IMG/VR virus record: IMGVR_UViG_3300032177_000031
Location: 1 to 39,268 of that record
Direction: 5' to 3' (one strand)
Source of the DNA: a virus
DNA length: 39,268 nt
The notes below the pieces were generated by a model. The model was not told the DNA's origin. It saw only the letters and a list, made by a program, of their open reading frames with translations, and made no database searches. The position numbers and the translations under genes were made by a program. Positions 1 to 39,268 of the stretch are shown here, piece after piece (position 1 is the first letter of the stretch; each line of letters begins with the position of its first letter).

Positions 1-2
1 CT

Positions 3-2000
3 TTCCTAGTTGGCAAGTCGATTTACTTTACATCTGGAGTTGGACTTGGGCAATCTTCCGTCATCACAGCCTACAATGCGAATACACGTAATGTGTCGTT
101 CAGTCCTACGTTGACCACAGCACTTGGTGTGAATTCTTCGTACTCAATTGGTCAATTCCAATCGGATTATCGTGGTGAATTTGGAGGTATCTTTGTCATT
201 CCTTCTACTGATGCGATCAGATTCCGAACTGGAGATCGACAGTTTACCTTCGTCGATTCCTTTTCGGGTTCACTTGAGGGGTCGGGTACAAATGGATCGG
301 TGAATTATCAAGCATCAGGTCTCTTACAGACCCTTGAGAACACGATTATTTCCACTCGCGTACCTAGTGTACAACGCACTGTCTTGAGTGAAGCCAAGAC
401 CACCCTGACGAATAAGATCACAGATGTTGCTATCGGAAGAATCCAAGTAGGATACTGGGACCCCCTTGCCCAGACATTCTTAGTCGATCAGACATTCCAC
501 CCATCGGGAGTTCAGATTACTGGTGTTCGCCTGCTCATTAAGACGACCGATCCCAACATTCCACTGCAACTACAACTTCGTCCTGTAGTCAATGGATTCC
601 CGCACTCCTCCGCTGTTATACCAGGCTCCGATTTGGTATTGAACGCAGGCGATATTGTTACCTGTTCTGAAGAAACCTTGGCTGCGAAATATCTCGCTGG
701 AGGCAACCCCCTCGACGATGCCACAATGTACACACAAGCTAATTTTAGCGGACCAGTGTTCCTCCAGCAGGGGGCAGAATACTGTATCGTGCTTATGGCT
801 AACTCCGTGAAATATGCCGTGTACGTATCACGTATGGGAGATAAGATTCTGGGAACTGAACGCTTGATTTCCTCACAACCATATCTTGGGGTGTTGTTCA
901 AGTCTCAGAACTCGACAACATGGAATCCAATCCAAGAAGAGGATTTGACGTTCCGTTTGCTTTATGCACAATTCGACAAGACCGTACAATCGAATGTTGA
1001 ATTCCAATTAGATGCCGCGAATGCAATAACCGCCAATGTGCCTTTGGACACGTTCTATGTTTCATCGGGAAACCTTGTACTACCAAATACAAGCATCGAT
1101 GCGATGTTTGCAACGACAACTGCCGCGGGGGTGAAAGAAGGTAATAAGATAATCCCATTAGATGAAAACATTTACTTCGATGATACGTTGGGTCGTCGTG
1201 TTGCATCCAGTTCCACTTCCTCGTTTAAGCTACGACTCCTACTCTCCTCCGCGAGCGTTGATGTGTCTCCGGTGGTTGATATGGACCGTCTCTCATTGTT
1301 GGGCATCGAAAATCTTGTGAACAACCTCGAATTGAGCAATAGTTCAGTTGTCGTTATTAGTTCCAGCAACAATTGGTTTAGTGCCGCGGGTCTCTCTGTC
1401 ACTATCTCAGGTGGGGGAGGAAGTGGAGCGAATGCCTATATTGCGAATACCCAAATCGACAGCAACAACCATGTTCTCGCCAATGTCGTTGTAGATTCCA
1501 ATGGAAGCGGATACACGTCCTCACCAACGATCACGATTTCGGGAAACAGCAGCATCACCGCAAATATTCAGTGCATTGGAGAGGATCGTTCTTCGGGTGG
1601 ACCCGCGTTTGCCCGTTATATCACACGCAAAGTCACATTGGCTGATGGATTGGATGCAGGAGATTTCCGTGTATTCTTCGCAGCGTACAAACCCTCTACC
1701 GCGAATATCTATGTCTACTATAAGATTCTTTCCTCGGATGATGCTGATGTGTTCGATAACAAGGGCTACCAACTCATGACGATTATTCAGGGCGCTAATA
1801 ACTTGTCCCTGAACCAGGACGACGAGAAGGACTTTGTGTATGCCCCAGGTACGGGAAATGTCTCGGACAATCGGGTCCAGTATGGCTCGTTTGTGAGTTT
1901 CAAATACTTTGCCGTGAAGATCGTCATGACATCGACGGATACGACTAAGGCGCCCCGAATCAGAGATTTCCGAGTTGTGGCGCTTCCATCTCTTTCATAG
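3..2000 (+). CDS. DUF4815-type virion/tail structural protein, 5' truncated
   Basis: The reading frame is open to the left edge (first full codon at base 3), so the protein is cut by the window; the GTG at 93 is probably internal. Counting from that GTG, residues about 120-300 carry the motif WDPLAQTFLVD, then a beta-rich stretch with LRPVVNGFP, LQQGAEYCIVLMANS and YAVYVSRMG. From memory these are hallmarks of the DUF4815 structural proteins of T4-like cyanophages. The rest is beta-rich, with a Gly/Ser segment and a C-terminal beta-sandwich ending in KAPRIRDFRVVAL. It lies where T4 has baseplate and fibre genes 10-12, so a baseplate-peripheral or fibre-attachment role is inferred. The family call is fairly secure and the exact role is not. 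Confidence 0.75.
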   Translation, partial: FLVGKSIYFTSGVGLGQSSVITAYNANTRNVSFSPTLTTALGVNSSYSIGQFQSDYRGEFGGIFVIPSTDAIRFRTGDRQFTFVDSFSGSLEGSGTNGSVNYQASGLLQTLENTIISTRVPSVQRTVLSEAKTTLTNKITDVAIGRIQVGYWDPLAQTFLVDQTFHPSGVQITGVRLLIKTTDPNIPLQLQLRPVVNGFPHSSAVIPGSDLVLNAGDIVTCSEETLAAKYLAGGNPLDDATMYTQANFSGPVFLQQGAEYCIVLMANSVKYAVYVSRMGDKILGTERLISSQPYLGVLFKSQNSTTWNPIQEEDLTFRLLYAQFDKTVQSNVEFQLDAANAITANVPLDTFYVSSGNLVLPNTSIDAMFATTTAAGVKEGNKIIPLDENIYFDDTLGRRVASSSTSSFKLRLLLSSASVDVSPVVDMDRLSLLGIENLVNNLELSNSSVVVISSSNNWFSAAGLSVTISGGGGSGANAYIANTQIDSNNHVLANVVVDSNGSGYTSSPTITISGNSSITANIQCIGEDRSSGGPAFARYITRKVTLADGLDAGDFRVFFAAYKPSTANIYVYYKILSSDDADVFDNKGYQLMTIIQGANNLSLNQDDEKDFVYAPGTGNVSDNRVQYGSFVSFKYFAVKIVMTSTDTTKAPRIRDFRVVALPSLS

Positions 2001-2007
2001 GAATGAT

Positions 2008-2244
2008 ATGATAAATACTGTCCAGATAGAGAATAACAGCGATTTAGTGCGTGATATGAATTCGAAGGCTATCATCAGCACGGATGCCATAGGGCTTGGA
2101 CGCTATAAAGAACAGCGCCGCAAGGTACTCGAACAGCGTCATGAGTCTCAAGAAACAAAGAAACGACTCCAAATGATTGAGGGGGAGTTGTCCTCACTGA
2201 AACAAACTATCCGTGAACTTGTAGGTATGAGGAGTAAGAGCTAA
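2008..2244 (+). CDS. conserved small protein of the T4-like structural cassette (78 aa)
   Basis: The start is ATG 2008, preceded by AGGA six bases upstream; a longer frame from TTG 1975 would overlap the previous gene and lacks this ribosome site. The protein has a motif, LVRDMNSKAIISTD, followed by a charged helix of about 45 residues (RYKEQRRKVLEQRH to LKQTIREL) with heptad-like spacing, so a short coiled coil is likely. Small proteins with a VRD...AI.NTD motif occur in the structural region of marine T4-like phages (from memory), with no function I can name. Its stop overlaps the next fibre start (TAATG), suggesting translational coupling and perhaps a fibre-assembly or attachment role, which is inference. 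Confidence 0.65.
   Translation: MINTVQIENNSDLVRDMNSKAIISTDAIGLGRYKEQRRKVLEQRHESQETKKRLQMIEGELSSLKQTIRELVGMRSKS
2010..2017 (+). promoter_or_regulatory. possible late promoter motif (GATAAATA)
   Basis: GATAAATA matches seven of eight positions of the T4 late consensus TATAAATA. It overlaps the first codons of the 78-aa gene (ATG ATA AAT ACT), so it may be a by-product of coding. If active, it would initiate about 230 bases upstream of the first fibre gene. Confidence 0.3.
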
Positions 2245-4502
2245 TGTCTATCGGACAAATTACAACAGCGAACACTTTCGGACAGCTTATTACCGCCGTT
2301 GCGGCGATGATTGCTGTGGCGAACAACCTCACGGATGGACCTCAAGTCACGTCCAATTCCGCATGGACGTACACGAACCCAGGTGTTGGAATCAATGTCG
2401 GCAACACGGCACTTATTAAAACCGCAAACATTCAGTTCATCAATTCGGGATTTGCGAACATCGTATCGGGGAACATTGCGAGCATCAATACTTCGTCTGC
2501 GAATATCACGACGATCAATGCGGTCAATGAATTCGTGACAACGCTGTGGGGCACTGAGTATCACACAGCGAACGCGAATGTCTCAGGACTCTTGCAGGTC
2601 AGCGACCGTATGAATGTGTTCTCTGCAAACATTGAGTCTGCGAACATCTCTACTATCAGTATCACGACTCTCTCTGTAACTCAAATGACTGTTCCAGTCT
2701 TGAATGCGTCATTTGCGAACGTGACTACACTTTCAGTTAGTGGGACTTCGCAGCACACGGCCATTATCGCTACACTCGCCACAATAACTACTGCCAATAT
2801 CACGGGAGAAACCGTAGCTACCTCGAATGTTTCAGTATCTAACATCACAACACTAACTGTAGGTACACTGAACACATCTTCAGCAAATCTAACGCAAATT
2901 ACAACACCGGTCCTCAATGCCTCATTTGCGAACCTCACCTCAGCGAATATCGTATCTCAGAATACATCGTCCCTGAATGTATCAAATAGTTTTTTTGCGA
3001 CATTGAATGCGTCATCGGCGAATCTCACAACAGGTACAATGTCAGCGAACCCAACGGTGAATCTTGGTATTTCGACAAAGAACTATGTCGATACAGGAGC
3101 CGGTGGAAATCTTGTAAGTAAGATCACGTTTGGAGCGAAGGGTGACCTTATAGGAGGGACTGGGGCTAATACGTTCCTTGCTCTTGCTGCTGGTTCGAAT
3201 GGTCAATCCCTTGTCATTGATACACAAACCACAACAGGAATGCGATGGGCGACCCGTGGTCCATCACAAACGTTCCGTGGTCTGTCATTACAAACAGCAG
3301 TCAACGATTTTTCTAAATCCAATGCAAACAATATCATTCTCGAACATGTTGATGAAATTGTCATGGATGATGGAGAAGTGGTCACAGGATGGACGGACAA
3401 GAGCTTGATTATCAACACTGCTAATGCGAGCGGAAATATCGGTGGATTAGACACAGGTTCCATGATAGCAAACACATGGTATGAAATGTATGCAATTCGT
3501 AAGCGAGTTGATGGTACGAAGGGATTCATTATTCACCGAGCGTTGGATCGATACGTAGATCAAAATACTGCGGGAGTTGCACAATTCGCACATAACATCA
3601 CGGTAGCCGTCAACAAAGCTACATCACCCAACGTTCGTGTGGCGCAAAGTTTTGTGGCAAATGTATCGGGACCGGTGACGGGCATTGAAATTCGAGCATT
3701 CAAAACAGGATCACCAGTCGGAAACGTGTGGATTCAATTGCATAGTAACACGGCTGGGAGCCCAGGAGCTTCCGCTCTATCAATTAGTCGTAAATATGAT
3801 GTCAGTAGAATGGCCGCTAGTACTCACTATCCAATTCGATTTGTATTTGATTCAACATCGAACGTAGTTGCAGGTACATCCTATTTTGGTGTGGCTCAGA
3901 CTGACTTCACAGCCAGTGACACCAACTTTATCACCTTGGAAGGGTCCGCCGTATCCTACTTCAACGGAGTTGCCAAGGGCAACACAGGAGCAGCGTGGGT
4001 CGATCTGTCTCCTGGAGTGGGAACACTGATTTTCAGAGAATATGTGGAAGCCAACAGTACTTCGCTGACCTTCCCCGCTGGGTATGACCAGAAGTGTTTG
4101 GTGAGTTATGTATCAACTGATGCGTTCGGAAAACTTAAAGAATTCTCCCAACGGGACAGAACAATCACTTGCCCACTTACGTATCAATGGGCGGGTTATG
4201 CGGCTCTTGCAACAGATAAAGAGGTTGCGGACCTCAACTTTGTGGTTCCTCCAGTTCAGTGTTTGGTATCTTTCATGTTCCTCTCAACGGGTATCAATTC
4301 GATGGCTGCGGGCCGATTCCATGCTATAGATTTAATCAACGCAATCGCGGAAGGGATAGGGGGTGGGGGTAACTTTGGTGGTGCAACAGCAGGGGGAACA
4401 ACTCCTACGACTTGGGCTCCTATGTGGGTGGAACATCAGGGGATCAATATGCGAGTGCCCACTACACCCTGCAAGGCATATCCTGTGAACATCACCTTCT
4501 AA
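2244..4502 (+). CDS. tail fibre protein, paralogue 1 of 4 (752 aa)
   Basis: Residues about 50-270 form a low-complexity shaft of short pseudo-repeats built on SANITTI/NASFANVTTL, typical of trimeric fibre shafts. Residues about 267-282 carry NPTVNLGISTKNYVD, then a KGDLIGGTG..TFLALAAG segment common in phage fibres. From about 346 comes the body shared with the next three genes: RGLSLQT, EIVMDDGEVVTGW (about 370), WYEMYAIR (about 412), a jelly-roll-like VAQSFVANVSGPVTGIEI (about 466) and PAGYDQKCLVSYVS (about 612). The N-terminus differs from the three paralogues, so it may attach elsewhere. ATG 2244 overlaps the previous stop, and GGAG lies about 10 bases upstream. A receptor-binding role is inferred; the fibre class is well supported. 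Confidence 0.8.
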   Translation: MSIGQITTANTFGQLITAVAAMIAVANNLTDGPQVTSNSAWTYTNPGVGINVGNTALIKTANIQFINSGFANIVSGNIASINTSSANITTINAVNEFVTTLWGTEYHTANANVSGLLQVSDRMNVFSANIESANISTISITTLSVTQMTVPVLNASFANVTTLSVSGTSQHTAIIATLATITTANITGETVATSNVSVSNITTLTVGTLNTSSANLTQITTPVLNASFANLTSANIVSQNTSSLNVSNSFFATLNASSANLTTGTMSANPTVNLGISTKNYVDTGAGGNLVSKITFGAKGDLIGGTGANTFLALAAGSNGQSLVIDTQTTTGMRWATRGPSQTFRGLSLQTAVNDFSKSNANNIILEHVDEIVMDDGEVVTGWTDKSLIINTANASGNIGGLDTGSMIANTWYEMYAIRKRVDGTKGFIIHRALDRYVDQNTAGVAQFAHNITVAVNKATSPNVRVAQSFVANVSGPVTGIEIRAFKTGSPVGNVWIQLHSNTAGSPGASALSISRKYDVSRMAASTHYPIRFVFDSTSNVVAGTSYFGVAQTDFTASDTNFITLEGSAVSYFNGVAKGNTGAAWVDLSPGVGTLIFREYVEANSTSLTFPAGYDQKCLVSYVSTDAFGKLKEFSQRDRTITCPLTYQWAGYAALATDKEVADLNFVVPPVQCLVSFMFLSTGINSMAAGRFHAIDLINAIAEGIGGGGNFGGATAGGTTPTTWAPMWVEHQGINMRVPTTPCKAYPVNITF

Positions 4503-4509
4503 AGTGACT

Positions 4510-4517
4510 CATAAATA
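4510..4517 (+). promoter_or_regulatory. T4-type late promoter motif (CATAAATA)
   Basis: CATAAATA lies in the 24-base gap before the 643-aa fibre gene. Initiation about six bases after the motif would put the RNA 5' end only about 3-5 bases before ATG 4527. No Shine-Dalgarno sequence lies in that gap. Confidence 0.6.
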
Positions 4518-4526
4518 CTCTTCACT

Positions 4527-6458
4527 ATGGCCTTTGTATGGACAAATAATCCAAATCTTCCTATTATCGCACCACCAGTCGTCATTGGACCCATAGAGGT
4601 CTCGACTGAGGTCAATGTTGTAGCTAACACAGTCAACGTCAGTCCCCTCCTCTGCACCGTATCTTACAACACACACAACATCGGTTATGATGTCATCTGT
4701 GTTCTTCCCTCGCTAAATGTCAAAGACCTGCATGTGACCCACCTCGAAGCAGATAATGTTACTGTATTTTTCAAAGCCACGATCAACACAGCAAACATCG
4801 GAGCATCGACGATCAATACCGCAAACATAGTCAATGCGACTATTGCTAACGGAAGGATGGGTGTCAATCCAACAGCGAACCTTCAAATTGCCACGAAAGG
4901 ATATGTCGATTCCCTGATAGCGAATTCCTCACCAACGGGGGGAAATCTTCAACTCCTTATCATAGCTTCCGGTGATTTGCTTGTGGGGGTATCTGATAAT
5001 ACTGCGGAACGGCTACCCATTGGTTCGGAAAAACAAGTACTCATGGCAGGTTCAACGTCAGGTAATACAGGCATTCATTGGGTTGGACCAATCGGGTCTT
5101 CGTCTTCCCATAGGGGATTAACGCTCGGCACTCACTGGTCGGGGAATCTGATGAACACGACTATTGTACTGGCCACCGTGGATGAAATTGTTATGGACGA
5201 TGGAGAGCGCGTTGCAACAGGTTGGAATGGATTAACAGCAAAAATCACATCGAATGTGTCAATTTCGGGAGTCGGTTATTTGGACACCGGTGTTGTTCAA
5301 CCAAATTCTGCTTATGAACTTTATGCAATTCGCAATAGTTCTAACGGAGCCCAGGGACTCCTACTTCATCGTACTAAAGATACTCAAGTCGATACACATT
5401 ACTCTCCCGTGTCCAGCACTACTCAGCGTTTCCTTCGCGCCAATAATCCCGGTGGATCGAATTGTACATCAATTGCTGCGAGGTTTAGTGCTCACTCGAA
5501 CGGACCCATTGTTGGGGTTGACCTTCAGTTATCTCGCACTGGGAGTCCTGTTGGAAATGTGTGGGTTACCATTCAGACTAATGCCGCCAATAATAATGTG
5601 AGCGGGACAATTTTATGCACCAGTCGTAAATTCAGTGCTGGTTGGATTGGAGCAGCAAATGGTGATTTACCGAGAATTCGATTTCCTTTCGACGTGTCCT
5701 CAAATGTCGTCAACGGAACAGTGTATTGGGCTGTGTTGGAAGGTGATTATGCAATCTCCACCTACCCCCGTCAAGATTATGTCTCGGCGATTGGAGATAC
5801 AGCGGCGAGTGGTTCCCCTTATGTCGATGGACCTTCAAAATTTTTTAACGTCACGACGAACGGCTGGGCACTGGCAAACAGCACCCAGGTCAGTGATGCT
5901 CAACAAGCTCTGACAGGTCCATCGAATTTGTATCTAAGAACTTTTGTAGAAGCGAATGACAGTGCCGTGGTAATGCCTTCTGGGTATGACCAACGGGCTC
6001 TGATAAGTTATTGCTCAACAACAAAACTATCATTCCTTCGTGAGTATCACCAGCGCGGATATAAAATGTCGATGGCACAGCACTATACGTGGTGCTATGA
6101 TAACAACGGGGGTCAGATAGCAGCATCGGGAAATGATTTATCGACCGCAAATAATAGTAAAACTATAGCATTTCCCGATGTCAGACACATGGGTGTTTTT
6201 GTCCCTCCCGTTCCTTGTTTTGTGTGGTTGTATAGGTATTCTGGATTATCTACTTCCGCACAGTTAGCCGTGGGTTCATTGACGGCGACAAATCTTCCAG
6301 TACAAATTTTTTCTGAGCAACATAATACACTATCACTCACAAACGCCGCAACAGGGTTTCCTGTTTATGGACCATTCATGGTTGAATTCAACGCACACAT
6401 GACGCATTCAGGTGGACCAACATTCGGACAACAAGAAATCGCAGCGATAGAATTCTAA
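4527..6458 (+). CDS. tail fibre protein, paralogue 2 of 4 (643 aa)
   Basis: The N-terminal ~70 residues (MAFVWTNNPNLPII, then a Pro/Val-rich strand region with TVSYNTHNIGYDVICVLP) match the N-termini of the next two paralogues and probably dock the fibre. A short shaft (TINTANIGASTINTANI) and NPTANLQIATKGYVDS (about 114-129) follow. The shared body is RGLTLGTHW (about 196), EIVMDDGERVATGW, YELYAIRNSSNGAQGLLLHR (about 262), a jelly-roll-like region with TGSPVGNVWVT (about 330) and PSGYDQRALISYCS (about 484). The C-terminal ~110 residues are unlike the others, as expected of a receptor-contact tip. The gap upstream holds a late-promoter motif but no ribosome site. Confidence 0.8.
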   Translation: MAFVWTNNPNLPIIAPPVVIGPIEVSTEVNVVANTVNVSPLLCTVSYNTHNIGYDVICVLPSLNVKDLHVTHLEADNVTVFFKATINTANIGASTINTANIVNATIANGRMGVNPTANLQIATKGYVDSLIANSSPTGGNLQLLIIASGDLLVGVSDNTAERLPIGSEKQVLMAGSTSGNTGIHWVGPIGSSSSHRGLTLGTHWSGNLMNTTIVLATVDEIVMDDGERVATGWNGLTAKITSNVSISGVGYLDTGVVQPNSAYELYAIRNSSNGAQGLLLHRTKDTQVDTHYSPVSSTTQRFLRANNPGGSNCTSIAARFSAHSNGPIVGVDLQLSRTGSPVGNVWVTIQTNAANNNVSGTILCTSRKFSAGWIGAANGDLPRIRFPFDVSSNVVNGTVYWAVLEGDYAISTYPRQDYVSAIGDTAASGSPYVDGPSKFFNVTTNGWALANSTQVSDAQQALTGPSNLYLRTFVEANDSAVVMPSGYDQRALISYCSTTKLSFLREYHQRGYKMSMAQHYTWCYDNNGGQIAASGNDLSTANNSKTIAFPDVRHMGVFVPPVPCFVWLYRYSGLSTSAQLAVGSLTATNLPVQIFSEQHNTLSLTNAATGFPVYGPFMVEFNAHMTHSGGPTFGQQEIAAIEF

Positions 6459-6459
6459 C

Positions 6460-8262
6460 ATGGCTTTTATTTGGAACGATAAACCAACTTCCCCTCCAAG
6501 AGAAATGCCCCAGGCAGTACCGCCAGGGGAGCTTTCCTATGAGGTTCGCGTTATCGCTAACAGCGTGGAACCCAGTTGTACAGTCACATATAACACGTCC
6601 AACATAGGGTTTGACGAATTGTGCCAAATCCCCACGGCCAACATTGCCGTTGCTCATTTCTCCGATGCGTTTTTTGATTATATCACAGTGAACACTACTG
6701 CAACTATCGGAAGGGCAACCATCAATGTCGCAAACATCAAAACGGCAAATATCCTCAATGCGAATATCATGTATGGATACGTAGGGTCCGATCCTACCTC
6801 AAACCTCGGAATTGCTTCAAAACATTATGCCGATAGTCGTGTTGCTAATGTCCCTTCGGGAGGAAGCGACCTACAAAATATTATCGATGCGAAGGGGGAT
6901 TTACTTGTCGGAACTGGACTTCACACAGCAACTAGATTGCCTGTGGGAACTGATGGACAAATTCTTATCTCGGATAGCACGGCTGCCACTGGATTACGAT
7001 GGATCGATGTTGCAGGTTCGGAAGACTTTCATAATTTATTTATCCAGACACACTACGACACGGCAAGCAATGACCATGTGGTCCTGCTTAGATTTGCGAG
7101 TGAAATTGTTATGAATGATGGGTTCAGGACGACTGCGTGGATCAATAAGACAGCCGACATTGAGGTTTCTGGAGCGGGAGGCTTGGATACGGGAGTTGAG
7201 GGTCCATCACACTGGTATGAAGTTCATGCTATCCGTAATAGCGTCCTGGGCAACACCGCACTCCTACTTCATAGAGCCACAGAGTTACTTCAGGATCAGT
7301 CACTCACCACAACGAGCGATACTGGGGTGACTTTGCGAAGAATTACTGGAGGAACTGCAACAAAGGTTGCACAGAGTTTCGTTCCCTCTTTAGCTGGTCC
7401 GTTGACAAGTGTAGAATTAGAAATCTCGAAAACGGGAACACCAACTGGATTGATTTGGGTGACATTGGAAGCTGATAGTGGGGGATTTCCTAGTGGAACC
7501 GCATTAGCAACCAGTCGTATCATGGACGTGGCTCGGTTACCAACCGACAAAGCGAGAATGCGATTTCTTTTTGATACCAATACCAGCGTTTCGTTGAGCA
7601 CAACGTATCATGTTGTCTATCAAGGAGATTACACGACGAGTGATGCGAACTATACAACGATTTGGGGATTGACGGCTAATGGATATGCAAGTGGCTCAGC
7701 AAGCGAATTCCGTGTCTCATGGTTCAACTCTGCGGGTCTTGGGGGGGCCTCAGACTTATGGTTCAAGACCTTTGTGCGGTCTACGCCAATTACGCTTCCG
7801 ACATTACCAACTGGGTACGATGAGCGTTGTCTTATTAGTTATGTTTACAATGATAGTGCTGGACGTTTCAAGCAATATACACAGAAAACCCACAGTATGG
7901 TCATGGCAACGTCGGGTGATTGGAGAGCTTTTACAACAATTACAGGACTCATTGAAGCAGTGGACCTTGGTCCATTTATCCCACCAGTGAAGCATTGTTC
8001 TGTGCAATTCGTCTCTTACAATACTTCTGGTAGTCAAGTTCGTTTAGTGGGAGTTGGGGGAGTGGGCTGCACGGACATTTCTAATTCTAATGGGTTCTCT
8101 CAGGGGGCTTCAGTAGCTAACTTAAGAAGTGGCTCATTCGGTGACGTAGGATACGGGATTTCAACAGAGCCGCATGATATGATTGCTGTTGATGATGCAG
8201 TAGTTCTCACTCGACAATCGAATGTTGATAGTCGATTATATGTTACTCTGGTGATTTTTTAG
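6460..8262 (+). CDS. tail fibre protein, paralogue 3 of 4 (600 aa)
   Basis: It begins one base after the previous stop with no Shine-Dalgarno sequence, so its translation probably depends on coupling. The N-terminus MAFIWNDKPTSPPREMPQ and VPPGELSYEVRVIANSVE is the docking segment shared with paralogues 2 and 4. DPTSNLGIASKHYADS lies at about 110, KGDLLVGTGLHTATRLPVG at about 146, NDGFRTTAW at about 219, WYEVHAIRN at about 252, the jelly-roll-like AQSFVPSLAGPLTSVELEI at about 304 and PTGYDERCLISYVYN at about 450. The C-terminal ~90 residues diverge. It is the shortest of the four, mainly through a smaller central region. Fibre class is strongly supported; the receptor is unknown. Confidence 0.8.
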   Translation: MAFIWNDKPTSPPREMPQAVPPGELSYEVRVIANSVEPSCTVTYNTSNIGFDELCQIPTANIAVAHFSDAFFDYITVNTTATIGRATINVANIKTANILNANIMYGYVGSDPTSNLGIASKHYADSRVANVPSGGSDLQNIIDAKGDLLVGTGLHTATRLPVGTDGQILISDSTAATGLRWIDVAGSEDFHNLFIQTHYDTASNDHVVLLRFASEIVMNDGFRTTAWINKTADIEVSGAGGLDTGVEGPSHWYEVHAIRNSVLGNTALLLHRATELLQDQSLTTTSDTGVTLRRITGGTATKVAQSFVPSLAGPLTSVELEISKTGTPTGLIWVTLEADSGGFPSGTALATSRIMDVARLPTDKARMRFLFDTNTSVSLSTTYHVVYQGDYTTSDANYTTIWGLTANGYASGSASEFRVSWFNSAGLGGASDLWFKTFVRSTPITLPTLPTGYDERCLISYVYNDSAGRFKQYTQKTHSMVMATSGDWRAFTTITGLIEAVDLGPFIPPVKHCSVQFVSYNTSGSQVRLVGVGGVGCTDISNSNGFSQGASVANLRSGSFGDVGYGISTEPHDMIAVDDAVVLTRQSNVDSRLYVTLVIF

Positions 8263-8277
8263 TTATAGAGGAACTGA

Positions 8278-10182
8278 ATGGCTTTTATCTGGAACCCAAA
8301 CCCAACTCCACCACCTCCAATTGTACCGAAATCGGTACCACCAGGAGAAGTGTCTTATGATGTAGCACTTGTCGCTAATAATGTGAACTACGGTGGGGTG
8401 CTGCGATATAACACCGCAAACAAAGCGTTTGACATCATCTATGAATTTCCGACACTGAATGTTACGAGGGGGGTGTTTGAGAATGGATTTTTTGAGACTG
8501 CGAACATCGGAAACGCATTTATCAATGTTGCCGACATATCGCAAGCCACGTTAAACACAGCCAACATCACGAATGCGACGATCACCTTTGGATATGTCAC
8601 TGGAAGCCCCACTTCAAATATGGGAATAGCGTCAAAATTCTATGTGGACAACGCAACTGCGGCCCTCTCAAGTGGCAGTGGTGCAGATAACACCTCCAAT
8701 ATATTTACTACAGCGGGAGATTTATTGGTGGGGTTTGCACCCAACACAGCACATAGACTTGGGGTGGGAAGTGATGGACAGGTCCTCTCCGTGTTCTCAT
8801 CTTCATCTGTTAAACAATCCTGGCTGTCAGCGGGGGGGAGTCAATCGGGGAGGGGTGTGCGAATGGGCACTCACCACCACCCATCCAAGAAACTTTTTCA
8901 AGTTCTCCTCATACATGCAGATGGAATCTTTATGAATGATGGTGCATATGTGACGGGGTGGGATAACGTTGTTGCAGATATCACGATTACTGGTGCGGGG
9001 GGTCTTGATAGCAACAGCGTGGAGTCTTCCAGTGCTTGGTACGAGGTGTATGCTATTCGCAACAGTACTTCGGGCGCGAAAGCTTTATTGCTGCATCGTA
9101 TGATATCTCGTGACCTTGATGCACACTGGCTCGCAACACTAACACACATAACAATGCTAAGAGCGGGTAATGCTGGTCTCTCTGCCCAAGAGGATCGTTA
9201 CATTGAGAAAGTATCACAAAGTTTCGTTGCTACTCACACGGGCTCGCTCGCAACAGTAGATTTATACCTCGAACGACAGGGAAACCCAGTGGGCGACATG
9301 TGGGTTTCCCTCCAAAATGATGATGGAGTTGGAAATGCTACCGGAAGTCCTCTATGTACGTCCGTTCTAGTAGCCTCGAAAACGTTACCGACCGCGGGGA
9401 TTGTTCGCTTTGTCTTTGATACTACAACCAACCTTACAACAGGTAACCGTTATCATCTCGTTGCAGAGGGGGATTGGCCGTACAGAGCAACTACGACGGA
9501 TGCGAATACGGTGGCTATTCGGGGTAACACGGCTCCGCTCGACCCAGGACAACAAATATGGATGGCGAATGTGGGATATACAAGCGGAAATCTCACTTTA
9601 GGTTCTGGGTACGGAGATTGCCGCATATGGAATGTTTACACATCTCAGTGGATGACTGCTGCAAATACTATTGGATTGGCTGGTCCCTCCGATCTCTATT
9701 TTAGTATCAATGCAGAGCAGAACCGAACTTCTCTGTCCTTACCCAGTGGTTATAATCAGTATTCCCTAATAAGCTATGTTAGAAACAATTCCTCAAGTAA
9801 TTTTAAGGAGTATCAGCAACATAATAGAACACTCTCTATGGGACATGAGAATGATTGGTTAGTGTATCAACAAGGAGCCGCACCAGCCGGAATTATGCCG
9901 TTTGACCTAATAGAGGGGTGTCCACCAATCCCCCTTTCAGTGCGTTTAAGGTGTCTCCCACAACACGCATTTAGTGCAATCGGAATGGGATACAGCACGG
10001 CTTTTGACATACAACCGTTCTCCACAACAGACGTTTCGACGAGAGGACTCTTGACTTATACAGCCACGGACCAAAAGCTGGGTTATAGCAACATCATTAG
10101 TGTTGATGGGTGGAATTATCTAAACGTCTATGCCGTTGCTGGGGGAGACCAGTTCGTTTACGTCAGTTCTTTTACCTTCTAA
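8278..10182 (+). CDS. tail fibre protein, paralogue 4 of 4 (634 aa)
   Basis: A GAGGA ribosome site precedes ATG 8278. The N-terminus MAFIWNPNPTPPPPIVPK and VPPGEVSYDV is close to that of paralogue 3. SPTSNMGIASKFYVD lies at about 109, a degraded GDLLVGFAPNTAHRLGVG at about 145, RGVRMGTHHH at about 192, WYEVYAIRN at about 254, a jelly-roll-like SQSFVATHTGSLATVDL with GNPVGDMWVSL at about 313, and PSGYNQYSLISYVRN at about 489. A segment near residues 400-440 has no obvious equal in paralogue 3, so loops vary by insertion. This is a receptor-binding fibre by family and position; the target is unknown. Confidence 0.8.
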   Translation: MAFIWNPNPTPPPPIVPKSVPPGEVSYDVALVANNVNYGGVLRYNTANKAFDIIYEFPTLNVTRGVFENGFFETANIGNAFINVADISQATLNTANITNATITFGYVTGSPTSNMGIASKFYVDNATAALSSGSGADNTSNIFTTAGDLLVGFAPNTAHRLGVGSDGQVLSVFSSSSVKQSWLSAGGSQSGRGVRMGTHHHPSKKLFQVLLIHADGIFMNDGAYVTGWDNVVADITITGAGGLDSNSVESSSAWYEVYAIRNSTSGAKALLLHRMISRDLDAHWLATLTHITMLRAGNAGLSAQEDRYIEKVSQSFVATHTGSLATVDLYLERQGNPVGDMWVSLQNDDGVGNATGSPLCTSVLVASKTLPTAGIVRFVFDTTTNLTTGNRYHLVAEGDWPYRATTTDANTVAIRGNTAPLDPGQQIWMANVGYTSGNLTLGSGYGDCRIWNVYTSQWMTAANTIGLAGPSDLYFSINAEQNRTSLSLPSGYNQYSLISYVRNNSSSNFKEYQQHNRTLSMGHENDWLVYQQGAAPAGIMPFDLIEGCPPIPLSVRLRCLPQHAFSAIGMGYSTAFDIQPFSTTDVSTRGLLTYTATDQKLGYSNIISVDGWNYLNVYAVAGGDQFVYVSSFTF

Positions 10183-10193
10183 CAGGAAGAACA

Positions 10194-10201
10194 CATAAAT
10201 A
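10194..10201 (+). promoter_or_regulatory. T4-type late promoter motif (CATAAATA)
   Basis: CATAAATA lies in the gap between the last tandem fibre gene and the 110-aa gene, with initiation expected near 10207, 20 bases before ATG 10227. A GAGG ribosome site lies in the leader. It would start an RNA covering the 110-aa and 1517-aa genes. Confidence 0.65.
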
Positions 10202-10226
10202 GAGAGAATAACCAACGAGGTCAAAC

Positions 10227-10559
10227 ATGGCAGGATATGTCCCAATCGAAATAGAACAATACTCCACATTCTCTCGACTCATCACGATCAGAAAATCCGA
10301 TGGTACCGCACAAAATCTCTCTGGATACACGGCGAATACTCAAATGAGGAAATCGCATTATACATCTGTTTCAGAGACGATCACGACAACCATCACCAAT
10401 TCCGCAAACGGGGAAATTACTCTCTCTATGACACGAGCCAACACAGCAAATCTCACACAAGGACGATACTTCTATGATCTAATAACCACAACAGGTGGAG
10501 GGGTTACTCAAAGGATTATCGAGGGAATAGTGGTCGTCAGTCCAGGAGTTACAAGGTAA
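10227..10559 (+). CDS. small beta-rich virion structural protein (110 aa)
   Basis: The pattern EIEQYSTFSRLITIRKSDG, NLSGYTANTQMRKS, ITLSMTRANTANLTQGRY and RIIEGIVVVSPGVTR matches a small structural-protein family common near fibre genes of T4-like cyanophages (recalled, not searched). The fold looks like an Ig-like or BppU-N-like beta-sandwich, which suggests an adaptor between baseplate and fibre. A late-promoter motif and a GAGG site lie upstream, and the next gene starts one base after its stop, so it is probably coupled to the 1517-aa fibre. The adaptor role is inferred. Confidence 0.7.
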   Translation: MAGYVPIEIEQYSTFSRLITIRKSDGTAQNLSGYTANTQMRKSHYTSVSETITTTITNSANGEITLSMTRANTANLTQGRYFYDLITTTGGGVTQRIIEGIVVVSPGVTR

Positions 10560-10560
10560 A

Positions 10561-13500
10561 ATGGATGCAGCAGATATTTTTGTAACAATTAAAGGGACCG
10601 CTAAAACTAGCGTAGTGTCGGCCCCAAGTGGTCATGCGTCAAAACTTGTCGAATTGGTAGACGTAAATGCGATTCCGCTAGCAAATGGTGATGTCCTCAC
10701 CTACATTTCTGCGAACGGAAAATTTGAATTTCATCCTGGGGCTGGAAGTACATCAAATGCCTTCGGAACCATCAATATCGCGGGGCAAAATAATGTTATC
10801 GCCCACAGTAGTTCCGATACCGTAAAATTCATTGCCGGTACGGGTATTCTTCTCACGACAGATAACGTGAACAGCAGCGTTACCGTAGTGGCCACAGGAG
10901 GTTCTGCTGTAGATCAGTTCGCTAGAGATAAAGCCAACGCAGCAGATGTCACAGCACACGCTGCGTTCAATGAAGCGAACATTGCATTTACTCTAGCAAC
11001 AACAGCAAATACTGTTGCGGCTTCCTCATACACTCAAGCGAACATTGCAACCACTAATGCCGATGCTGCATTTGCTGTTTCTAATACCGCAAATACAACA
11101 GCACACGCTGCGTTCAATGAAGCGAACATTGCATTTACTCTAGCAACAACAGCAAATACTGTTGCGGCTTCCTCATACACTCAAGCGAACATTGCAACCA
11201 CTAATGCCGATGCTGCATTTGCTAAAGCAAATGGTGCGATCTATACCGCAGCACAAATCCGTGCGAATATCAGCAATACAGCACCGATCAACTACAGCCA
11301 GTCTACGGGTATTATTTCCCATGAACTTTCAGGAGCCACGGCATCGGGGTATGGTGATGCGGCTACCGTACCTAAAATTGTAGTGAATTCCAGCGGGCAC
11401 ATCACTTCTGTAGTGAACACCGCTATACAAATTTCCGGTAATGCCATTGTTTCTGGATTTGTTTCAGCTAATCACGTTTTTGATCTGCGAGTTTCATTGA
11501 ATGCCACTTCTGTAGCTGTGGGGACTTGGACTTCGCAAAACTGTTCTGAAACCTCCGACTGGTTTGCGGTTGCTTGGTCCCCAGAACTGGGAATTTTTGC
11601 AGCAATTGCATCTGCGGGAACAAATCAAGTTATGACCTCCCCTGATGGTATTACCTGGACTTCGCGTTCAGCAGCAGCGGGGAACTTTTGGTACGCACTT
11701 ACTTGGGCACCGCAAATAGGAACTTTTTGCGCCGTTGCTCTTGGTGGAGAGGTTATGACTTCCCGTGATGGTATCATTTGGACTTTGAGAACTCAATCAC
11801 AATCTAGTCAATGGGTTGATGTTGAGTGGTCCCCGCAATTAGGACTCTTTGTAGTTGTGTCTGCGGGAGCGATGATGACTTCTCCTGATGGTATTAACTG
11901 GACAAATAGGACTCCGGCTGAACCAAATCAATGGCGCTCGTCAGTTTGGTCTCCAGAACTGGGAATTTTTGTATCTGTGTCAGCAGATGGAACTAATAGG
12001 GTTCAGACCTCTCCTGATGGTATTACGTGGACTGCTAGAGCCGCCTCTGAAGCCAGTTCATGGTTCTCTGTTGAGTGGGGGGACGAACTAGGACTCTTTG
12101 TGGCAGTTGCATCTGCGGGAACAAATCAAGTTATGACCTCCCCTGATGGTATTACGTGGACTTCGCGTTCATCACCAGTCAGTGATTGGAATGATATTAG
12201 CTGGTCCCCTGAGTTAAAAGTCTTTGCGGCGATTGGTTTCAGTGGTTCAAATCCAAAAATCATGCACTCAGTAAATGGTATCACATGGACTACCAGACAA
12301 CAACCAGAAGTTGCAGGATGGAGACGAATTGCTTGGTCCCCAGAATTGGGTATTTTTGTAGCCGTTGCCAGTAGCGCAACAAATAGAGTTATGTCCTCCA
12401 CTGAAGTAGGTCTGTATAGAACTATAAAAAACGCTAGAAACTTAGCGAACACAGCAAATTCCACAGGACAAGCAGCCTTCGATAAAGCGAACAGTGCGAT
12501 CTACACGGCAGCACAAATCAGAGCAAATATTTCCAATACAGCACCTATCAACTACAATTCAACGACAGGTGTTATCTCTCTCCCATCGACTGCGAACGGA
12601 CAGACACTTATCGGAAACACAGTGTCCGGTGCATTCGATGTGGCAACCCTCACTCAGGGAACGGGTATATTGATAACGAATGATAAAGGTTCGATCACGA
12701 TTGCTTCGTCGGGTGCAGGTGCTGCTGTCGATCAATTTTCGCGGGATCACGGTAACGGAGCTTTCGATAAAGCGAACAGTGCGATCTACACGGCAGCACA
12801 AATCAGAGCAAATATTTCCAATACAACCCCAATCCTCTATGATCCTACTACGGGTGTGGTTTCCCTCACGACCGTCCCAGTGACATTAGGGGGAACGGGG
12901 CAGACTTCCTATTCCAACGGCGATCTCCTGATTGGCAACACGATGTCTGGTGGATTGGATCGTGCAAATCTCACTCAAGGTTCCGGTATCCAAATCACCA
13001 ATGAAAACGGTAAAGTTACTATTCGTGCAACCGCTGGTAAAGTATATTATTTTGAGTATTCCGGTCAATCAGATGTGGTTCCGTATCATAAACTGTTGAG
13101 CGCACCTTCGACTCATGCTGAAAATACGGTTGTAAAATCATTCACCACAATCAGTTCCTTTGTCCTCATGACTTCCTTCATCACGGAGCCAGGTGAACCG
13201 AATGTCACGCTCCTTCCATCGGGAACCTATGGTAGACACATTCACGCTACGACAGGTGGTAATGGACATGTCGCACAATTGCGTATTGAACTCTACAAAT
13301 ACGCGGCGAATGGTTTGGAAACGCTTTTACGCACAGGGGATTCCCCACAATTTGATGCTGGAAATGCCGTTGATCTTTTGTCATGGAATGTCACCGATCC
13401 AGTGGGGTATGATCTAGTTATCACAGATCGACTCCTTATGAAAATGTACGGAACCCGTATCACTGGTGGTGGGGGCACCGTCACCATTACCGTTTATACG

Positions 13501-15114
13501 GAAGGGAATTCAAGAGCGTCATACGCTACTACCAGCATTCAGGGTATCGCAGGAGCGGGAGTCACGTCTGTAGCTGGTCGCATAGGTGCGGTTCTCCTCA
13601 ACACGAATGATGTCACAGAAAATGCAGCGGGTCCATATTATTTCACCGCCGCAAAAGTTCGTGCGAATATCAGCAATACGGCACCGATCAACTACAATTC
13701 AACCACAGGTGTTATCTCTCTCCCATCGACTGCCAATGGTCAGACACTCATCGGAAATACCGTTTCAGGTGCATTTGATGTGGCAACGCTGACTCAGGGA
13801 ACCGGTATCTCAATCACCAACGACAAAGGTTCTATTACTATTGCGGCGACAGGTGGAAGTGCCATCGATCAATTTGCAAGAGACCACGGCAACGGAGCGT
13901 TCGATAAAGCGAACAGTGCAATCTTTACCGCAGCACAGATCAGAGCCAACATCAGCAATGCCTATCCTGTCTATTACGATGCGACAACGGGGGTCGTCTC
14001 CTTTGTTCCTGCAACAGCGAACGGACAGACGCTCATTGGTAACACAGTTTCAGGAACTTTTGATGTCAACATGATTGCACAGACCGCGCCTGTCATTGTA
14101 GTCAACGGAAAGGGAACTGTTACCCTCAGTCACGCTTCTTCAGGAGTCGTCGCTACAGTCTACGGGAATGCGTCGATTGTTCCTTCAGTCACCGTCGATG
14201 CGTTTGGACATATCACTGGGGCTGTGAATACGACGATTGCAATAGATGCCGCCGCAATTGCAACAGGAATTCTCAGTGTTGTCCGTGGAGGTACAGGACA
14301 GTCTGCCTACACGAACGGAGAAATCCTTATCGGGAATACGGGTTCTACTGGACTTGATAAAGCGACGATTGCACAATCCGCTCCTATCATCATTACAAAC
14401 TTACAAGGATCAATCACAGTCAGTCATGCACGTTCTGGTGTGACCGCTCTTGACTCGTATGGATCAGGTGCAATTATTCCTGTCATTGCTGTAGACGCGA
14501 ACGGACATTTGACCGCAGTTGTCAACACTGCAATTGCAGGACTCTCAACGGGAGTCTTGACAACAGGCATTCTCCCAGTCGCAAGAGGGGGCACTGGTAA
14601 GGACGCTACAGGACTTGCGAACGGACAACTCCTTATCGGGAATACAGTCAACACAGGCTTCGATCTGACGACGATTGCTCAGACAGCCCCAGTTATCGTA
14701 GTCAATGGAAAAGGCACAGTCACTCTCTCCCATGCTTCTTCTGGTGCTGTGGCGACCACTTACGGAAATGGTACATTTATTCCCACTGTGACGGTGGATG
14801 CGTTTGGACATATCACTGGGATAAGCAACACAGCAGTCACTTCGTCGGTTCACAAACAAACCGAAATCAACTTCGGAACCATTCCCTTATCAGAGAATAC
14901 TTATATCATTGTGGACGCCAGTGTGACAACGACTTCTAAAATCATCGGTTCAATAGCCTACGAAGCACCGACAGGAAAAGACCTCGACGAGGTGGAGATG
15001 GATCAGTTCGATCTCAAATTCGGACCAGGAACAGGGCAATTCACTGTCTTTGTGTCAATGGAAAACAATGATTTGTTTTCTGGAAATGTGAAGATAAATT
15101 ATTTGGTTGGTTAA
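10561..15114 (+). CDS. giant modular tail fibre with embedded seven-bladed beta-propeller (1517 aa)
   Basis: Residues 1-60 form an N-terminal docking domain shared with the tailspike encoded at 17085. Residues about 120-230 are Ala/Asn-rich helical shaft repeats of 49-residue period. AAQIRANISNTAPINY linkers follow. Residues about 321-620 hold seven units of about 43 residues of the type W..V.WSPELG.FVAV....VMTSPDGITWTSR, read as a seven-bladed propeller. A second linker copy, a beta-sandwich (about 835-980, starting VYYFEYSGQSDVVPY) and a further linker come next. Three modules of about 95 residues built on LIGNT, IAQTAP, SHASSG and VDAFGHITG follow, then a C-terminal domain from about 1433. 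It starts just after the 110-aa gene. It is likely a distal receptor-binding fibre. Confidence 0.8.
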   Translation: MDAADIFVTIKGTAKTSVVSAPSGHASKLVELVDVNAIPLANGDVLTYISANGKFEFHPGAGSTSNAFGTINIAGQNNVIAHSSSDTVKFIAGTGILLTTDNVNSSVTVVATGGSAVDQFARDKANAADVTAHAAFNEANIAFTLATTANTVAASSYTQANIATTNADAAFAVSNTANTTAHAAFNEANIAFTLATTANTVAASSYTQANIATTNADAAFAKANGAIYTAAQIRANISNTAPINYSQSTGIISHELSGATASGYGDAATVPKIVVNSSGHITSVVNTAIQISGNAIVSGFVSANHVFDLRVSLNATSVAVGTWTSQNCSETSDWFAVAWSPELGIFAAIASAGTNQVMTSPDGITWTSRSAAAGNFWYALTWAPQIGTFCAVALGGEVMTSRDGIIWTLRTQSQSSQWVDVEWSPQLGLFVVVSAGAMMTSPDGINWTNRTPAEPNQWRSSVWSPELGIFVSVSADGTNRVQTSPDGITWTARAASEASSWFSVEWGDELGLFVAVASAGTNQVMTSPDGITWTSRSSPVSDWNDISWSPELKVFAAIGFSGSNPKIMHSVNGITWTTRQQPEVAGWRRIAWSPELGIFVAVASSATNRVMSSTEVGLYRTIKNARNLANTANSTGQAAFDKANSAIYTAAQIRANISNTAPINYNSTTGVISLPSTANGQTLIGNTVSGAFDVATLTQGTGILITNDKGSITIASSGAGAAVDQFSRDHGNGAFDKANSAIYTAAQIRANISNTTPILYDPTTGVVSLTTVPVTLGGTGQTSYSNGDLLIGNTMSGGLDRANLTQGSGIQITNENGKVTIRATAGKVYYFEYSGQSDVVPYHKLLSAPSTHAENTVVKSFTTISSFVLMTSFITEPGEPNVTLLPSGTYGRHIHATTGGNGHVAQLRIELYKYAANGLETLLRTGDSPQFDAGNAVDLLSWNVTDPVGYDLVITDRLLMKMYGTRITGGGGTVTITVYTEGNSRASYATTSIQGIAGAGVTSVAGRIGAVLLNTNDVTENAAGPYYFTAAKVRANISNTAPINYNSTTGVISLPSTANGQTLIGNTVSGAFDVATLTQGTGISITNDKGSITIAATGGSAIDQFARDHGNGAFDKANSAIFTAAQIRANISNAYPVYYDATTGVVSFVPATANGQTLIGNTVSGTFDVNMIAQTAPVIVVNGKGTVTLSHASSGVVATVYGNASIVPSVTVDAFGHITGAVNTTIAIDAAAIATGILSVVRGGTGQSAYTNGEILIGNTGSTGLDKATIAQSAPIIITNLQGSITVSHARSGVTALDSYGSGAIIPVIAVDANGHLTAVVNTAIAGLSTGVLTTGILPVARGGTGKDATGLANGQLLIGNTVNTGFDLTTIAQTAPVIVVNGKGTVTLSHASSGAVATTYGNGTFIPTVTVDAFGHITGISNTAVTSSVHKQTEINFGTIPLSENTYIIVDASVTTTSKIIGSIAYEAPTGKDLDEVEMDQFDLKFGPGTGQFTVFVSMENNDLFSGNVKINYLVG
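10951..11223 (+). repeat. 126-bp perfect direct repeat in the fibre shaft
   Basis: Bases 10951-11076 and 11098-11223 are identical by eye over 126 bp, with a 147-bp offset. Each encodes the shaft segment TAHAAFNEANIAF to TTNADAAFA, in phase with a 49-residue repeat. Perfect identity at synonymous positions points to recent duplication or gene conversion. Confidence 0.9.
11521..12420 (+). repeat. seven-unit propeller-blade repeat region
   Basis: Seven imperfect ~129-bp units encode the beta-propeller blades of the giant fibre. Units 1 and 5 are nearly identical at DNA level over a stretch starting at about 11609 and 12111 (GCATCTGCGGGAACAAATCA and the ~40 bases after it), while other units have drifted. 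This suggests intragenic conversion among blades. Confidence 0.75.
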
Positions 15115-15126
15115 ATAGGAGATACT

Positions 15127-15759
15127 ATGGCATTTCTTCAAAATGAAACCACAGCAGACACCTTGACGGTTGTTCCCGCAGCGGCGAACTCGGCGCGAGT
15201 GAGTTGGTACGATTCAGCAGGACGCGAAACATCGTTTCAGGGCAAGCAGACGTTTATGGCAACGGGAACATTTACTCCCGTGGCGGCTGCAACCGATATC
15301 GTGCGAATCACTGGAAGTGCTACTAAGACGATTAGAGTGTTGTCTATGCAGATCACTACAACAGCCACCGCGAATGGGTCAGCGCAACTTTTCTTAGTGA
15401 AAAGAAGAACTCCTACTCTTGCGGGAACCTTTATTGCTGCCACTTTAGTTCCTGATGATTCCAGTGATGCTGCGGCAACTGCTACTGTTGGGCACTATAC
15501 TGCGAATCCTACCGCACCCACCGTACAATCATCGGGTATTATATGGACGAAGCAATTCGCGGTTCCTGCTGCAATTCCCGCAACGTGGGCTGGGATCACG
15601 GGGGATGCTGTTGTAGAAATGCTACCGTGGAATAATAATATTATTATCTACCCACTCGTCCTTCGTGGTATTAGTCAAGAATTGTTGATTAACTTTGCTG
15701 GTGCAACACTATTGGCTGGACAAACTCATGCCTATAGCGTGATATGGTTGGAGGAGTAA
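15127..15759 (+). CDS. unrecognised virion protein, ~210-aa paralogue 1 of 3
   Basis: I do not recognise the family. It shares with the next two genes the architecture TADTLTVVPAA..ARVSWYDSAGRE at the N-terminus, SATKTIRVLSMQITTTAT in the middle and LRGISQELLINFAGATLLAG ending YSVIWLEE. It is beta-rich, without Cys, signal peptide or membrane span, consistent with a secreted-like trimeric or hexameric virion part. A strong AGGAGA site precedes ATG 15127. Lying between two large adhesins, it may be a capping, hinge or chaperone-like fibre accessory; that is inference from position only. Confidence 0.6.
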   Translation: MAFLQNETTADTLTVVPAAANSARVSWYDSAGRETSFQGKQTFMATGTFTPVAAATDIVRITGSATKTIRVLSMQITTTATANGSAQLFLVKRRTPTLAGTFIAATLVPDDSSDAAATATVGHYTANPTAPTVQSSGIIWTKQFAVPAAIPATWAGITGDAVVEMLPWNNNIIIYPLVLRGISQELLINFAGATLLAGQTHAYSVIWLEE

Positions 15760-15762
15760 ACG

Positions 15763-16434
15763 ATGAGTATTATCAGGTCGGGGAACGGAGTAAATTTTCT
15801 TACTATAGATACTACCAGTAAAGCAATGCGGGCTACCCGATTCACAACATCGGGGCAAGAAGTATCCTATGGTCAAGCACCCACCTTTGCCTGCTCAATT
15901 CAGGCAGTCGGAGCCGTGGCAAATCCTACGGATATCTTTACGATATCAGGAAGTCCAACGAAAATTGTGCGTGTGCTGAGTTTGGCGCACAGCACCACCA
16001 CGACAGCAGCAGGATCAGTGCGCTTCTTCTTGCTCAAACGATTCTCTCCTGATTATTCTGCGTCCGCGACACTTCCAGTACCGATTCCTGGGGTATCATT
16101 GGATAGTTTCATCGGTCCGACTGCGACCTGTTTGACGTTTACTGCAAATCCTCCTCAACTTGGAGGATTGGTGTCTACGATGAATATAAAAACAACAGCT
16201 TCTATGCTGACAACACCTGCGTCTTGGGGGAGTCTCGCACTGGGGTACAATAGATTTTCTCGTGATTCCAGCAATCAAGTAGAAATGATTCCTGCATTCA
16301 GATACATGACGGTTGAACAAGAAGTGACTCTTCGTGGACTCTCAGAGGTATTGGCATTGAATTTCAATGCAGCCGCCTTGGTAGCAGGACAAATTACGTG
16401 GGTGTCATGCTTGTGGACAGAATCAGATAAATAA
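15763..16434 (+). CDS. unrecognised virion protein, ~210-aa paralogue 2 of 3
   Basis: This is the most divergent of the three paralogues (223 aa). It keeps the TTSKAMRATRFTTSGQEVSY N-terminus, SPTKIVRVLSLAHSTTTTAA in the middle and VTLRGLSEVLALNFNAAALV near the end. It has extra residues around LGYNRFSRDSSNQVEMIP, where the other two have ITxDAxVEMLP. GGAGG lies upstream of ATG 15763, four bases after the previous stop, so it belongs to one transcription unit with its neighbours. No function can be named. Confidence 0.6.
   Translation: MSIIRSGNGVNFLTIDTTSKAMRATRFTTSGQEVSYGQAPTFACSIQAVGAVANPTDIFTISGSPTKIVRVLSLAHSTTTTAAGSVRFFLLKRFSPDYSASATLPVPIPGVSLDSFIGPTATCLTFTANPPQLGGLVSTMNIKTTASMLTTPASWGSLALGYNRFSRDSSNQVEMIPAFRYMTVEQEVTLRGLSEVLALNFNAAALVAGQITWVSCLWTESDK
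16426..16433 (+). promoter_or_regulatory. late promoter-like motif (GATAAATA)
   Basis: GATAAATA overlaps the stop codon of the 223-aa gene and lies 20 bases before ATG 16453, the same geometry as the better late promoters. It differs from the consensus at the first position. Confidence 0.5.
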
Positions 16435-16452
16435 TAAAACAAGGAGTAGAAC

Positions 16453-17082
16453 ATGGCGGTCATTAAATCGGGTGCAACAGCAGACCTTCTCACAATCGAT
16501 CCAACGAGCAAAGCGGCTCGCGTTACGCTTTATGATTCGGCGGGTCGGGAAGTGTCCTTTCAAAGTAAAGCGACATTCTGCGCCTCTTCAACATTTACAC
16601 CGGCAGCAACACCCACCGATATGGTGGTGATTTCCGGTAGCGCGTCCAAAACAGTACGTGTGTTATCCTTTGTCATCTCGACAACAAATACAGCAGCGGG
16701 TTCACAGGCGTTTGTGTTAGCGAAGCGAAGCACAGCGGATACTGTGGGTACATCAGTCACTCCAACAGTTGTACCATTCGACTCAAACTTTACGGCTACT
16801 GCCGTTGTCTTACACTATACAGCGAACCCCACAACGGGAGCACTCGTCGGAAACATGAACATCAAGAGGGTCGCCTCACCTGTGGCAATTCCTGCAACGT
16901 GGGCGGGTATCACTAACGATGCGGCAGTAGAAATGCTTCCTTCTGTTGCTCAAGGATTGTCTGTTCTTGCACAACCAGTTACGCTTCGTGGTATCGCACA
17001 GCAACTCGTCTTAAATTTTGCGGGTGCGGCTCTTGTAGCAGGACAGACTCATGCGTATTGCGTTGTATGGACTGAGGAGTAA
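16453..17082 (+). CDS. unrecognised virion protein, ~210-aa paralogue 3 of 3
   Basis: This protein (209 aa) is closest to paralogue 1: TADLLTIDPTSKAARVTLYD and SAGREVSFQSKATF at the N-terminus, SASKTVRVLSFVISTTNTAA centrally, PATWAGITNDAAVEMLP and a final LRGIAQQLVLNFAGAALVAG before YCVVWTEE. AAGGAG precedes the ATG, and the GTG start of the tailspike is two bases after its stop. The three-gene array next to the spike suggests a structural accessory of that appendage. This is inference; no family or enzymatic motif is visible. Confidence 0.6.
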   Translation: MAVIKSGATADLLTIDPTSKAARVTLYDSAGREVSFQSKATFCASSTFTPAATPTDMVVISGSASKTVRVLSFVISTTNTAAGSQAFVLAKRSTADTVGTSVTPTVVPFDSNFTATAVVLHYTANPTTGALVGNMNIKRVASPVAIPATWAGITNDAAVEMLPSVAQGLSVLAQPVTLRGIAQQLVLNFAGAALVAGQTHAYCVVWTEE

Positions 17083-17084
17083 AC

Positions 17085-20000
17085 GTGGCTTCTCCAATTG
17101 TCGTCGTTCAAATCAAGGGAGGAACGACAAAAGTTTCTTCTTCACCAAGAGGAACAGCAACACGACTGGTAGAATTAACCGATGTCTATTCTGTTAATAT
17201 TGCTGATAGCCAGGTGTTGACCTATGCAGCAGCAAATTCCAGATTCGAATTTCAAACACAGCACTCGAATTCAACACCAAATACGGCTTTTGCAGGAGCC
17301 ATTCAGTTTTATAACGGTTCTACCTTTGGTGCAACGAGTCGTTTTCAATGGGACAATGGGAATACATCGCTCGGATTCGGTGATCCTATCACTGGAGGGA
17401 CGAGGCGGCTTGGAGGAGTGTTCCCTGCACCAAATTACATTTTTGACATCCACACCAACCGTGATGCCTCTGGTTTTCCTGGAACTTTTGTTTCCAATCA
17501 GAACACCCAAAGCTCAATCAGTTACGAATTGGGAGAACAGGACTTCGGGGGTCGTTATGGAGGATTTACTTTTTATTGCTCAAATCTAGCATCTGAAATT
17601 ACATCACCAAGTCAGACCCCCCTTACTACGCAACTGTGGAGCGGTGGTGGTCCTCTCAATCTCACCACATACGCGGCTGATGGCCACAGTCCAATAGGAT
17701 TTTATATCTGGAGGCCGGCGGACCCAATCGAAGCCTTGGTTGGAATCTTTGAAGCAAACACGGGGTTCTTTGGTCTTGGAAATTCATCTCCACAACACAG
17801 ACTCTCTGTAAATGGAAGCGTGTTTATTGAAGGTACGATTTTCGCCAACAATTCTCCTGGGAGCCCAGGTACCGTGCTCACTTCCAATGGAAGTGGGATG
17901 AACTGGATTTCAGTGAGCAGTAACATTAACAGTAACGGAACAATATTAGGAGTTGTCCAGACTTCCGATTATGGAACTTTCGAAGCAACAATTGCAGCAG
18001 CTTCAGCGCACGGTAACACTATTTTCGTTTCTAACAATTCGAGTTGTTCCTCAAACACCACAGTTCCCGCAAACGTACAGTTGTTCTTCGTCAATGGAGG
18101 TGTGATTACAATATCAACGGGTGTCACTCTTACGGTTGACAGTGCAATCAATGAGGAGCCGCACAAACTTTTCGGTGGTTCTGGAAATGTGGATTTCGGC
18201 ACTAGCTTATCCAAAAAATCTATCCCACAGTGGTTCGGTGTCGTCGCAAATGGGGTCAATTCAGATTCCAAAGATTTTTACAGAGCCTCCAGAGCACTAA
18301 GAACTGGAGGAATTTTTGAAATTCCAAACGGAACATATTTACTTGACCGTGGAGTGGGGGGATGGGAACCAACTACAAACAACGTAACCAGCAATACCAT
18401 TATCAAGGGTTCAGGAGCAGGCACACTTCTCAAAGCCCGAAATGGAGCCGGGGTGATACCGAATGATAGTGGTAACTTTTTCTACAACATTTTCGCGGCT
18501 GCAAATTGTACGAACATCACTATCCGCGATCTAGCTTTTGAAGGGTACGGAGCACTCATAACTGCCCTGGATTGCAGCAATATATTAGTAGATCAAATAC
18601 GAGGCAGTGGACATCTTATCAATGCTGGTCAATTTCTCTTTAATATGGGGGTGTATCTTGAACGTTGCAAAAACACCTCTATAATTAACAGTTCCTTTCT
18701 AAATTTTGAATTCTCAGTCTATTTGACAGGCATTGGTACTGGTGCAGCAACCCAGTTCTGTGAAGATACGAAAGTTGTTGGATGCCGATTTGAACACACG
18801 GTCGCAGCAAACAACTATACCACTCTGTTTCCAGTTGGAATTTATGATCGGTACGCCAACAACACAACAGTCACCCACAGTGTCTTTAAGAATATCTACT
18901 CTAGTGTGGATAATGGAAACCAAAGCACAGGAGTTGGTTATGGAATCTTTGAGGGAGATGGACAATCGCAAAACCTACTCATTTCGCACAATAAATTCAT
19001 TGCAGAGGGGAAGGGAGATAAAAAAACCGTAGGCATTTTTATCTCAACTGAAAGTCAACTCACTCTTAGCGATAATCAAATACTTGTTACTAAAGGTATG
19101 AATTACGGCATTCTCGTTAATTCACAGGCTTCAGGAGGTCAGTTTCGGGATCAGTATTTCAACATCATTGCGAATCAAGTTAATCGCGAAGAAGAAAACA
19201 CGGAGACCGGGACCGCTAAAGGGGGTTATGGAATCTATATCAGTTCCGTTTATGGTAATTCTGTACGTGCAGATATTTTGGTTTCCGATAATGAGATTAC
19301 AGGTAATTGGTTTGTTCCTGTGTGGTGCTCCTATTTCGATCAACCAGAATCCTTCGGACCAGCAGGAATAGGATTGGGAACAGGAACCGTGACATTCCAG
19401 GATAACCTGATTCGTGGAGGGAAGGGAGTACAACTCAACTTCCTTGGTGTCGATGAGCAGTCAGTTTTGATTAGACCCGTTATTCGTGGCAACAGATTAC
19501 TTGCTTCTAACGGTGCTGGGATGGTTTTTAACTTTACCCACGGAGCAGTTATCGAAAATAATATCATCCTTGACGGAAATCTAGGAGACCCAACAGACCT
19601 CAACGGGGATGAGGGGGCCTGTATTGTACTCACTTCGTTCTCACATGGATGTAGGATCGTGGATAATATTATGGGTAATTCACGGAACCCAAGTCCGAAT
19701 TCTCCTCAGAAATTGGGACGTTTCAAACAAGGCATTTCTCAAGCGCATGATACGACAGGAAGAATTTGGAAAGATATCATTCACAGCAATCAGTTTCAGG
19801 GATTCGATGGCACGGCCAATCAGATCATGTATCGACAGCACACGACGACTCCTACCACCGCTTTCCTAGATATTTCGGCAGGAGAAATCATTTATAATTC
19901 TGCACGGGGAGGCGCTTCTCCGACAGTAGAGGGGTGGATATGCAACAGCACGTCATTCGTTGCTCTTACTGCCAATGCAGACAGTGTTAATGATGTCAAA

Positions 20001-20255
20001 GTTGCCTCCACCACTGGATGGCTCGCAGGAGACGGCGTTCTGCTAGTTAAAGCTAACACACTCTATGGGGCTCTTGTTCCTGGGTGGTCGGCGAATACCT
20101 TGATATACTCAAATGCCAAACACTGGCACGCTACCACAATCGCTGTAGTAAGTAACGGAACGAATATTGTTCTTACAGATGCTATTCCAGCAGGTGACGG
20201 AACCTACCAATCAGGTGTGGCGTTTATTAAGCGGGCGCGGTTTGTGCAGGTATAA
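17085..20255 (+). CDS. tailspike with pectate-lyase-like beta-helix (1056 aa)
   Basis: The start is GTG 17085 with GAGGAG upstream. Residues 1-60 (VVVQIKGGTTKVSSSPRG, RLVELTDVYSV, VLTYAAANSRFEF) match the N-terminus of the 1517-aa fibre and probably dock it. Residues about 65-290 hold fibre-like modules ending HRLSVNGSVFIEGTIF and GTVLTSNGSGMNWISV. From about 300, a capping region leads into a right-handed parallel beta-helix (about 380-930) with IPQWFGVVANGVNSDSKDFY, GGIFEIPNGTYLLDRG and many short N-rich coils such as NTSIINSSF and NLLISHNKF. A beta-rich C-terminal region follows. Such helices often degrade or bind surface polysaccharide. Catalytic residues cannot be identified by eye, so depolymerase activity is only plausible. 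Confidence 0.8.
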   Translation: MASPIVVVQIKGGTTKVSSSPRGTATRLVELTDVYSVNIADSQVLTYAAANSRFEFQTQHSNSTPNTAFAGAIQFYNGSTFGATSRFQWDNGNTSLGFGDPITGGTRRLGGVFPAPNYIFDIHTNRDASGFPGTFVSNQNTQSSISYELGEQDFGGRYGGFTFYCSNLASEITSPSQTPLTTQLWSGGGPLNLTTYAADGHSPIGFYIWRPADPIEALVGIFEANTGFFGLGNSSPQHRLSVNGSVFIEGTIFANNSPGSPGTVLTSNGSGMNWISVSSNINSNGTILGVVQTSDYGTFEATIAAASAHGNTIFVSNNSSCSSNTTVPANVQLFFVNGGVITISTGVTLTVDSAINEEPHKLFGGSGNVDFGTSLSKKSIPQWFGVVANGVNSDSKDFYRASRALRTGGIFEIPNGTYLLDRGVGGWEPTTNNVTSNTIIKGSGAGTLLKARNGAGVIPNDSGNFFYNIFAAANCTNITIRDLAFEGYGALITALDCSNILVDQIRGSGHLINAGQFLFNMGVYLERCKNTSIINSSFLNFEFSVYLTGIGTGAATQFCEDTKVVGCRFEHTVAANNYTTLFPVGIYDRYANNTTVTHSVFKNIYSSVDNGNQSTGVGYGIFEGDGQSQNLLISHNKFIAEGKGDKKTVGIFISTESQLTLSDNQILVTKGMNYGILVNSQASGGQFRDQYFNIIANQVNREEENTETGTAKGGYGIYISSVYGNSVRADILVSDNEITGNWFVPVWCSYFDQPESFGPAGIGLGTGTVTFQDNLIRGGKGVQLNFLGVDEQSVLIRPVIRGNRLLASNGAGMVFNFTHGAVIENNIILDGNLGDPTDLNGDEGACIVLTSFSHGCRIVDNIMGNSRNPSPNSPQKLGRFKQGISQAHDTTGRIWKDIIHSNQFQGFDGTANQIMYRQHTTTPTTAFLDISAGEIIYNSARGGASPTVEGWICNSTSFVALTANADSVNDVKVASTTGWLAGDGVLLVKANTLYGALVPGWSANTLIYSNAKHWHATTIAVVSNGTNIVLTDAIPAGDGTYQSGVAFIKRARFVQV

Positions 20256-20258
20256 ATA
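20251..20258 (+). promoter_or_regulatory. T4-type late promoter, perfect TATAAATA
   Basis: TATAAATA is an exact match to the T4 late consensus. It overlaps the tailspike stop codon and lies 23 bases before gene 13. The leader holds AAGGAAGAAGGGGG as ribosome site. It would start the neck/packaging transcript. Confidence 0.75.
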
Positions 20259-20281
20259 AAGGAAGAAGGGGGAAAACACTC

Positions 20282-21250
20282 ATGGCGTCCATTGAAACAA
20301 GACAACAGTTCATCGATTACTGTAAACGCAGACTTGGGCAACCAGTCATTGACATCAATGTTGATGATGACCAAGTCGATGATAGGGTTGATGAAGCACT
20401 AGAATTTTGGACGGATTATCATTATGATGGAACAGAAAAGCTCTATCTCAAGCACAAGATTACTGAAGCAGATTTGAGAAATAAGTATCTCCAAATACCC
20501 GATAAGATCATTGGGATCAGCGGAGTGATGCCATTCGACGATTCTGCCTCCTCTGTGAATATGTTCGATCTTCGCTATCAGTTGAGGCTGCACGATCTTT
20601 ATGACTTTACAAGCGTCAGTTACGTCAGTTATGAAATCACAATGCAGCACTTGAGAACGCTGAATCTTCTCTTCTCTGGTACTCCACAATTCAGATTTCA
20701 GCGTCATAGAAACAGATTGATGCTCGACATCAATTGGGAGATGGACCTGAATCTCGGAACCTATGTCATTCTAGAATGCTACGGAAAGATTGTCGGTGAT
20801 AAATTCACACTACCAACTACAGTGAGTGTCGCAGCAGGATCAAGCATCGTGACTGGTGCTGCGGGAACAGAGTTTGACCGATACTTCATTTCTGGGGATG
20901 AAGTCTTCATCACAACGGCGGGTGGGAACGTGGCGACAACGGTTCAGGGAATTTCCTCAAATTTGTCCATGAATACCATGACGACGTTTGCAAGTACGGA
21001 AACGGGGCTTACAGCTTATCAGTTGGGAAATAGTGACGTGTGGGGGGACCGTGTATTGAAGGATTTGGGAACCGCATTTATCAAGCGTCAATGGGGGGAA
21101 AATCTTAAGAAGTTCGGAAACATTATGTTGCCAGGTGGAACGACTTTGAATGGACAGCAAATTTACAATGAAGCTGTGGCAGATATCGAAAAAATGAAGC
21201 AAGAGTTTATTGGTTTGAACACCCTTCCGAATGATTTTTACATAGGATAG
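20282..21250 (+). CDS. 13: neck protein gp13
   Basis: The N-terminus (FIDYCKRRLGQPVIDINVDD, DRVDEALEFWTDYHYDGTEK) and the block from DKIIGISGVMPFDD to RNRLMLDINWEMDLNLG are those of T4 gp13-type neck proteins; 322 residues compares with about 309 in T4. In T4, gp13 and gp14 form the neck that seals the filled head and joins it to the tail. An insertion around residues 185-245 (VSVAAGSSIVTGAAGTEFDR) looks like an added beta domain. The consensus late promoter and the purine-rich site upstream fit strong late expression. The next gene, iscA, starts within two bases of its stop. Confidence 0.9.
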   Translation: MASIETRQQFIDYCKRRLGQPVIDINVDDDQVDDRVDEALEFWTDYHYDGTEKLYLKHKITEADLRNKYLQIPDKIIGISGVMPFDDSASSVNMFDLRYQLRLHDLYDFTSVSYVSYEITMQHLRTLNLLFSGTPQFRFQRHRNRLMLDINWEMDLNLGTYVILECYGKIVGDKFTLPTTVSVAAGSSIVTGAAGTEFDRYFISGDEVFITTAGGNVATTVQGISSNLSMNTMTTFASTETGLTAYQLGNSDVWGDRVLKDLGTAFIKRQWGENLKKFGNIMLPGGTTLNGQQIYNEAVADIEKMKQEFIGLNTLPNDFYIG

Positions 21251-21251
21251 C

Positions 21252-21572
21252 ATGATGATTACTATTACTGAAGCCGCAGCAGCTAAAATCAAAGCATTCA
21301 TGGTTGATGATCCAGACGCGAAGGGTCTTCGTGTTTACGTGAAAGGTGGGGGATGTCACGGCTACTCCTATGGAATGGCATTGGAGTCGAAAATTGAGGA
21401 AGACGATACGACGATTGAGAAGGATGGGATGGTAGTTGTGATTGACTCACAAAGCGCACACATGCTCCAGGGTGCAGAGATTGATTACACAGACACACTC
21501 CAGGGATCGGGGTTTGCGATCAAGAACCCTCAAGCGAAAAGCACTTGTGGTTGTGGGAGTTCATTCTCATAA
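21252..21572 (+). CDS. iscA: A-type iron-sulfur carrier (IscA/HesB family)
   Basis: The 106-residue product has the IscA/HesB pattern: a short N-terminal helix, then GLRVYVKGGGCHGYSYGM with Cys35, SAHMLQGAEIDYTD, and the C-terminal CGCG with Cys99 and Cys101. All three cluster-binding cysteines are present and the length is usual. Cellular homologues receive and deliver Fe-S clusters. In a phage it is an auxiliary metabolic gene that might support Fe-S enzymes during infection or mature a virion Fe-S protein. It lies between neck genes 13 and 14. ATG 21252 and ATG 21255 are both possible; AGGA at 21244 favours 21255 by spacing. Confidence 0.9.
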   Translation: MMITITEAAAAKIKAFMVDDPDAKGLRVYVKGGGCHGYSYGMALESKIEEDDTTIEKDGMVVVIDSQSAHMLQGAEIDYTDTLQGSGFAIKNPQAKSTCGCGSSFS

Positions 21573-21584
21573 GGACTACAGACA

Positions 21585-22478
21585 ATGGCAGTGAATCCAT
21601 TTTTCAATAATTTTCCAGAACAGATCACCAATGAGCAATTGCTCATTGAGGACTTGGTAATAGAAGCAATGAAAGTGCGTGGAATGGATATCTATTACAT
21701 ACCTCGTGAATCGCGTGACAAGATCGACCGTCTCATGGGTGAAGATCAAATGAAGACCTTCGGAAGCGCATTTATAGTGGAAATGTATATGGAGAACGTT
21801 AGTGGAATGGAGGGGATGGGGGACATCATCAGTAAGTTCGGTCTAGAAATCCGCGATGAAATGACCCTCCTTGTTAGTCGCCGAAGATTTATATTTTCTA
21901 TTCCATTATCGAGACCGCGAGAAGGGGACATCATCTACATTCCTCTGCTACAGAACTTCATGGAAATCACCTTTGTTGAACACGAAGACAAACAAGCGAT
22001 GTTCTATACATTGGGAAGGGGCCGGGGGGGCAACGTCTTTGTGTGGGCTCTTCGTATGAAGCAGTTTGTATTCTCAAATGAACAAATTCAGACTGGGGTT
22101 GATGAAGTGGACGATCAGATATTAGAAGCATATCAATTGACCGATTTGATTCTGACTTCTGGTTCTGGAACATTCGATGTGGCGAACAATGAGCTTGTTT
22201 ACCAAGGAGCAAATCTCGCCTACGCAAATGCGTTTGGAACCGCGCACACATGGAATGCGTCGTCCAATACACTCAGTATCGCCCTCGTCAATGGACTTTT
22301 TGCGAATACAGCAAACGTTCATGGTGCGAACAGCGGAGCCAATTGGATCATGACCACTCTCGATACGAACACCCCACTGGATACTCAATTTGAGGATGCT
22401 ATTGACAATAAAATTTTGGAGACCGAGAGTAGCGCGATACTTGATTTTTCAGAAAGCAACCCCTTTGGTGATCCATAA
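21585..22478 (+). CDS. 14: neck protein gp14
   Basis: MAVNPFFNNFPEQITNEQLL, EAMKVRGMDIYYIPRESRDK, the RPREGDIIYIPLLQNFMEIT block and TLGRGRGGNVFVWALRMKQF are characteristic of T4 gp14-type neck proteins; 297 residues compares with about 256 in T4. It completes the head-tail joint with gp13. Residues about 195-270 (GTFDVANNELVYQGANLAYA onward) form a beta-rich insertion with the ANTANV wording seen in the fibre genes, likely a surface domain. AAGGA lies upstream of ATG 21585. Downstream the order departs from T4 with a 49-residue ORF before gene 15. Confidence 0.9.
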   Translation: MAVNPFFNNFPEQITNEQLLIEDLVIEAMKVRGMDIYYIPRESRDKIDRLMGEDQMKTFGSAFIVEMYMENVSGMEGMGDIISKFGLEIRDEMTLLVSRRRFIFSIPLSRPREGDIIYIPLLQNFMEITFVEHEDKQAMFYTLGRGRGGNVFVWALRMKQFVFSNEQIQTGVDEVDDQILEAYQLTDLILTSGSGTFDVANNELVYQGANLAYANAFGTAHTWNASSNTLSIALVNGLFANTANVHGANSGANWIMTTLDTNTPLDTQFEDAIDNKILETESSAILDFSESNPFGDP

Positions 22479-22486
22479 CTAGGCGT

Positions 22487-22636
22487 ATGAGAACGAGAAT
22501 GTCAAAGAAACCTAGCGATACTAAAAATTATTCTTCTGCGGCAATCACCCGTCATGCTGATCCCATTTACAAGGAAAAGCATCGTCAGGCTATGATTGCA
22601 TCATGGCAAAAGAGAAAAATTGGTGACTTACGCTAG
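22487..22636 (+). CDS. 49-residue ORF overlapping the start of gene 15; possible homing-gene remnant
   Basis: This small frame (ATG 22487, or ATG 22499) ends at TAG 22634, inside the apparent first codons of gene 15. The product is very basic, with HADPIYKEKHRQAMIASWQK, which recalls the basic helical tails of phage HNH/GIY-YIG endonucleases but is too short to assign. Its last codons share a stretch (AGAAA, then TTGGTGACTT) with the sequence just after the HNH gene before portal gene 20. It could be a leader peptide coupled to gene 15 or a decayed endonuclease. Coding status is uncertain. Confidence 0.4.
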   Translation: MRTRMSKKPSDTKNYSSAAITRHADPIYKEKHRQAMIASWQKRKIGDLR

Positions 22637-23658
22637 GGCATTCACCATTCTATCATCGCACAATACGCAAGTATGTCGCTCTCTTTGGCGGACTCTTCAA
22701 TGACATATTCTATGTCAGAGAGACATATGATCGTGTCCAAAAGGAGCGACAGAAGTGCCCCATTTCTTACTCTCCGAAGGAAAAGTTCATCACACGGTTA
22801 CAGAGCGATCCAACGCTTACGAAATCGATTGCCACTACATTGCCTCGGATGTCCTTTGAGTTAATGTCGTTTAGTTACGATCAGAGTCGAAAACAGCAAT
22901 CTACTATCCGACACAGGTCCAACAATCCACTGGGAGCAGCAAATCCTCAATCACAGTACGTAGGAATTCCCTATAACTTTGAATTCGGACTATCGGTATA
23001 TGCACGCAACATAGAAGATTCATTACAAATCCTCGAACAAATCCTCCCATTTTTCACTCCCGATTACACACTCACTGCACAAGTATCCGAGGAAGTCAAG
23101 ATTATTAAGGATATTCCAATCATTCTCAAAGAAGTTTCGGATCGATCCATATATGAAGGGGAGTTCTCTTCCGCACGATTGATTACTTGGGACTTGTCTT
23201 TTTCGATGAAGGGATGGCTCTTTGGACCTGTTTCAAATACTGCTATCATCATGGGTGTTACATCGAATGCCGCCAATGCAAACGCGACAACTGGTGGTGT
23301 CTATGTGAATATTTACGAGGACGTGAACAACAAGACGTTACAGAAAGTTGTACTCGCTAACGGGATAACAGACTTCAGACAGACGGAGCCAATGCGAGCC
23401 CCATTACGCAATATCACTGGAACAGTCTATGACTGGGCCAATACAACGAATACAATTTACTTCTCTGACATGACAGGAGTGCTCAGTGTCGGAGAATCCG
23501 TGTGGGGTCTTGAAACAGGAGCCCATTGGACTGTGCTGAGTGTCGAAACTGTGCCGAAGAAAGAAGCGTCCATCTGGATTACCCAGAAACCTATCACCGC
23601 GAACCAATACACTGACTACGGATATTCGACAACTATCAAAGAATTTCCTAACGCATAA
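22630..23658 (+). CDS. 15: tail terminator / proximal sheath stabiliser gp15, apparent non-AUG start
   Basis: Translation upstream of the obvious ORF start (TTG 22840) gives FYHRTIRKYVALFGGLFNDI at about residues 6-25, matching the conserved T4 gp15 N-terminus (FYNSSFRRYATLMGDLF). The frame is open back to TGA 22624. No ATG, GTG or TTG lies between that stop and the conserved block. ACG 22630 falls where the family initiator aligns and follows GGTGA, a plausible Shine-Dalgarno core, by three bases. The body carries LPRMSFELMSFSYDQSRKQQ, LSVYARNIEDSLQILEQILP and ITWDLSFSMKGWLFGPV, as in gp15. From ACG it is 342 residues against 272 in T4, with a longer C-terminus. The family is firm and the start inferred. 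Confidence 0.85.
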   Translation, partial: TLGHSPFYHRTIRKYVALFGGLFNDIFYVRETYDRVQKERQKCPISYSPKEKFITRLQSDPTLTKSIATTLPRMSFELMSFSYDQSRKQQSTIRHRSNNPLGAANPQSQYVGIPYNFEFGLSVYARNIEDSLQILEQILPFFTPDYTLTAQVSEEVKIIKDIPIILKEVSDRSIYEGEFSSARLITWDLSFSMKGWLFGPVSNTAIIMGVTSNAANANATTGGVYVNIYEDVNNKTLQKVVLANGITDFRQTEPMRAPLRNITGTVYDWANTTNTIYFSDMTGVLSVGESVWGLETGAHWTVLSVETVPKKEASIWITQKPITANQYTDYGYSTTIKEFPNA

Positions 23659-23668
23659 TGGGTGAACT

Positions 23669-24136
23669 ATGAATTTGAATGAGATACTTGATGTGGAGTT
23701 TCCTATACCCCAGGCACAGAATGCGAACATAGTTGTTGTCCCTACACCGGATGTCTCTGCAAGCACGAATAACTCTATCCAAGCCGATGCGCTGGAAGCA
23801 CGAAGGAACGTCCGACAACTGATTGCCCAAGGAACAACAGCGATCACAGAACTTCTTGAGATTGCCCGCGAGGTAAGAACGCCCCGCTCCTATGAAGTTA
23901 TCAGCAATATGCTCAAATCACTCTCTGAACTCAGTCATGATCTGATGATTGTCCATCAGCAGGAAGCATTGTTAGTCGAACCACCAACAACCTCAAAAGA
24001 GACTGGCGTTCATATTGAACAAGCCGTTTTTATAGGTTCCACTGCGGACCTTCAGGATATTATTAAACTAAAAAGAGAACTGAAGTATGCCAACAACGTC
24101 GTCGAAGCCGAAGTCAGTTCCAAAACTGACATTTAA
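23669..24136 (+). CDS. 16: small terminase subunit gp16
   Basis: The product (155 aa) has a helical core (ALEARRNVRQLIAQGTTAIT, ELLEIAREVRTPRSYEVISN, LKSLSELSHDLMIVHQQEAL) typical of T4 gp16-type small terminases, which form rings on concatemeric DNA and regulate gp17. Length is close to T4 gp16 (164). GGGTGA lies four bases before ATG 23669, another use of a GGTGA-type ribosome site. The last 50 bases overlap gene 17 in another frame, as expected for coupled terminase subunits. Confidence 0.9.
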   Translation: MNLNEILDVEFPIPQAQNANIVVVPTPDVSASTNNSIQADALEARRNVRQLIAQGTTAITELLEIAREVRTPRSYEVISNMLKSLSELSHDLMIVHQQEALLVEPPTTSKETGVHIEQAVFIGSTADLQDIIKLKRELKYANNVVEAEVSSKTDI

Positions 24137-26795
24137 GATACGTCCAGTTCAGGAGAAGTTCTATCTCAAAAATCCACGACTGAAGCGAGTCGGGGTTCAA
24201 GAGGAATTTTCGCAGGTCCAAATCAACGAATGGATCAAGTGTAGTCATGATCCCGTCTATTTCATCACAAAGTATTGTCAGATTGTCCACGTCGACCGCG
24301 GCGTAATTCCCTTTGAGATGTATGATTTTCAAAAGGAAATCATTGAAACGTATTTCATCGAACGCAAAGTCATTGTCAAACTTCCTCGTCAGATGGGTAA
24401 GGCGCTAGATATTAGTACACCCATACTCACTATCAATGGATTCAAACCTCTCAGTGACATTTCTGTGGGGGATCATATATTTGGAGCCGATGGAAAACCT
24501 ACGAGAGTAACCTTCATCACCGAGGTTATGACCGGTAGACCATGTTATGAAGTACGTTTTAGCAATGGAGACGCGATCAATGCAGATGCGGAACACCTCT
24601 GGACGGTTCATTCGAGCAATTGGGATGGAAGGGAGAAAATATTAACTACTGAGGAATTGCAACCATACCTCACTCATACCAATAAACCCTACATAAATTT
24701 TACTTCGGCTGTAGAATTTCCTACAAAAGGTATTCCATTACCCATTGACCCCTATATTTTGGGAGTGTGGTTAGGAGATGGAAATTCGTGGGATTCAAGA
24801 ATAACATGCCATAAGGATGATTTTTCCCACTATCAGCAAACTATGGAATTTCTATCCACTTACACGGATAAAAGAAATGATAATGTGCTTACGGCAAACA
24901 TCAAGAACCTGCATAAGAAATTAAGGCTTAATCAGTTGCTGGGCAATAAACACATTCCGCATAATTATATGTTTGCGACACAAAAAGACAGAATTTTATT
25001 GTTACAGGGGTTGATGGACACGGATGGTAGTGTTACAAATAAACAAGGAACGTGTCAGTGGTATCAAAAACGAAAGCACCTCATTGAATCATTCAGAACG
25101 CTATTATCTTCTTTGGGAGTCAAATCCACCCTACATAGCAAGATTGTTAAAGGAGAAACGTACTATACAGTTACCTTCATGCCTAAATTTCCTGTATTTT
25201 CTCTTGAAAGGAAATCTAAGAAGCAGCGATATCTTAATCATCCAAAAAACACAAGACTCTATCTTTCATCCATCACCCCAATAAATAGCACACCAGTTCG
25301 TTGCCTACAGGTAGATAATGAGTCTCATCTGTTTCTTGCTGGTTCCACTCTCATACCGACCCACAATACGACAACGACAGCGGCGTTCTTCCTCTGGTAT
25401 ATCCTATTTCAGAAACATAAAGTCTGTGCAATCCTGGCGAACAAGGCTCCAATCGCTCAAGAAATTCTTGGCAGAATTCAACTCATGTACGAGAATATAC
25501 CCTCCTTTATTCAGCAGGGTATTGTAGAATGGAACAAGCGATCCATCACCCTTGAGAATGGATCACGTATTCTCGCCGCGGCGACCAGTTCAAGCGCCAT
25601 TCGTGGATTCTCACTTTCGATGGTGTTCATGGATGAGTTTGCCCACGTCCCAAATAACATTGCTGAAGAGTTTTTTACCTCAACCTTCCCCACCCTTTCA
25701 TCGGGAAAAGAAACAAAAATCCTGATGGCGTCAACACCAAATGGTCTGAACCATTACTGCGAATTCTGGACCAAAGCGATCAATCACGAAAATGACTTTG
25801 TACCGATTGAGTACACCTGGGACAAAGTACCTGACCGAGACATGTTGTGGTTTAAGGAACAACACCGAACCCTCGGTGAACAAAAGTTCCGACAGGAAGT
25901 ACTCTGTGAATTCCTTGGATCGTCCAACACACTCATTTCAGGCGCCAAACTCGCCATAATGATAATGAGTCACAAGCAGCCCATTTTTGTTGAGGGATCA
26001 TGGAAGGTCTATGAGCAACCCAGACATGACCACGGGTATGTGATTTGTGTCGATCCCGCAAGGGGATTGAACCAAGATGCGTCCGCCTTCTGGGTAATCG
26101 ACATTTCTCAGATACCTTACAGGGCAGTAGCACAGTACAGCAGTGCTTCTATTAACCCCATTGTGTTCCCGAACTTGATTTATAATGCCGCGATTCGTTA
26201 TAACCATGCGTTTGTTCTCGTAGAAATCAACGATAACGGACAGCAGATCGTGGATATGCTGCATTATGACTTAGAGTATGAAAACATCTTCAAACTCGAA
26301 AGCTCACAGAAACAGGGGGCCAAGATTTCTTCTGGATATAAGAAAACGATGCGATTGGGTCTCCGCATGACAGAATCCGTTAAGCGCATTGGGTGCCTGA
26401 ACCTCAAGACATTGATCGAGCAGGATAAGCTCTTGCTGGACGACTTTGCGACAATCTCAGAACTCAGCACATTCACTCAGCAGTTACAGACGTTCAAAGC
26501 GGAATCAGGTAAGCACGATGACCTAGTTATGTGTCTTGTTATGTTTGCGTGGTTAGTCACTCAAAAGTATTTCCGCGAATCTCAGGGAGCAGCAATCGAC
26601 ATCAGGAAAGCTCTTGAGGATGAGCAGATGGCCATGACGGAAACGGACCTTGTACCTTTCGGAATTATAGATACGGGATTAGAAGACCCCTTTACCGTTG
26701 AAGATGGAGAACTGTGGGTGACAACACGGGGCATGGATCAGGATGAGATGAGGAATTTCATGGTTAATTATGTCAAAAGGTCGCAGGGTCTATGA
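24087..26795 (+). CDS. 17: large terminase gp17 (ATPase-nuclease) interrupted by an intein
   Basis: This DNA-packaging motor subunit has 902 residues; removing residues 106-427 leaves a 580-residue TerL (T4: 610). The rejoined Walker A reads LPRQMGK-TTTTAAFFLWY. Downstream are GIVEWNKRSITLENGSRI, Walker B VFMDEFAHV (about 512-520), the coupling motif ASTPNGLNHY and the RuvC-like nuclease: VICVDPARGLNQDASAFWVI (about 655), VEINDNGQQIVDML and KHDDLVM (about 809). All catalytic regions are intact, so activity should depend only on protein splicing. ATG 24087 overlaps gene 16 by 50 bases. Confidence 0.95.
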   Translation: MPTTSSKPKSVPKLTFKIRPVQEKFYLKNPRLKRVGVQEEFSQVQINEWIKCSHDPVYFITKYCQIVHVDRGVIPFEMYDFQKEIIETYFIERKVIVKLPRQMGKALDISTPILTINGFKPLSDISVGDHIFGADGKPTRVTFITEVMTGRPCYEVRFSNGDAINADAEHLWTVHSSNWDGREKILTTEELQPYLTHTNKPYINFTSAVEFPTKGIPLPIDPYILGVWLGDGNSWDSRITCHKDDFSHYQQTMEFLSTYTDKRNDNVLTANIKNLHKKLRLNQLLGNKHIPHNYMFATQKDRILLLQGLMDTDGSVTNKQGTCQWYQKRKHLIESFRTLLSSLGVKSTLHSKIVKGETYYTVTFMPKFPVFSLERKSKKQRYLNHPKNTRLYLSSITPINSTPVRCLQVDNESHLFLAGSTLIPTHNTTTTAAFFLWYILFQKHKVCAILANKAPIAQEILGRIQLMYENIPSFIQQGIVEWNKRSITLENGSRILAAATSSSAIRGFSLSMVFMDEFAHVPNNIAEEFFTSTFPTLSSGKETKILMASTPNGLNHYCEFWTKAINHENDFVPIEYTWDKVPDRDMLWFKEQHRTLGEQKFRQEVLCEFLGSSNTLISGAKLAIMIMSHKQPIFVEGSWKVYEQPRHDHGYVICVDPARGLNQDASAFWVIDISQIPYRAVAQYSSASINPIVFPNLIYNAAIRYNHAFVLVEINDNGQQIVDMLHYDLEYENIFKLESSQKQGAKISSGYKKTMRLGLRMTESVKRIGCLNLKTLIEQDKLLLDDFATISELSTFTQQLQTFKAESGKHDDLVMCLVMFAWLVTQKYFRESQGAAIDIRKALEDEQMAMTETDLVPFGIIDTGLEDPFTVEDGELWVTTRGMDQDEMRNFMVNYVKRSQGL
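24402..25367 (+). mobile_element. class 3-like intein with LAGLIDADG endonuclease inside TerL Walker A
   Basis: In-frame insertion of 322 residues between Lys105 and the Walker A Thr. Block A is ALDISTPILT with Ala1 instead of Cys/Ser1. SVGDHIFGADGKPTRV follows, and block B is DAINADAEHLWTV with His65 and Trp67. Block F is RCLQVD with Cys301, and block G is LIPTHN ending Thr320, His321, Asn322, followed by Thr as +1. Trp in B, Cys in F and Thr in G are the signature of class 3 inteins, which start splicing from the block F Cys. Two dodecapeptides, ILGVWLGDG (119-127) and LQGLMDTDG (201-209), with KHIP between, mark a LAGLIDADG homing endonuclease, apparently intact. Confidence 0.9.
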
Positions 26796-26807
26796 AATCA
26801 CGCAATT

Positions 26808-26815
26808 CATAAATA
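26808..26815 (+). promoter_or_regulatory. T4-type late promoter motif (CATAAATA)
   Basis: CATAAATA followed by ACTGC lies in the 75-base gap between genes 17 and 18. The leader to ATG 26871 contains GAAGGAG. It gives the abundant sheath its own late transcript. Confidence 0.7.
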
Positions 26816-26870
26816 ACTGCACGAACTAAGTTCATAATCTTTATTACTCTTCCCATGAAGGAGCACCACT

Positions 26871-28772
26871 ATGTCTTTTCAACTCAGCCCAGGCACAAAT
26901 ATTTCCGAGGTTGACTTAACTACAGTCATTCAGACTATCTCTGTAAGCGCAGGGGCTATTGTAAGTCAATTCACTTGGGGACCAGTAGAAGTGCGTTACC
27001 TGGTTGATACGGAAGTCAAATTACGCAATACGTTCGGACTTCCTAATTCCAACACCTTCATAGGATTCTTCTGTGCCGCGAACTTCCTTGCATACGGCAA
27101 TCAACTTCGCACGACACGCTCTGCAAACACACTCTCGTTCAACGCAGTAGCAAACACAGCAGCAGCAGCCCCTTTGCAGATCAAGAACGAAGATGTCTAT
27201 GAACTGAACTATTACACTGGACAGGGTGACTTCGGACAGTTTGCCGCTCGCTATGCGGGTGCTCTTGGTAACAACCTCAAGGTTTCTGTCTGCGGAAGCG
27301 CGAATGTGTTCTCAAGCAACGCAACCCTACAAGCAGGAGCAACTGCGAATGCCGCGAGCATTGGAGCCACGACAGTAAATACGTTGGGAAACTCCTCCAC
27401 CCACGTCCGTCCTGGTGATTATGTAAAGTTGGGCACGAACCCCTACCTCCAGGTCGCGTCAGCGAATTCCCTTGCAATTGTATTGTCAAGTGCCTTAACT
27501 GTAGCGATCACCGCTCCAACGATGATCCTTCGCAAGTGGGAATATGCCGATCAGTTTGATTCCGCTCCTGGTACGTCCAGCTACGCAGCAGGTAAGGGTG
27601 GAGCGAACGATGAATTGCACATCATTGTCCTTGACGAAGATGCTGGTTTTACAGGTACAGCAGGATATGTCCTAGAAAAGTATCCGTTCCTCTCCAAGGG
27701 TAGCGATGTCAAGTCGAATGACGGATCATCGCTATACTACCCAACAGTTCTCTTCAACAGTTCGCGCTATATCTACTTCGGAGACTTTGACCCACTGGGA
27801 ACTAATTGGGGCAACACTGTCACAGGAACGACTTTTACAGATGTGACTGTAGCGGGACGTTTCAGCCTCACAGGTGGAACCGATCAGACTGTCACAGATG
27901 GTGACTTGCAGCGTGGTTGGGATTTGTACAAGAACGCTGACATCGTTGATGTCAGTCTCTTGGTAGCAGGAGAAGCTGATGCGACTGTCAGCACATACAT
28001 CATCAATAACCTTGCTGAAGTGCGCCGCGATTGTGTAGCGTTCCTCAGTCCTTCACGCGACAGCGTGGTCAATAACGTTGGATTTGAGTCGGATTCTGTT
28101 GTGACGTTCCGTAACTCTCTTCCATCGTCCAGCTATGCAGTCCTTGATTGCAATTGGAAGTATCAGTATGACAAATATAACGATGTCTACCGCTACATTC
28201 CACTGAACGGAGACATCGCAGGACTCTGTGTTCGTACAGATGCGACCCGCGATCCTTGGTTCTCACCAGCGGGATATGATCGTGGACAGATCAAGAATGT
28301 CATTAAGCTTGCTTGGAACCCAACACAAGCGGAGCGCGATAACCTCTATAAGAGCGGAATCAACCCAGTCGTCTCCTTCCCTGGTGATGGTACGATCCTT
28401 TACGGAGACAAAACATTGTTGAGCAAACCAAGTGCATTTGATCGAATCAATGTACGTCGTCTGTTCATTGTGTTGGAAAAGTCGATTGCTCGTGCATCAA
28501 AGTTTAGCTTGTTTGAATTCAATGATGAATTTACACGCGCCGCATTCCTTGCACTTGTGAACCCATTCCTACGCGATGTACAGGGGCGTAGGGGTATCTT
28601 TGATTTCCGTGTTGTGGCAGATGGAACGAACAACACACAACAAGTGGTCGATGCCAACCAGTTCATTGGAGACATCTACATTAAGCCTGCACGAAGCATT
28701 AACTTCATACAACTTAATTTTGTTGCTGTAAGAACCGGAGTTTCCTTTGACGAAATTGTGGGAAAGTTCTAG
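26871..28772 (+). CDS. 18: contractile tail sheath protein gp18
   Basis: The product (633 aa; T4 gp18 is 659) begins FQLSPGTNISEVDLTTVIQT, then SAGAIVSQFTWGPVEVRYLV, the canonical sheath N-terminus. The C-terminal domain (INVRRLFIVLEKSIARASKF, FNDEFTRAAFLALVNPFLRD, IKPARSINFIQLNFVAVRTG) is the conserved inner core that packs on the tube. The middle (about 85-340) is more divergent and forms the outer domains. Sheath contraction drives the tube into the host envelope. GAAGGAG precedes the ATG and a late promoter lies about 55 bases upstream. A short inverted repeat overlaps its stop codon. Confidence 0.95.
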   Translation: MSFQLSPGTNISEVDLTTVIQTISVSAGAIVSQFTWGPVEVRYLVDTEVKLRNTFGLPNSNTFIGFFCAANFLAYGNQLRTTRSANTLSFNAVANTAAAAPLQIKNEDVYELNYYTGQGDFGQFAARYAGALGNNLKVSVCGSANVFSSNATLQAGATANAASIGATTVNTLGNSSTHVRPGDYVKLGTNPYLQVASANSLAIVLSSALTVAITAPTMILRKWEYADQFDSAPGTSSYAAGKGGANDELHIIVLDEDAGFTGTAGYVLEKYPFLSKGSDVKSNDGSSLYYPTVLFNSSRYIYFGDFDPLGTNWGNTVTGTTFTDVTVAGRFSLTGGTDQTVTDGDLQRGWDLYKNADIVDVSLLVAGEADATVSTYIINNLAEVRRDCVAFLSPSRDSVVNNVGFESDSVVTFRNSLPSSSYAVLDCNWKYQYDKYNDVYRYIPLNGDIAGLCVRTDATRDPWFSPAGYDRGQIKNVIKLAWNPTQAERDNLYKSGINPVVSFPGDGTILYGDKTLLSKPSAFDRINVRRLFIVLEKSIARASKFSLFEFNDEFTRAAFLALVNPFLRDVQGRRGIFDFRVVADGTNNTQQVVDANQFIGDIYIKPARSINFIQLNFVAVRTGVSFDEIVGKF

Positions 28773-28851
28773 ATAGAACTACTTAGTGCGGGAAATATGA
28801 ACAGTCTTTATCATGGACGAGTGAAATCCGCGTATGGTTATCAAAGAGTCA

Positions 28852-28859
28852 CATAAATA
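28852..28859 (+). promoter_or_regulatory. T4-type late promoter motif (CATAAATA)
   Basis: CATAAATA followed by ACTTGC lies in the 149-base gap between genes 18 and 19, about 62 bases before GTG 28922. The rest of the gap holds a GAAGGAG ribosome site and no convincing gene. Confidence 0.7.
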
Positions 28860-28921
28860 ACTTGCAGATGCTTCCCTGGAAAGAGAACCGCGCGAAGGGC
28901 GCATAACGAAGGAGTATTGCC

Positions 28922-29476
28922 GTGAGCTTCAATGTCTACGAATTCCGATCACAAATGCAGGGGGATGGCGCACGTCCAAACCTCTTTGAAGTGCAGCTAT
29001 CATTCCCTACATTCATCAATCCGGGTTCTGCAAACCGTAAGTTGTCTTTCATGTGCAAGACAGCATCATTACCAGGGTCCACCCTTGGACATATCCCCGT
29101 GATGTACTTTGGACGTGAAACGAAGCTGGCTGGAAATCGCACATTCCCAGAATGGACACTTTCTATCCTCAACGATGAAGATTTTGCAATACGCAATGCG
29201 TTTGAGAAGTGGATGAACGGCATCAACCGCCATGTCACGAACGTCCGCGACCAATGGGCAGGAAACTCACTCGGATACGCGACAGAAGCCCTCGTTAAAC
29301 AGTTCTCAAAGACAGGCGACGTGTTGAAGACATACACGTTCACAGGTATATTTCCTGTTGACGTGTCGCAGATCGATGTGGATTGGGGATCGAATGATAC
29401 GATTGAAGAATTCTCAGTGACCCTAGCATACCAGTATTTTACAAGTGTAGCAAAAGACAACACTGTTATCGTCTAA
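28922..29476 (+). CDS. 19: tail tube protein gp19
   Basis: The product (184 aa; T4 gp19 is 163) starts MSFNVYEFRSQMQGDGARPN, followed by LFEVQLSFP, FMCKTASLPGSTLGHIPVMY, FEKWMNGINRH and a C-terminal SVTLAYQYFTS, the typical T4 tube pattern. It polymerises into hexameric rings that form the inner channel for DNA. GTG 28922 is the start, supported by GAAGGAG and by alignment with family N-termini. A strong intrinsic terminator begins eight bases after its stop, so gene 19 is the last gene of its transcript. Confidence 0.95.
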   Translation: MSFNVYEFRSQMQGDGARPNLFEVQLSFPTFINPGSANRKLSFMCKTASLPGSTLGHIPVMYFGRETKLAGNRTFPEWTLSILNDEDFAIRNAFEKWMNGINRHVTNVRDQWAGNSLGYATEALVKQFSKTGDVLKTYTFTGIFPVDVSQIDVDWGSNDTIEEFSVTLAYQYFTSVAKDNTVIV

Positions 29477-29483
29477 AGGACTG

Positions 29484-29510
29484 GGGGCTGCTTCGGCGCC
29501 CCGTTTTTTA
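29484..29510 (+). terminator. intrinsic terminator after gene 19 (UUCG tetraloop)
   Basis: GGGGC, a bulged T, GC, loop TTCG, then GCGCCCC (29484-29502) folds as a stable hairpin with a C(UUCG)G loop, followed by G and TTTTTT. It sits directly after the tube gene and separates the tail and head transcription units. Confidence 0.9.
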
Positions 29511-29517
29511 CTTTATT

Positions 29518-30069
29518 ATGCGCTATTTACACCATATTGTACCGCTACATGAGTGGAGAAGGAAAATCAATCCTAACGCTACTCGCCACGACAAAGATTT
29601 CAATACCCCCCATAATGTTGTTTGGCTTACACTGGCACAACATGCTCAAGCCCACCTCCTTCTTTTTGAATTGAATGCTTTTACAGAGGACTTTATTGCA
29701 GGAAGAGGACTTGCGGGAATCATTGGGCATGAGGAAGTGGTCTTGGAAGTTTTGAGGATGAATGGCAGGTCAACGAAAGGTCGCAAGAGAACGCCGGAAA
29801 CAATAGAGAAGCAGAGGATCGCAGCCCAAGAACGATGGAATAGACCAGGGCAAAGAGAAGCACAAAGAGCAAGAAATCTTGGTATAAATAATCCTTGTTA
29901 CGGTAAACCCCAATCGAAGAAATCAAATAAAAAGAGAAGTGCCACTCAGAGCGGGGTTCCTAAATCAGAGGACCACAAGAAAAAGATTCGTGAAGCCCAG
30001 ATAGGAGTTTCGAGACCTCAGACAAGAGGGAAACTCAATGGCAATTATCGTCATGGTAAATATACCTAA
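29518..30069 (+). CDS. HNH homing endonuclease with NUMOD3-like C-terminus
   Basis: The product (183 aa) has a compact HNH nuclease at its N-terminus: His5-His6 in LHHIVPLHEW, Asn33 in NVVWL, and His42 and His46 in LAQHAQAH. A basic C-terminal region follows, including KPQSKKSNKKRSA and KSEDHKKKIREAQIG, resembling the NUMOD3 DNA-binding repeats of phage homing enzymes. It is free-standing between genes 19 and 20, which are adjacent in T4, so it is an insertion. ATG 29518 is eight bases after the terminator, with no ribosome site, so expression is probably low. The conserved residues suggest an intact nuclease. Confidence 0.85.
   Translation: MRYLHHIVPLHEWRRKINPNATRHDKDFNTPHNVVWLTLAQHAQAHLLLFELNAFTEDFIAGRGLAGIIGHEEVVLEVLRMNGRSTKGRKRTPETIEKQRIAAQERWNRPGQREAQRARNLGINNPCYGKPQSKKSNKKRSATQSGVPKSEDHKKKIREAQIGVSRPQTRGKLNGNYRHGKYT
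29883..29890 (+). promoter_or_regulatory. T4-type late promoter, perfect TATAAATA, inside the HNH gene
   Basis: An exact TATAAATA lies inside the HNH coding sequence (codons for GINN), downstream of the gene 19 terminator and about 195 bases before gene 20. It is the only good late motif that could drive portal gene 20. Confidence 0.5.
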
Positions 30070-30085
30070 AGAAAGTTGGTGACTT

Positions 30086-31807
30086 TTGGCGTGGACATTA
30101 TTTGGGTACTCATTAGGAAAAACTCCTGATGTAACAAAACTAGAGAATCCTGAGAAGCAAGCCCTCGTCATTCCTCAAGAAAAAATAGATGATGGCGCTA
30201 TTACGATAACTCAGGGAAGTTATTACGGGACCTACGTAGATTTAGAGGGTTCTGTTCGGAACGAACTGGAACTCATCACCCGCTACCGCGAAATGTCCCT
30301 ACATCCTGAGTGTTCAGAAGCGATTGAAGAAATCATCACAGAAGCAGTCACGCAAGATGATGATGGTGAAGTGGTGACCATCAATCTCGATAAACTCCTA
30401 ATCGCGTCAAACATCAAGAAGAAAATCCAAGAAGGTTTTGACAAAATCAAGACAATGCTCAGTTTTCAAGACCTCGGTGAGGACTTGTTCAAGCGTTGGT
30501 ATGTCGATGGACGACTGTATTTTCAAGTCGTCATTGATAAGTCAAAGCCCAAGGATGGGGTGCTCGAACTCCGCTATATCGATCCTCGCAAAATTCGCAA
30601 AGTCCGTGAAATCCTCAAGGACCGCGATCCTAAGACTGGGGTAGAATTCATCAAGGCGATTTCCGAATACTACGTCTACAATGATCGTGGACTTACAGCG
30701 CAATCCTATACCGCTTCAGTTAATCAGGGCACCCGTATTGCAACAGACTCCATCGTGTTCGTTCCATCAGGGCTCCTTGATGCGAAGTCCACCATGGTTA
30801 TCGGTTGGCTGCACAAAGCCATTAAGCCGCTGAACCAACTTCGCATGATCGAAGATGCAATTGTCATTTATCGTCTCTCTCGTGCACCCGAACGCCGCAT
30901 ATTCTACATCGACGTGGGCACACTCCCGAAACAAAAAGCTGAACAGTATCTCAAAGACATCATGACGAAGTACCGTAATAAGCTGGTCTATGATGCGAAT
31001 ACTGGTGAACTCAGAGATGAACGTAAGCACCTTTCCATGCTGGAAGATTTCTGGCTTCCTCGTCGTGAAGGCTCCAAGGGAACGGAAATCACCACACTTC
31101 CTGGTGGTGAAAATCTCGGACACATGGAAGATGTCGAATACTTCCAAAAGAAGCTCTACAAGTCTTTGAATGTGCCCATTGGACGATTGGATGCACAGCA
31201 AGCCGGTGGTGGAATGGTGGGTCTCGGACGGGTCGCTGAAATCACACGCGATGAAGTCAAGTTCAACAAGTTCATTCACCGTCTCCGTAATAAATTTTCT
31301 CGTGTATTCGATGAAGCCCTCAAGCAGCAGATGGTCCTCACGGGGGTCTGTTCTTTGGAAGAGTGGGGAATCTTCCGCGAACAAATTTCCTACGATTTCA
31401 AGAGCGACAACAATTTTGCTGAAATGCGTGATGCAGAATTGCTACGTGAACGAGTCACGCTATTGTTGCAAGTGCAACCGTTCATTGGCACATACTATTC
31501 CAACATTTGGGTCAAGCGTCATGTCCTGCATCAGGACGATGAGGAAATTGAAGAGATTGCAGATGAAATTGAGGAAGAGACAAAGCGTGGAGAGTTGCCG
31601 ATTGCCCTTCCTGGTATGCAAGGAGAGCAGCCCGGTGGAATGCCCGGTGCAGGGGGTCCAGGGGGTCCAGGTGGGGCCGCAGGACAAGCTGGTGCGTTCC
31701 CACAGCAGACACCTGAGGACAACACGCAGGACACAGGGGAACAACCAAGCGAATCACGAACCCCGGGGTTAGATAAGTCCGTAGAAAAAGCATTCAAGCG
31801 ACGATAA
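30086..31807 (+). CDS. 20: portal vertex protein gp20, TTG start
   Basis: The product (573 aa; T4 gp20 is 524) carries GSYYGTYVDLEGSVRNELEL, YREMSLHPECSEAIEEIITE, LELRYIDPRKIRKVREI, RAPERRIFYIDVGTLPKQKA, EQYLKDIMTKYRNKLVYD and FKSDNNFAEMRDAELLRERV, the core of T4-type portals. The dodecamer initiates prohead assembly and is the DNA-packaging channel. TTG 30086 gives MAWTLFGYSLG, which matches family N-termini; TGA lies just upstream in frame. GGTGA three bases before the TTG is the probable ribosome site. The C-terminal ~75 residues are Gly/Pro/Gln-rich (GMPGAGGPGGPGGAAG) and probably disordered. Confidence 0.93.
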   Translation: MAWTLFGYSLGKTPDVTKLENPEKQALVIPQEKIDDGAITITQGSYYGTYVDLEGSVRNELELITRYREMSLHPECSEAIEEIITEAVTQDDDGEVVTINLDKLLIASNIKKKIQEGFDKIKTMLSFQDLGEDLFKRWYVDGRLYFQVVIDKSKPKDGVLELRYIDPRKIRKVREILKDRDPKTGVEFIKAISEYYVYNDRGLTAQSYTASVNQGTRIATDSIVFVPSGLLDAKSTMVIGWLHKAIKPLNQLRMIEDAIVIYRLSRAPERRIFYIDVGTLPKQKAEQYLKDIMTKYRNKLVYDANTGELRDERKHLSMLEDFWLPRREGSKGTEITTLPGGENLGHMEDVEYFQKKLYKSLNVPIGRLDAQQAGGGMVGLGRVAEITRDEVKFNKFIHRLRNKFSRVFDEALKQQMVLTGVCSLEEWGIFREQISYDFKSDNNFAEMRDAELLRERVTLLLQVQPFIGTYYSNIWVKRHVLHQDDEEIEEIADEIEEETKRGELPIALPGMQGEQPGGMPGAGGPGGPGGAAGQAGAFPQQTPEDNTQDTGEQPSESRTPGLDKSVEKAFKRR

Positions 31808-31813
31808 GAATTA

Positions 31814-31821
31814 CATAAATA
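31814..31821 (+). promoter_or_regulatory. T4-type late promoter motif (CATAAATA)
   Basis: CATAAATA followed by ACTGT lies directly after the portal gene, 33 bases before ATG 31855. GGAGA in the leader is the ribosome site. It would drive the prohead-core genes. Confidence 0.7.
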
Positions 31822-31854
31822 ACTGTAAGCTCGACAACTATTGGAGAACGCGAC

Positions 31855-33471
31855 ATGCTCACTGAAGGACCCGTATTTTGTTCCACCTATAAGTGCAACA
31901 GAAGCGCAAGCGAAAAGCATCCCGAAACAGGTAGACCTCTCTGTAATAAGTGTCTTGCAGCCGTTCCCCAAACGGGACTCAAGAAGGAAGCTGTTGAGTA
32001 TGGTGATAAGAGGGACCACAAGGAAATCCAAATCTTCCATAAGGGCAAATATATGGCGACGACCTCATGGTCAAAGACTGCAAAGGAAGCAAAAGAACGA
32101 TACTTGAGAGCACACCCAGAACATACAGCATCAGATGTTTACACAAGTTTCAAACCAATGAAGGAAGCAGTCGAACAGATCGACGAACTCAGCAAGAACA
32201 CACTCGGAAGCTATGTGAAGAAGTCTGCGTCCTCAGTCCAGAAGCACTCTGCACAACTCGGATACTACGGAGCGAAGAGGGGTGTCGATAACCGAGCGAT
32301 GGCCGCACAAGATAAGTCCAAAGTCTCCAAGAGAATCACGGGTATCAAACACGCAACCAATAGACTGATGAAAGAAGAACTGATGAAAGAAGAACTGATG
32401 AAAGAAGAACGGGGACCACATTTTGGTGGGCATGAGGCTAATTATCAACCGGGGGGAGCGCGGGCCCATTCGGGTTTTGGAAGCCAGTTTAGTTCTACTT
32501 ATGCGGGTGAGGGACCTGAGGCACGGATTAAAAGGCGTGGGGGCAATAAAAACACCCTCAAACAACATGGTTATAAACACACCTCGGATAATAAGGAAAA
32601 TCCTAATCGTCCACAGGAAATTTTTACACACCCCAGTGGTCACCGCACCATTCTACACCCCGCTGGAGCGACATGGGCCCACTATCAAAAAAATGGTGAC
32701 CATAAATATGGAGAAACTACAGCCGATCTAGCCGCACACTTAGAAAAAGTTCATGGTGCATTGAAAGAAGAACGAGACCTCCAACAGTCCAGAGCACTCG
32801 CCTCGAAAATTCGTTCAAAAATAGTAAAAAAACAACTCAACAAAGCATCCAAAGAAAAGAAGGAGAATAATATGCACGAGCAATTCGCGCCAATCTGTGA
32901 TTTCATCACACTTATCGCCAATCAGCAGCCAGGTGAAGCAACCCCAATTTTCAATGATCTCATGGGTGCTCGCGTGTTGGATGCAATGCAGGGCTACAAG
33001 CAGGAAATCGCTCAAACATTGTTCGCCCCTACTGCTGATAATCTCTCAGAAGAGACTGAGCAGATCGACGAACTCAGCAAGAGAACACTGAAGAGATATA
33101 TTGGTAACGCGGTCCCCGATTTAGCACACCATGCGGGAATGTCTGGATATTACACCGGAAAGCCGATGTATAGGACCTCTCAATTGAGAGACAATACCTC
33201 ACAAGCGATGATAACTCATAATCGAAAAGAAAAGACACGTTCATCAGGTATTTCTAGGGCCGCCTCTAAGTTGGAAGAATCTGAACAGTTGGATGAAATG
33301 TCCACCCGTAAAGATTTTCAACAAGTCGCAGACGTGATTAAGGCCCATCCTAGTGCTGCAAAGCGCAAGGAACTCGCAACTCATCATGCAGGAATTTTCA
33401 AGGCACAGAATCCTCGTTTCGATCACAAGCGTTTCTTTGCAGCCGCGAATGCAGGCGAACCCGGAGTGTAA
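31855..33471 (+). CDS. putative prohead core/internal head protein with N-terminal zinc ribbon (538 aa)
   Basis: Position between portal 20 and protease 21 is that of T4 core genes 67 and 68. Residues 9-33 form Cys-X4-Cys and Cys-X2-Cys pairs (C9, C14, C30, C33), a likely zinc ribbon. About 50-100 is a charged domain (KEIQIFHKGKYMATTSWSKT). EQIDELSKNTLGSYVKKS (about 104) and EQIDELSKRTLKRYIGN (about 403) start two copies of a helical module common in head proteins of environmental T4-like phages (recalled). Between them lie a triple LMKEE repeat, a His/Gly-rich segment and a QQPGEATPIFNDLMGARVLD helix unit. MLTE/G at the N-terminus fits the gp21 cleavage pattern. The core role is inferred. 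Confidence 0.65.
   Translation: MLTEGPVFCSTYKCNRSASEKHPETGRPLCNKCLAAVPQTGLKKEAVEYGDKRDHKEIQIFHKGKYMATTSWSKTAKEAKERYLRAHPEHTASDVYTSFKPMKEAVEQIDELSKNTLGSYVKKSASSVQKHSAQLGYYGAKRGVDNRAMAAQDKSKVSKRITGIKHATNRLMKEELMKEELMKEERGPHFGGHEANYQPGGARAHSGFGSQFSSTYAGEGPEARIKRRGGNKNTLKQHGYKHTSDNKENPNRPQEIFTHPSGHRTILHPAGATWAHYQKNGDHKYGETTADLAAHLEKVHGALKEERDLQQSRALASKIRSKIVKKQLNKASKEKKENNMHEQFAPICDFITLIANQQPGEATPIFNDLMGARVLDAMQGYKQEIAQTLFAPTADNLSEETEQIDELSKRTLKRYIGNAVPDLAHHAGMSGYYTGKPMYRTSQLRDNTSQAMITHNRKEKTRSSGISRAASKLEESEQLDEMSTRKDFQQVADVIKAHPSAAKRKELATHHAGIFKAQNPRFDHKRFFAAANAGEPGV
32365..32409 (+). repeat. three perfect 15-bp tandem repeats (LMKEE)
   Basis: CTGATGAAAGAAGAA occurs three times in a row in frame, encoding LMKEE three times. 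The length is a multiple of three, so copy-number change would keep the frame. Confidence 0.95.
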
Positions 33472-34712
33472 TGAAGTATCCTGAAGAGTTTTCCCACGAA
33501 GCGGTCAATAAGCGTTCTCTCAAAGCTGCAAGAAGTCTTGACAGTTACCGACGTTCCTCGAAGGTCAAGACAGACCTCGACGATGCGAGAATGGACAAGA
33601 AGGAACGACGACCCTTGAAAGAATTCACTGAACTTCGCGCTGAATTGATCGATGAGAATGTAAGTGTTGCACACACCACAATGCCCCCGAACATTCTGAT
33701 TCTCAGACGTAAGACCGTACGACAATTCCCAAACAACACGATGGTTGCTTTATACTTCAATGACAAGCTGAACCAGTACTTCTCGATTCCTTATGGGAGT
33801 GGGGTGGAAAGTGTTGTGAGCCCAGTCAACGTCAACATAAACGAGGAGCATCAACCTGGAGACACCGTGCGCTATCGACTGGGTACTGAAGGACATCTTC
33901 GAGTCGGAACAGTCAAGCAAGTGATGCCCGAACACCTAGTTGTGAACCGCGGTGGGTTTCACTATAAGGTGCCCCATGCTGCCGTAGTCCACAATGAACG
34001 CACAGGGTATACACGCAAAGAGTTGAACGAAGAAACAGTGTTGGAAATGAGGGATCTGAGTCACCCATCACAGGTAAAAGCCTATTATGGTGCACAAAGA
34101 AAATACGAACAGTGGGCTGGGGATTTTGAAGATCATGTCCTTGATACGAATGCTGCACACACTGGGAAAATAGATTGGGATACAGCCCACTCTCTTCATA
34201 AGCAAGGACACAAACCAGATGTCGCGGCTAAGAAATATACCGATTCGCACCCGACACCATTTGAATCACATTTTCACAAAGAAGAAGTCGTCAACGAAAT
34301 TTCGATCCCTGTGGCCTCTCGCGCCTATCATGCCAGGCAGCAACGAGGCCTCGATGCCATGAACAAAGGTGATTATTCGACGGCGCTCCCCCATTTCAAA
34401 AAGGCACTCACCACGATGCGCCTACGATCTAAGAAGTATGAGCGTGAGGTTAAGGTAGAGACGGTCAAAGAAGACGTGATTCAAGAAGATGTCATCAGTC
34501 ATTTACAGAAAGTGAAAGCATTCGCTACGAATAAGCCTTTGTATCACAAAGACGGGTCTCAGACGAGGGTAGACCCCACAACCGCCAATGCCTTACTCAC
34601 TGTGCATGGAGCCTTGCACCCTGATAATCGCAAGAAGTTTGCGGATGCCCTGGAACACTCAAAAGGAAAATTCAATCGTATGCTTGATTTTACTTGGCGC
34701 CAGGTTAAGTAA
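33471..34712 (+). CDS. unrecognised head-region protein (413 aa)
   Basis: I do not recognise the whole protein. The N-terminal ~65 residues are charged and helical (RSLKAARSLDSYRRSSKVKT). About 70-120 is beta-rich (NILILRRKTVRQFPNNTMVA). About 127-185 reads like a small SH3-like barrel (GDTVRYRLGTEGHLRVGTVK). About 220-255 has GKIDWDTAHSLHKQGHKPDV, and 280-310 a TPR-like helix pair (RQQRGLDAMNKGDYSTALPH). The C-terminus is helical (NRKKFADALEHSKGKFNRML). Its ATG overlaps the previous stop (TAATG) and its own stop overlaps the next ATG, so it is coupled to the core genes. A minor core or internal head protein is the best guess. Confidence 0.55.
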   Translation: MKYPEEFSHEAVNKRSLKAARSLDSYRRSSKVKTDLDDARMDKKERRPLKEFTELRAELIDENVSVAHTTMPPNILILRRKTVRQFPNNTMVALYFNDKLNQYFSIPYGSGVESVVSPVNVNINEEHQPGDTVRYRLGTEGHLRVGTVKQVMPEHLVVNRGGFHYKVPHAAVVHNERTGYTRKELNEETVLEMRDLSHPSQVKAYYGAQRKYEQWAGDFEDHVLDTNAAHTGKIDWDTAHSLHKQGHKPDVAAKKYTDSHPTPFESHFHKEEVVNEISIPVASRAYHARQQRGLDAMNKGDYSTALPHFKKALTTMRLRSKKYEREVKVETVKEDVIQEDVISHLQKVKAFATNKPLYHKDGSQTRVDPTTANALLTVHGALHPDNRKKFADALEHSKGKFNRMLDFTWRQVK

Positions 34713-35107
34713 TGAACGCCGTGACACTCATTGCCGAGGGCCGTTTCATTGATGCTGGTGCCATGATTCAGAAGTTCCTCAATCAGATCGTGGAGAAGAA
34801 GCTCGCGGTGCTCAGAAAAGTGATTACCGAGTCGATGTTTACGGAAGCGAATCGAATGAAACAAGGGCGCACAATTCTGATTAGACGCCGTATTCGCAAG
34901 GGAAAAGTTCAGCGCATGATTCGCAAATCCGCAGTGAAGGGATTCACATTGCGACACGGAAAGATCACACGAATTCCCGCAGCTAAGCGCATTCATATGA
35001 GGATCGTGCAAAGGAGAGCAGCAAGAAAACGCCGCTCACATATGCAGCAAACATTGAGAAAGCGAAAACTCTCAATGCGGAAGAGAAAAGCTTACGGGAT
35101 ACATTAA
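34712..35107 (+). CDS. Arg/Lys-rich prohead core-like protein (131 aa)
   Basis: The N-terminal ~50 residues are amphipathic helices (LIAEGRFIDAGAMIQKFLNQ); the rest is extremely basic (TILIRRRIRKGKVQRMIRKS, KRIHMRIVQRRAARKRRS, MQQTLRKRKLSMRKRKAYG). Small proteins with this RIRKGKVQRR...RGGKLTR...RRRR layout sit between portal and protease genes of T4-like cyanophages, in the place of T4 gene 68 (recalled). LIAE/G at residues 6-10 fits the gp21 cleavage rule. It may bind DNA or the acidic gp22 scaffold inside the prohead. ATG 34712 overlaps the preceding stop. Confidence 0.7.
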   Translation: MNAVTLIAEGRFIDAGAMIQKFLNQIVEKKLAVLRKVITESMFTEANRMKQGRTILIRRRIRKGKVQRMIRKSAVKGFTLRHGKITRIPAAKRIHMRIVQRRAARKRRSHMQQTLRKRKLSMRKRKAYGIH

Positions 35108-35116
35108 GGAGAGAAT

Positions 35117-35515
35117 ATGTCATACGAATTAGTTAATAGAATTAAGGGTCCTTCCACACTGATGGTTGTTGATGGCTCAGTAACAATCAATCTGGGCGAT
35201 CTTGCTGTAGCAGTCGCAAATATCAGCGGAGTTATCAAGGGAAATGTTGAAAATGTCACAACCGCCATCATCACGTCTTGTAAGTGGTCCACACCAGTCG
35301 GTGGCACTGTGAAGATCAGCCGCGATGCAGGGGGTGTTGCGACGGGTCCGAATCTCGTAGCGAATCTTTCGGGCACGAATCAATGGATTCACAACGAAGT
35401 ACCGTTTGCCAATACACCAACAGGAAATATCGCAGTCGCTATTACTGGAGGTGGAACCGTTTATCTGACGATCAAGAAGGAAGCGGTCTATAACGTACAG
35501 ACCCAGAGTATCTAA
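35117..35515 (+). CDS. small beta-rich head-region protein (132 aa)
   Basis: AAGGAGAG lies upstream of ATG 35117. The sequence is almost all beta-strand and turn: PSTLMVVDGSVTINLGDLAV, TSCKWSTPVGGTVKISRDAG, NLSGTNQWIHNEVPF and NIAVAITGGGTVYLTIKKEA. It looks like a compact beta-sandwich with one Cys and no membrane segment. Similar small proteins occur in the head region of marine T4-like phages as far as I recall, without known role. Capsid decoration or an internal structural part is possible; the context supports a virion role and nothing more specific. Confidence 0.6.
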   Translation: MSYELVNRIKGPSTLMVVDGSVTINLGDLAVAVANISGVIKGNVENVTTAIITSCKWSTPVGGTVKISRDAGGVATGPNLVANLSGTNQWIHNEVPFANTPTGNIAVAITGGGTVYLTIKKEAVYNVQTQSI

Positions 35516-35731
35516 ATGAAGTCATTTAAGGAATTTATTGCAGAGGGAATCCGAAAGACACCCGCTCAGAAGAAAGCGTGGGATGCGTATAAATTTGCGG
35601 AACAACAACAGGATAGATACCTGGGAAGTGTGTTCGTAAATTCTCATGGTCAGCGTCAGCATGAAGGGAAAGTAAAAGCAGCGTATGATGAATGCAAGCG
35701 ACTCGGTATGGGCGTAGAACACGGGCTATAA
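35516..35731 (+). CDS. 71-aa protein with T4-like capsid-targeting sequence, probable internal head protein
   Basis: The N-terminus MKSFKEFIAE/G resembles the capsid targeting sequence of T4 internal proteins IPII and IPIII (MKTYQEFIAE, recalled), which sends them into the prohead core and is removed by gp21 after Glu. The (I/L)-x-E rule is met at IAE. The remaining ~60 residues are helical and charged (KKAWDAYKFAEQQQDRYLG, KVKAAYDECKRLGMG), giving a small soluble protein that could be packaged and ejected with DNA. ATG 35516 follows the previous stop without a gap, and protease gene 21 starts 19 bases later. The targeting motif is visible; ejection and function are inference. Confidence 0.65.
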   Translation: MKSFKEFIAEGIRKTPAQKKAWDAYKFAEQQQDRYLGSVFVNSHGQRQHEGKVKAAYDECKRLGMGVEHGL

Positions 35732-35750
35732 GCCAAAAGGAGAGATAAAA

Positions 35751-36431
35751 GTGAAACTCATAAAGGAGTGGTGCGATAACGTACAAGTGCTTGAGGAATC
35801 TGATAAAGAATCGGGTAGAAAGTCCTTCTATATTGAAGGAATCTTCATGCAGGCCGATAAGACAAACAAGAACCGACGCAAGTATGCGTTTGAGTCTCTA
35901 AACAGAGAAGTGGAGCGATATAAGAAAAATTATATCAATGAAAACCGAGCCTTCGGTGAACTTGGACACCCTGATACACCTACGGTTAATCTTCCTCTCG
36001 TCAGTCACATGATTAAGGAACTGAGGGCTGAGGGAAAAGATTTCTACGGTAAAGCAAAAATCTTGGGTGGTCCAATGGGGACTCCGAACGGCAAGATCGT
36101 GGAATGTCTATTGACAGAAGGAGCAAAAATAGGAGTCTCAACCCGTGGATTGGGAACCCTTGTACGTGGTGCTGATGGAGTCGATCTAGTTCAGGACGAT
36201 TTTCAGTTGTCCACAGCAGGGGATATCGTTGCAGACCCCTCCGCTCATGATGCCTTTGTCAGGGGGATCATGGAAAATAAGGACTGGATTCTGATGGATG
36301 GGGTGTATGTGGGCAGAGATGCCGAGCAAGCAAAAATGATTATAAATAAAACATCTAGCAGGCAACTACATGAGACGTGCGTAAGATTGTTTGAGGACTA
36401 TTTGAAAGCTCTTACTGGAAAGCCTAGATAG
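35751..36431 (+). CDS. 21: prohead core protease gp21
   Basis: The product (226 aa; T4 gp21 is 212) has SFYIEGIFMQADKTNKNRRK, AFGELGHPDTPTVNLPLVSH with the catalytic-type His73, and KIGVSTRGLGTLVRG with the catalytic-type Ser130. This is the T4 prohead protease pattern (MEROPS S80). It cleaves scaffold, core proteins and the capsid precursor after (I/L)-x-E, then degrades itself. GTG 35751 is the start, with AAAAGGAGAG nine bases upstream; no ATG alternative keeps the conserved N-terminus. It lies between candidate substrates on both sides. A TATAAATA motif lies inside the gene near its 3' end. Confidence 0.95.
   Translation: MKLIKEWCDNVQVLEESDKESGRKSFYIEGIFMQADKTNKNRRKYAFESLNREVERYKKNYINENRAFGELGHPDTPTVNLPLVSHMIKELRAEGKDFYGKAKILGGPMGTPNGKIVECLLTEGAKIGVSTRGLGTLVRGADGVDLVQDDFQLSTAGDIVADPSAHDAFVRGIMENKDWILMDGVYVGRDAEQAKMIINKTSSRQLHETCVRLFEDYLKALTGKPR
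36341..36348 (+). promoter_or_regulatory. TATAAATA motif inside gene 21
   Basis: This exact late-promoter consensus lies in the 3' part of gene 21 (codons for IINK), 108 bases upstream of a second exact copy before gene 22. It may be a second start for the scaffold/capsid transcript or a coding coincidence. Confidence 0.4.
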
Positions 36432-36448
36432 TTACAAATCTCGAAAAG

Positions 36449-36456
36449 TATAAATA
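36449..36456 (+). promoter_or_regulatory. T4-type late promoter, perfect TATAAATA
   Basis: An exact TATAAATA lies in the 48-base gap between genes 21 and 22, 24 bases before ATG 36480. CAAGGAGAC is the ribosome site. It probably drives genes 22 and 23, as gene 23 lacks an exact motif of its own. Confidence 0.75.
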
Positions 36457-36479
36457 ATCATCACAACAAGGAGACTTTT

Positions 36480-37661
36480 ATGAGCAAGACACTGATGGAA
36501 GCCGCAGCCGATATTCTCAATGCCAGCAAGTCTAGTGCACCCGGAATGCCGATGGTAAAATCTCCTCAGGGTTTCGAGGATTTGGGAGGAGTCACACCCC
36601 ATAAAGCAACACCAGATAAGATCGAAGTGGGTGCTAGGGCAGCAACACCTCCTGGAAAGCTGCCTTCTTCCGATACCAAGGCACCAGCAAAGAAGTTATC
36701 AGGATCAGATGCCGAAACTATCGATCCTACAGAAGAGGGATCGGAAGAGAACGAAGAAGAATCTGCACGTCAGGCCCGCATTGAAGCAGGACTCCGTTCA
36801 GGATACCTCAAGGAAGAGGACAAGGACGACGATGATGACGACAAGGACGATGACGACAAGGATGATGACGATGATGACAAGGACGACGAGGAGGAAAAGA
36901 AGGAACTTAAGGAAGCGTGGCTTGCAGAACTCAGGGGGGATGTTGCCGCAATCTTAGCATCTGAAACTTCCCTTCCAAAGGAATTTGCCTCCAAGATCGG
37001 TACGATCTACGAAGCTCGCGTAACAGATAAGGTTCTTACCATTCAAGAAGCCATCGAAGAAGAATACTCTGTTAAGTTTGAGAACGCTGTCATAGCAGTC
37101 CGTGAAGAATTGTCTGAAAAAGTCAATACGTACCTTGATTATGTGGTTGAGCAGTGGATGGATCAGAACGAACTCGCCATCGAAAAGGGACTTCGTTCCG
37201 AATTGACCGAAGAATTTATCGGTGGATTGCGTAACTTGTTCCTCGAAAGCTTCATCGACGTACCTACTGAAAAGGTCGACCTCGTTGATGAACTCGCCAC
37301 AAAGATTGAAGAATTAACCAGCCAGTTGAATGAAGAAGTCGCTAAAGGCATGGCTCTTAAACAGCAACTCGGAGAATCCAAGAAAGAAGAAATCCTCAAC
37401 AACGTTTGTGAAGGATTGACACAAACCCAAGTTGAGAAGATTCGCCACATCGCAGAGAGTGTCGAATTCACCGCAGAAGGTGATTATATCAGCGCAGTGT
37501 CTACAATCCGAGAGAACTACTTCCCAATCAACACGGGGAAGAAAACTGACGTGAATGCAAAATTATTGAGAGAAGCTTCTGAAATTGTAGAAGAAAAGAC
37601 TCCAATTCTTGATGCAGGTGTCGCGTCTGTTGTAGCTTCTCTTAAACAGGGAATGAAATAA
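36480..37661 (+). CDS. 22: prohead scaffold (major core protein) gp22
   Basis: The product (393 aa; T4 gp22 is 269) lies between protease and major capsid as in T4. The N-terminal half is disordered and charged, with a pure acidic run at 112-140 (KEEDKDDDDDDKDDDD and on). The C-terminal half is helical (LKEAWLAELRGDVAAILASE, EFASKIGTIYEARVTDKV, LDYVVEQWMDQNELAIEKGL, LFLESFIDVP, TQVEKIRHIAESVEF), matching gp22 of T4-like marine phages. It templates the prohead and is then cut up by gp21. TLME/A at residues 4-8 is one possible cleavage site. The longer acidic N-terminus is the main departure from T4. Confidence 0.9.
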   Translation: MSKTLMEAAADILNASKSSAPGMPMVKSPQGFEDLGGVTPHKATPDKIEVGARAATPPGKLPSSDTKAPAKKLSGSDAETIDPTEEGSEENEEESARQARIEAGLRSGYLKEEDKDDDDDDKDDDDKDDDDDDKDDEEEKKELKEAWLAELRGDVAAILASETSLPKEFASKIGTIYEARVTDKVLTIQEAIEEEYSVKFENAVIAVREELSEKVNTYLDYVVEQWMDQNELAIEKGLRSELTEEFIGGLRNLFLESFIDVPTEKVDLVDELATKIEELTSQLNEEVAKGMALKQQLGESKKEEILNNVCEGLTQTQVEKIRHIAESVEFTAEGDYISAVSTIRENYFPINTGKKTDVNAKLLREASEIVEEKTPILDAGVASVVASLKQGMK

Positions 37662-37692
37662 TCACCAATACCAAATAACAAGGAGTACTATT

Positions 37693-39033
37693 ATGTTTTT
37701 AGCTGAAGATTTAGTCAAGAAGTGGACCCCAGTCCTCGACTTTGAAGGGCTTCCTGCCATCACCGACCCACACCGTCGCGCAGTCACGGCAATCGTCCTG
37801 GAGAACCAGGAAAGTATGCTCAAGACCGAAGCCGGAATTCTCCTCTCAGAAACAGCATTGAACGCAACGGGTGGGGGACTCACGGGCGCAGCAACAGCAA
37901 CCGGTCCTATGGCTGGTTACGATCCAATCCTTATCAGCTTGGTTCGTCGTTCCTTGCCTAACTTGATTGCGTATGACATCTGCGGCGTCCAGCCAATGAC
38001 CGGTCCTACGGGATTGATTTTCGCAATGCGTTCCAATTACTCCTCAGGTGGTGCACGTACTGACGAAGCATTCTATGACGAAGCAAATACCGGTTTCACA
38101 GGCGATCTCGGTGCACAAACTGCATTGACATTGGCTACAACAGCGAACACTGCCGCAGTGTTTGAAACTGGAACTCTCGGAGTCAACTCAGGAAAGGGAA
38201 TGTCCACTTCCACAGCAGAAGGCTTGGGTAGTGGTCAAGCATTCTCCGAAATGGGATTCAGCATTGAAAAGGTCACCGTGACTGCAAAGACACGCGCCCT
38301 CAAGGCTGAGTACACGTTGGAATTGGCACAGGATTTGAAGGCTGTTCATGGACTCGACGCCGAGACAGAACTCTCCAACATCCTCTCCGCCGAAGTGCTA
38401 TCAGAAATCAACCGTGAAGTAATCCGCACCATCTATCAAGTCGCCAAAGTCGGATGTCAAGTAGGCACGACCAAGGTTGGTACTTTCGACCTCGACACCG
38501 ATTCAAACGGACGTTGGATGGTAGAAAAGATCAAGGGACTTGTGTTCCAGATCGAACGCGAAGCAAACGTCATTGCTAAACAGACACGTCGCGGCAAGGG
38601 CAACGTAGTGGTCTGTTCTTCAGACGTAGCCTCAGCGTTGGCACTCGCAGGAGTGTTGGACTATCAGGGTGCACTGAAGGATCAGATTTCATTGAGTGTG
38701 GACGACACAGGCAACACGTTTGCAGGAACTCTGATGGGAAGATACAAGGTCTACATCGATCCTTACTTCCCAGCCTCCCAGTCTACGGAATTCGCAGTTG
38801 TCGGGTATAAGGGTTCTAATGCGTTTGACGCAGGAATCTTCTACTGCCCATACGTTCCATTGCAGATGGTCCGTGCAATCGACACCGCGACGTTCCAACC
38901 AAAGATCGGATTCAAGACTCGTTACGGACTCGTTGCGAACCCATTCGCAGAAGGAACCGTGCAGGGATCGGGAGCCTTGACCGTCCGAGCGAACATGTAC
39001 TACCGCGCACTCAAAGTCGCAAACATTGCGTAA
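37693..39033 (+). CDS. 23: major capsid protein gp23
   Basis: The product (446 aa, before processing) has the T4-type pattern LVKKWTPVLDFEGLPAITDP, ATGPMAGYDPILISLVRRSL, NLIAYDICGVQPMTGPTGLI, FSEMGFSIEKVTVTAKTRAL, KAEYTLELAQDLKAVHGLDA and YVPLQMVRAIDTATFQPKIG, an HK97-fold capsid. The N-terminal ~53 residues are the probable propeptide, ending LLSE/T, which fits gp21 cleavage and parallels the T4 cut at residue 65. AAGGAG precedes ATG 37693. It is the last gene before a strong terminator, and no gene 24 vertex homologue follows in the visible sequence. Confidence 0.97.
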   Translation: MFLAEDLVKKWTPVLDFEGLPAITDPHRRAVTAIVLENQESMLKTEAGILLSETALNATGGGLTGAATATGPMAGYDPILISLVRRSLPNLIAYDICGVQPMTGPTGLIFAMRSNYSSGGARTDEAFYDEANTGFTGDLGAQTALTLATTANTAAVFETGTLGVNSGKGMSTSTAEGLGSGQAFSEMGFSIEKVTVTAKTRALKAEYTLELAQDLKAVHGLDAETELSNILSAEVLSEINREVIRTIYQVAKVGCQVGTTKVGTFDLDTDSNGRWMVEKIKGLVFQIEREANVIAKQTRRGKGNVVVCSSDVASALALAGVLDYQGALKDQISLSVDDTGNTFAGTLMGRYKVYIDPYFPASQSTEFAVVGYKGSNAFDAGIFYCPYVPLQMVRAIDTATFQPKIGFKTRYGLVANPFAEGTVQGSGALTVRANMYYRALKVANIA

Positions 39034-39064
39034 TTGAGCCAGCAGTAGAGTGTTTCAAAGTTGA

Positions 39065-39095
39065 GGGGACTCCGAAAGGGGTCCCCTTTTCTTTT
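39065..39095 (+). terminator. intrinsic terminator after gene 23 (GAAA tetraloop)
   Basis: GGGGACTCC, loop GAAA, GGGGTCCCC (39065-39086) form a nine-pair stem (one T-G pair) with a GNRA loop, followed by TTTTCTTTT. It lies 31 bases after the capsid stop codon and ends the head transcript. Confidence 0.92.
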
Positions 39096-39098
39096 CCC

Positions 39099-39127
39099 TT
39101 GACAACACTCCTAAATAGTGATATGCT
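39099..39127 (+). promoter_or_regulatory. sigma70-type promoter candidate (TTGACA-17-TATGCT)
   Basis: A perfect -35 TTGACA (39099-39104) is separated by exactly 17 bases from TATGCT (39122-39127), which keeps four of six -10 positions. It lies just past the gene 23 terminator and upstream of the small gene at 39152. This suggests early or constitutive expression by host polymerase. Confidence 0.6.
39110..39117 (+). promoter_or_regulatory. weak late promoter-like motif (CCTAAATA)
   Basis: CCTAAATA keeps the TAAATA part of the late motif. It lies inside the spacer of the sigma70-type promoter and about 35 bases before ATG 39152, so the downstream gene might also have late expression. Confidence 0.3.
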
Positions 39128-39151
39128 CGAACTTATTTAACGGGAGGTTTT

Positions 39152-39268
39152 ATGACTTCTGTATGGGTACTGCTTATGATTATACTGACACCAGTATCAG
39201 GAATCAGTTCCACCACACTACTCAACACATTTGATTCAAAGGAAGAGTGTGTAATAGAAAAAGAAAGA
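39152..39268 (+). CDS. small membrane or exported protein, 3' truncated
   Basis: Thirty-nine codons are visible before the window ends. ATG 39152 follows CGGGAGG with good spacing. The first ~20 residues (TSVWVLLMIILTPVSGISS) are hydrophobic and look like a membrane segment or signal anchor. A polar stretch with FDSKEECVIEKE follows, recalling small phage proteins with one Cys near a xxxCxxxK pattern. No family can be assigned. Its own promoter and the terminator before it separate it from the head operon. Confidence 0.6.
   Translation, partial: MTSVWVLLMIILTPVSGISSTTLLNTFDSKEECVIEKER

Follow-up and report, generated by a model that had tools for sequence, protein, structure and literature searches.

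Intein insertion in the terminase large subunit

The viral DNA analyzed here (IMG/VR record IMGVR_UViG_3300032177_000031, 39,268 nucleotides, referred to as the window) almost certainly harbors a class 3 intein that is both mobile and bifunctional and occupies the canonical K↓T site in the Walker A motif of a T4-type terminase large subunit (TerL; the arrow marks the insertion point). The intein is encoded at positions 24402-25367 on the plus strand, as are the other features of the two terminase genes listed below, and comprises 322 amino acids with a Hint splicing domain and a LAGLIDADG endonuclease, corresponding to residues 106-427 of the TerL ORF. This ORF (24087-26795) runs in one uninterrupted frame, encodes the intein-bearing precursor of 902 amino acids and matches the Pfam families Terminase_6N (E 1e-23) and Terminase_6C (E 4.7e-14). 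The N-extein (24087-24401, residues 1-105) ends with the Walker A residues LPRQMGK, and the C-extein (25368-26795) begins with the Walker A Thr as +1 residue and contains the remainder of the ATPase and the RNaseH-like nuclease. The gene for the small subunit TerS (gp16; 23669-24136, PHROG 445, E 5.9e-23) is situated directly upstream and overlaps the start of TerL, and genes for gp18 (tail sheath) and gp19 (tail tube) follow downstream. Both the combination of a Terminase_6 ATPase with an RNaseH-like nuclease and the gp16/gp18 neighborhood identify the protein as T4-type TerL (gp17); the nearest named TerLs of its C-extein, at 47-48% identity, belong to T4-like cyanophages and a Pelagibacter myophage.

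Regarding other parts of the window, a 183-aa plus-strand ORF between the gp19 tail tube and gp20 portal genes (29518-30069) weakly resembles homing endonucleases (PHROG 314, E 1.2e-5; NUMOD3 below the cut-off) and possibly encodes a free-standing homing endonuclease. Upstream of the head-completion genes, about 20 kb (93-21250) are occupied by long ORFs, eight of which (93-2000 to 20282-21250) were scanned and gave no Pfam match.

The boundary of the intein is exact, because three intein-free viral contigs (L004, L006 and L007; TerL 80-82% identical) are collinear with the exteins and break precisely at LPRQMGK↓TTT, i.e. between Lys105 and Thr428. At each of these empty sites, the stretch aligned with residues 15-105 directly adjoins the one aligned from residue 428 on, with no base missing or extra; in L004, for example, positions 1319-1591 and 1592-3016 represent the two adjoining extein blocks. 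Removal of the intein leaves a TerL of 580 amino acids. The initial annotation had located an insert in the P-loop, separating its Lys from its Thr, at coordinates that proved right to the base, and the alignment with intein-free TerL genes that it proposed has thus fixed both the boundary and the 580-aa spliced protein.

Class 3 inteins are defined by Trp at B:12, Cys at F:4 and Thr at G:5 (the WCT triad) and by the absence of an N-terminal nucleophile (PMC5222942). To put the residues of the TerL intein into context, relatives were gathered from the phage collection, IMG/VR and GTDB genomes, and 276 distinct inteins were aligned. The WCT triad was complete in 266 of the 276 homologs, a biased frequency since the search patterns partly favored Trp67 of block B. 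In the TerL intein, Ala1 (24402-24404) replaces the N-terminal nucleophile of class 1 inteins, and Ala is also the commonest first residue among the WCT inteins (209/266). The triad is formed by Trp67 (B:12; 24600-24602), Cys301 (F:4; 25302-25304), which is the predicted initiating nucleophile and is Cys in 272 of the 276 inteins, and Thr320 (G:5). The latter is followed by His321 (G:6) and the terminal cyclizing Asn322 (G:7; the three residues at 25359-25367), and His65 (B:10; 24594-24596) is invariant in all 276 aligned inteins. Two dodecapeptide regions contain ILGVWLGDGN with the acid Asp126 (24753-24785; Asp in 260/276) and LLQGLMDTDGS with the acid Asp208 (24999-25031; Asp in 273/276). 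Hence, every residue listed in the initial annotation, namely Ala1, Trp67, Cys301, Thr320, the terminal His-Asn, the +1 Thr and the two dodecapeptides, is present.

Predicted splicing and the question of redox control

By analogy with characterized class 3 inteins, splicing would start with an attack of Cys301 on the Lys105-Ala1 bond, giving a block F branched intermediate. The N-extein would subsequently be transferred to the +1 Thr, and cyclization of Asn322 would release the 580-aa TerL, in which the Walker A GKT is restored. Because the insertion separates the P-loop Lys from the adjacent Thr, it is a sound inference that unspliced gp17 would be unable to bind ATP and that DNA packaging would be gated by splicing; neither normal ATP binding nor assembly of the packaging motor is expected from the precursor. 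The P-loop insertion as such implies dependence on splicing, not regulation.

It could nevertheless be asked whether splicing is a regulated switch, in which oxidation would join Cys48 (24543-24545) with Cys301 and thereby hold back TerL maturation and DNA packaging. A precedent exists in the Msm DnaBi1 intein, in which H2O2 leads to a disulfide between Cys48 and the catalytic Cys118 that blocks splicing (PMC6195587), and in the phmmer alignment Cys48 and Cys301 of the TerL intein correspond to this redox pair. In the same study, Cys48 was called non-conserved, and every substitution of this residue that was tried stopped splicing (PMC6195587). In our census, Cys48 was kept in 151 of the 180 WCT class 3 representatives (84%) from phages and bacteria. 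It is therefore a family-wide feature that does not single out the TerL intein, and finding it here does not point specifically to a sensor, because its conservation can be explained by its need in splicing, as known from DnaBi1. The high conservation rather argues for a general splicing role and is the one testable point that the census yields for class 3 inteins. Cys at position 61/62 was commoner where Cys48 is absent when kinship was ignored (Fisher p 0.004, 60% representatives), but the median p value was 0.25 on the tree. Hence, the idea that the second cysteine relocated from 48 to 61/62 is unsupported once kinship is counted, and this hint does not help the switch either. Collectively, a regulated redox switch appears unlikely, and still somewhat less probable is the full scenario drawn by analogy, in which a Cys48-Cys301 redox trap would delay TerL maturation and couple packaging to redox conditions in the infected cell.

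Endonuclease and mobility

The endonuclease part, described initially as apparently intact, bears out this description, since the two motifs carry both catalytic acids, Asp126 and Asp208, and match Pfam LAGLIDADG_3 with E 4.3e-9; judged from its sequence, the LAGLIDADG endonuclease reads as intact. The fold of the modelled endonuclease matches PI-SceI and I-Tsp061I. During co-infection, the freed LAGLIDADG domain would be expected to cut intein-less terL alleles, of which L004, L006 and L007 provide examples, and repair would copy the intein into the cut site.

The relationships of intein and host gene point in the same direction. The nearest TerLs, with 80-82% identity, are without intein, and the nearest inteins (L104, 61%; L106, 55%; L109, 49%) reside in TerLs whose C-exteins are only 48%, 45% and 32% identical. 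The GC3 value differs between intein (0.37) and extein (0.52), and it is the only compositional sign of a foreign origin, because the codon-usage likelihoods are alike (0.008 vs. 0.010 per codon) and therefore uninformative in this respect. A co-conversion tract was searched for near the site, but the identity to the intein-free alleles did not clearly rise near the junction beyond the normal scatter. As read from these sequence comparisons, the intein is horizontally mobile and has not shared the history of its TerL. The pattern of intein versus TerL relatedness, the GC3 difference and the kept acids are as expected for a homing element, for which cleavage is predicted.

Among the related TerL inteins, two display the full set of class 3 splicing residues while both LAGLIDADG acids are replaced, by Ala126 and Ile208 in L147 and by Ser126 and Asn208 in L167. 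According to their sequences, these are decaying endonucleases of the same family. Such relatives lend some credit to the notion that the present intein might likewise be a relic, dead in splicing or in its endonuclease. However, its reading frame continues uninterrupted across an essential gene, every catalytic position including both LAGLIDADG acids is intact, and a 100% identical copy was found in a second IMG/VR record (L002). Moreover, no second TerL was seen, and a loss of splicing at this P-loop site would be expected to be lethal, so that a relic is very improbable.

Class 3 assignment and related inteins

The assignment to class 3, already proposed from the residues, is well supported by the signature, sequence searches, a tree and the predicted structure. 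Among solved structures, the best phmmer matches were all class 3 inteins (MchDnaB1, 6rix/6riy, and Msm DnaBi1, 6bs8; E 2e-27 to 4e-28), and these DnaB inteins rank first by more than 20 orders of magnitude. The E value of 4e-28 to MchDnaB1 together with 759 tblastn matches in phage records, 715 of which cover at least 80% of the intein length, excludes chance as an explanation of this homology. In a 33-row tree, the inteins with Cys1 formed a separate clade (100/100), away from the TerL intein, which paired with L104 (98/97) inside a 12-row clade (98/98) including the TerL inteins of RaK2, fENko and Synechococcus phage B23. The AlphaFold2 model of the intein reached a mean pLDDT of 96.1, and its splicing domain superimposes on Msm DnaBi1 (6bs8) with Z 22.2 and 1.2 Å over 125 residues at 45% identity. 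Trp67, Cys301 and Thr320 occupy the class 3 positions in the alignment, Ala1 is in line with a class that does not need Cys/Ser/Thr1, and His65, His321, Asn322 and the +1 Thr are likewise in place.

A class 1 or class 2 intein with a chance Ala1, in which Cys301 is not the nucleophile, can be dismissed as extremely improbable, because, although class 2 inteins also lack Cys/Ser1 and Cys at F:4 alone proves no mechanism, the WCT triad is complete, the intein falls with proven class 3 inteins by sequence, tree and structure alike, and the Cys1 homologs Ent3, JD001, Bas95 and ST44 (helicase/TerL) lack both Trp67 and Cys301, having Leu67 and Gly301 instead. The initial annotation had named a class 1 intein with a natural Ala1 as the outcome that would speak against its proposal; this variant was looked for in signature, tree and structure, was not found and is rejected on these grounds. 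Ala1 stands in place of the Cys/Ser/Thr1 that initiates class 1 splicing.

The census also revealed inteins that deviate from the triad. One group (L410-L425, sampled; L431; L097 of Vibrio phage D444; L083) shows Ala1, His B:10, Cys F:4, Thr G:5 and HN↓T, but its B:12 residue is Asn and not Trp, and nearly all its members are inserted at (G/I)AK↓T. This "N-C-T" group possibly represents a sequence variant of class 3; relatives from the same scan (L426, L427, L430, L433, L434, L436, L437 and L439) kept Trp B:12. The inteins of Lactococcus phage 949 (L093) and Lactobacillus phage LfeInf (L100) combine Ala1 and Cys F:4 with Ile or Phe at B:12, the latter phage having additionally Ser at G:5, and are placed outside the WCT clade.

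Comparison with known inteins

The novelty that the initial annotation implied for a T4-type TerL with an intein of class 3 does not hold, because such inteins occur at the same K↓T site in RaK2, fENko-Kae01, ECD7, Synechococcus phage B23 and numerous environmental contigs. The GK↓S/T site is used by 219 of the 266 WCT inteins, dozens of them in T4-type TerLs. A literature search on this combination found no paper in which T4-type gp17 inteins are labelled class 3; the sequences are, however, numerous and public, and P-loop inteins of TerL are already published.

A Hint domain with LAGLIDADG was noted in the TerL of RaK2 and K64-1 (PMC5259590). Both are Klebsiella jumbo phages, as is fENko-Kae01, and all three share the LAGLIDADG domain and the RQMGK↓TT site with the present intein, at 40-42% identity over the whole intein, and RaK2 and fENko-Kae01 exhibit the same class 3 signature. 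Differences concern Met48/Cys62 in RaK2 and fENko vs. Cys48/Asp62 here, and their C-exteins, which are only 27-29% alike to the present one. The gp17 inteins of ECD7 (Krischvirus) and Synechococcus phage B23 are class 3, occupy the same K↓T site, possess Cys48 and differ, being about 40% identical, by sequence divergence only. A T4-related Campylobacter phage was also reported to carry an intein in its TerL (PMC3322345). The mycobacteriophage intein TerL1-a lies between Lys and Thr and was described as a "classic" P-loop insertion; five terminase inteins were shown to splice, and two mycobacteriophage TerL inteins cleave intein-less terL (PMC5050341). TerL1-a and -b share the P-loop insertion, whereas their host TerL is of the Terminase_1 type and not T4-type. 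The JeTaime intein is 35% identical, with class 3 residues and a GK↓T site.

Structurally, the triad and Cys48 are shared with Msm DnaBi1 (6bs8) and MchDnaB1 (6rix), whose splicing domains are 45-46% identical and deviate by 1.2-2.0 Å from the model, although both are mini-inteins without endonuclease located in DnaB. PI-SceI, the yeast VMA1 intein (1um2), shares the architecture of Hint and two-motif LAGLIDADG (Z 26.4 over 310 residues), but it is longer, only 18-19% identical and a class 1 intein with an extra DNA recognition region. The TerL intein changes no concept. It is an ordinary addition to the known, widespread group of class 3 TerL inteins, and as an environmental intein whose host TerL has intein-free relatives that are 80-82% identical, it lends itself to assays of homing and splicing.
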